NCBI GenBank assembly: GCA_913043025.1
Contig: CAJWLM010000026.1
Location: 1-39,692, forward strand
Source: an uncultured Rhodospirillaceae bacterium
GTDB taxonomy: Bacteria > Pseudomonadota > Alphaproteobacteria > UBA8366
Direction: 5' to 3'
DNA: 39,692 nt
Made by a program: the position numbers and the translations under genes. Under the pieces are notes generated by a model. It was not told the origin of the DNA. It saw nothing but the letters and a program-made list of their open reading frames with translations, and ran no database searches. This document shows, piece after piece, positions 1 through 39,692 of the stretch. Position 1 is the stretch's first letter; every line of letters begins with the position of its first letter.

Positions 1-526
1 TGTTTGTCTGATTACAAAAACTCACTATGGAATTTACTACTTCGGGCGCGGTCTCCTCTCCCTTAACAACTTCAACAATAGGACTAATCGTCGGAGGATT
101 GAAATAATGAATACCAATAAAGTTTTGTGGCTTGGGAACAGCCTCAGCAAGCGTACTTACACGCAAGCAACTTGTATTGGTGCCAAGAATAACTTCATCC
201 TTAAGAATAGGCAGGATTTTATCGTATAGCTGCATTTTGACATCAATACGCTCGAAGATTGCTTCTATGACTAGATCGCAATCAGCGAGCGTATTAAAAT
301 CTTCGGAATAACTCAGCCTTGCACGCGCTGCTTCGCTGTCAGAAAGATCCATCCGTTGTCTTTCAACATTGCGCGCGTAGAATTTTTCAGCTGACTCTTT
401 AGCCTGATCAAGTGTTTTTGCTGAAATATCAACTTGCCGAACATAGAAACCATGCTCTGCTATATTCGTAGCTATGCCAGAACCCATGGTGCCCGCACCA
501 ATAACACCTATTCGCCCAAATGGCAT
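1..526 (-). CDS. 3-hydroxyacyl-CoA dehydrogenase, NAD-binding part (3' end outside window)
   Basis: Only the first ~175 codons are in the window; the C-terminal 3HCDH domain lies off the left edge. The product should oxidise L-3-hydroxyacyl-CoA (for example 3-hydroxybutyryl-CoA) to the 3-oxo form with NAD+, in the cytoplasm. Residues 10-15 (GAGTMG) form the Rossmann dinucleotide loop; an NTSC motif near 117-120 and HYFNPP near 140-145, with the catalytic His at ~140, are typical of the family. The ATG at 526 is chosen because AAGGAG lies just upstream; an ATG at 533 is out of frame. Short-chain enzymes are ~290 aa and fused FadB/FadJ types are longer, and the cut prevents a choice. In many alphaproteobacteria such a gene follows etfA; here it is ~19 kb from the etf genes. 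Confidence 0.88.
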   Translation of the reverse strand, partial: MPFGRIGVIGAGTMGSGIATNIAEHGFYVRQVDISAKTLDQAKESAEKFYARNVERQRMDLSDSEAARARLSYSEDFNTLADCDLVIEAIFERIDVKMQLYDKILPILKDEVILGTNTSCLRVSTLAEAVPKPQNFIGIHYFNPPTISPIVEVVKGEETAPEVVNSIVSFCNQTN

Positions 527-1083
527 ATTCCATCTCCTTCAATACGTAATAATTGCATACACCTTGCGTTATGCTAGCCGCCAAAATTCGCACTCGCAAG
601 ATAATTGCTGCAACGCAACAGCTTTGAGCGATATATATATAGCCTTCATTCGGAGACGTTTTTTGCAGTGGGAGTAGAGTTACAAAACCCAACACCGAAT
701 AATACACAGCAACTCTAACATTCTCTTACTCATACGTTTAATCAACATACTGCATATTATCGGCATTTCTCCAATCCAAGCTGGCAATATCTCAGCGCAA
801 ACGACCATTTTTGTAATTTTCAGGTGTTATGCCACTTTTGAGGTATCAAATTGTGAAGCTCGGACGTTTTTAATTACAACTCCCAACAGTATTACTTTAT
901 AAACTTAGCCGTAATATTCGATTGTAAATCCGTTGCAGGTGGCCTTGGAATTGCGTAAACCCATTATTCAAATGTATTGTGATACGGGCTTTCTGTTTTA
1001 ACGACATTTTGTCACTAAAATGGTGTTCATAAGTTCCTGAAGTAAAATGTGGGCAGAATGAGTTTTTTGGAGGTATTTACTTA
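527..1083. other. Divergent intergenic region (557 bp) between hydroxyacyl-CoA dehydrogenase and ABC operon
   Basis: No convincing gene on either strand; the open frames here are short, lack ribosome binding sites and have unbiased composition. It must hold promoters for both flanking genes. Visible structure: an AT dinucleotide run near 632-643 and a perfect inverted repeat at 1005-1022. A GGAGG ribosome binding site for the ABC ATPase sits at about 1069-1073. No confident -35/-10 pair was found. Confidence 0.6.
1005..1022. promoter_or_regulatory. Perfect inverted repeat upstream of the ABC operon
   Basis: CATTTT-GTCACT-AAAATG: two 6-bp arms around a 6-bp spacer, ending 61 bp before the ABC ATPase start. 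It could be a transcription factor operator or a weak hairpin. No known consensus is matched, so this is only a candidate. Confidence 0.25.
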
Positions 1084-2001
1084 ATGATCGAGGTCAAAGG
1101 CCTTAGCAAAAGATTTGGCGACTCGCTCGCTGTCGATGATATATCTTTCAGATTGTCAAAAGGTGAAGTTCTAGGGTTTCTTGGTCCCAACGGCGCAGGC
1201 AAATCAACAACCATGAAAATGATTTCCGGGTTCCTCTCGCCAACTAGTGGAACAGCCTTAATAAATGGCGATGACGTTCGCAATAAGCCAATAGAGGTGA
1301 AGCGTGCAATAGGATACCTGCCAGAAGGCGCCCCGATGTGGGCAGATATGTCCGTTGGAGGATTTCTAAAATTTATCAGCGCTGTGCGTGGATTTAAGGG
1401 TGATGATGCTGTCAAAAAAGTTCAAAAGGCAGCTGAACTTACACAACTTAATGATGTGCTTATGCAGCCCATAGAAACTCTCTCAAAAGGCTTCAAACGT
1501 CGTGTGGGATTGGCGCAAGCCATGTTGCACGATCCAGAGATTCTTATTTTAGACGAACCAACTGACGGCCTTGACCCTAATCAAAAGCACCAAGTTCGGA
1601 AGCTGATAAAAAAAATGGCTCACAAAAAAGCAATCATAATTTCAACCCATATTCTTGAGGAGGTAGAAGCAGTCTGCACGAGAGCCATAATTATTGCTAA
1701 AGGCAAATTGCTCACCGACGCCACGCCACGAGAACTCCTCAAGAAATCAAGACATTACAATGCTGTTTCAATCGCTGTACCCAACATCGAAAAGGCGCAA
1801 GAGGTTTTGGAGGAGCTCGACTCAGTCCGAAGAGTTCAGCTAATCGGCGAGAACTGGTTGATGGCCTTCCCAAAGAACAAAGAACCGATTAACGAGGAAG
1901 TTGCTCAAGCACTTCGTTCTGCGCGTCTAAAGATAAATGAAATCCGCACAGAGGGCGGTCGTCTTGATGACGTTTTTCGAACCATTACGCGACAGAGTTG
2001 A
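1084..2001 (+). CDS. ABC transporter ATP-binding protein, GldA/NatA-like
   Basis: Cytoplasmic ATPase of an ABC-2 type exporter. Walker A GPNGAGKST is at residues 34-42. The signature appears as LSKGFKRRVGLAQAM, the LSKG variant usual in the GldA/NatA (CcmA-type) branch, followed by Walker B LILDEPTDGLDP and an H-loop in ISTHILEEVEA. The 305-aa length and C-terminal extension fit this branch. A GGAGG ribosome binding site precedes the ATG. It leads a three-gene operon with a permease 10 nt downstream and a large auxiliary protein after that, the same order as Bacteroidetes gldA-gldF-gldG. Proteobacterial relatives occur without gliding motility, so the exported substrate is unknown. Confidence 0.92.
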   Translation: MIEVKGLSKRFGDSLAVDDISFRLSKGEVLGFLGPNGAGKSTTMKMISGFLSPTSGTALINGDDVRNKPIEVKRAIGYLPEGAPMWADMSVGGFLKFISAVRGFKGDDAVKKVQKAAELTQLNDVLMQPIETLSKGFKRRVGLAQAMLHDPEILILDEPTDGLDPNQKHQVRKLIKKMAHKKAIIISTHILEEVEAVCTRAIIIAKGKLLTDATPRELLKKSRHYNAVSIAVPNIEKAQEVLEELDSVRRVQLIGENWLMAFPKNKEPINEEVAQALRSARLKINEIRTEGGRLDDVFRTITRQS

Positions 2002-2011
2002 GTCTTAAATT

Positions 2012-2746
2012 ATGAGAACTACATTAACGATCTTTAGACGTGAAATGGCAGGCTACTTCGCCACTCCACTAGCATATATTTTCATCGTTATATTCCTTAT
2101 TTTAGCAGGCATATTAACGATATTTGTTGGAAATTTTGTTGGACAAGGGCACGCTGGGTTGCAATCATTTTTTGGTTTGCACCCGTGGTTCTACCTTTTC
2201 TTGATACCGGCGCTGTCTATGCGCTTGTGGGCAGAGGAGCGCAAAACCGGCACACTCGAACTTACTATGACGCTGCCCATCCGCTTGCGTGAGGCAGTTG
2301 TGGGAAAGTTCGCCGCAGCGTGGTGTTTTGCAGGTATCGCGCTAGCCCTTACTTTTCCTTTTTGGATTACAGTCAACTATCTAGGGAATCCCGATAATGG
2401 CGTAATTTTAGCTAGTTACGTAGGAAGCTGGTTGATGGCGGGGTCATACCTTGCCGTTGGAGCTTTCATCTCTGCTACGACACGCAATCAAGTGATTGCC
2501 TTCGTTGTTACAGTTACCGTGTGCTTCTTTTTCGTAGTCATGGGTTCCACTATAGTTATAGATTTCGTAAGTGGCTGGGCGAATGATGAATTTCTAGAGT
2601 TTGTTAGATACATAAGCATTCTAAACCACTTCGCCGGCATTTCCAAAGGAGTGTTAGACCTTCGAAGTGTGCTTTTCTTCGCAAGTATCATTGGGCTATT
2701 TCTAACCCTAAATGCGATCGTAATAGATCGTGTCCGATCAAATTAA
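2012..2746 (+). CDS. ABC-2 type permease, GldF-like
   Basis: Inner-membrane permease of 244 aa with about six hydrophobic segments, starting with one at ~20-40 (YIFIVIFLILAGILTIFVG) and ending with one at ~218-237. The N-terminal FRREMAGYFATPLAYIF and the WAEERKTGTLELTMTLPI segment after the second span are typical of the GldF/ABC-2 family. It should form the channel for the ATPase encoded upstream and work with the large auxiliary protein downstream. It lies between them with 10-12 nt gaps, so the three are co-transcribed. Its ribosome binding site is weak. The substrate cannot be inferred. Confidence 0.9.
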   Translation: MRTTLTIFRREMAGYFATPLAYIFIVIFLILAGILTIFVGNFVGQGHAGLQSFFGLHPWFYLFLIPALSMRLWAEERKTGTLELTMTLPIRLREAVVGKFAAAWCFAGIALALTFPFWITVNYLGNPDNGVILASYVGSWLMAGSYLAVGAFISATTRNQVIAFVVTVTVCFFFVVMGSTIVIDFVSGWANDEFLEFVRYISILNHFAGISKGVLDLRSVLFFASIIGLFLTLNAIVIDRVRSN

Positions 2747-2758
2747 CGAGAGTTTTAA

Positions 2759-4822
2759 ATGTTACGGAAAGTTTTTAAGCATCAACATGGATGGATCTTA
2801 GCAGGAGGCTCCATCTTGGTTCTCTTTGCCTTGGTCAATTTCTTAGCTGCGCCCATTTCTGGCACACGTCTTGACCTTACTGAAGAACGTCTACACACGC
2901 TGTCTGACGGCACGCGAAATTTGTTGGGTGACCTAAAAAACCAAGTCAATCTAAATTTTTATTTTTCCAAGGAATTGAGTAGCGCGGCGCCTGCATTCGG
3001 AAACTATGCAAAGCGAGTTCGCGACATGCTTAACGAAATGAAGCTGGCCGGCGGCGGGAAAATTGTGATCAAAGAGCAAGATCCCATTGCGTTTTCTGAA
3101 ATCGAAGACGAAGCCGTTGAGGCTGGGCTGCAAGGAGCACCATTGGATCAATCCGGCGATCAGGCATATTTTGGGCTTCAAGTTAAATCGGGAGAGGAAA
3201 GCTCGGTTATTCCCTTCTTCCAGTCGCAGCGTGAAAAATTCCTCGAGTATGATTTAGCGCGAATGATTCATGCAGTCGCAAGCTCAAAGAAAAAAATAAT
3301 AGCGATCTACACTGGTCGTCCGCTGTTCGGCGACATGCGTCGTATGATGGCAGGCCTGCCAACTGAGGCATATCGAATAGTACCGGAGTTAAGGAAAAGA
3401 TTTGAAGTCAACCATATGTTCAGCCTCCGCGATTTGCCTTTCGAAAAGCCGGATGTTCTGATCGTTGTTCATCCACTCAAACTAGAAACAGATGAAAAAT
3501 ACGAACTTGATCAATTCCTGCTCAGAGGTGGCAAAGCTATTTTCATTTTAGATCCTTTTAATGAGACAGCAGCAGGCACTTCAATACCGCAAGGGCAAAA
3601 ACCATCTCTTAATTCAGTCGTCAATGTGCAAGAATTTCTCGGCCGTTGGGGCATCACTATTTCCGATAAATTTATAGCCGCTGATCGTTCCATCGCACGC
3701 ATGGTAAATGCCGGTACAGCGACGCGTATCCTCCCAGCCCCCTTTGTAACGTGGTTAGCAGTGCCAGCTCGCCTCATGTCACGCAATGATCCAGTAACGT
3801 CAGAACTTCGATTATTGAATCTCCAAAGCGCGGGAATTATTGCCGTTACGAAAACTCCTGGCATTGAAGTAGAACCCTTGATCCGTACAACAAAAGACAG
3901 TCAAGAGGTCGACGTCAAAACTCACAAGGGCCGTGTCGACGTTGAAAGTATGGCAGCTAATTTCAAACCAAGTGGAAAAGAATTTATGCTTGCAGCTCGC
4001 ATATCAGGGAAATTTGCCTCTATTTTCCCAGATGGCCCTCCGAAAATAGCTGAGAGTAAAGTGGAAAAAGATAAAGTAGGGGATACTTCAAAACCACTAG
4101 ACACCTCGAAAGACAGTGATGAGGCGAGGAAGGCTGCCGCTGAAAAAAAAGTGAAAGAAACGAAAAAACAGCGCGATCGCGAAAAACAAATCGCGTCCCA
4201 TTTAAGAATCTCGAAAAAACCGTTCAATGTTCTCCTTATTTCCGATGCCGATTTTTTAGAAAATCATTTTTGGGTACAGGTACGACAGTTTCTTGGCCAA
4301 AACGTTTTAGTGCCTACTTCAAATAATGCCGATTTTGTTATAAATGCAGTAGATCACTTTACCGGTAACGCTGACCTGATTAGTTTGCGGTCCCGAGGCA
4401 CTACTCGCAGACCTTTTTCAAAAGTGAATGAAATTCGAAGAGAGGCTGAGATTAAGTACCGTAGGGCTGAACAGAACTTAGCCAGTAAGCTTAAAATGAC
4501 AGAAAAGAAGCTCGGAGAACTACGTGACAAACAGGATGAAAAAACAAAAGCCGATGATGCGGCCAGAAAAAAAACAATAGAAATAGAAATCAAAGAGGCA
4601 CTAAACGAGCTTATTGCAACCCGCCAGGACTTACGCAACGTCAGGCTGAAATTGAATGAGGATATAAATAGACTAGAAACTTGGATACGATTCGCTAACA
4701 TTGCGTTTATGCCAATTTTAGTGGGAGCCTTCGCAGTAGGTCTTGGAATTTATCGAACCCGACGTAGGCGTAGACATCTAGTCGCAGATAATCGAATTAG
4801 TAAGAAATCTGCGTATAAATAA
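2759..4822 (+). CDS. ABC transporter auxiliary protein, GldG-like (ABC_transp_aux)
   Basis: 687-aa membrane-anchored protein. One N-terminal span (about 13-32) is followed by the TRLDLTEERLHTLSDGT motif common to GldG-type proteins. A large periplasmic domain follows. A charged low-complexity Lys/Glu/Asp stretch is at about 440-480, and a heptad-like region at about 560-640 is predicted coiled coil. A second hydrophobic segment lies near the C terminus (~653-671), with an Arg-rich cytoplasmic tail. This N-in/C-in arrangement with a periplasmic bulk is the usual one for the family. It is the third gene of the exporter operon and probably couples the transporter to an envelope substrate. Assignment rests on architecture and operon context more than on strong motifs. 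Confidence 0.85.
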   Translation: MLRKVFKHQHGWILAGGSILVLFALVNFLAAPISGTRLDLTEERLHTLSDGTRNLLGDLKNQVNLNFYFSKELSSAAPAFGNYAKRVRDMLNEMKLAGGGKIVIKEQDPIAFSEIEDEAVEAGLQGAPLDQSGDQAYFGLQVKSGEESSVIPFFQSQREKFLEYDLARMIHAVASSKKKIIAIYTGRPLFGDMRRMMAGLPTEAYRIVPELRKRFEVNHMFSLRDLPFEKPDVLIVVHPLKLETDEKYELDQFLLRGGKAIFILDPFNETAAGTSIPQGQKPSLNSVVNVQEFLGRWGITISDKFIAADRSIARMVNAGTATRILPAPFVTWLAVPARLMSRNDPVTSELRLLNLQSAGIIAVTKTPGIEVEPLIRTTKDSQEVDVKTHKGRVDVESMAANFKPSGKEFMLAARISGKFASIFPDGPPKIAESKVEKDKVGDTSKPLDTSKDSDEARKAAAEKKVKETKKQRDREKQIASHLRISKKPFNVLLISDADFLENHFWVQVRQFLGQNVLVPTSNNADFVINAVDHFTGNADLISLRSRGTTRRPFSKVNEIRREAEIKYRRAEQNLASKLKMTEKKLGELRDKQDEKTKADDAARKKTIEIEIKEALNELIATRQDLRNVRLKLNEDINRLETWIRFANIAFMPILVGAFAVGLGIYRTRRRRRHLVADNRISKKSAYK

Positions 4823-4843
4823 AAATAACAAGTACATAATAAA

Positions 4844-5758
4844 ATGGCACGCATCGCCAGCCTTACGCCAAATGCCACAGAAATTACCGCAGCACTAGGT
4901 GGACTAAGCCAATTAGTGGTGCGCAGTCACGCGTGCGATTATCCACCATCAGTCTGCACTCTTCCAGTCTGTACAAAAGTGAATATTGATACAACCTTGC
5001 CATCGAGCGATATTAACCGGAGTATAAAAGGTCTTCTGACCAGCGCCTTATCAATCTACCAAATTGATGTGCCTTTGCTTAAAACCGCAGCACCAGACGT
5101 CATACTTACGCAATCGCAGTGCGATGTATGTGCCGTAAGTGAGGCCGAACTCTCTCGTGCGGTAGGCGATTGGTTTCACAATGGTATTGATATTGTTTCG
5201 CTGAAATCAAATCAACTTAAAGATATTTGGCAGGATATAACAAACATAGCCAAAGTTATCGATGCAAATGACAGGGGTCGCGCATTAATCTCGAAAATCA
5301 AAGTGAGCATGACTACCATAGACAAAAAATGTGCTGCACTCAGATCACGACCCAGAGTAGCATGTATAGAGTGGATAGCTCCCCTCATGGCTGCAGGCAA
5401 TTGGGTTCCAGAACTAATCTCCATGGCGGGAGGAATTAATCTGTTTGGTGATATAGGCAGTCACTCTCCATGGATGGATTGGGAGGAACTCAAAAGTGCA
5501 GATCCAGATGTAATGATAGTCATGCCCTGCGGATTTAACCTAAAACGCTGTCGTGCAGAAATGTTTGCGTTAACCGGTTCACCCGGCTGGGAAGAACTAT
5601 CATGTGTCAAAGCGGGTGACATTTTCTTGGCTGATGGAAATCAATACTTCAATAGACCCGGGCCTAGAATAGCACAATCATTGGAAATCATTGCAGAAAT
5701 CCTGCACCCTCATGAGTTTAAACCAAAATACGAGGGTACTGGCTGGGAGAGATATTGA
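4844..5758 (+). CDS. BtuF-like cobalamin/Fe-siderophore binding-fold protein without signal peptide
   Basis: 304-aa protein of the periplasmic-binding fold (PF01497 type), opening RIASLTPNATEITAALG, as BtuF/FepB proteins do. It has CDYPP near 27 and a TQSQCDVCAVS motif near 85, both characteristic of a widespread BtuF-like subgroup. Later VACIEW and MPCGF(N) segments also fit. No signal peptide or lipobox is seen, so it is probably cytoplasmic, and it is unusually Cys-rich (about ten). No BtuC/BtuD gene lies nearby. It starts 21 nt after the GldG-like gene with no clear ribosome binding site and ends convergently 9 bp from metW. Biochemical role is uncertain: it could bind corrinoid, haem or a metal complex. 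Confidence 0.82.
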   Translation: MARIASLTPNATEITAALGGLSQLVVRSHACDYPPSVCTLPVCTKVNIDTTLPSSDINRSIKGLLTSALSIYQIDVPLLKTAAPDVILTQSQCDVCAVSEAELSRAVGDWFHNGIDIVSLKSNQLKDIWQDITNIAKVIDANDRGRALISKIKVSMTTIDKKCAALRSRPRVACIEWIAPLMAAGNWVPELISMAGGINLFGDIGSHSPWMDWEELKSADPDVMIVMPCGFNLKRCRAEMFALTGSPGWEELSCVKAGDIFLADGNQYFNRPGPRIAQSLEIIAEILHPHEFKPKYEGTGWERY

Positions 5759-5767
5759 AAAAATGTA

Positions 5768-6391
5768 TTAACGCTTTCTCAACACAAACATTGCCTGAGG
5801 AGCCAATAGGTTGGCCCGCAATCCGCAAGCAGAATACCCTAGAGGCAAGCCATCAGCCCCTAAGGCTACAGCTTCTTCGATCTCTGCTTCTATATCCTCA
5901 CATAAACTCAGAAAATCATGAATTGTACAAAGGTGTATATTAGGTGTGTCGTACCAATTATCTGGTAGATTTCCAGTTATCGGCATCCGCCCATCAAAAG
6001 CTAGACTCCAGCGAACGCCCAAGTGTCCGAAATTAGGGAATGATAGAATTGCCCTATGCCCTATCCGAATAAGGTTTTCCAATACCTCACGAGGGCGGTG
6101 TGTTGCTTGAAGAGTTTGGCTCAATACAACAAAATCAAACGCATCACCGGGGTAGGCATCTAGATCAGTGTCTGCATCGCCTTGGATCACTGATAACCCG
6201 TTGCTAACACACTCCCTCACGCCTGCCATACTAAGTTCAATCCCACGACCATCAACTCGTTTGTCGCTCTTTAGAAAACCAAGTAATGATCCATCACCAC
6301 ACCCTACATCAAGTACCCGACTGTCAGGCAGGATGGTATCAGCAATTAAACGGAGGTCACTGCGAATATTGTTGTACATCACTACATTCAT
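5768..6391 (-). CDS. metW: Methionine biosynthesis protein MetW
   Basis: 207-aa class I SAM-dependent methyltransferase fold with motif I VLDVGCGDG at about 25-33. In the MetX-MetW pair found in many proteobacteria, MetW is needed for full homoserine acyltransferase activity. Its ATG follows the metX stop codon with no gap (TAGATG), so translation is coupled. Length and the conserved FPNFGHLGVRW and GLPLGYSACGLRANLLA-type stretches agree with MetW. It is the distal gene of the metXW unit and converges on the BtuF-like gene. Confidence 0.95.
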   Translation of the reverse strand: MNVVMYNNIRSDLRLIADTILPDSRVLDVGCGDGSLLGFLKSDKRVDGRGIELSMAGVRECVSNGLSVIQGDADTDLDAYPGDAFDFVVLSQTLQATHRPREVLENLIRIGHRAILSFPNFGHLGVRWSLAFDGRMPITGNLPDNWYDTPNIHLCTIHDFLSLCEDIEAEIEEAVALGADGLPLGYSACGLRANLLAPQAMFVLRKR

Positions 6392-7567
6392 CTACCTATC
6401 CGGTCGCCCTAAGCCACGCTGCTCAGCGCACGAATCAATGAATCCTTTTGCTACGCGACGGAATTCTGGCTCGTCGAGTAAAAAAGCATCATGGCCCTGA
6501 TCACTTTCAATCTCTACAAAACTTACATCAGCTGCAACGGCATTTAATGCATGCACGATAGCTCTGTTCTCTGCTGTGGGAAACAACCAGTCACTACTAA
6601 AAGAAACGATACAAAACCTTGCTTTGACGCCGTCAAAAGCAGCCGCCAATGACCCTCCGTATTCAGCGGCTAAATCAAAATAATCCATCGCTCGTGTTAT
6701 ATACAAATAAGAATTGGCATCGAATCGTTCCACGAATGTGCTTCCCTGATGCCGGAGATAGCTCTCAACCTGAAAATCAGCGTCAAAGCCATAGGACGGT
6801 TGAGCGCGATTCTGAAGATTACGACCAAACTTGCGATGAAGAGCAGCCTCAGACAAATAGGTGATATGCGCTGTCATACGAGCCACACCAAGCCCCCTTC
6901 TGGGAACTGCACCGTGTTCCATATAATTACCGCCATGCCAATCTGGATCCGCTAAAATTGCCTGCCGGCCTACTTCATGAAAGGCAATATTCTGGGCCGT
7001 GTGCCTTGCTGCACCTGCGATAGGCATGGCAGAAAAAACGTTATCCTTATATCGGGAGGCCCATTCAAGTACCTGCATCGCGCCCATGGAACCGCCCACA
7101 ACACAGAAAAGCTGGTCAATCCCTAATTGCTCGATTACTAGTTTTTGCGCTCGCACCATGTCGGCAATCGTAATAACTGGAAATTCAAGCCCGTAGGGTC
7201 GGTTAGTTTTTGGATCTATTTCTTTGGGTCCAGCACTGCCCATGCAGCCACCTAATGCATTAATGCAAATTACAAAAAATCGTTCGGTGTCAATTGGCTT
7301 ACCAACTCCCACCATTTCATCCCACCAACCCGACCTCCCAGTCACGGGATGTTCACCAGCAACGTATTGATCCCCCGTTAATGCGTGACAGATGAGAATT
7401 ACATTCGACTTTTCAGCGTTCAAAATACCATAAGTTTGATAGGCAATATCAAATGGCCCGAATTGAGCCCCGTTATCTAAATTCATAGGTTGCGTATCAC
7501 CAAGCGTGATATTGAACCCGCTGGTATTTGTGACCAGTTGTCGCGACTTATGGTCGCCTTTTGGCAT
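6392..7567 (-). CDS. metX: Homoserine O-acyltransferase (MetX)
   Basis: 391-aa alpha/beta hydrolase that acylates L-homoserine, the first committed step of methionine synthesis, in the cytoplasm. The nucleophile elbow GGSMGAMQ places the catalytic Ser at ~160. Asp in SSDWLFP (~326) and His in DQGHDAF (~359) complete the triad. [14 protein letters not shown] near 106-119 is the conserved loop of the family. Whether it uses acetyl- or succinyl-CoA cannot be decided by eye; some annotated acetyltransferases are in fact succinyltransferases. The start has AAGGA 7 nt upstream. It heads the metXW operon. Confidence 0.96.
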
Positions 7568-7713
7568 TCTTTTATCCTTATACGAAATAGCTTATTTCTA
7601 TAAATGTCTTTCAATAGCCCGCGATATTGAGCCTGCCACAGTGAGTGTCAATGTTTTCTTTGATTTATATGCGCGGAGGGACTACTAGTAGCGCCGCTTG
7701 AGGATGAAAAAAA

Positions 7714-8583
7714 ATGCCTAATGAAGTAGAAAAACGAGAGTCCCTAGATGAGCTTAGGGCTAAACTGGACGATCTTGACTGTAAAGTCCATGACCTGCTT
7801 ATGGATCGAGCTGATTTGGTGAAACGCATCAAAAAAGTGAAGAGCTTAGAATCCATAGCAACTGTGCGACCTGGGCGGGAAGCTTATATCTTACGTCGCC
7901 TTATGGATCGACACCGCGGTGGTTTCCCAAAAGCCGCAGTAGCCCGGATTTGGCGCGAAATAATTGCAGGCATCACACGCATGGAAATGCCAACCTACAA
8001 GGTTGCAGTCTATGTAACCGATAAAAATCAAACTTGTTGGGATTTAGCTCGGGATCAGTTTGGCGTTATGACACCTATGCAACACTTCGCTCACATTAAG
8101 GTTGTGTTAAACAGCGTTCTAACCGGAGAAGCTACTATTGGTGTAATCCCAATACCCGATGATGAGTCGAGAGAGCCATGGTGGATAAGCCTCATGGTGC
8201 CAAGTGGATTACAGATCGTTTATAAACTTCCTTTTTTCAAAGGAACAAACGTTCGCAATAGTCCTAATAATCCTGCTAGCGCCTTTGCGGTAGGACGCAT
8301 TCTACCAGATTCAACTGACGATGACCGCACCTTACTCGTAATCGCAACAGAAGTACCACTCAGTAGGTCTGCAGTTTGTGCCCTTACAAAGCGTGTAGGT
8401 CTAACCTCGTCACTGATAGCTTCTTCTCAGCAAGGGGATTGGTTTCACTTGGTTGAGATCAGCAGCTTTATCTCTGAAAACGATGCGCGGATGGAAAAAT
8501 TGAATAAAATTAGTGAAATACTTAAAACAGCAATAATTGGCTCTTATGCCGAGCCCCTGCCTTCATTTGGTAATGTAAAATGA
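7714..8583 (+). CDS. Chorismate mutase with a divergent C-terminal domain
   Basis: 289 aa. Residues ~8-95 form an AroQ-type all-helical chorismate mutase (SLDELRAKLDDLD, then LLMDRADLVKRIKKVK with the active-site Arg/Lys, and the REAYILRRL helix), converting chorismate to prephenate. Residues ~97-275 look like a degenerate prephenate-dehydratase or ACT-containing region: VAVYVTDKNQTCWDLARDQFG, GEATIGVIPIP, PWWISLM. The usual dehydratase Thr-Arg-Phe motif is not seen, so dehydratase activity is doubtful. A GAGGA ribosome binding site precedes the ATG. Its stop overlaps hisC by 4 nt (ATGA), making an aromatic amino acid operon with hisC and tyrA. Confidence 0.85.
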   Translation: MPNEVEKRESLDELRAKLDDLDCKVHDLLMDRADLVKRIKKVKSLESIATVRPGREAYILRRLMDRHRGGFPKAAVARIWREIIAGITRMEMPTYKVAVYVTDKNQTCWDLARDQFGVMTPMQHFAHIKVVLNSVLTGEATIGVIPIPDDESREPWWISLMVPSGLQIVYKLPFFKGTNVRNSPNNPASAFAVGRILPDSTDDDRTLLVIATEVPLSRSAVCALTKRVGLTSSLIASSQQGDWFHLVEISSFISENDARMEKLNKISEILKTAIIGSYAEPLPSFGNVK

Positions 8584-9674
8584 AACATCCGAATCCTAGA
8601 GCCGGTATTCTTGACGTAGAACCCTACGTTGGAGGACGTCATAGTATTGAAGGCGTTGAAAAAGTCATTCTACTTGCGTCGAATGAAACGCCGCTTGGAG
8701 CAAGCCAAAATGCGGTAAAAGCCTACAGAAATGCAGCTGAGAACATGCACCGTTACTGCGACGGCCACGCAGTGGACCTACGCAAATCTATAGGGAATCG
8801 GTTTTGCTGTGATCCAGCCCGAATCGTATGTGGGGCAGGCTCTGATGAAATCATTCAAATGTTAATACGGGCCTACGCGGGGCCTAAAGAAGAGTTAATA
8901 TTCAGCAAACACGGTTTTTCAATTTATCCGATCTTCGCAATCGGAGCAGGCGTAACCCCTGTGGCTGCGGAGGAAACCGATTTAACCGCAGATACCGAAG
9001 AGATTTTGTCAAAAGTTACCGACCGTACTCGCCTTGTATTTCTTGCAAATCCCAACAACCCTACAGGGACTTATATTACAAAAAATGCATTGGCCAAGTT
9101 TAGAGAGAAGCTCCGCGAGGATATACTTCTTGTCCTTGACGGCGCCTATGCTGAGTATGTTACTAGCATCGATTATACCTCCGGCATTGAACTCGTGGAA
9201 CAGAATGAAAATGTCGTTATGACACGTACTTGCTCTAAAATATTTGGACTTGCTGCCCTGAGGCTGGGCTGGGCCTACTGTCCGCCTGCTGTGGCCGATG
9301 TACTTAATCGCATTAGAAGCCCATTTAATGTAAACGGCCCGGCTCAGGCGGCAGGAATTGCCGCGATGGAGGATCAGGCTCACACAGAGAGGTCGCTCGC
9401 TCACAATGAGGAGTGGCTGCCTTGGTTAAGTAATAGTCTAACTGAGCTAGGCCTCAAAGTTGTACCATCAGCAGCAAACTTTGTACTAGCAAGTTTTGGT
9501 AGTAAAGGCGTGGCCGAAACTGTTTATCAAGGTCTACTTAACAGTGGTATAATCACACGCCATATGACCAGTTATCATCTCCCTGACTGCCTTCGTATCT
9601 CAGTAGGTTTGGAGAATGACAATAAAGCTTTAGTCAACTCCATAAAGGATCTAGTTGGTAAAAAGAATGGATAG
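8580..9674 (+). CDS. hisC: Histidinol-phosphate / aromatic aminotransferase
   Basis: 364-aa fold-type I PLP enzyme of the HisC family. LLASNETPLG (~31-40) binds the substrate end, ANPNNPTG (~156-163) and DGAYAEY are cofactor contacts, and TCSKIFGLAALRLGW places the PLP Lys at ~220. CLRISVGLEN near the C terminus supplies the carboxylate-binding Arg. Because it lies between chorismate mutase and prephenate dehydrogenase, it probably transaminates phenylpyruvate, 4-hydroxyphenylpyruvate or prephenate, alone or in addition to imidazole-acetol phosphate. It overlaps the upstream gene by 4 nt and its 3' end overlaps the tyrA start. Confidence 0.92.
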   Translation: MKHPNPRAGILDVEPYVGGRHSIEGVEKVILLASNETPLGASQNAVKAYRNAAENMHRYCDGHAVDLRKSIGNRFCCDPARIVCGAGSDEIIQMLIRAYAGPKEELIFSKHGFSIYPIFAIGAGVTPVAAEETDLTADTEEILSKVTDRTRLVFLANPNNPTGTYITKNALAKFREKLREDILLVLDGAYAEYVTSIDYTSGIELVEQNENVVMTRTCSKIFGLAALRLGWAYCPPAVADVLNRIRSPFNVNGPAQAAGIAAMEDQAHTERSLAHNEEWLPWLSNSLTELGLKVVPSAANFVLASFGSKGVAETVYQGLLNSGIITRHMTSYHLPDCLRISVGLENDNKALVNSIKDLVGKKNG

Positions 9675-10626
9675 TATGAAAAAACCATTTTTTAACAAAG
9701 TAGCCGTCTTGGGTCTTGGACTCATTGGATCGTCATTGTGCCTTCTAATAAAACAAGAGGGCTTAGCTGGTACTATTGCTGGTAATGCTCGGTCACAGGC
9801 CACCCTAGATACAGCACTCGAAATTGGATTTATCGATAGTGCGCATTCCTCACCTACTGATGCAGTTGAAGATGCTGATTTAATTGTCCTAGCTACCCCC
9901 GTAGGAGCTAATAAAAAAATAGCGAAGGCTATATGCCAATCGTTGAAGCCAGGAGCGATTATAACAGATGTTGGTTCAGTAAAGGTAGCTGTGATACGCG
10001 ATGTAGCACCATACCTCCCAAAAGAAGTTCATTTCGTGCCTGGACATCCCGTCGCTGGAACCGAACATTCTGGCCCTACATCAGGTTTCCCCGAACTATT
10101 TGCAAATCGATATTGTATATTGACACCACCCGAGGAGACTGACCCTAAATCAGTCGCCCTTGTTAGGGCACTATGGGAAACGGCTGGCAGCATAGTTGAA
10201 ATTATGGATGCAGCACACCACGACCGGGTCCTCGCTATCACTTCACATCTGCCCCACTTAATTGCGTATACTATTGTTGGAACAGCGAGCGACCTCGAAG
10301 GACAGCTTCGCAATAAAAAAACTTCTAATAGTCCCGAAGAGAAAACAGAAGAAGTTATAAAATTCTCGGCAGGCGGGTTCCGTGATTTCACTAGAATAGC
10401 GGCCTCAGATCCCATAATGTGGCGCGATATCTTCCTCAATAATAAAGATGCGGTCCTTGAATTGCTTGGACGCTTTATTGAGGACCTCACAGCAATGCAA
10501 CGCGCAATACGATGGGAGGAGGGAGAAACGCTAGAGAGTACTTTCCGGCGTAGGCGCCAAATCCGCCGTGATATAATAGAAATGGGTCAGGCTGGATCGT
10601 TTAATCCGAACGAGACGGAAGGTTGA
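9667..10626 (+). CDS. tyrA: Prephenate/arogenate dehydrogenase (TyrA)
   Basis: About 320 aa; oxidative decarboxylation of prephenate or arogenate on the route to tyrosine. The N-terminal Rossmann loop VAVLGLGLIGSS is at ~12-23. GHPVAGTEHSGP, with the conserved active-site His, and HHDRVLAITSHLPHLIAY are hallmark motifs. A TTG at 9655 would also open the frame, but ATG at 9667 or 9676 fits better; both lie inside or just after the hisC 3' end, so translation is coupled. The 3' end overlaps the convergent DUF2125 gene by 26 bp. Whether it uses NAD or NADP, and prephenate or arogenate, cannot be told. Confidence 0.93.
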   Translation: MDSMKKPFFNKVAVLGLGLIGSSLCLLIKQEGLAGTIAGNARSQATLDTALEIGFIDSAHSSPTDAVEDADLIVLATPVGANKKIAKAICQSLKPGAIITDVGSVKVAVIRDVAPYLPKEVHFVPGHPVAGTEHSGPTSGFPELFANRYCILTPPEETDPKSVALVRALWETAGSIVEIMDAAHHDRVLAITSHLPHLIAYTIVGTASDLEGQLRNKKTSNSPEEKTEEVIKFSAGGFRDFTRIAASDPIMWRDIFLNNKDAVLELLGRFIEDLTAMQRAIRWEEGETLESTFRRRRQIRRDIIEMGQAGSFNPNETEG

Positions 10627-11656
10627 TCGGCATTATTTTTAGTAGTTGAAATGGACCGATCCACAGCTCACCATTGCGAGTGTTAAGGGGTACCGAAAGA
10701 ACTTTTTCTCCATCTTGTGGTGACGTCTTGGCCAAAACTGTTAAAGCGACTCGCAGTGCTGCTGCAGCATCTGGCGCCACAACCTTTGATTGCTCGAGGG
10801 CCATCAGTGTTTCCGAAAATCCTCGTATATCGGCTGTCACAGACACCACGGGCCGAAGCTGTGGATCAAGCCCAACTGAACCGCGGCCCTGCAAAACCAG
10901 TGGGGTCGACTCAATGTTTAACCAACTGATGTCTACCAAACCGCCGGCTGTTTGCCATTCCTGTAATGCTTCGTGGGTCAATTCACTGAGAGAGGCATTT
11001 GTTAAATCTGCCACAAATTGTAGTTTTTGAGTTTTTCGTCCTATCGGCATTTTCAGCGCCTTGGAAATTTCTAAGTTTTCAACTTGTGAAGAGATTGAAA
11101 CCAAAGTCTTGCCCGCGCCCATCCCTCGAGTTTCCGGTTGTGCTAAATTAAGTTGCATCTTACCTGCTGACGCTAAAAGGTCCTTCACACCTTCAAACAG
11201 GCGAGATGTTTCGACATGAACGTTACTCCCCGCCAGCCTTCCGTTAGTAAAAAGCCGAACCAGCACTGAAGTTCCTGTTGGTTTATATGTCAGTGGCACC
11301 CCAAACCCGAACCGCGAAATATCAAACCGATGAGTCCCTGGCAATGTGATCCTATATTTCCAGAAATCCCATGGCTGCATTTCAATGATTGCTTCAGATC
11401 CTTCCCATCGAAGCTGTTTGAGTGCGGTCCGCAAAGAAGGGTTCTTTATCTTCAGCCTAACCAAATGGGGGAACCCATCCAAGAGCACATCGGAAAATGA
11501 AAAAAGGTGACCCTCAGTGAGAGAAACCTTTACAATATTCGAAAATTTCTCCTCTGCCTTTCCTGCTGCATAAAACCAGTACGCAGAATAGCCAGCCGCG
11601 ACCATAGATAAAAGCAGAAATGGGCCTAAAAAAGTGCGGCTGGTAATTTTGAACAT
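10601..11656 (-). CDS. DUF2125 family envelope protein
   Basis: 351 aa with an N-terminal uncleaved signal/anchor at ~9-31 (GPFLLLSMVAAGYSAYWFYA); the rest should be periplasmic. Beta-rich composition, the DVLLDGFPHLVRLKIKNP segment and the WEGSEAIIEMQPWDFWKY stretch fit the alphaproteobacterial DUF2125 family, which is often encoded beside tyrA. Function is unknown; its predicted architecture recalls lipid-binding AsmA-like envelope proteins, but that is only an analogy. It runs against tyrA with overlapping 3' ends. A 284-bp gap separates it from the plsC-like gene upstream, so it may have its own promoter. Confidence 0.85.
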   Translation of the reverse strand: MFKITSRTFLGPFLLLSMVAAGYSAYWFYAAGKAEEKFSNIVKVSLTEGHLFSFSDVLLDGFPHLVRLKIKNPSLRTALKQLRWEGSEAIIEMQPWDFWKYRITLPGTHRFDISRFGFGVPLTYKPTGTSVLVRLFTNGRLAGSNVHVETSRLFEGVKDLLASAGKMQLNLAQPETRGMGAGKTLVSISSQVENLEISKALKMPIGRKTQKLQFVADLTNASLSELTHEALQEWQTAGGLVDISWLNIESTPLVLQGRGSVGLDPQLRPVVSVTADIRGFSETLMALEQSKVVAPDAAAALRVALTVLAKTSPQDGEKVLSVPLNTRNGELWIGPFQLLKIMPINLPSRSD

Positions 11657-11836
11657 TAGCCGGATTGTCCCTTATATTTGCAAAAAAATAGTTCTCTTGT
11701 AACGAATTTACCAAATAAGCCTGAAAGGCGTATCTTCAAAAGACTTACTGAAGTGCATTGATTAGAAAGATGCTTGGTAATAATTTTGTAGTTTCTGCTG
11801 CATAATATGATGTGCCAGATCCTAATCCTCGAATAC

Positions 11837-11858
11837 GTCACAGTCACTAATTTGTGAC
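11837..11858. repeat. Inverted repeat in the gap between DUF2125 and plsC-like genes
   Basis: GTCACA and TGTGAC arms flank a 10-bp spacer, about 180 bp upstream of the DUF2125 start. It may be an operator for DUF2125 or a weak transcript end for the plsC operon. The arms resemble reversed CRP/FNR half-sites, but the orientation and spacing do not match, so no regulator is assigned. Confidence 0.2.
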
Positions 11859-11940
11859 ATTGAAGAGCCATAAATCTTTCGAAACGCCTCAAATAAACTT
11901 TCCCACATCAGCCAAAGGGGCGAAATTTATTTTCTATCCA

Positions 11941-12651
11941 TTACTTTTTTGCTTCAGCTTCAAGCCTGTCAGTTGCTGATTGTATGCGATTTTTCAGTTC
12001 ATCCATAAATTCCTGACGGCTTAAGCCAGGACTTATTGGTGGAAGGATCTCCATAACGATGCAACCACTTTTCTTTACGAACTCTCGTCGAGGCCAGAAA
12101 AATCCAGAGTTAAGTGCTATAGGAACAACTGGCAGTTCAAGCTCACGATAAAGGGCTATTATACCCGGCTGATAAGGGGGGGCATCCCCAACTTTAGTAC
12201 GCGTGCCCTCGGGAAAAATAACAATGCTATGCCCCTCAGAAACCCGCTCTTTCGCAGTGCGAAGCATACGTCGCATCGCAGCGGCCCCGGCGCTGCGATC
12301 AACATCAATCATTCCTGCGCAACGGACAAACCATCCAACCAACGGAACAGACAATAAGGATTTTTTGAGGATGAATATACAATCATAAAATACCAAATTT
12401 AAGATCTGCGTCTCCCACATCGATTGATGCTTAGATGCGATAAGAAAGGGTTCCGGAGGTAAATTTTTACGGCCACGGATCTCATGAGTAATGCCAAGAC
12501 CTAGTCGCATTGCTAGCACCGCCCCACGCACCCAAAACCGAGTTGCCGTACGGAAATGACGACGAGGCAAAAGCATCAACGGCACATAGAATGGACTTAG
12601 AACAACAGTCCACCCATAAAAAAGAAAATAAAAGATCGCAGCACGTAGCAT
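11941..12651 (-). CDS. 1-acyl-sn-glycerol-3-phosphate acyltransferase family (PlsC-like)
   Basis: 236-aa membrane-associated acyltransferase probably involved in phosphatidic acid or lysophospholipid acylation. A hydrophobic N terminus (~4-27) anchors it. The catalytic motif is KHQSMWET, i.e. His75-x4-Glu80 rather than the classical His-x4-Asp; the acyl-acceptor motif FPEGTRT is at ~146-152. The flanking GRKNLPPEPFLIASKHQS and MIDVDRSAGAAAMRRML segments are typical. It is the fourth gene of the ftsE-ftsX-ydcF-plsC run, 12 nt after ydcF. Which lysophospholipid it accepts is unknown. Confidence 0.9.
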   Translation of the reverse strand: MLRAAIFYFLFYGWTVVLSPFYVPLMLLPRRHFRTATRFWVRGAVLAMRLGLGITHEIRGRKNLPPEPFLIASKHQSMWETQILNLVFYDCIFILKKSLLSVPLVGWFVRCAGMIDVDRSAGAAAMRRMLRTAKERVSEGHSIVIFPEGTRTKVGDAPPYQPGIIALYRELELPVVPIALNSGFFWPRREFVKKSGCIVMEILPPISPGLSRQEFMDELKNRIQSATDRLEAEAKK

Positions 12652-12663
12652 ATTAAACCCCGA

Positions 12664-13287
12664 TCACCTGCGCCAAAACAAGACAAGAAGCAATTTCCTC
12701 CGCACATACGCAATCAAGTATTTGTTGTATTCTTCAACAATTAATCCTGTGCTGCCTGGCCAAAACCACCAATTCTTAGACTTAAAAGATTTTGGAAACA
12801 CAGGGTGTTCAATGATCTTAATTTCTGGCATCACTGCGCGAAATTCGGCCAAACTTCTCGGCATGTGGTAACTCGATGTCACAAGGCGTATAGAGTGGTA
12901 TTGTTCTTGTTTTAACCAAGCAGCAGTTTCCTTTGCGTTACCCTCAGTATTATCAGCATCGTACCCAAGCGCTATACAACAAGTCACAGCGTCTGGTAAC
13001 ATTTGCCCTATTTGAATTAATTGTTGTACGTCAACGCCACGGTGCACCCCTGAAACAAATAATTTACTCGCTCTATTATCAGTCAAAAGATCGAGGCCTG
13101 TCTCCAGTCGCAAGCTCCCCCCAGTTAATACTACAATTGCGTCTGTCTTAATCTTTGGCATAGCAACGGTGTCCGGAAGCGATTGCGCAAAAATCACGAA
13201 GCCGCAAAGCCAAATCATACCAATAACTAAAAGACCACGAAATGCCCATCTGTACTTGAACCAAAAACTGACTCGCCTTCGAAACAT
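12664..13287 (-). CDS. YdcF/SanA-like DUF218 protein
   Basis: 207 aa. A transmembrane segment at ~17-35 is followed by a DUF218 domain: DAIVVLTGGSLRLETGLDLL at ~49-68, GYDADNTEGNAKETAAWL, and VTSSYHMPRS at ~137-146. The Asp, Gly and Glu residues of these motifs line the presumed nucleotide/phosphate site. Relatives such as YdcF and SanA/ElyC affect envelope integrity, but no reaction is established. The ATG overlaps the ftsX stop by one base (TAATG). Membership of an ftsEX operon supports an envelope role. Confidence 0.9.
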   Translation of the reverse strand: MFRRRVSFWFKYRWAFRGLLVIGMIWLCGFVIFAQSLPDTVAMPKIKTDAIVVLTGGSLRLETGLDLLTDNRASKLFVSGVHRGVDVQQLIQIGQMLPDAVTCCIALGYDADNTEGNAKETAAWLKQEQYHSIRLVTSSYHMPRSLAEFRAVMPEIKIIEHPVFPKSFKSKNWWFWPGSTGLIVEEYNKYLIAYVRRKLLLVLFWRR

Positions 13288-14174
13288 TACTGAATCCGCC
13301 GAAGCTCACGTAGCACGGTAGCTCGTGCCGTACGCATAGCGATCACACAAACAGCAACCGGAACAACCGACAAAATTAGCCAATTCCATAGAGTAAATCG
13401 CAAATCAGGCATAAGCATCGGGTCTAACTCCGCAACACCCTTGAAAAAAATAGCCAGAGTCGCACCCACCAATAAAGCACCCACTACTCCCCCCTTGAAA
13501 GCGAGTCGTAAAGCATGCCGCTGGAATTGTCGTGCGATATAATTGTCTGTTGCTCCAATTAAATGTAATACAATTAAAACATCATGGTGAACGGCAATCC
13601 CACTGCGAGTAGCAAATACTACCGCCGACACTGCGCAACCAGCAATCAGTAAAATAATTCCTGCTGCTAGGGCCTGCAGCGAGAAAATAAGATCCTTTAT
13701 CTGTCGACGCCAAGCGCCATGATCGTCAACTACTGAGTCTTTTTCAGCTAGCCTCAGTTGCTCCCGCAATTGACCAAGGTTCACTGCCGGCTTATCTGCC
13801 AGACTTACATCTATTAAGTGTGGTAACGGCAAATCGACGACTGAAGTCCCTGCGCCTAGCCAGGGCTCGAGGGATATAGCAACCTCGGCAGGGGGGACTT
13901 GCTTTGCAGCAGAAACACCCGGGGTGCGTTCAAGTATCTTGATCGCACGGTCGATCCGTTGGTCAACTTCGACCGTGCTTTCGCCTTCGATTGGTGGAAT
14001 TTGGACCGTATACCGCCCACTCAAGCCTTTTTCCCATGATGAGGTGGCACCAGTAAGAACAAGTGCCCCAGCCAGCATCAGCATGGCTAAGAAAACCATT
14101 ACACTAATTATCCATGGAAGAAGCCGTGTTGCGGGATCGCTACTCAAGGGCAGGTCCAAGCGTCCACTGAACAT
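13287..14174 (-). CDS. ftsX: Cell division protein FtsX
   Basis: Inner-membrane partner of FtsE that transmits ATP hydrolysis to septal peptidoglycan hydrolases. It shows the usual four spans: ~22-43 (MVFLAMLMLAGALVLTG), then a ~115-aa periplasmic domain, spans at ~170-190, ~215-235 and ~262-282, and a short Arg-rich tail. ATG 14174 is chosen because AGGG lies 7 nt upstream and the start falls 1 nt after the ftsE stop; an alternative ATG at 14189 would add five residues and overlap ftsE by 14 nt. The extracellular domain is divergent, as is common in alphaproteobacteria. Confidence 0.92.
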   Translation of the reverse strand: MFSGRLDLPLSSDPATRLLPWIISVMVFLAMLMLAGALVLTGATSSWEKGLSGRYTVQIPPIEGESTVEVDQRIDRAIKILERTPGVSAAKQVPPAEVAISLEPWLGAGTSVVDLPLPHLIDVSLADKPAVNLGQLREQLRLAEKDSVVDDHGAWRRQIKDLIFSLQALAAGIILLIAGCAVSAVVFATRSGIAVHHDVLIVLHLIGATDNYIARQFQRHALRLAFKGGVVGALLVGATLAIFFKGVAELDPMLMPDLRFTLWNWLILSVVPVAVCVIAMRTARATVLRELRRIQ

Positions 14175-14175
14175 A

Positions 14176-14850
14176 TCAAATCCCTGCATCGCGACTAGGG
14201 GTTGTTAAAATACCATCCTCTAAATGAAGTACTGGATAGTCAAAGTGTGACACAAGCCCCTCGTTGTGAGTGGCAATCACGATAGTAGTGCCAACTTTGT
14301 TTAATTCTTCAAATAAATACAATAAGCGAACAGCTATAGCATCATCAACATTACCTGTCGGCTCATCAGCGAGTAATAGCTGTGGCCGTGCTATTACTGC
14401 GCGTGCGATTGCAACTCTTTGTTGTTGGCCACCAGATAATGTCACTGGCCTGGCATCGAGCTGACCGGCAAGGCCAACCCAGCTTAGGAGCTCTGTAACA
14501 TGCTTGGCAATCACATCCTCTGGCATGCCTGCAACTCGGAGAGGCAGTGCCACATTGTCGAAGGCGGACAGGTGATCTAAAAGTCTAAATTCCTGAAAAA
14601 CAACCCCAATTTGGCGCCGCAGCGCTGGCATTTCATTCCGTCGCAAGCCTGACACGTCTCGGTCGAATAGCTGTATCAAACCACGACTCGGCTTTTCAGC
14701 AAGGTACATCAACTTGAGCATGGATGATTTTCCCGCGCCGCTTGGCCCAGTCACGAATCTGAAAGCTCCAGGTTCAAGGTTGAAGGATATGTCGCTGAGA
14801 ACTTCGGGGCCAGCCCCATACCTCATGCCAACATTTTCAAATCGGATCAC
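14176..14850 (-). CDS. ftsE: Cell division ATP-binding protein FtsE
   Basis: 224-aa ABC ATPase. Walker [10 protein letters not shown] is at 35-43, the Q-loop in [20 protein letters not shown] is typical of FtsE, the signature is [14 protein letters not shown], and Walker B is [12 protein letters not shown]. It pairs with FtsX at the division septum. Translation starts at a GTG (14850), preceded by GAGGAAG; no upstream in-frame alternative is better. It is the first gene of the leftward ftsE-ftsX-ydcF-plsC cluster and is divergent from the zinc-ribbon gene across 216 bp. Confidence 0.95.
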
Positions 14851-15066
14851 ATGCTTCCTCTACTTTTTGGCGCAGTCGAATTGATGATATCAGCTACCAA
14901 CCTAATCCTTCTGCAAATTAAAATTCTTTATTTTCCTACTATCCATCAAAATGGTATGCAAAATCTAGTGCCGTAAAGCAGGACGATGGTTGCAACAAAC
15001 GGTTTGACCACTTAAACTTGATAATACCATATTTTGTGCTAAAACTTTATCGAGTATCTATATACA

Positions 15067-15873
15067 ATGATTCTTTCATGCTCTCAATGTAATGCCAATT
15101 TTAATCTAGATGATGCTGTACTTGGTACAGAAGGACGCAAGGTAAAGTGCAGCAAATGCGGACACCGCTGGCATGCTCTTCCAGACGTGATACTGGATAA
15201 ACCTAGCACTCAAATAGACAAGGATACCTCACCAAGCGCGCGACAGGATGAAGAGGCCGGCGACGCCGATCCATTTGCAGACCTAGCTGATGTCACGGAT
15301 GATACAAAGGGCGGCATTTCAGCCGATCAAACAATAACCTCCAATAGTGATGAACCATTGTCTGCGTATGCCGGCTCACAAGATGGATTGGAGGAGGATT
15401 CGGAAAAAAGTGCGGGGGGGCACAGTGTTAAAACAACAAAGCCTATTTTCCGTATTATCAAGTGGATAGTTTTTATATCATTCATTGCCACTATTTTATT
15501 GGGAACAATCTACCGAACCGATCTTGCGAAAATTTACCCTCCGATTAATAAGATTTTTCATCTTATTAACATTCCAGTAGAGCCACTTGGATATGGACTC
15601 AAACTTTCAAATACAGTCTCAACGCCCAGACAAGCGGGCGAAGATAGTGTAATTGCAATATCTGGAGAAATCGAAAATACCCTCGCGGATACCATTGACG
15701 TGCCTTCCTTAAAAGGTGACTTCTATGATTCCAAGGGCGCCATCATATTCACTCACCATTTTAAAGCTGCTTTCCCAGAAATATTGCCGGGTGAAAAAGT
15801 TAAATATCAAACAGAAATCAAAAACCCACCATCTGACTCAGTGCGGATTGAAATTACCTTTACTGAAAAATAA
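15067..15873 (+). CDS. Zinc-ribbon (MJ0042-type) membrane protein with C-terminal DUF3426-like domain
   Basis: 268 aa. The N-terminal zinc ribbon has C5-x2-C8 and C28-x2-C31 (SCSQCNANF, KCSKCGHRW). It is followed by an acidic, low-complexity linker (~50-120), one transmembrane segment at ~128-149, and a periplasmic domain with VIAISGEIENT and PGEKVKYQTEI-type strands as in DUF3426. Such proteins are common next to ftsE in alphaproteobacteria; their role is unknown, though the layout suggests a cytoplasmic sensor or nucleic-acid contact linked to the envelope. Its ribosome binding site is weak. Confidence 0.88.
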   Translation: MILSCSQCNANFNLDDAVLGTEGRKVKCSKCGHRWHALPDVILDKPSTQIDKDTSPSARQDEEAGDADPFADLADVTDDTKGGISADQTITSNSDEPLSAYAGSQDGLEEDSEKSAGGHSVKTTKPIFRIIKWIVFISFIATILLGTIYRTDLAKIYPPINKIFHLINIPVEPLGYGLKLSNTVSTPRQAGEDSVIAISGEIENTLADTIDVPSLKGDFYDSKGAIIFTHHFKAAFPEILPGEKVKYQTEIKNPPSDSVRIEITFTEK

Positions 15874-15908
15874 TTTGCTCAACTCATCCAGCTATGAGGG
15901 TCTTCTAT

Positions 15909-16052
15909 TCATCTTTCTATAGATAAGACCAAAGTTATAATTCGATGAGACCGATTATTGATGCCCCGTATTAGCCTTTCATGCTGCAAATTCTTTGGGA
16001 ATAGTTCTTCAATATCTACTGTGAGGTGCCTAACTTCAGGTCTAAAGCTCAT
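15909..16052 (-). CDS. Possible 47-residue protein downstream of lysA
   Basis: An ATG 19 nt after the lysA stop opens a 47-codon frame on the same strand, product beginning MSFRPEVRHLTVDIEELF and rich in charged residues. No good ribosome binding site, signal peptide or recognised motif is present. It occupies most of the gap to the zinc-ribbon gene. It could be a real short gene at the end of the argH-lptM-lysA operon or a chance frame. Confidence 0.2.
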   Translation of the reverse strand: MSFRPEVRHLTVDIEELFPKNLQHERLIRGINNRSHRIITLVLSIER

Positions 16053-16071
16053 CGTAAACTATGATTGATCA

Positions 16072-17340
16072 CTATTCCTGCCAATCCGCGAACTGTTCTA
16101 GCGAGAACATTTCTTCGTAACTAGGACGTTTTCTCACAATAGAAAACTCCTTCCCACGAACAAGAATTTCTGGCACCAAACATCTACTGTTGTAAGTTGA
16201 TGACATGGATGCGCCATATGCACCAGCTGCATTAAATACCAAGTAATCTCCCTCTATAATATCTGGCATGGCAATTTGACGAGCGAATGTGTCACCAGTC
16301 TCACATACAGGTCCAACAATATCATAGAGTTGCGTGCAAGCATCTGCGGGAGGCAAGCGTACTGGCTGAATATCATGTTGAGCGTCATAAAGAGCAGGAC
16401 GAATTAAGTCGTTCATCGCCGCATCAACAATAACGAAATTGCGCCCCTCGCCTTTTTTTACATAGATAACCTTCGTTACTAGCACGCCCGCGCTGCCGGA
16501 AATAACACGACCCGGCTCAAACATAAGCGTACAGTCAATGTCGCCTAAAACTTCATTCACTACTTGCGCGTATAATTCAGGTCCGGGAACGTCATATGAT
16601 TCCCCATTATACGAAACTCCGAGCCCTCCGCCTAAATCAATACGACGTATTTGATGACCGGCACCACCCAGGGCTGTTACCAATTCCCTTAATCTTTTGA
16701 AGGCAGTTCGAAATGGGGCAAGGTCTACAAGCTGCGATCCGATATGCATCGCCACAGCTGTGGGGCAAATACCAGGCAAACTTGAAGCGTATTCGTAAAT
16801 GCTTTCCGCTGCTGATATATCAATTCCAAACTTATTTTCCTGCCGGCCTGTTGTAATTTTCTCGTGAGTAACCGCATCTACATCAGGGTTCACTCGCACG
16901 GCAATGTCCGCCTCAACACCATTTTCACATGCGATCTCGGATAATAATTTGAGTTCCGATAGAGATTCTACATTGATCTGCAGAATTCTTTTATCAAGAG
17001 CATATCTAAGCTCTTCTCGAGTTTTCCCAACACCCGAAAATACAATTTTATCTGCTGGTACACCGCCTGCAAGCGCCCGGCGCAACTCTCCCTCTGAAAC
17101 AACGTCAGCCCCGGCCCCGAGAGAAGATAGCGTATTAATGACCGCGAGATTTGGATTGGCTTTTACTGCGAAGCAAACGAGGCTGTTACGCTGACAAAGC
17201 GCGTTTTCAAACGCCTGAAAATTATGTGTCAACGCTGCAGTCGAATAACAATAAAACGGAGTTCTTATGGATTGGGCAAGTGCCTCAAGACTGTTACCCT
17301 CTGCATGTAAAATGCCATTAGTATATGCGAATTGACTCAT
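16072..17340 (-). CDS. lysA: Diaminopimelate decarboxylase
   Basis: 422-aa PLP enzyme of the alanine-racemase fold, converting meso-diaminopimelate to L-lysine. FAVKANPN places the PLP Lys at ~60; HIGSQ, the GGGLGV phosphate loop, FEPGR and VCETGDTF (with the active-site Cys of the dimer partner) are all present. Length is normal. The ATG overlaps the lptM stop by 4 nt (ATGA), so it is translationally coupled in the argH-lptM-lysA operon. Confidence 0.97.
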   Translation of the reverse strand: MSQFAYTNGILHAEGNSLEALAQSIRTPFYCYSTAALTHNFQAFENALCQRNSLVCFAVKANPNLAVINTLSSLGAGADVVSEGELRRALAGGVPADKIVFSGVGKTREELRYALDKRILQINVESLSELKLLSEIACENGVEADIAVRVNPDVDAVTHEKITTGRQENKFGIDISAAESIYEYASSLPGICPTAVAMHIGSQLVDLAPFRTAFKRLRELVTALGGAGHQIRRIDLGGGLGVSYNGESYDVPGPELYAQVVNEVLGDIDCTLMFEPGRVISGSAGVLVTKVIYVKKGEGRNFVIVDAAMNDLIRPALYDAQHDIQPVRLPPADACTQLYDIVGPVCETGDTFARQIAMPDIIEGDYLVFNAAGAYGASMSSTYNSRCLVPEILVRGKEFSIVRKRPSYEEMFSLEQFADWQE

Positions 17341-17471
17341 CTCGTTGCAGGATAGCTGCGTGGGTAATCAGATTTACCGAGCGCCTTGGGGTCATTTTTC
17401 ACCCCACAGGAAGCAACAACCACGGTCATAGACAATAAAACAAAAGCCACCACAATATTTTTTGCTGACAT
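17337..17471 (-). CDS. lptM: Small LptM/YifL-type lipoprotein
   Basis: 44-residue lipoprotein. A short Lys-containing N terminus and hydrophobic core end in the lipobox VASC, so Cys22 would be lipidated. The mature part, CGVKNDPKALGKSDYPRSYP, keeps the pattern seen in LptM (CG-K-DP- then a YPR-YP-like end). E. coli LptM stabilises and helps oxidise the LptDE lipopolysaccharide translocon, so outer-membrane location is expected. It fits exactly between argH and lysA, overlapping the argH stop by 1 nt (TGATG) and lysA by 4 nt, the conserved place for this gene in alphaproteobacteria. It is easily missed because of its size. Confidence 0.88.
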   Translation of the reverse strand: MSAKNIVVAFVLLSMTVVVASCGVKNDPKALGKSDYPRSYPATR

Positions 17472-18853
17472 CACAGATAACGCTCCTTTGCTGCTGCTAG
17501 CGCTTCGCAAACAAGTTGCGGCGCTGTGCCACCAAAACTAGTACGGCTTGCCGCAGAAGCCTCAAAACTCAACACAGAGAATACAGAATCATTGATACGC
17601 TTTTCTACTTTTTGCATTTCAGATAGCGATAAATCGGCTAATCCACAACCCTTTATCTCTGCACTTCTCACCAGAACACCTGTCACATGGTGAGCATCAC
17701 GAAATGGTAAATCCAATTCTCTTACTAACCAATCAGCTAGGTCTGTAGCGGTTGGGAAACCTTCTTCTAATGCCGCCACCATTGCGTCCTTGTTAATTTT
17801 CATGTCTCCTAACATTCCAGTCAACGCTGCAATTACCAATGTTAAAGAATCTGCCGCGTCAAAAACGGGCTCTTTGTCCTCCTGCAAATCCTTAGCATAG
17901 GCGAGTGGTAAACCTTTTATAACTACTAAAAGAGCTTGTAACGCCCCTAAAATGCGACCGGTTTTACCACGAGCCAACTCAGCAGCATCAGGATTACGCT
18001 TTTGAGGCATAATTGAAGACCCTGTGCTAAACGAGTCGCTTAGTTCAACAAATCCGAATTGCGGCGATGCCCATAGCACGATCTCTTCGGCAAACCGCGA
18101 GAGATTTACAGCTGTGATTGCAGCGACACTAAGGAACTCCGCGGCGAAGTCGCGAGCAGATACAGCATCAAGTGAATTAAGCATAGGCCGATCAAAACCA
18201 AGTAACAAAGCAGTCGCGTTCCGGTCTACTGGGAATGAAGTGCCAGCGAGAGCTGCACTGCCGAGTGGACATTCATTAAGCCTTTTGCGGCAATCGGATA
18301 ATCGAGACCGATCTCTGCCTAGCATCTCTACATAAGCTAACATGTGGTGTCCGAAAGTAATTGGTTGAGCAGGCTGAAGATGTGTCAGGCCCGGAAGAAG
18401 CGTATCGAAGTGACTTTCTCCTTGCGCAATCAATGCAGCTTGTAAGTCACGCAACTGTAGGTCAAGCTGGTCAACCGTGTCTCTAACCCATAATCGGAAA
18501 TCTGTTGCCACCTGGTCATTTCTGCTGCGTGCAGTGTGGAGCCTCCCTGCTGCATCACCTATTAATTCTTTTAACCGGGATTCGATGTTTAGATGTATAT
18601 CCTCGAGTTCCACTTGAAATTGTAGTTTACCTGTTTCAATTTCAACCAATATTTGATCAAGGCCGTTTAAAATTTTAGAACCATCATCGCCGCTAATGAT
18701 ACACTGGTCCAACAACATTTTCACGTGCGCTTTTGAACACGCAATATCTTGTTTAAAAAGACGCTGGTCGAATTCGATGGAAGCGTTTATCCGTTCCATA
18801 ATGTCGGCGGGGCCCGCGGCGAACCGTCCACCCCACATTTTACTCTTTTTCAT
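17471..18853 (-). CDS. argH: Argininosuccinate lyase
   Basis: About 460-aa fumarase/aspartase-superfamily enzyme releasing arginine and fumarate. N-terminal [15 protein letters not shown] and [16 protein letters not shown] are diagnostic; the signature loop [12 protein letters not shown] (~280-291) carries the catalytic Ser. A GTG at 18862 would add three residues, but ATG 18853 has AGGTG ~10 nt upstream and is preferred. It is divergent from tlpA with only 13 bp between the two start codons, and it starts the argH-lptM-lysA operon, linking arginine and lysine synthesis with a lipoprotein. Confidence 0.96.
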
Positions 18854-18866
18854 AAGGGGCACCTAA

Positions 18867-19436
18867 ATGTCTAATGTCTTCAAAAAATATCTTAAGCCTG
18901 CATTTTTTGGCTCCGTCACTTTAATAGCTCTTATCACATGGTTCATAGCCGGATCATCCAATACGCCACCGATAACAGGCCAGATGAAAGATTTCAAAAT
19001 CAGTAATCGACTCATGTTAGCGCCGCGGATACCATTTCATGATGCGTACGGCAATAAAAAGGTGTTGGCTGACTTTGAAGGAAATGTGCTACTAATTAAT
19101 TTTTGGGCAACTTGGTGCGCACCTTGTATACGTGAAATACCCTCCATCGCGCGCCTCCATACCAAAAAAGATGGCCAGAACTTTAAAGTTTTACCGATAA
19201 GCACAGATGCTAAAGGTGCAGACGCCCCTCTAAAATTTCTCGAAAAAATTAATCAAACTAATTTGCCTATCTATGTCGATACCAAGATGATGCTAGCGCG
19301 AGCTATGGGTGTCATCACACTGCCTACTAGCATATTAGTAGATCGGCATGGCAATATCATCGGTCGCCTAGTCGGAACAGCAGAATGGGACAGTGCTGAG
19401 GCCCTTGCTTTAATTAATCACTATCAAAAAAAGTGA
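18867..19436 (+). CDS. TlpA-family thiol:disulfide oxidoreductase
   Basis: 189 aa with an N-terminal membrane anchor (~12-28) and a periplasmic thioredoxin fold. The active site WATWCAPC has Cys84 and Cys87; the cis-Pro loop is in GVITLPTSILVDRHG. TlpA-type proteins reduce disulfides in the periplasm, for example in cytochrome c or copper-site maturation. An AAGGGG ribosome binding site lies 7 nt before the ATG, inside the 13-bp gap shared with argH. A weak hairpin just after the stop may end transcription before the convergent etfA. Confidence 0.92.
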   Translation: MSNVFKKYLKPAFFGSVTLIALITWFIAGSSNTPPITGQMKDFKISNRLMLAPRIPFHDAYGNKKVLADFEGNVLLINFWATWCAPCIREIPSIARLHTKKDGQNFKVLPISTDAKGADAPLKFLEKINQTNLPIYVDTKMMLARAMGVITLPTSILVDRHGNIIGRLVGTAEWDSAEALALINHYQKK

Positions 19437-19450
19437 TGTCGATAAGGTAA

Positions 19451-19485
19451 ACTCTTAGTCCAACTCACCCTATGCAAATAAGAGT
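19451..19485 (+). terminator. Possible terminator hairpin after tlpA
   Basis: ACTCTTA and TAAGAGT (7 bp) flank a 21-nt loop, followed on the + strand by a T-rich stretch (about 19487-19500). It lies in the 50-bp convergent gap between tlpA and etfA. The long loop makes it weak. Confidence 0.3.
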
Positions 19486-19486
19486 G

Positions 19487-20419
19487 TTAATTTAATTTTT
19501 GCTCCAATTCAGGAACCAACTCAAAAAGATCACCTACAATACCATAGTCTGCTACCTGAAAAATTGGTGCCTCTTCGTCTTTGTTTATCGCAACAATAAC
19601 TTTACTGTCCTTCATGCCTGCTAAATGCTGAATAGCGCCAGATATACCAACGGCTATGTACAAATCCGGCGCCACTATTTTACCAGTCTGGCCTACCTGA
19701 TAGTCATTTGGTACAAACCCTGCATCGACAGCCGCTCGGGATGCGCCAACTGCAGCTTCCAACTTGTCAGCTACCTTTTCTAGCATCGAAAAATTATCGC
19801 CAGATTGCATACCACGACCTCCCGATATGATAATATCTGCAGCGGTCAACTCGGGCCGTTCAGATTTTGACAACTCAGATCCTACATACGATGAAAGTCC
19901 AGATTCGCCAGATGCATCGACTTTTACGACCTCTGCCGAGCCACCGTCAGCCGCAGCGGCATCAAATGCGGTCGCCCGCACAGTAATTACTTTTTTCTCA
20001 TCCACTGATTCTACAGTCGCTATTGCGTTGCCGGCATAAATCGGCCGCTCAAAAGTTTTATCGTCGATGACAGCGCTGATGTCTGAAATTTGTTGTACAT
20101 CCAAAACCGCAGATACTCGCGGCATGACATTTTTCCCAAAAGTATTTGCTGGTGCCCATATATGCGTGTAATCACCGGCAACCTTTTCTATCAGTGGGGC
20201 AATGTTTTCAGCAAGACCAGACGAGTATTCTGCGCTGTCCGAGTACAAAACTTTAGTGACACCACTGATTTGGGCCGCAGCTTCAGCTACCGTATCAGCG
20301 CCAAAGCCGGCTAGTAAGAGATGCACATCATAACCTAGCTTTTGGGCTGCTGTTACTGCACTAAGGGTTGCTCCTTTGATTTCAGAGTTATCATGCTCGA
20401 CCAAAACTAAGTTTGTCAT
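19487..20419 (-). CDS. etfA: Electron transfer flavoprotein alpha subunit
   Basis: 310-aa FAD-binding subunit that, with EtfB, takes electrons from acyl-CoA and related dehydrogenases and passes them to ETF:quinone oxidoreductase. The C-terminal FAD domain is clear: IIISGGRGMQSGDNF, VGASRAAVDAGFVPNDYQ, GQTGKIVAPDLYIAVGISG and NKDEEAPIFQVADYGIVGD. Length is typical. It follows etfB with a 2-nt gap. Confidence 0.97.
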   Translation of the reverse strand: MTNLVLVEHDNSEIKGATLSAVTAAQKLGYDVHLLLAGFGADTVAEAAAQISGVTKVLYSDSAEYSSGLAENIAPLIEKVAGDYTHIWAPANTFGKNVMPRVSAVLDVQQISDISAVIDDKTFERPIYAGNAIATVESVDEKKVITVRATAFDAAAADGGSAEVVKVDASGESGLSSYVGSELSKSERPELTAADIIISGGRGMQSGDNFSMLEKVADKLEAAVGASRAAVDAGFVPNDYQVGQTGKIVAPDLYIAVGISGAIQHLAGMKDSKVIVAINKDEEAPIFQVADYGIVGDLFELVPELEQKLN

Positions 20420-20421
20420 AT

Positions 20422-21171
20422 CTATATCACCTTCGCTTCATTTTTGAGTTTTTCAATCAACGCGTCAATATTCTCTACAATTTCACCACTATCTCTGCTA
20501 GAGGGCTCTGTTACCTTTAGTGTTTTGAGACGCGGCGTAATATCAATCTCAAGATCATCCGGGGTCATAATATCAATTGGTTTCTTCTTAGCTTTCATAA
20601 TGTTCGGCAAAGAAGCGTATCGAGGCTCATTCAATCGAAGATCTACAGTGATAACCGCTGGCATTTTAACTTTCACTGTTTCGAGCCCACCGTCTATTTC
20701 ACGTACGACCTCAGCTTCACTTTCGCCAAGCTGAATTTTTGATGCATTTGTTGCTTGGCTCCATCCGAGCATGGCAGCAAGCAATTGCCCTACCTGATTA
20801 CTATCATCGTCAATAGCCTGTTTTCCGGCTATCACAATATTAGGGTTTTCTTTTTGAACAATTTTTTTGAGTAACTTTGCTATGGCAAGCGGTTCAACCG
20901 CTTCATCAGTCTGGACCAAAACACCCCGATCAGCTCCCATAGCCAGCGCAGTCCTAATAGTCTCCTGCGCCTGTTGCGGTCCAACCGACACAATGACAAC
21001 TTCATTTGCAGCCCCCGACTCTTTTAATCGGACAGCTTCTTCGACAGAGATCTCGTCGAACGGATTCATTGACATTTTTACGTTCGCCGTCTCAACACCA
21101 GACTCATCTGGTTTTACACGGATTTTTACATTGTAATCTACTACACGTTTAACGGGGACGAGAACTTTCAT
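20422..21171 (-). CDS. etfB: Electron transfer flavoprotein beta subunit
   Basis: 249-aa AMP-binding subunit of ETF. It opens [19 protein letters not shown] and has [16 protein letters not shown]. The loop [19 protein letters not shown] is the partner-dehydrogenase recognition region. It is the first gene of the etfBA pair and has a credible sigma-70 type promoter about 50-80 bp upstream. The adenosyltransferase gene lies 227 bp further upstream on the same strand. Confidence 0.97.
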
Positions 21172-21218
21172 CGTCTGCTTTCTCTTTACTGTTCAAAAAT
21201 AGTGTATACTTGTTTAAT

Positions 21219-21247
21219 GTTATGAAAAACACATGGTGTCCTGTCAA
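21219..21247 (-). promoter_or_regulatory. Candidate sigma-70 promoter of etfBA
   Basis: On the minus strand a perfect TTGACA (21247-21242) is followed after exactly 17 nt by CATAAC (21224-21219), a 4/6 match to the -10 consensus. Transcription would begin near 21212, about 40 nt before the etfB ATG. The best-looking promoter in the window, but identified by eye only. Confidence 0.5.
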
Positions 21248-21320
21248 GCGGACAGCCTGTCGCAGTAAGTTGAAGGACGGCTAACGCATATGTCACCGAG
21301 AATGATCCATCCGCCTAACC

Positions 21321-21347
21321 AGTAAAACACCTCCGATGGTTTTTACT
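21321..21347 (-). repeat. Hairpin between pduO-type gene and etfB
   Basis: AGTAAAA-c-ACC pairs with GGTTTTTACT around a 6-nt loop, a 10-bp stem with one bulge, ~50 nt past the adenosyltransferase stop. It could attenuate read-through into etfB, but no U-run follows on the minus strand. Confidence 0.3.
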
Positions 21348-21398
21348 AACTCTTCTAAATACAAGAACGAGATATTTGAACGTAATCGTTAGTTTTTT

Positions 21399-21977
21399 TC
21401 ATGTTTTAGACTGGTTGCCACCAGGGACCCAGAGCACGTCTGAATTACCACGGTCATTGCAGTGTCGTGAAAGCACAAAAAAGAAGTCGGACAACCGATT
21501 AAGGTATCTTAATGCCGCTTCACTGACTTTTTCTCGTTCCGCCAACTCGCAAACGATACGCTCGGCCCGTCGCACTACAGTACGCGCAAGGTGCAAATGC
21601 GCTGCCACCATCGATCCGCCTGGTAACACAAAGCTAGTCAATGGTTCGAGCCCATCATTTACAACGTCGATCTCATTCTCTAACCGTTGCCATTGCTCAT
21701 CCGTCATGCGTAGTGCCCCAGTCTTTCGTTCTTTGCCCTGAGGCGTGCAAAGATCCGCCCCAAGGTCGAACAGATCGTTTTGAATGCGTGCGAGCAATGC
21801 CTTTAACGATTGATCATTTAAGTGGGCCTGGACCAATCCAACTATTGCATTTACCTCATCCACGGTGCCATACGCTTGAACTCTTATGTTGCTCTTAGCC
21901 ACTCGCTCTCCGTTACCTAAGGACGTTGCTCCAGCGTCACCACCGCCCGTGTAGATTCGGTCCAACTTTACCATCAT
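21399..21977 (-). CDS. ATP:cob(I)alamin adenosyltransferase, PduO type
   Basis: 192-aa trimeric adenosyltransferase making adenosylcobalamin from cob(I)alamin and ATP. The N-terminal LDRIYTGGGDAGATSLGNG is the ATP loop; YGTVDEVNAIVG, RTVVRRAERIV and LRYLNRLSDFFFVLSR are family signatures with the conserved Arg and Asp residues. Its ATG overlaps the HIG1-protein stop by 4 nt, so the two form an operon. The coenzyme would serve methylmalonyl-CoA or ethylmalonyl-CoA mutase, which fits the ETF and acyl-CoA dehydrogenase genes nearby. No cobalamin riboswitch was seen upstream. Confidence 0.95.
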   Translation of the reverse strand: MMVKLDRIYTGGGDAGATSLGNGERVAKSNIRVQAYGTVDEVNAIVGLVQAHLNDQSLKALLARIQNDLFDLGADLCTPQGKERKTGALRMTDEQWQRLENEIDVVNDGLEPLTSFVLPGGSMVAAHLHLARTVVRRAERIVCELAEREKVSEAALRYLNRLSDFFFVLSRHCNDRGNSDVLWVPGGNQSKT

Positions 21978-22174
21978 GTCTGCCCACTTAGCAGCGCTAA
22001 AACAGCGATTAAGGCAACCGCTAAGAATTGGAAAACAATCCGAGCACGCATTAATTTATTCGAATATTTGGAGTTGAATTTACCACCGCGAGCCATTGCA
22101 AATAGGCCAACCATAAGCACACCCACAGTGGCTAAGATAGCTATAAGTATGAGGAAAGGAATAATGCTGGACAT
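21974..22174 (-). CDS. Twin-transmembrane HIG1-domain protein
   Basis: 66-residue inner-membrane protein with two spans (~4-25 and ~45-63) joined by ARGGKFNSKYSNKLMRARI, the basic loop of the bacterial HIG1 (hypoxia-induced protein conserved region) family. Mitochondrial relatives are respiratory supercomplex factors; the bacterial role is unknown. ATG 22174 is preferred over the GTG two codons upstream because GAG lies 5 nt before it. The gene is regularly paired with the adenosyltransferase in alphaproteobacteria, overlapping it by 4 nt here. Confidence 0.88.
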   Translation of the reverse strand: MSSIIPFLILIAILATVGVLMVGLFAMARGGKFNSKYSNKLMRARIVFQFLAVALIAVLALLSGQT

Positions 22175-22199
22175 AACCACTCAATCAAAGCCTAAAAGA

Positions 22200-22634
22200 T
22201 CATCGTATTGTTTCGTACGCCATAGTCATTGTGTCCCGTTCTTCTTGTGTCACTTTGAGTAAATACGAAAACAGATCACGCACGCTAAACATCGCGACTA
22301 GCTTCCCATTTTCAATAACCGGCACATGACGTATACGTTTTTCTTTCATTACCCCAATAATGTCTCTAATTTTATCTCCCGGCGCGGCAGAAACAACCTT
22401 TACCTTCATGATATCGGAAATTTTCCGCTGTTTCCAATTAACATCGGACCCACTGCATATACGCACAATGTCTCGCTCTGAGACAATACCTACAACTTGT
22501 TCGGTTTCATCGCAAACTGGCAAAGCACCTATGTCGTTGCCCGCCAGTATTTCTACCGCGTCGCCGACAGACTTGTTTGGCTCGATTGTGAATAAATTGC
22601 GGCCACTTTCCGTTAGAAGATTTTCTATCGGCAT
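22200..22634 (-). CDS. Tandem CBS-domain protein
   Basis: 144-aa protein made of two CBS domains (~5-60: SVGDAVEILAGNDIGALPV, GIVSERDIVR; ~72-135: KIRDIIGVMKEKRIRHVPV, MFSVRDLFSYL). Such stand-alone pairs bind adenosyl ligands (AMP, ATP, SAM, NAD) and act as regulators; the target is not visible. The gene ends 25 nt before the HIG1-protein start and may be co-transcribed with it. Confidence 0.93.
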   Translation of the reverse strand: MPIENLLTESGRNLFTIEPNKSVGDAVEILAGNDIGALPVCDETEQVVGIVSERDIVRICSGSDVNWKQRKISDIMKVKVVSAAPGDKIRDIIGVMKEKRIRHVPVIENGKLVAMFSVRDLFSYLLKVTQEERDTMTMAYETIR

Positions 22635-22937
22635 ATTTACGCTCCCATGATAGTCATATCCCCGAAGGTGACCTTAATGTCTCAACACCAGACGGCTAGA
22701 AAGACTCCCCCGACATATGTGTGTTCTATTTTTTTTTTATCAAGCATGTTTTTTAATTTATAGGCCTTCCCTTGCACTTGAAGAGCATTATCGTGGTACT
22801 TTGAGCGAAGGTTCGCAAAATATGACAAAAATGAGCTTCCCGCTCAAAATTATAGTGTATCCTCCAACTCGAAAGCGCTAACGATACAAAATGAACTACA
22901 AATGTCTTTCATGCAGATTTAGGAACATAGTTGCAAA
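22635..22937. other. Divergent intergenic region, 303 bp
   Basis: Separates the leftward CBS gene from the rightward CYTH-like gene. It contains an ACATATGT palindrome and a run of ten T on the + strand at about 22731-22740, then AT-rich sequence. No short gene with a ribosome binding site and no confident promoter pair was found. Confidence 0.5.
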
Positions 22938-23819
22938 ATGGGAACGAACCACAGGAAACCCAAGATTTTCACCGGCAGAGATAAACCTGAACGCGAACGA
23001 AAACATAGGGTTTTGGCTAGTAGTTGGACAGAAAAAGCTCTTTTACTAAACCAAATTTTTAAATTTGTGCTGGAAGATAACACCCATTTTATAACCTTAG
23101 ATCTACCACCATATGCCTCAGATTTTTCTGAACAGCTCGTATCTACCGCTCACTCTCCATCAAACATAAAGCCATTACATCAACGTCTTTACTGGGCAAC
23201 AAAAATGCTGTCGGGATACCAATTGAGTGATCAGTCGGTAGTGGAGCTGAGAACAGAATTTATCCCTAACGATGCTTGCTGGGAACAAGTGGTAAAATTT
23301 GCAATAGCCGATGCCGATAGTAAGACACTGAGCAGAAGAGAAATTTCAAATTTCCTCGACGGATTTGGTATAAATTTATCAGTTTTACCGGAAGATGCCT
23401 ACAGACTTGCTGAAAAAATACTCGGCGACACGGTTTTAAAACCGGTAGCCTGCCTGCAGGGCCAAAGTATACCTGTTCTCTATTATCCGAATGGGCGAAA
23501 TGAAATCGTATTTGAAATTAAATTTGACCTCGGTATGGGGCAAAGCTTTGATGGCTGCAAAATTGACATAATTGAAATCGAAATTGAGTTGAAAAACTTT
23601 GACCAAAAAATCAGCCTCGCACATATTGAAGAATTGTTCGATGCATCAGAAAATATAATTCGGACTTCCTTCCCGGAAGCCTTAGACCGGACAGCCGTCT
23701 CAAAGCCTACACCTTTATTCCGGCACATGCGTGCTTGGCAATCGCGCGACATCGACTCATTCGAGGCGGCATACGAAGCATTATCTGAAACCCGGTGGAC
23801 GGAGCCAGCACCTTTTTAA
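22938..23819 (+). CDS. Unrecognised protein with a CYTH-like segment
   Basis: 293 aa, no signal peptide or membrane segment. Residues ~187-220 (NEIVFEIKFDLGMG, then IIEIEIELKN) resemble the middle strands of the CYTH/triphosphate tunnel fold (…E-ELELK). The usual N-terminal ExExK metal/phosphate motif is missing, and a basic ~25-residue N terminus (RDKPERERKHR) stands in its place. A ~80-residue C-terminal region is helical-looking. If the relation is real it is a degenerate or reshaped CYTH protein, and hydrolase activity is doubtful. Ribosome binding site is weak (AGGAA, long spacing). Its stop overlaps the convergent acyl-CoA dehydrogenase stop by 4 nt. Confidence 0.7.
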   Translation: MGTNHRKPKIFTGRDKPERERKHRVLASSWTEKALLLNQIFKFVLEDNTHFITLDLPPYASDFSEQLVSTAHSPSNIKPLHQRLYWATKMLSGYQLSDQSVVELRTEFIPNDACWEQVVKFAIADADSKTLSRREISNFLDGFGINLSVLPEDAYRLAEKILGDTVLKPVACLQGQSIPVLYYPNGRNEIVFEIKFDLGMGQSFDGCKIDIIEIEIELKNFDQKISLAHIEELFDASENIIRTSFPEALDRTAVSKPTPLFRHMRAWQSRDIDSFEAAYEALSETRWTEPAPF

Positions 23820-25519
23820 TTACGATCACTCAATAAACCACGAGCGATCACATTAGCCTGTATCTCTGCTGTTCCCTCAAAGACATTAAGAATGCGCGCA
23901 TCGCAAAGTACTCGCGAGATTGGAAATTCCTCCGCATAACCAACACCGCCGTGTATTTGCAATGCGTTGTCCGCGCTAGACCAGGCAGCACGAGCGCCAA
24001 GCAATTTTGCCATTCCCGCCTCTATGTCACAACGGCGGTCCTGATCTTTTTGGCGCGCCGCGAAATAGGTCATCTGCCGAGAAATCATAGTATCCACAGC
24101 CATCCAACCTATTTTCCCAGAAATACGAGGAAAGTTTATCAAAGGCTTATTAAATTGTTGTCGGTCATGAGCATATAGTAGAGCAAGCTCGAGCGCATTC
24201 TGCGCAACGCCGACAGCACGTGCCGCCGTTTGTATCCGCGCCGCCTCAAATGTCGCCATTAGTTGTTTGAAACCCTCACCCTCTTTACCGCCTAACAACT
24301 GATCAGTTTTAATTTTGAAGTCATCAAATGCAATGTCATATTCTTTCATTCCACGATAACCCAATACTCTGATCTCACCACCCGACATTCCTTGAGCGGG
24401 AAACGATTCACTTTCATTACCGCGAGGTTTTGCGGCAAGAAACATAGACAAACCACGATATCCTGATTCATTTGGGTTAGTGCGAGCAAGTAGTGTCATT
24501 AAGTCACTTCTCGCTCCATGTGTGATCCAGGTTTTATTGCCGAATATTCGATAATTTTCGCCATCGCGTTCGGCGCGAGTTTTGAGACTTCCAAGATCAG
24601 ACCCTGTGTTTGGTTCGGTAAAAACGGCTGTTGGCAATACTTCGCCCGACACAATCTTTGGTAACCAATGATCCTGTTGTTCAATTGTTCCGCTATTGAT
24701 AATTAGCTCTGCAGCGATGTCAGAGCGCGTTCCCAATGAACCAACTCCTATGTAGCCTCGGCTTAACTCCTCAGTGACTACCACCATAGCTAGCTTGCCG
24801 AGCCCCGCACCACCAAACTTTTCCGGCACCGTGAGCCCAAAAACACCGAGGTTCGCAAGTTCGTCAATCAACTCAAGAGGAATCAATTCATCCTCAATAT
24901 GCCATTTATGACAATAGGGAGCTATTTTTTCATTCGAAAATCGCCGGAATTGATCGACCATCATATCAAGGGTTTCGTCACAGAGTCCCAGATTTCCGTG
25001 CTTATTTTCAGCAATAAGTTCCGCAATACGTGCACGCACCTCAATGCTATTTCCTTCATTTGCGAGCACAGCTACTGCAGGCTGATCGAATTCTGCCAAT
25101 GCATCATCGGCTAAACCTATATCCTCGGGCCGCACAATCTCACCCTGGCTTATGGAAATACCACCCCAAAGTTGATTTAAATATTCACCAAAAGCACTTT
25201 GGAGAATAAGTGCTTCTTGCTCCCCAAACATCCCAAATTCATTTAATCGATCCGCCCAAGCACGCATTTGCCTTAGTGCTTCCACATAGGTCGCTATCCA
25301 AGCATATCCGTGTGCCGCAAATTGCTCTTCCTCAAGAAGGGCATTTTCAATTTGGCCTGTCGGCGCCACTTTTCCGCGCAAAACCTCCTTAGCATTGTCT
25401 GCTAGGTGTTCAGCAGCGGCTACGGCCACATCACAATGACCAAGCAAATGTTCAATAACGTAGTCACCGAGCATTTCAGAGTGTTCGGTGGGCGTTTTTA
25501 CTGTAGCAATCTGGCTCAC
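23816..25519 (-). CDS. Acyl-CoA dehydrogenase with N-terminal extension, probably methylsuccinyl-CoA dehydrogenase
   Basis: 567 aa from the GTG at 25519, chosen because AAGG lies ~7 nt upstream; the frame stays open to 25636 but that extra 39 residues look non-coding. The first ~180 residues are an added helical domain (YAWIATYVEALRQMRAW; FGEYLNQLWGGISISQGE). A standard acyl-CoA dehydrogenase core follows: TEPNTGSDLGSLKTRA, KTWITHGARSDL, then QIHGGVGYAEEFPISR and FEGTAEIQANVIARGL, with the catalytic Glu in FEGT. The extension and length match methylsuccinyl-CoA dehydrogenase of the ethylmalonyl-CoA pathway better than beta-oxidation enzymes. Electrons would go to ETF, encoded ~4 kb away. The exact substrate is inferred. 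Confidence 0.88.
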   Translation of the reverse strand: MSQIATVKTPTEHSEMLGDYVIEHLLGHCDVAVAAAEHLADNAKEVLRGKVAPTGQIENALLEEEQFAAHGYAWIATYVEALRQMRAWADRLNEFGMFGEQEALILQSAFGEYLNQLWGGISISQGEIVRPEDIGLADDALAEFDQPAVAVLANEGNSIEVRARIAELIAENKHGNLGLCDETLDMMVDQFRRFSNEKIAPYCHKWHIEDELIPLELIDELANLGVFGLTVPEKFGGAGLGKLAMVVVTEELSRGYIGVGSLGTRSDIAAELIINSGTIEQQDHWLPKIVSGEVLPTAVFTEPNTGSDLGSLKTRAERDGENYRIFGNKTWITHGARSDLMTLLARTNPNESGYRGLSMFLAAKPRGNESESFPAQGMSGGEIRVLGYRGMKEYDIAFDDFKIKTDQLLGGKEGEGFKQLMATFEAARIQTAARAVGVAQNALELALLYAHDRQQFNKPLINFPRISGKIGWMAVDTMISRQMTYFAARQKDQDRRCDIEAGMAKLLGARAAWSSADNALQIHGGVGYAEEFPISRVLCDARILNVFEGTAEIQANVIARGLLSDRN

Positions 25520-25625
25520 TTTATTACCTTTACCTAAAATAGATTTTGAAAGTACTACAAAAGTCTGCGGCGTATTAAGAAAATTAACTGTATTTCTACT
25601 GATCCAATCATGAGAACCCCCCCGT

Positions 25626-25647
25626 CCTGATGGCAAATCACATCAGG
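25626..25647 (-). terminator. Hairpin, possible terminator of the 89-residue gene
   Basis: CCTGATG and CATCAGG form a perfect 7-bp stem around GCAAATCA, with two further G-C pairs possible across a 2-nt bulge. It lies ~110 nt beyond the stop of the small hypothetical gene and ~107 nt before the acyl-CoA dehydrogenase start. Only a weak T-run follows, so it could instead be a leader structure of the dehydrogenase gene. Confidence 0.35.
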
Positions 25648-25755
25648 GGATTAAACATTATTATATTTTTAGCTCAAAAACCGAATGTTCATTAAATTAT
25701 TATAGATTAGATAGCGATATTTTTTGCCGAACGTGAGAGAGGTTCTCCCATTGAT

Positions 25756-26025
25756 TTAGTCTTTTCGACCCTTGTTACTGGTTAGTCTTGGGCCAAGGCG
25801 ATTGGAATGTCGTGCGTGATTTGGTCGACCTTCGCGAGCCGGGAAGGAGAGAATGTTATCTTCTGCCATATTAGCCCTATCTGCCGCTGCTGCTAACGCA
25901 TAGGCCTCAAACAACAATGCCGGCATACTGTCCGACGATTGCCAAGGATAAAGGGCAGTAGTACCGCCATGTAAATAACGAACCAAACTGCTTGAACGGC
26001 GCTTAAGATCCCACGAGTGCGGCAT
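25756..26025 (-). CDS. Hypothetical 89-residue protein
   Basis: Not recognised. An unusually strong ribosome binding site (CGGAGGAG, 3 nt before the ATG) argues that it is translated. The product is hydrophilic; the first ~30 residues include KRRSSSLVRYLHGG, the middle is Ala-rich and probably helical (LLFEAYALAAAADRANMA), and the C-terminal third is basic and probably disordered (Arg, Lys, Asn, His-rich). No signal peptide, Cys pairs or membrane segment. It is divergent from the Nudix gene and lies upstream of the acyl-CoA dehydrogenase. Confidence 0.65.
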   Translation of the reverse strand: MPHSWDLKRRSSSLVRYLHGGTTALYPWQSSDSMPALLFEAYALAAAADRANMAEDNILSFPAREGRPNHARHSNRLGPRLTSNKGRKD

Positions 26026-26144
26026 TAGCTCCTCCGTCGGAAGAAAAAGTTTTGCGATAAATATAAATTAGCCTGTCTTAAAATGAAATCAATGTTTTCA
26101 TTGGATGGATTGCGTGCAGGGATGAAGAAGGATAAATATTAGAC

Positions 26145-27011
26145 ATGGCTTATTTGGATCACATACATACTTGCAATAACTTCGATCAAAGAGACTATTT
26201 GCCCTTTATGATAGAGAAGGAAAGATTCGGCTGGATAGGTCCGACGTTTGCCTCGCGGCTCGCGGCTTGGCCTGATATTTTTAATCTCTCACCCGAACAC
26301 ATTACATTAGCAAAAAACTTTAAGGACTTTGATAGCAGAAGCGAAGCGTTGCTTCCCCCTATTGCTGAATTATTGAAAAAAAATTATGTAGAGGCATGGC
26401 GAGATGAATTTTACGCTGTCACTTCTGATTGGCACACCCCCGCGGTGATGCAGATCGAACGTGCTGCTTGCCCTTATTTTGGCATAAGAGCCTATGGTGT
26501 CCACCTGAATGGGTTTGTCCGTAAACACGACGGCATTCATATGTGGATTGCAAAACGTGATAGCAATAAACAAACATATCCTGGCCTGTTAGATAACATG
26601 GTCGCCGGCGGCCAGCCAATCGGACTGGGATTAAAAGAAAATTTGATGAAAGAGTGTAATGAGGAAGCAGGATTACCACTCGGACTAGCGGCTAAATCAG
26701 TACCCACAAGCTTCATCTCTTACACACACATAATGCCCATCATGCCGACTGGAGGAGTAAAGCCAGACCAAATATTTTGCTTCGATATTGAATTGCCGCA
26801 TGATTTCCAGCCTCATCCAGTAGATGGCGAAGTCGAGGCCTTCTATCTCTGGCCTATAGAGCAAATCGCAGAAACTGTTCGTGAAAGTGACGACTTCAAA
26901 TTTAATTGCAATTTAGTGATTATTGATTTCCTTATCCGTCATGGAATTATCACACCCGATAACGAAAAAAGCTTTGCCGCCATTGCTCAAGGCCTTCGAA
27001 ACAAAATCTAA
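26145..27011 (+). CDS. Nudix hydrolase, DUF4743 / thiamine-pyrophosphokinase-related family
   Basis: 288 aa. An N-terminal DUF4743-like domain (~1-110: YLPFMIEKERFGWIGP, FAVTSDW-type region) precedes a Nudix domain at ~115-270. The Nudix box is AGGQPIGLGLKENLMKECNEEAGL (~154-176): KE-x2-EEAG is kept, but the first Glu of the classical box is not aligned and Arg is replaced by Lys, as in eukaryotic and bacterial TPK-related Nudix proteins. Some relatives hydrolyse oxidised or damaged thiamine diphosphate; that activity is inferred here. The gene converges on lepA with a 5-bp gap. Confidence 0.9.
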   Translation: MAYLDHIHTCNNFDQRDYLPFMIEKERFGWIGPTFASRLAAWPDIFNLSPEHITLAKNFKDFDSRSEALLPPIAELLKKNYVEAWRDEFYAVTSDWHTPAVMQIERAACPYFGIRAYGVHLNGFVRKHDGIHMWIAKRDSNKQTYPGLLDNMVAGGQPIGLGLKENLMKECNEEAGLPLGLAAKSVPTSFISYTHIMPIMPTGGVKPDQIFCFDIELPHDFQPHPVDGEVEAFYLWPIEQIAETVRESDDFKFNCNLVIIDFLIRHGIITPDNEKSFAAIAQGLRNKI

Positions 27012-27016
27012 AATCT

Positions 27017-28819
27017 CTACCGATCACTCATTTTAAGCGCATCAATGAAAGCTGATTGAGGAATCTCCACATTCCCAAATTCCCGCATTTTTTTCTTACC
27101 TTTTTTCTGCTTTTCTAAAAGTTTTCTTTTTCGTGTGATATCTCCGCCGTAACACTTTGCAGTGACATCTTTGCGCATTGCTGAAATGGTCTCTCGGGCA
27201 ATCACCTTGCCGCCGATAGCGGCTTGTATTGGCACCTTAAATAATTGACGCGGGATAAGCTCCTTTAAACGTTCGCAGATCTGACGGCCTCGACTTTCAG
27301 CCGAGGACCTATGCACTATCATGGATAATGCATCAACCGGCTCACCATTTACCAATATCCCAACCCTCACTAAATCATTTTCACGATAGCCAACGAGCTC
27401 ATAGTCAAAGCTTGCATACCCACGGCTAATTGATTTGAGACGATCATAAAAATCAAAGACAACCTCATTCAATGGCAAATAGTAAACTGCCATCGCCCGG
27501 TTCCCTACATAGGTGAGTTGATCTTGCTCACCCCGCCGCTCTGTGCAGAGTGAAAGAATTGGCCCTAAATACTCGTCCGGAACAATAATAGTCGCCTTTA
27601 TCCAGGGCTCCTGCACCGATTTGATTTGTACCTGATCAGGGTAGTCTGCCGGATTATGGAGCGTCATTTCCTCCCCACTCATCAGGTGCAACCGATAAAC
27701 TACAGAAGGTGCCGTCGTTATTAATTCAAGGTCGAATTCACGGCTGAGGCGCTCCTGAACAATTTCCAGGTGTAAAAGACCAAGGCAGCCACATCTAAAT
27801 CCGAAACCTAGTGCTGCAGAGGTTTCTGCCTCATAATGGAATGACGAATCGTTAAGTGCTAGTTTACCCAAACTTTCCCTTAGATCCTCATAATCGGCAT
27901 TGTCGACCGGGAACAATCCGCAAAATACAACGGGGACTGTTGGCTTAAATCCCGGAAGAGCTTCAACGGCCCCATTTTTCGCCTCCGTAAGAGTATCGCC
28001 AACCTTACAATCAGATACCGATTTTATACTCGCGGTGATAAAACCTATTTCACCCGGACCAAGCTCAGCTACCGTGTCTTGCTTGGGACGAAAGACACCA
28101 ACTTGATCGACTTCATGAATTGCTCCCGTTGCGATCATCTTCAACTTCATGCCGGGTTTTAGACATCCATCAACAATACGGACCAAGGCAACCACACCAA
28201 GATATGAGTCATACCAGCTATCAACAAGCAAGGCCTTTAACGAGACGTTGGCAGCACCCTTTGGAGGTGGCAATCTGGAAACGAGTGCCTCTAAGACGTC
28301 CACAATGCCCTCTCCCGTTTTTGCAGAAACCGCAATAGCATCAGAGGCATCAATCCCAACCACGTCTTCGATTTGAGTTCGAATACGTTCCGGCTCTGCT
28401 GACGGCAAATCTATTTTATTGAGAACGGGGATAATCTCATGATTGTTTTCGATAGCTAAATAAGCGTTGGCAAGGGTCTGTGCTTCGACTCCTTGGCTCG
28501 AGTCAACGACTAATAGGGACCCCTCACAAGCAGCGAGCGAACGGCTCACCTCGTAAGAAAAGTCAACGTGTCCCGGTGTGTCCATAAAGTTTAATTGATA
28601 GTGATTTCCATCTTTGGCTTTATAGTCAAGTCGCACCGTTTGCGCCTTAATTGTGATACCGCGCTCTCGCTCAAGCTCCATGGAGTCAAGCACTTGTTCT
28701 CGCATTTCTCTATCGCTGAGCCCCCCACATGCTTGGATTAATCGATCTGAGAGTGTCGACTTCCCATGATCAATATGGGCAACAATTGAGAAATTCCGTA
28801 TTTTTTTTATTTCACTCAT
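27017..28819 (-). CDS. lepA: Elongation factor 4 (LepA)
   Basis: 600-aa ribosome-associated GTPase, full length for the family. G1 AHIDHGKST is at ~14-22, G3 DTPGH, and G4 NKIDLP. The EF-G-like domains follow, and the LepA-specific C-terminal domain carries [26 protein letters not shown]-type sequence, of which [13 protein letters not shown] is diagnostic. It assists ribosome function under stress. No unusual features. A FliL-like secreted protein gene lies 84 bp upstream on the same strand. Confidence 0.98.
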
Positions 28820-28903
28820 ACTTTCATAGCTAGGTTTTTAGCAACATAAATTGAAGGTCCAAATGCCACGCTCTCTTTGTAACAGCAAGAGTCGCCTGCT
28901 ACA

Positions 28904-29341
28904 TTACTTTACAAAAGCTCTATAGAAATCTTTCACAAGCACTTGTTTTATTCTCTCATTGCCCGCAACTTTTTTGGCAGCAGCAGTGAGCATAGTCTTC
29001 ACCGTCCGCAGACGCACCTTTTTGTCTTGCTCAAGCGTTGCTGCATACCCATAGAGTTCCTCAAAAAAAACTGCTGTTATTTTTGGAGCATATCTCAGCA
29101 TTATTGGTCGTTCGCCGGGTTGCTGCATTTCAATGAGCAAGTTAAAGAGCAAGGTTCCTTTGGTTTTGCCGTCTCGAAGTATGGGAACACTCATGTTGTC
29201 GATCGGGAAAAACATCTCGGCTTTGCTTCCTTTTTTTTCTTCAGCGGCAAATGCAGAGTCCAGAGTCATTGCAGAGATCAACACAACAAAAACAAGTACT
29301 GGATTAATCGATTTAATACGCAACATCGTAATTCTCGTCAT
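28904..29341 (-). CDS. Secreted FliL-like protein
   Basis: 145 aa. An N-terminal signal peptide (~12-33, hydrophobic core VLVFVVLISAMTLDSAFA, likely cleavage after AFA) precedes a ~110-residue periplasmic domain. Its FFPIDNMSVPILRDGK start, a central LFNLLIEM strand, a helix with PKITAVFFEELYG and the ending VKDFYRAFVK follow the layout of the FliL C-terminal domain (…VKDVYFT-FV). No transmembrane linker or flagellar neighbour is present, so a flagellar role is unlikely. ATG at codon 6 is an alternative start. The function is unknown. Confidence 0.75.
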   Translation of the reverse strand: MTRITMLRIKSINPVLVFVVLISAMTLDSAFAAEEKKGSKAEMFFPIDNMSVPILRDGKTKGTLLFNLLIEMQQPGERPIMLRYAPKITAVFFEELYGYAATLEQDKKVRLRTVKTMLTAAAKKVAGNERIKQVLVKDFYRAFVK

Positions 29342-29540
29342 CTTTTAATTTTCCACGACATAATTGAGATCACAGGAGTAGCGAAAAACAATGTCACTAT
29401 CCTCTGGTGAGGTTAATACAAGGGTTTTATCACGAATACGCTGTTACGAGCTTTTCAGAACATTCTCAGCATTTCGATAACATCCGACCACAACTATATG
29501 TTTTTTTGAAGATATTATCTGAAGCTAAAAATCTTTTATC

Positions 29541-30020
29541 CTATTTAAAACTGGACAGTTGCTCTTGCCTCCAGCCCCAAACAACCTTCCAAACACCTTT
29601 GTTATTCGCCAAACAAAAGGTTGTACCATTTCCGGGGCTGAACTCTATAACCCATCTACGCTCGTCACCAGTGAGTAGTTTCGCACTGGCGCGCAGGAGA
29701 AAATCACCGTGCCCAGTCATCATAATGTCTCCCCCCCCTGACTCAACATGGTCGATGAAGGGCTCGACCGGATCTTCCGAAGCAATTCCGTAGCTTGAAA
29801 CGGAGACTGGTACAGGCTGGCCCAAACTTGCTGCCACGCGTTCCCCCGTTTCTCTGGTCCACCGCTTATCGCTGTGAATTATTTGCGACGGTATTGCACC
29901 TATACCTTTCATGAACAAGCCAAGTCTTTCGGCTTCACAAACACCAGCTTCGCTTAAATGACGTTCTGGGTCTTGTTCGGCACTGAGTGCGTTGGCATGA
30001 TGGGTTAAATAAACTTTCAT
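29541..30020 (-). CDS. SixA-like histidine phosphatase with altered RHG motif
   Basis: 159 aa, phosphoglycerate-mutase/histidine-phosphatase fold. The N terminus KVYLTHHANALS aligns with the usual …RHG-A: the nucleophile His is kept (His8) but the preceding Arg is His and the Gly is Ala. DPERHLSEAG, IIHSDKRWTRETGERVA and the second catalytic His in MMTGHGDFL are as in SixA. It would dephosphorylate phosphohistidine or a small phosphoester; altered catalysis is possible. AAGGGA lies 6 nt before the ATG. It is divergent from the dioxygenase operon. Confidence 0.87.
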   Translation of the reverse strand: MKVYLTHHANALSAEQDPERHLSEAGVCEAERLGLFMKGIGAIPSQIIHSDKRWTRETGERVAASLGQPVPVSVSSYGIASEDPVEPFIDHVESGGGDIMMTGHGDFLLRASAKLLTGDERRWVIEFSPGNGTTFCLANNKGVWKVVWGWRQEQLSSFK

Positions 30021-30175
30021 GAAGTTCCCTTTTCTCTAGATGCCATTTCCGAATTGTTGGACGAATTGTAAAATAGTGACATAATTGCGGTTTAAGGAAT
30101 ACAGCAATTGCCTGCAGATTAATTCTTACGTGATATCAAACATCTACTGCGGCGTCTATATTCCCGGTGGGTCGC

Positions 30176-30199
30176 CCTCAACGGCTTTGAACCGAGAGG
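30176..30199 (+). promoter_or_regulatory. Leader hairpin before the dioxygenase operon
   Basis: CCTC-aa-CGG pairs with CCG-a-GAGG around a 7-nt loop, ending ~17 nt before the GGAGG ribosome binding site of the first dioxygenase. It may be an mRNA leader stem or part of an operator; no known riboswitch is matched. Confidence 0.2.
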
Positions 30200-30224
30200 C
30201 CGGCAATTTAAGCTTGGAGGCACC

Positions 30225-31208
30225 ATGATATCACCCCAGACAGTGAATGATCTTAGCTCCTGGAGAGGGCCAAAAATGAATTCCAGCATGGAATGGCTCT
30301 ACCCAATAGGAAAGGATGAAATTTCAGATTTAGAAAGTGCCCTTCAACGTGTAAAGGCACAAAATATCCCGCTCTTGCAAATAACAAAAGAAGATTTTTC
30401 TCTGCCGTGCCTTTCCACAAAGTTGCAGAGGATTTTAAATGATGTGCAACATGGGCGTGGCTTTGCTGTCCTCCGCGGCATACCAATTCATCAATTTTCG
30501 GATTCCGATAATGAAATTATAATGTGGGGAATTGGGACATACTTGGGACGAGCTATTTCTCAAAATTCTAACGGGGACCTATTGGGACGTGTCTTCGATC
30601 ACGGGGTGCATATGCATACAGAGCGGGTTCGGGGGTACATGACGCCAGACCATCTACGTTTTCACTCGGACCGTTGTGACCTAGTTACTTTGGGTTGTAT
30701 CAGAAAGGCGAGAGATGGTGGATTAAGCCGTTTAGTAAGCATGACTGCACTTCATGACGAAATTCTCGCTACCCGCCCAGACCTGCTTGAGCCATTCTAT
30801 CGGGGATTTATGTATGTTGTTAGCGAACTTTCTGGTGATACCAAACCCATACGAGTTCCAACGTTTAGTGTTGTTGAAGGAGTTCTAAGTTGTAGACTTC
30901 AGCGTAATCAAATTGAGATGTCTGCAAAGAAGTGCGGGATTCCCCTTACTGAAATTGAACGAGAAGCTTTAGATCTGCTAGATAAACTAGCGGACAGTGA
31001 GGCATTCGTACTTGAAATGGATCTGGAGCCCGGCGATATTCAGCTTTGTAACAATTATGTCATAGCCCATGGACGGACTGACTTCACTGACAGCCCAAAT
31101 AAAAATGAGAAGAGGCTTATGCTACGACTTTGGCTAAAATTTGCAGAAGCACGGCCCGTGGGTGACGCATTTTTTGATTTTGATGGCATTCCTAAGGCTT
31201 CTCCATGA
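30225..31208 (+). CDS. TauD/TfdA-superfamily Fe(II)/2-oxoglutarate dioxygenase (pair A, first)
   Basis: 327 aa. The facial triad is visible: FHSDR gives His147 and Asp149, and NNYVIAHGR gives the distal His282; Arg301 in LRLWL is the likely 2-oxoglutarate ligand. GFAVLRGIP and AISQNSNGDLLGRV mark the clavaminate-synthase-like branch of TauD/TfdA rather than classical taurine or 2,4-D enzymes. It should hydroxylate or oxidatively cleave an organic substrate using O2 and 2-oxoglutarate. GGAGG precedes the ATG. It is followed, with a 4-nt overlap, by a related gene; the pair starts an operon with a membrane peptide and a FAH-family enzyme. Confidence 0.9.
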   Translation: MISPQTVNDLSSWRGPKMNSSMEWLYPIGKDEISDLESALQRVKAQNIPLLQITKEDFSLPCLSTKLQRILNDVQHGRGFAVLRGIPIHQFSDSDNEIIMWGIGTYLGRAISQNSNGDLLGRVFDHGVHMHTERVRGYMTPDHLRFHSDRCDLVTLGCIRKARDGGLSRLVSMTALHDEILATRPDLLEPFYRGFMYVVSELSGDTKPIRVPTFSVVEGVLSCRLQRNQIEMSAKKCGIPLTEIEREALDLLDKLADSEAFVLEMDLEPGDIQLCNNYVIAHGRTDFTDSPNKNEKRLMLRLWLKFAEARPVGDAFFDFDGIPKASP

Positions 31209-32194
31209 TTAATTATACAAAATTCACTGGATCAGCCTGCTGGAAAGGTGCGGACCTTATTAAGACTGATGATTGGATATGGACTTTAACGAAAAGCGAG
31301 ATCGAGGAACTAAGAAATGTTGTAAATGATACTTTGGATCTAAAATTGGAGAGTATAACTCGTCAACGGTTTCATATTCCTGCCCTTGCACCCCGCTTAG
31401 AAAAGCTGGTCGACGAACTCCGTAACGGAAGAGGGTTCGCCGTATTGCGTGGACTGCCCGTCAGTGAAATGTCCAGTGAGGAAGTGTACCGAGCCCACTG
31501 GGGTATTGGAACTCATCTTGGCTTGGCACTTTCTCAGAACTCTTTTGGGGATATGCTAGGCCATGTCTATGATGAAAAACCAGACCCCGGTGAAGTAAGT
31601 CCTCGCGGATACCGTACGAACCAATTGCTACGGTTTCACACCGATAGGGCAGATGTCGTCAGCCTACTGTGCCTTAGGAAGGCTTTATCTGGAGGGGAGA
31701 GCAGTATTGCAAGTTCAATGACCATCTACAATGCTATTCTTGAGCATCACCCCGAATACCTTCCATCGCTAACACGCGGTTATATGCATGCACACGCCGA
31801 AGACATTGGGCTCGATGAGCCTAGGCGACTACCAGTATTCCACGAGCAAGATGGCGTCTTGAGTTGCCGACTTAACAGAGGTCCAATTGAAAATTCTCAT
31901 CTACGCGCAAGTATTCCTATTACACCAGAGGAGGCACGTGCACTAGTAGCCTTCGACTTCTATGCAGAACACCCTGATTACAGGCTGGACATGCTGCTCC
32001 TCAATGGAGATATTCAGTTCGTAAACAACTATCGGGTAGTGCATTCACGTAAAGAATTTACGGATGGGGAGAAAGAACAAGATCAACGACACATGGTTCG
32101 ACTTTGGCTCAACTACTATGGAAAGCCATGGCCGCGTGGCCCGCATTTAAGTGATTATAATGGCGTTCCTAAGAAACTAGACCGGGAACAGTAG
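31205..32194 (+). CDS. TauD/TfdA-superfamily Fe(II)/2-oxoglutarate dioxygenase (pair A, second)
   Basis: 329 aa, a paralogue of the preceding gene (shared RGFAVLRG, WGIGT-LG-A-SQNS-GD, LRFH-DR, LSCRL-R). Metal ligands His145 and Asp147 in FHTDR and His280 in NNYRVVHSR are intact, and Arg299 in HMVRLWL probably binds 2-oxoglutarate. The N-terminal ~70 residues and the loop after GHVYDE differ from its partner, suggesting a different substrate or a heteromeric arrangement. Translation is coupled through an ATGA overlap. A 31-residue membrane peptide follows 19 nt downstream. Confidence 0.9.
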   Translation: MINYTKFTGSACWKGADLIKTDDWIWTLTKSEIEELRNVVNDTLDLKLESITRQRFHIPALAPRLEKLVDELRNGRGFAVLRGLPVSEMSSEEVYRAHWGIGTHLGLALSQNSFGDMLGHVYDEKPDPGEVSPRGYRTNQLLRFHTDRADVVSLLCLRKALSGGESSIASSMTIYNAILEHHPEYLPSLTRGYMHAHAEDIGLDEPRRLPVFHEQDGVLSCRLNRGPIENSHLRASIPITPEEARALVAFDFYAEHPDYRLDMLLLNGDIQFVNNYRVVHSRKEFTDGEKEQDQRHMVRLWLNYYGKPWPRGPHLSDYNGVPKKLDREQ

Positions 32195-32213
32195 CCCTGG
32201 CAGGAAGGTAAAG

Positions 32214-32309
32214 ATGAAAACTTACTTAATCGTGAGCGTTGCGATCTTTGCGGTCATAACCCTCTACGGATTATACACTGGGCAATTTGATGCTATGCTT
32301 GCCAAATAG
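32214..32309 (+). CDS. 31-residue single-span membrane peptide
   Basis: Too short for routine gene calling, but it has a good ribosome binding site (AGGAAGG, 5 nt before the ATG) and lies in the operon between a dioxygenase (19 nt) and the FAH-family gene (40 nt). The product begins MKTYLIVSVAIFAVITLYGL: one Lys, then a ~18-residue hydrophobic span, then a short polar tail ending LAK. It resembles neither a lipoprotein nor a cleavable signal peptide (no AxA site), so it should sit in the inner membrane. Possible roles are a transporter accessory or an enzyme anchor, both speculative. Confidence 0.55.
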   Translation: MKTYLIVSVAIFAVITLYGLYTGQFDAMLAK

Positions 32310-32349
32310 CAGGCTGAATTCTAATCCAATTTAAAAGGGGACATATTCG

Positions 32350-33135
32350 ATGCGTATTGCGAGATTTAATAAGGACGGTCGGCCATGCCACGGAATTATT
32401 GAAGGTGAAACTATTCACGAAGTAGAGGGTGGTCTTTTTGACGGCCTCAATAAGACCGGGGAGACCCACGCATTAAGTGCAACCAAGCTTTTGGTCCCGT
32501 TTAAACCAGAAGTGTTTTACGCAGCGGGCTTAAACTACGCTGAGCATGTGAAAGAGCAAGCAGAAATGCACGGGAGAGAACCTAATCTCCCGGAAAAACC
32601 AGATATAGGATATCGGGCTAATAACGCGTTAATTGCCCATGATGAGGACGTAGTAATCCCCGCACACGCCCCTGACACCGTTCAATACGAAGGGGAAATC
32701 GTAGCGATTGTCGGTAAAAAAGCTAAAAATCTAACAAAAGAAAATGCTCTCTCATGTATCATGGGATACACAATTGGAAACGATGTTAGCGAACGCACTT
32801 GGCAAACAGGCGATCGAACGATGTGGAGAGCGAAAAATACAGATACATTTAAGCCGATGGGGCCATGGATTGAGACCGATATTGATCTGGAGGCCTTAAC
32901 CACGACAGTTCGTGTTAATGGCAAGCAGACGATACAGTTTCCGACTAATAATTTCCATTTCGACATTCCAACTTTTATTGAAGCAATGACTAGCTGCCTC
33001 ACATTGCACCCGGGCGACATGATTTGGATGGGAACAGAAGGACGGGCGCCAAATCTACAACACGGCGATGTTGTAGAAGTGGAGATCGACGGAATAGGGC
33101 TTCTCAGAAATCGCTTCGTACGAGAGGGTCAATAG
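32350..33135 (+). CDS. Fumarylacetoacetate-hydrolase family enzyme
   Basis: 261 aa, FAH/HpaG/YcgM fold. VQYEGEIVAIVGKKA supplies Glu114 and Glu116, and GYTIGNDVSER supplies Asp145 of the divalent-metal site. RAKNTDTFKPMGPWI and PGDMIWMGTEGRAPNLQHGD are standard later motifs. Members hydrolyse C-C bonds of acylpyruvates, decarboxylate or isomerise meta-cleavage intermediates of aromatic catabolism. AAGGGG lies ~9 nt before the ATG. Being last in an operon with two dioxygenases suggests that it acts on a ring-cleavage or diketone-type intermediate; the substrate is not determinable. Confidence 0.93.
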   Translation: MRIARFNKDGRPCHGIIEGETIHEVEGGLFDGLNKTGETHALSATKLLVPFKPEVFYAAGLNYAEHVKEQAEMHGREPNLPEKPDIGYRANNALIAHDEDVVIPAHAPDTVQYEGEIVAIVGKKAKNLTKENALSCIMGYTIGNDVSERTWQTGDRTMWRAKNTDTFKPMGPWIETDIDLEALTTTVRVNGKQTIQFPTNNFHFDIPTFIEAMTSCLTLHPGDMIWMGTEGRAPNLQHGDVVEVEIDGIGLLRNRFVREGQ

Positions 33136-33220
33136 GGAACCCCCAGGCGAGAAATATTTCTATGCAAGAATTCGATTATTTTTCTGCGCCAGGGTCAACT
33201 TATCTTGGTTGAGGTGCTAT

Positions 33221-34201
33221 TTACGCTGGAATGACCTTATCTCCCGCAAATTGGCACCTCCACATTACTCTTGGTTGCGTCGGGTTGACTTCTTCGCGCC
33301 TGTGCATCGCAGACCTATTATCCCAGACTAGAAAGTCGCCAACCTGCCAACTATGCGTCCAAGCATACTTGGGCTGCGTGGCGTGTGCCCAAATTCTGTC
33401 AAGTAGTTCCTCGCTGTCGTTCGGGATCCCCTCAATATACTGAGATGGCCACGTACGCCGCCGCCCGAGGTAAAGAGCCTTCTTTTGAGAGACAGGATGG
33501 ATACGAACCATGGGATGCATAGGCCCAGGAACCTCTTCTGGACAAGTCGGTTGGGTAACACCGGGGCGGAGAACGTTGGCTGAGTTGCGCGTAGCGTCTT
33601 GTTTAGAGCGTTTTCCCTCGATAACTTTTTTTAGTTCATCAGGCAATTCTTCATATGCCAAATATTGATTATTAAAAGAAGTCTGCCCACTATCATCGTC
33701 CGGAATTACTAAGGAATAAAGAGTGCTTCCAGCAGGGGGCTCATCGATGTAGGAATTATCGGAGTGCCAAACAACCTCTAAGCTTCCAAGGCCATCATTT
33801 TTCTCCACCGGGTTACCATCTTCGCCAAGGTTGCACAAAATCGATATATCGTTGTCCATTGCATGGTAAAGAGACTTTTTCTTCGCTCTCTCATAAAATT
33901 TTTTGTTCGCCCCTGCCTGGGGTTTGCCGAATACTCTAGCAGCAGCCATATAGTGATCAGGTTCCAGCTTTTGGTTGCGAAATAAAAGCACCAAATGATC
34001 TGCCCAAGCCTGTCTCAGCGCCGCAGCCACATCTTCAGGGATGGGCTTTGACAGATTAACACCTTGTATTTCAGCGCCCACCGCCTTGCCAGTAGGAACC
34101 ACATTCAGGGTTTCTAATGTATTTTGCTCCAGTTCTACGGGCGAAGGCACGACTGGTGCATGCGTATACTTTGCAGCAAAATCATGAGTTTCCATCGACA
34201 T
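33221..34201 (-). CDS. TauD/TfdA family dioxygenase (pair B, distal)
   Basis: 326 aa, closer to the classical TfdA/TauD architecture than pair A. WHSDNSYIDEPP gives His146 and Asp148, WDNRSAMHRR gives His300, and Arg311 (eleven residues on) is the likely 2-oxoglutarate ligand. The N-terminal ~30 residues are extra relative to its neighbour. A strong AGGAGG ribosome binding site precedes the ATG. It is the last gene of the leftward amidohydrolase-coxL-dioxygenase-dioxygenase run and converges on the FAH gene over 85 bp. Alpha-ketoglutarate-dependent ether cleavage or hydroxylation is the expected chemistry. Confidence 0.92.
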   Translation of the reverse strand: MSMETHDFAAKYTHAPVVPSPVELEQNTLETLNVVPTGKAVGAEIQGVNLSKPIPEDVAAALRQAWADHLVLLFRNQKLEPDHYMAAARVFGKPQAGANKKFYERAKKKSLYHAMDNDISILCNLGEDGNPVEKNDGLGSLEVVWHSDNSYIDEPPAGSTLYSLVIPDDDSGQTSFNNQYLAYEELPDELKKVIEGKRSKQDATRNSANVLRPGVTQPTCPEEVPGPMHPMVRIHPVSQKKALYLGRRRTWPSQYIEGIPNDSEELLDRIWAHATQPKYAWTHSWQVGDFLVWDNRSAMHRREEVNPTQPRVMWRCQFAGDKVIPA

Positions 34202-34291
34202 TTTTTATTCCTCCTGAGGCCACAAAACCTATTTAGATAATATTATTTCGTACCGTAAAATATATTTCATGCTTTCTCATTTTGAAACTGC

Positions 34292-35224
34292 TTAGTTCTT
34301 CCAAGCAGAAATAATCGGCTCACCTTTTACAAGTGCTCGGTGCATCACCCGCGCTTGGGTATGATCAATCGGATCACGTTGGTGCATCGTACATCGATTA
34401 TCCCACAGAATAAGGTCGTGCTTCCGCCAACAATGTGTCCATTTGAGGTGGTCCTGTGTTGTGTGCTCCCATAATCGATCTAGCAACCGATCGCCCTCTT
34501 CGTTAGGCAACTCTTCAATGTAACTCGAATTACCTTTATACCTGCGACCAAGATATAAGCATTGCTTACCAGTTTTTGGATGAATGCGAACGATCGGATG
34601 TGCCGGCCCAGTAATCTCTTCGCGAGTTTCAGGTTCTTTTGCAGTCGGCCGTAGTTTCCCGGCGGTGTTCCGGAGATTGTCATGTCGAATATGCTTGCCT
34701 TGGATAGCCTTTTTAAGGTCGCTCGGCAATTCTTCGTAAGCTTGATATTGATTATTAAAAGAGGTTTCACCTCCCCCATTAGTTGGCACTATTTCTGACC
34801 ACAATAGAGTGCCCCCCGGAGGTATATCGACATATGAGTTGTCAGTATGCCAGAGTGCCTCAAGGCTTCCAACACCCGCAGTCTCGCGTGCTGGTTTACC
34901 GTCCTCGCCAAGGTTCGAAACCAAGCTAATGCCAGCGTGCTTCGCAACTCGGTGTGTTGCACCCGCATGAAAACCTGCCTTGAGAAAAAATGCACGGCTA
35001 CCCGCCACTTGCTGTCCGCCAAACACGTCAGCGACCGATAGAATGTCCTCATCTGACAAATCCTGATCACGGAAAAGGAGAACCATGTTTTGGAACCAGC
35101 ATTCGAGTAGGAGATCTCGCACGTCATTGGATACCGGTTGACGGAGATCTAAACCAAAAACTTCAGCTCCAACAGCCGCTCCTGTTTGCACAACTTCAAA
35201 ATTGCTGTTACCTGCATTCCTCAC
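34292..35224 (-). CDS. TauD/TfdA family dioxygenase (pair B, proximal)
   Basis: 310-aa paralogue of the next gene; long shared stretches include LGEDGKPA, SFNNQYQAYEELP, KLRP and PIVRIHPKTGKQCLYLGRR. The metal site is His126/Asp128 (WHTDNSYVDIPP) and His281 (WDNRCTMHQR), with Arg292 as probable 2-oxoglutarate ligand. Translation starts at a GTG with GGGGGG about 6 nt upstream; no in-frame ATG fits better. It lies 91 nt after the CoxL-like gene and 90 nt before its paralogue. Both pair B enzymes appear catalytically complete. Confidence 0.92.
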   Translation of the reverse strand: MRNAGNSNFEVVQTGAAVGAEVFGLDLRQPVSNDVRDLLLECWFQNMVLLFRDQDLSDEDILSVADVFGGQQVAGSRAFFLKAGFHAGATHRVAKHAGISLVSNLGEDGKPARETAGVGSLEALWHTDNSYVDIPPGGTLLWSEIVPTNGGGETSFNNQYQAYEELPSDLKKAIQGKHIRHDNLRNTAGKLRPTAKEPETREEITGPAHPIVRIHPKTGKQCLYLGRRYKGNSSYIEELPNEEGDRLLDRLWEHTTQDHLKWTHCWRKHDLILWDNRCTMHQRDPIDHTQARVMHRALVKGEPIISAWKN

Positions 35225-35315
35225 AATTTACCCCCCTATGATAATTGTTCGTCACACAACATTTAGAATAGATACCGCAATAAAATTCTCTGGGTCAGTA
35301 TTTATTTTATTTGTC

Positions 35316-37652
35316 TCACCCTTGATTCTGCCTTGCTGATGTGATGGCTCGCCATACAACTTCCGGTGTCATAGGCATATCGAGGTGATGAACCCCTAGC
35401 GGTGCAAGAGCATTTATCACCGCGTTTGCAACACATGGCAAGGCGCCTACCGTGCCCGCCTCACCAGCCCCTTTGATGCCAGTTGGGTTAGTTTTGCAAG
35501 GAACAGGGTTAGATCCAACGGCAATTGAACTAATGTCATCTGCTCTAGGCATACAATAGTCCATAAAACTTCCGGAAATCAGCTGTCCATCATCATCATA
35601 AAAAATATTTTCCATCAGTACCTGGCCAAGACCTTGTGCCACGCCACCATGTATTTGGCCCTTTAACAACAGAGGATTAACAACAACACCAACATCATCG
35701 ACAACTGAATACCTTAGTATGTCAACACGCCCGGTATCCGGATCTATCTCTAATTCGCATACATGAGTACCATTAGGAAATGTCTCAGCCTCCGGGAGAT
35801 GAGAATACATTTCATCTAGCCCAATTTCCACATCATGAGGAATTCGGTTTGGGGAAAAAGAAGCCTGTGCCACTTCCATTATATTCATAGCCCTATCAGT
35901 CCCAGCGACATTAAAGCTACCATTAGAAAATTCAATGTCTTCCTCGGCAGCCTCAAGATTATGGGCGGCAATTTTCTTAGCTTTTTCTATAATCTTACCG
36001 GATGCGCCAAAAATTGCTGCCCCGCCAAGTTCTGCTGATCTAGACCCTCCCGTGCCCTCACCCATGGAAACTTGGTCCGTATCGCCCTCTATCATCCGGA
36101 TCCTTTCAACAGGAATCCCTAACCTATCAGACAGTATTTGTTTAAAACACGTGTCGTGACCCTGCCCATGACTAATGGTTCCCATGAGAAGCAGCACCGA
36201 ACCTGCCTTGGTAAAGCGAATCTCAGCGTGTTCAAAGCGCCGCCTTCCCCCAGCTTGTTCTATTGTATTTGATATCCCAATGCCACGAAGCATACCTACT
36301 TTTGCTGCCTCCTCGCGACGAACTTCAAATCCGTCGTAATCTGCAAGTTTGAGAGCCATATCAAGGCCTTTCTCAAAGTCACCCGAATCATATTTGAAGG
36401 TGAGTGCAGTCTGAAACGGAAGAGCATCCTTAGGTATGAGATTGAGCCGACGCAGCTCGGCTGGATCAATCTCCATTTTACGTGCCGCAAGATCAATTAG
36501 CCTTTCCATTATATAAGCCGCTTCCGGTCGACCCGCCCCGCGATAAGGAGCAGTGCTGTTTGTATTTGTGAGAACCGCATCCACGTGCACATACATTGCC
36601 TCTGTAGTGTACGTTCCAGCCATAGTGCCAATATTCCCCAACGGAGGGTTAGGCCCCCGTGAAGCCACGTACGCACCAAGATTAGCAATTGTTTTACATT
36701 TCACCCCGAGAAATTTGCCATCTTTAGTCAACGCCAAAGCTGCATCACTTACATTGTCACGGGCATGCGTATCGCTAATAAATGACTCTGATCTTGGTGC
36801 ATACCATTTTACAGGCCTATCCAATAGCTTCGCAGCCCATAGCACCAATACATATTCCGGATAGGTGCCGCCTTTCATACCAAAGCTTCCACCTATGTCA
36901 TCGGAAATAATACGAAAGTTATATTCCGGCTCACCAAATACATTTTCGGCCAAGTCAGCACGAATATTATGCGGCTGCTGCAGACCAGTATGAAGAATGT
37001 AACGACCTTCATGCCTATCAAATTCACCAATACAACCGCGATTTTCCATAGAGTTGGTTGATACCCTATTTATCACAAATTTCTGTTGCACAATGATATC
37101 CGCTCTATCAAACGCAGACATTGTTGCTCCTTCATCACCAACATCGTGACAAAAGGCTATATTGTCGGGACATTCTTCCCATACTGGAACTGAATCTGGA
37201 CCAACCGCGGCCGATGTCCCAACCATCGCCGGCAGCATTTCATACTCAATCTCTATCAGTTCAGCCGCGTCCTTCGCTTGATCCAAAGTCTCTGCAACGA
37301 TGAAAGCAATTTGGTCCCCCACACATCGAATTCTATCGGTTACCAGCGCTGGACGCGGTGGACGAAATATTGGCTTACCATCAGGGCGTTTTGGAGTGCC
37401 TACATCAGTAACAACTCCATTTAATCCCGATTCAATAAAATCTTCACCAGTAAGAACTAACAACACACCCGGCTCGGCAGCAGCGTTTTCTATTCTGATA
37501 TTTTTAATGCGCGCATGCGCCATTGTAGCACGTACGATATATCCATGTACCGTACGAGCAAGGCGAATATCGTCCAAATAACGACCAACGCCTTTCAAAA
37601 GCCGCGGATCTTCGGTCCGCGGAACGGATTGACCAATGGCATATCGAACCAT
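35316..37652 (-). CDS. Xanthine dehydrogenase/CoxL-family molybdopterin-binding large subunit
   Basis: 778 aa. An N-terminal aldehyde-oxidase a/b-hammerhead domain (RYLDDI, VRATMAHARI) is followed by the Mo-cofactor domain. GGSFGMKGG at ~254-262, APYRGAGRPE at ~368-377 and GAGEAGTVGA with the catalytic Glu at ~731 are family motifs; PYRGAGR is the form II/generic hydroxylase signature, not the AYXCSFR of true CO dehydrogenase. It should hydroxylate an aromatic N-heterocycle or aldehyde with water as oxygen source. The FAD (CoxM) and 2Fe-2S (CoxS) subunits normally adjacent are absent in this window. GGAGGG precedes the ATG. Confidence 0.94.
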   Translation of the reverse strand: MVRYAIGQSVPRTEDPRLLKGVGRYLDDIRLARTVHGYIVRATMAHARIKNIRIENAAAEPGVLLVLTGEDFIESGLNGVVTDVGTPKRPDGKPIFRPPRPALVTDRIRCVGDQIAFIVAETLDQAKDAAELIEIEYEMLPAMVGTSAAVGPDSVPVWEECPDNIAFCHDVGDEGATMSAFDRADIIVQQKFVINRVSTNSMENRGCIGEFDRHEGRYILHTGLQQPHNIRADLAENVFGEPEYNFRIISDDIGGSFGMKGGTYPEYVLVLWAAKLLDRPVKWYAPRSESFISDTHARDNVSDAALALTKDGKFLGVKCKTIANLGAYVASRGPNPPLGNIGTMAGTYTTEAMYVHVDAVLTNTNSTAPYRGAGRPEAAYIMERLIDLAARKMEIDPAELRRLNLIPKDALPFQTALTFKYDSGDFEKGLDMALKLADYDGFEVRREEAAKVGMLRGIGISNTIEQAGGRRRFEHAEIRFTKAGSVLLLMGTISHGQGHDTCFKQILSDRLGIPVERIRMIEGDTDQVSMGEGTGGSRSAELGGAAIFGASGKIIEKAKKIAAHNLEAAEEDIEFSNGSFNVAGTDRAMNIMEVAQASFSPNRIPHDVEIGLDEMYSHLPEAETFPNGTHVCELEIDPDTGRVDILRYSVVDDVGVVVNPLLLKGQIHGGVAQGLGQVLMENIFYDDDGQLISGSFMDYCMPRADDISSIAVGSNPVPCKTNPTGIKGAGEAGTVGALPCVANAVINALAPLGVHHLDMPMTPEVVWRAITSARQNQG

Positions 37653-37765
37653 GTACCCTCCAAACTAGTGCACCAGTTTTAATATTAAACGACAATAAAT
37701 GGATACACACATTTTAGTCCATTGCCATACCCCGAAAATTACAGGACACCAAAAGTCGATTATCA

Positions 37766-38662
37766 CTAAAAGTCATACAACTTAGAGGGGTTATCTACGA
37801 AAATCATTTCCCGAGTCGCTTCGTCTGGAATCCAGTCCGCCATTACATCCAAACAGGATGCTTCATCTGGCTTATCAGTTAAAGGAAATTGCGGATGGGG
37901 CCAGTTAGCGGCCCACACTAACCGATCGGGGCGCACTTCCAAAAGTGCCCTGACATAAACGGCGACTTGCTCATAATCAGGGAAATCCCCATTTTTACCG
38001 TGGTGACCATCGGTGCACATATAATAAGGTGCTGATATCTTTATCCAACAACGGCCAGTTTCGAAAAATTTAAGTAAGGCATTAAAACCGTTAGTGTCTG
38101 CCAATTGGCCTGCACCAATTCGCCCGATGTGATCAACTACACAATCTACCGGTAGTTTTCGAAATATATTTACCGCTTCTTCTAACCATACCCCGTCATC
38201 CTGGAACTGTATATGCCAACCCAACGGAGCGAGCTTCTGAGCCATTGTAATGGAATCTTCAAGCTTAAAATCGTCTGCTATCAAGAAAAACCGCAAGCCG
38301 CGAATTCCTTGTTTGTGAAGTTTCCAAAGTGCTTCCTCTGATATGTCTTTCCTGGTAACACAAACGCCGCGAGTTGTTTTTAGCCCTCGCGCGGCTATTG
38401 AGTCCAGTGTACACCGATTATCCGACCCATACGCTGATGGCTGAACGATTACAGCGCGATCGAAACCGAGCCTATCTAACATCTCGTTATAAGCATCTAG
38501 TGAACATATGGGCTCACCTAAACGCCCTGGCCAAAGTGGATATTTTTCTTGCGGCCCATAAATGTGAGAGTGTGTTTCGCATGAGTTTGGAGGTAGTTTG
38601 AGGCGTGGCTTTCTGCCAGAATCTGTTAGAGTAAGTTGCTGCTTATCATTCAATTTCTTCAT
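37766..38662 (-). CDS. Amidohydrolase, 2-pyrone-4,6-dicarboxylate hydrolase-like
   Basis: 298-aa TIM-barrel amidohydrolase (Amidohydro_2/COG3618). ETHSHIYGP supplies the HxH pair (His31, His33), GLRFFL the substrate Arg, and VVDHIGR His178 plus Arg181, all matching LigI-type lactonases. The final metal/general-base Asp of LigI (…TDWPHP) is Asn253 here (AANWPHPQ). It probably hydrolyses a lactone or pyrone intermediate, if active. AAGG lies ~10 nt before the ATG. It is the first gene of the leftward operon, 113 bp before coxL. Confidence 0.88.
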   Translation of the reverse strand: MKKLNDKQQLTLTDSGRKPRLKLPPNSCETHSHIYGPQEKYPLWPGRLGEPICSLDAYNEMLDRLGFDRAVIVQPSAYGSDNRCTLDSIAARGLKTTRGVCVTRKDISEEALWKLHKQGIRGLRFFLIADDFKLEDSITMAQKLAPLGWHIQFQDDGVWLEEAVNIFRKLPVDCVVDHIGRIGAGQLADTNGFNALLKFFETGRCWIKISAPYYMCTDGHHGKNGDFPDYEQVAVYVRALLEVRPDRLVWAANWPHPQFPLTDKPDEASCLDVMADWIPDEATREMIFVDNPSKLYDF

Positions 38663-38948
38663 GCTTTTGTAACCTTACGACAACAATATTAACAAAGGCA
38701 TAACATGTAATGGTAAACAAATGCAGCGACTCGAGGTGTTTTTACATCAATTTCTTGCCTAACCTGCGTTCTCAGTAACATGCCTGAAAACCTAAAACCT
38801 TTTATTCTCAATCCTAAAATATCATTTCAAAGAAATGGGTTATGCCAAGCTCGTACAACTATGGTCATTGCGCCAAATAATCTTCCTTGAAAATTTTTCA
38901 AAAAAAAACTACCACAACTAGTATCGTAGATGTGTTTGGTGACTATAT

Positions 38949-39245
38949 ATGTTGTTCAAGGCCGTTAAAAAAGATTTTCATGTTGCTCCCGGAAACAGGT
39001 ACCGCAAATCAGATGATACTGAGCTAGTCTGGATAATAAAAAATGTTTATACGCCCAGTGGCTTTGAAAAACACGCACGAGCATATCCAACCAATGATCC
39101 AAGTGATGTGCGATTATACGCTGCCTCAGTTTTTGGTGATGTTAGGTTCTTTGATCCTATTCACGTGCAAGTTCAAGATGGCAGGGGATCCGAGTCTAAG
39201 GGACCAGCATTTGCAGAGCCCGCAACTCTAAAACCTGCCGAATAG
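38949..39245 (+). CDS. Hypothetical 98-residue protein
   Basis: Not recognised. Soluble, mixed charge, with no signal peptide or membrane segment; mid region YAASVFGDVRFFDPIHVQVQ is strand-rich, and the last ~20 residues (Gly/Ser/Pro/Ala/Lys) look disordered. The ribosome binding site is poor, and an overlapping open frame exists at 39043-39231, so coding is likely but not certain. It is divergent from the amidohydrolase gene across 286 bp. Confidence 0.5.
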   Translation: MLFKAVKKDFHVAPGNRYRKSDDTELVWIIKNVYTPSGFEKHARAYPTNDPSDVRLYAASVFGDVRFFDPIHVQVQDGRGSESKGPAFAEPATLKPAE

Positions 39246-39692
39246 TCAACTTATAAACCAAAATCTTTTTAACCCGCCGAATATTAAGTCTGGGCAACAC
39301 TGCCATTTAATTGTGGATCTCTAGATTCTTTTCCCAAGTTGGACGCCCGAAAAAAAACCTTTCAGCTGCTAAAAGCGCAACGATTGCCCTATTTATCCAG
39401 CGCATACTTAAGACCCAAAAGTTTGTAACATTTTAAACGCATCTGATTGCTTTTTGAGAGGTGGAAGAGTAAATCGTAGGGTTTAAATTCTACGGCGTTT
39501 GAGCTTGCAGTAGACAAACCCAATATAAAAATCCGATTATTCGTTGAAGACGCGTATTTTCAGTGTTTCATATAAACGCCCGCGTGGATGAGTAACAACA
39601 ATCAGAACAAGCAGCAATTGATGAGCCCGAAGAGAAATGCCTCCTAAATTCAGTGAAGTAGCCTCTACAAGGACACGTGATTTTAATAGCAT
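39246..39692. other. Right-end region without a confident gene
   Basis: 447 bp. A 51-codon frame on the minus strand (39692-39537) is open to the edge. Its product contains LLLVLIVVTHPRGRL, which faintly resembles the C terminus of branched-chain amino acid ABC permeases (hydrophobic stretch, then P-x-G). Otherwise only short, unsupported frames are present, and no tRNA-like or repeat structure was seen. Confidence 0.35.

Follow-up and report, generated by a model that had tools for sequence, protein, structure and literature searches.

The window, i.e., the whole stretch of 39,692 nucleotides that was analysed, contains a conserved and probably catabolic gene island adjoining lepA. Among its seven enzyme genes, one encodes a lone CoxL-type molybdenum hydroxylase catalytic subunit, which may rely for electron transfer on partners encoded by an operon at another place in the genome. 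In our judgment, the best explanation is probably that this CoxL assembles in trans with the subunits of a cox operon without coxL (L-less), which would act as a hub. The balance tips slightly towards the more general proposal that a single L-less cox operon supplies Fe–S and FAD subunits as well as maturation proteins to dispersed, substrate-specific CoxLs.

A Conserved Island of Seven Enzyme Genes

The seven open reading frames are intact and belong to the families named in a preliminary description of this DNA, which had also recorded the membrane peptide. The features are as follows.

30225..31208, + strand: D1, 2-oxoglutarate dioxygenase; TauD/TfdA branch in common with the FrbJ-like D2
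31205..32194, + strand: D2, 2-oxoglutarate dioxygenase; nearest solved structure FrbJ (5eqn)
32214..32309, + strand: membrane peptide of 31 aa; one hydrophobic stretch (by eye), sequence and place conserved
32350..33135, + strand: FAH-family enzyme; Rv2993c-like N-terminus
33221..34201, - strand: D3, 2-oxoglutarate dioxygenase; TfdA/TauD branch
34292..35224, - strand: D4, 2-oxoglutarate dioxygenase; TfdA/TauD branch
35316..37652, - strand: lone catalytic subunit of a CoxL-type molybdenum hydroxylase; its loop reads APYRGAGR
37766..38662, - strand: LigI-like amidohydrolase-superfamily enzyme (AMH); Asn253 where LigI has Asp248
38949..39245, + strand: open reading frame of 98 aa without known family, at the island edge

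For the preliminary description, a neighbourhood confined to this one genome would have spoken against its reading, which is not the case: the two-operon block is present as a whole, again adjoining lepA, in G002, a member of the same genus, and in G005 and G009 of a sister genus. Gene order and orientation of the seven genes are identical in these genomes and in the genome of the window (G000), with protein identities to G000 of 90–98% in G002 and 63–84% in G005 and G009. In G001, the island is partial and lies at a contig end. The island genes are under purifying selection, with dN/dS values of 0.02–0.11 between G000 and G002. The FAH enzyme is the most conserved of the seven (98% identity in G002, 82% in G005), while the 98-aa open reading frame at the edge is 88–90% identical within the genus and 58–62% in the sister genus. 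The membrane peptide, which we take to be the one encoded at 32214..32309 between D2 and the FAH gene, has no Pfam match; similar peptides occur at the equivalent place in G002, G005 and G009, without an ATG in the latter two. Neither the promoter scan (14 sites, shuffle mean 16.9) nor the terminator scan (6 sites, shuffle mean 9.3) gave an excess.

As had been described, this is a neighbourhood of catabolic-looking enzymes that matches no recognised operon, and none of the seven proteins reaches a curated equivalog cut-off. The FAH enzyme matches PF01557 with 189.3 bits (gathering score 23.9); as an HpaG C-terminal isomerase/decarboxylase (TIGR02303) it scores 155.8 bits, below the cut-off of 276.4. 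The two dioxygenase pairs, the FAH enzyme and the LigI-like enzyme probably break down small anionic compounds, i.e., carboxylates or sulfonates. We infer both this substrate class and the order of the pathway steps.

Two Distant Pairs of Dioxygenases

D1–D4 all match the TauD/TfdA family (PF02668) above its gathering score, with 106 to 178 bits, and all four retain the His-x-Asp...His...Arg ligands reported earlier. For D1 and D2 these were read by eye in the translations, and for D2 additionally from an alignment to FrbJ; for D3, D4 and 12 relatives, residues H126, D128, H281, R292 and R296 are invariant (14/14). The four proteins form two distant pairs. D1, whose orthologue has 93% identity in G002 and 72% in G005, is 38% identical to D2, and the two genes overlap by 4 bases. 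In the sister genus, eight dioxygenase genes form a tandem array, and D3 and D4 are the orthologues of the genes at its opposite ends. Because D4 nests within the array clade in the tree, a duplication of D3/D4 within the present genus is rejected. Three of the array genes are additionally found elsewhere in G002 (G002:C25). Contamination is an unlikely source of these copies, since the flanks share 85–94% identity with G000 and G001, whereas for the 3.1-kb piece the identity to G009 is 97%. The array and the three-gene piece elsewhere illustrate a way in which very large sets of oxygenases may arise in such lineages.

The genome of the window has 49 TauD matches in 3.08 Mb, some of which are fragments, so TauD genes as such are nothing special here. 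This abundance, like the displaced array genes of G002, fits the view that the island has no common pathway and consists of separate scavenging enzymes accreted beside lepA in a genome rich in such genes. Relatives of D4 in G007 and G014 have no relatives of the window CoxL, FAH enzyme or AMH nearby, and AMH relatives in G003, G007, G011 and G022 likewise stand apart. Since relatives sit apart in the other genera examined, the seven genes need not constitute one pathway. However, order and orientation have been kept across two genera at 63–84% protein identity, the membrane peptide included, and the D4 relative of G014 lies beside lepA, followed by pieces of another molybdenum subunit. Accretion is possible, but we do not regard it as likely.

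The LigI-Like Amidohydrolase

The AMH matches PF04909 with 121.5 bits (gathering score 26.4), and its HxH motif, formed by H31 and H33, is invariant in 12/12 sequences. The earlier designation as a pyrone-hydrolase-like enzyme holds for the family, but at the position of the catalytic Asp248 of LigI the protein carries Asn253, which makes LigI-type pyrone hydrolysis less likely. Besides the window protein, every one of the 11 rows with at least 47% identity (10 genes, one of them listed twice) has Asn at this site; over all 27 rows, there are 18 Asn and 9 Asp. For 4-sulfomuconolactone hydrolase (NF042924), the score of 129 bits is likewise below the cut-off, which is 500.

The same Asn is found in 4mup, which we take to be the galactarolactone isomerase of Agrobacterium. 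This correspondence would suit a pathway acting on a non-aromatic lactone, on a sugar acid or on an acid derived from a nitrile, in which the AMH would isomerise or open a lactone, the FAH enzyme would act on a keto acid, and the dioxygenases and CoxL would oxidise side groups. The right flank in G002 and G005, encoding a nitrile hydratase alpha subunit, an asparaginase, an argininosuccinate-lyase-like enzyme and a mandelate-racemase-type enzyme, points in the same direction. Moreover, one article mentions such an isomerase and refers to published work on the isomerisation of lactones within the amidohydrolase superfamily (PMC6353982). On the other hand, the AMH sequence scores higher with LigI (135 bits) than with 4mup (106 bits), and a sugar-acid dehydrogenase is lacking among the seven genes, which leaves such a route doubtful.

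Lone CoxL Proteins and the L-Less Cox Operon

The molybdenum hydroxylase subunit of the preliminary description is indeed a CoxL-type catalytic subunit, with MoCoBD_1/2 and Ald_Xan_dh_C domains, and neither CoxS nor CoxM is encoded on its contig. It is not the only CoxL in this state. Among the 109 CoxL loci in 11 genomes of the family, 62 lack an S or M match within 5 kb, a number that includes loci at contig ends. In G000, L genes occur in three L-M-S sets and, in three further cases, alone on three different contigs; there is also one S-M pair. The S and M subunits of other operons could serve a lone CoxL in place of those of the hub.

For the tree, 58 CoxL rows were extracted: 30 orphans, 22 with S or M, and 6 at an edge. 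All but one of the orphans (29/30) fall in one clade (100/100) of 39 rows, which also holds all six S-L-M-type rows; the island CoxL is in this clade with the CoxLs of S-L-M-type operons. The exceptions are orphan L168, outside the clade, and clade member L024, which has its own S and M. S and M are also present beside the CoxL of L026; L021, L023 and L025 are orphans, and L022 and L028 lie at contig edges. The tree was built without the CoxLs of G013 and G018 and without L027, which is too short. A point against the hub proposal is that relatives with an intact S-L-M operon likewise carry lone CoxLs.

The S-M pair of G000 belongs to an operon at 100.8–107.8 kb of G000:C8, which reads coxG-S-M-D-E-XdhC-MocA without coxL, in the order of an intact relative described below, and lies beside Mrp-type antiporter genes. 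In G003 and G007, S-L-M adjoins the same antiporter genes. The S protein of the G000 operon is 72–77% identical to that of three S-L-M-type operons and the M protein 60–66% identical to that of five; M is single copy in 38/43 genomes of the order and in 21/21 of the good ones. The dN/dS values are 0.062 for S and 0.054 for M. In 9 of the 30 loci read, from two families, there is no L between S and M. One of these belongs to G013, a one-contig genome from another family; it has three CoxL matches at E ≤ 1e-150, and around none of them does S or M occur within about 3 kb. G018 agrees. The genes found in G013 and G018 are coxG, S and M alone, the hub D, E, XdhC and MocA being unmatched within about 7 to 8 kb downstream; the whole hub operon is therefore not kept everywhere. 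The way in which intact and L-less operons are distributed among genera suggests repeated loss of the catalytic gene (g1/g4 line, G010, family f4).

In the proposed mechanism, the island CoxL would join CoxS (Fe–S) and CoxM (FAD) from the G000:C8 operon and would be matured by the CoxD, CoxE, XdhC and MocA-type proteins encoded there. Around the L-less operon as hub, the lone CoxLs of G000, encoded by three genes, would be interchangeable spokes. A catabolic locus would then need only the catalytic part, because the shared operon would supply the remaining subunits and the maturation proteins. The lone CoxL might instead work without the hub, either alone or with the S and M of an L-M-S operon, of which G000 has three complete sets. 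This is unlikely: two of the three L-M-S CoxLs (L068 and L077) fall outside the lone-CoxL clade, the third (L053) being cut off by the end of its stretch and left out of the tree, and there would be no client for the L-less operon, which has been retained together with its maturation genes.

Least probable is the reading of the preliminary description, in which the seven genes by themselves make up a single pathway whose substrate is aromatic, an aryl ether or an N-heterocycle. It draws on the family membership of the genes, the conservation of the block in two genera and the PDB relatives of CoxL: 6-hydroxypseudooxynicotine dehydrogenase is among these with 407 bits and quinoline 2-oxidoreductase with 391 bits, although CO dehydrogenase scores higher (545 bits). 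Against it, the seven genes include no ring-cleaving family, the catalytic Asp of LigI is replaced, CoxL has no S or M on its contig, and intradiol (PF00775) and LigB-type (PF02900) ring-cleaving dioxygenases are each found in 0/5 genomes in a search whose controls matched and which covered these two ring-cleaving families.

The usual view of molybdenum hydroxylases in this family is that of fixed L-M-S complexes whose subunits are encoded together. If the hub proposal is true, solitary CoxL genes in genomes would represent neither a CO dehydrogenase nor a broken operon, and the addition of a single gene could widen the substrate range.

Comparison with Known Systems

D1–D4 have PF02668 and the ligands for Fe and 2-oxoglutarate in common with TfdA, TauD and AtsK. 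Among solved structures, D4 comes closest to a TfdA-type enzyme (124.5 bits) and to TauD (111.2 bits), so the TfdA-type label stands as a family-level resemblance, while the aryl-ether substrate attached to it lacks support. R296 of D4 aligns with the second Arg of TauD, which is presumably anion-binding, but the protein remains below the TauD equivalog cut-off (141.7 vs. 313 bits). Unlike these enzymes, the D3/D4 type is represented in the sister genus by eight paralogues arranged in tandem. D2 is closest to FrbJ (133 bits); in contrast to FrbJ, no phosphonate biosynthesis gene was recognised among the neighbours that were identified. From LigI (4d8l), the AMH retains the residues aligned with HxH, Arg124, His180 and Arg183, whereas Arg130 and Arg217, which we assume to bind carboxylate, correspond to a gap and a Tyr (alignment to 4d8l, numbering counted by hand).

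CoxL is a full-length match to the aerobic CO dehydrogenase family (TIGR02416), but its 578 bits are below the cut-off of 991; within the comparison set 1n5w, 1ffu and 8uem, the score of 545 bits was obtained with 8uem. Its loop, APYRGAGR, is presumably of the form II type, and AYxCSFR, which we take to be the form I CO dehydrogenase loop, is absent. The cut-off, the loop and the missing partners make CO oxidation less likely. As for the operons, Sulfitobacter locus L026 contains S-L-M but nothing that matches D, E, XdhC or MocA. The intact relative in G004 (locus L137) reads coxG-S-L-M-D-E-XdhC-MocA, the same order as in G000 with L added between S and M, whereas the G000 operon has no L inside and its lone L genes are located on other contigs.

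An island conserved in two genera

All seven enzyme genes of the preliminary description were recovered as ORFs, and the family assignments it gave them were confirmed. They form two convergent sets, which meet between FAH and D3 across a gap of 85 bp:

D1 and D2, plus strand, TauD/TfdA 2-oxoglutarate dioxygenases
FAH, plus strand, FAH-family enzyme
D3 and D4, minus strand, TauD/TfdA 2-oxoglutarate dioxygenases
CoxL, minus strand, catalytic subunit of a molybdenum hydroxylase
AMH, minus strand, LigI-like enzyme of the amidohydrolase superfamily

The membrane peptide described with them (32214-32309) stands as well, and three relatives encode counterparts of it. The genome (G000) comprises 3.08 Mb in 65 contigs, of which the window is C26. 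The nearest named record found is the MAG Rhodospirillaceae bacterium SP3966 (PBCW01000017, locus L029), at 91% in CoxL; a marine origin is a guess.

A search for this neighbourhood elsewhere, as had been proposed, recovered all seven genes in unchanged order in G002, of the same genus, and in G005 and G009, of the sister genus. The block is complete in G002 from LepA to the 98-aa ORF, the compared genes being 89-98% identical at the protein level, and dN/dS between G000 and G002 ranges from 0.02 to 0.107 across the seven genes. In G001 the contig ends inside CoxL, so that only a portion of this gene, AMH and the 98-aa ORF are visible. Protein identities to the sister genus are 63-84% for the seven genes, 87-88% for LepA and 58-62% for the 98-aa ORF. 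The sister-genus island carries additional genes, namely one dioxygenase before D1, six between D3 and D4 and, as read in G005, a quinone-oxidoreductase-like gene, a CobW GTPase and a TauE/SafE exporter.

In other genera, parts of the island are separated within the stretches read, which were 20-kb or shorter. Nothing matching the window CoxL or FAH lies near the AMH relatives (~55%) of G003, G007, G011 and G022, and those of G003 and G007 are accompanied by distant TauD genes only. Likewise, no window-type CoxL, FAH or AMH was found near the D4-clade relatives of G003, G004, G007, G008, G014 and G019.

The surroundings yielded some further observations. A homologue of SixA-like phosphohistidine phosphatases (29541-30020; 39 bits, below the cut-off) adjoins lepA here and in G002, G005 and G009. 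The 98-aa ORF (38949-39245), kept in two genera, has no Pfam or NCBIfam match. The right flank in both genera (L031, L034) encodes a nitrile hydratase alpha chain, a beta-like protein, an asparaginase, an argininosuccinate-lyase-like enzyme, a Rieske protein and a mandelate-racemase-type enzyme. In G014, from another family, lepA has a D4-like dioxygenase as its direct neighbour, and the next two ORFs correspond to pieces of another molybdenum hydroxylase subunit (L122 585-5351).

History of the dioxygenases

The dioxygenase tree comprised 65 rows, 22 from the sister genus and 43 from G000, the latter being the four of the window plus 39 more. Six of the 49 matches in G000 were left out (five ORFs <250 aa, and C24, where no single ORF was found), and the G009 orthologue of D4 was dropped by the length filter. 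D1 and D2 share a branch, separate from that of D3 and D4. A clade of 17 rows (support 100/99) unites D3 and D4 with the additional sister-genus genes and holds no other gene of G000. D3 and D4 are orthologues of the genes at either end of the eight-gene array, and D4 is nested inside the array clade. The simplest of several possible histories is that the array predates the divergence of these genera and that its two ends were retained in the window's genus. The eight paralogous TfdA/TauD genes lie in tandem as one array (L033 2434-10539; L035 2169-10198), and another run of eight TauD-like matches lies ~13 kb to the right of the island in G005 (contig C31; L050 3736-11994).

Three inner array genes also occur away from the island in G002, as a 3.1-kb piece of contig C25 (L107 12729-15894) with 97% DNA identity to G009; the surrounding backbone is that of its own genus, at 85-94% identity to G000 and G001. 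The corresponding place in G000 holds a fasciclin-domain gene, and immediately left of the piece are DNA stretches repeated in other contigs. This pattern suggests that the piece was recently transferred between genera.

Across the aligned relatives, the Fe-ligating residues, the 2-oxoglutarate Arg and another Arg are invariant (14/14); this other Arg aligns with an Arg of TauD that we take to be anion-binding. A TauD match was found in 171 of 288 genomes in a class survey. At first look, 22 genomes from families f1 and f2 had between 6.0 and 26.8 D4-query candidates per Mb; among 31 rows chosen by eye, candidate density was highest in G000 (15.9 per Mb).

Lone CoxL proteins and a cox operon without coxL

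No match to CoxS or CoxM, the Fe-S and FAD subunits (S and M, with L for CoxL), was found on the window's contig. When L, S and M matches lying within 5 kb of one another were grouped in 11 family genomes, the result was 39 L-M-S sets, 62 lone L, 7 S-M pairs lacking L, 6 L-S, 2 L-M, 3 M and 1 S. Several of the lone cases lie at contig ends, and a contig end may also have cut an S-M pair (G009:C34). For G000 itself, the counts are three L-M-S sets, three lone L and a single S-M pair. In a CoxL tree of 58 rows, from which ORFs <600 aa were left out (e.g., L053 of G000), 29 of 30 orphans fall in one clade of 39 rows (support 100/100). Its other members are six rows from S-L-M-type operons (in L139 the contig ends before S, and in L138 S is cut), three rows at contig edges and a single L-S-M row (L024). 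None of the remaining 15 rows that have S or M falls in this clade.

The S-M pair of G000 belongs to an operon ordered coxG - S - 175 bp - M - D - E - XdhC - MocA (L067 5823-12846, or G000:C8 100.8-107.8 kb), adjoined by Mrp-type antiporter genes. In G004 the operon has this gene order but includes L, placed between S and M, and the same antiporter genes adjoin the S-L-M operons found in G003 and G007; L therefore seems to have been lost from an orthologous operon. This M is present as one copy in each of 38 of 43 genomes of the order, including all 21 good ones. L is adjacent in 21 of the 30 M loci read and absent in nine; by coordinates, it is next to M in six of the remaining eight (the other two being in G016 and G027). 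In G013, a single contig, an S-M pair lacks L, and neither S nor M occurs in ~3 kb either side of its three CoxL matches (E <= 1e-150). The same pattern holds in G018, where a contig end truncates one of the stretches; in G024, CoxL is too close to the contig ends to be informative.

We infer that the L-less cox operon may supply electron-transfer and maturation functions to lone CoxLs of the same subfamily. This fits the retention of such genes, the missing L in several lineages and the shared subfamily of the lone Ls. The lack of D, E, XdhC and MocA matches near S-M in G013 and G018 speaks against such sharing, but is balanced by the full S-L-M operon of G004, which shares the gene order of the L-less one.

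Possible substrates and comparison with known enzymes

Lactones, sugar acids or nitrile-derived acids are possible alternative substrates of the island. The aromatic compounds favored in the preliminary description are improbable; the two ring-cleavage families searched, PF00775 and PF02900, gave no match in any of five genomes, with positive controls in 4/14 each. Among the open-licence papers listed in literature searches, no title or abstract opening described this cluster, or lone CoxLs being served by a cox operon that lacks coxL.

FAH is a member of its family that scores under every equivalog cut-off shown. The nearest PDB relative of AMH is LigI (chain 4dia, 135 bits; 4d8l, 133 bits), although AMH has Asn where LigI has Asp248 (4d8l). 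Asn is also present at this position in 4dia, which we take to be a mutant. In 27 rows, with two genes listed twice, this position is Asn in 18 and Asp in nine; at >=37% identity, it is Asn in 17 and Asp in one (L011). AMH shares its Asn with 4mup, presumably a galactarolactone isomerase.
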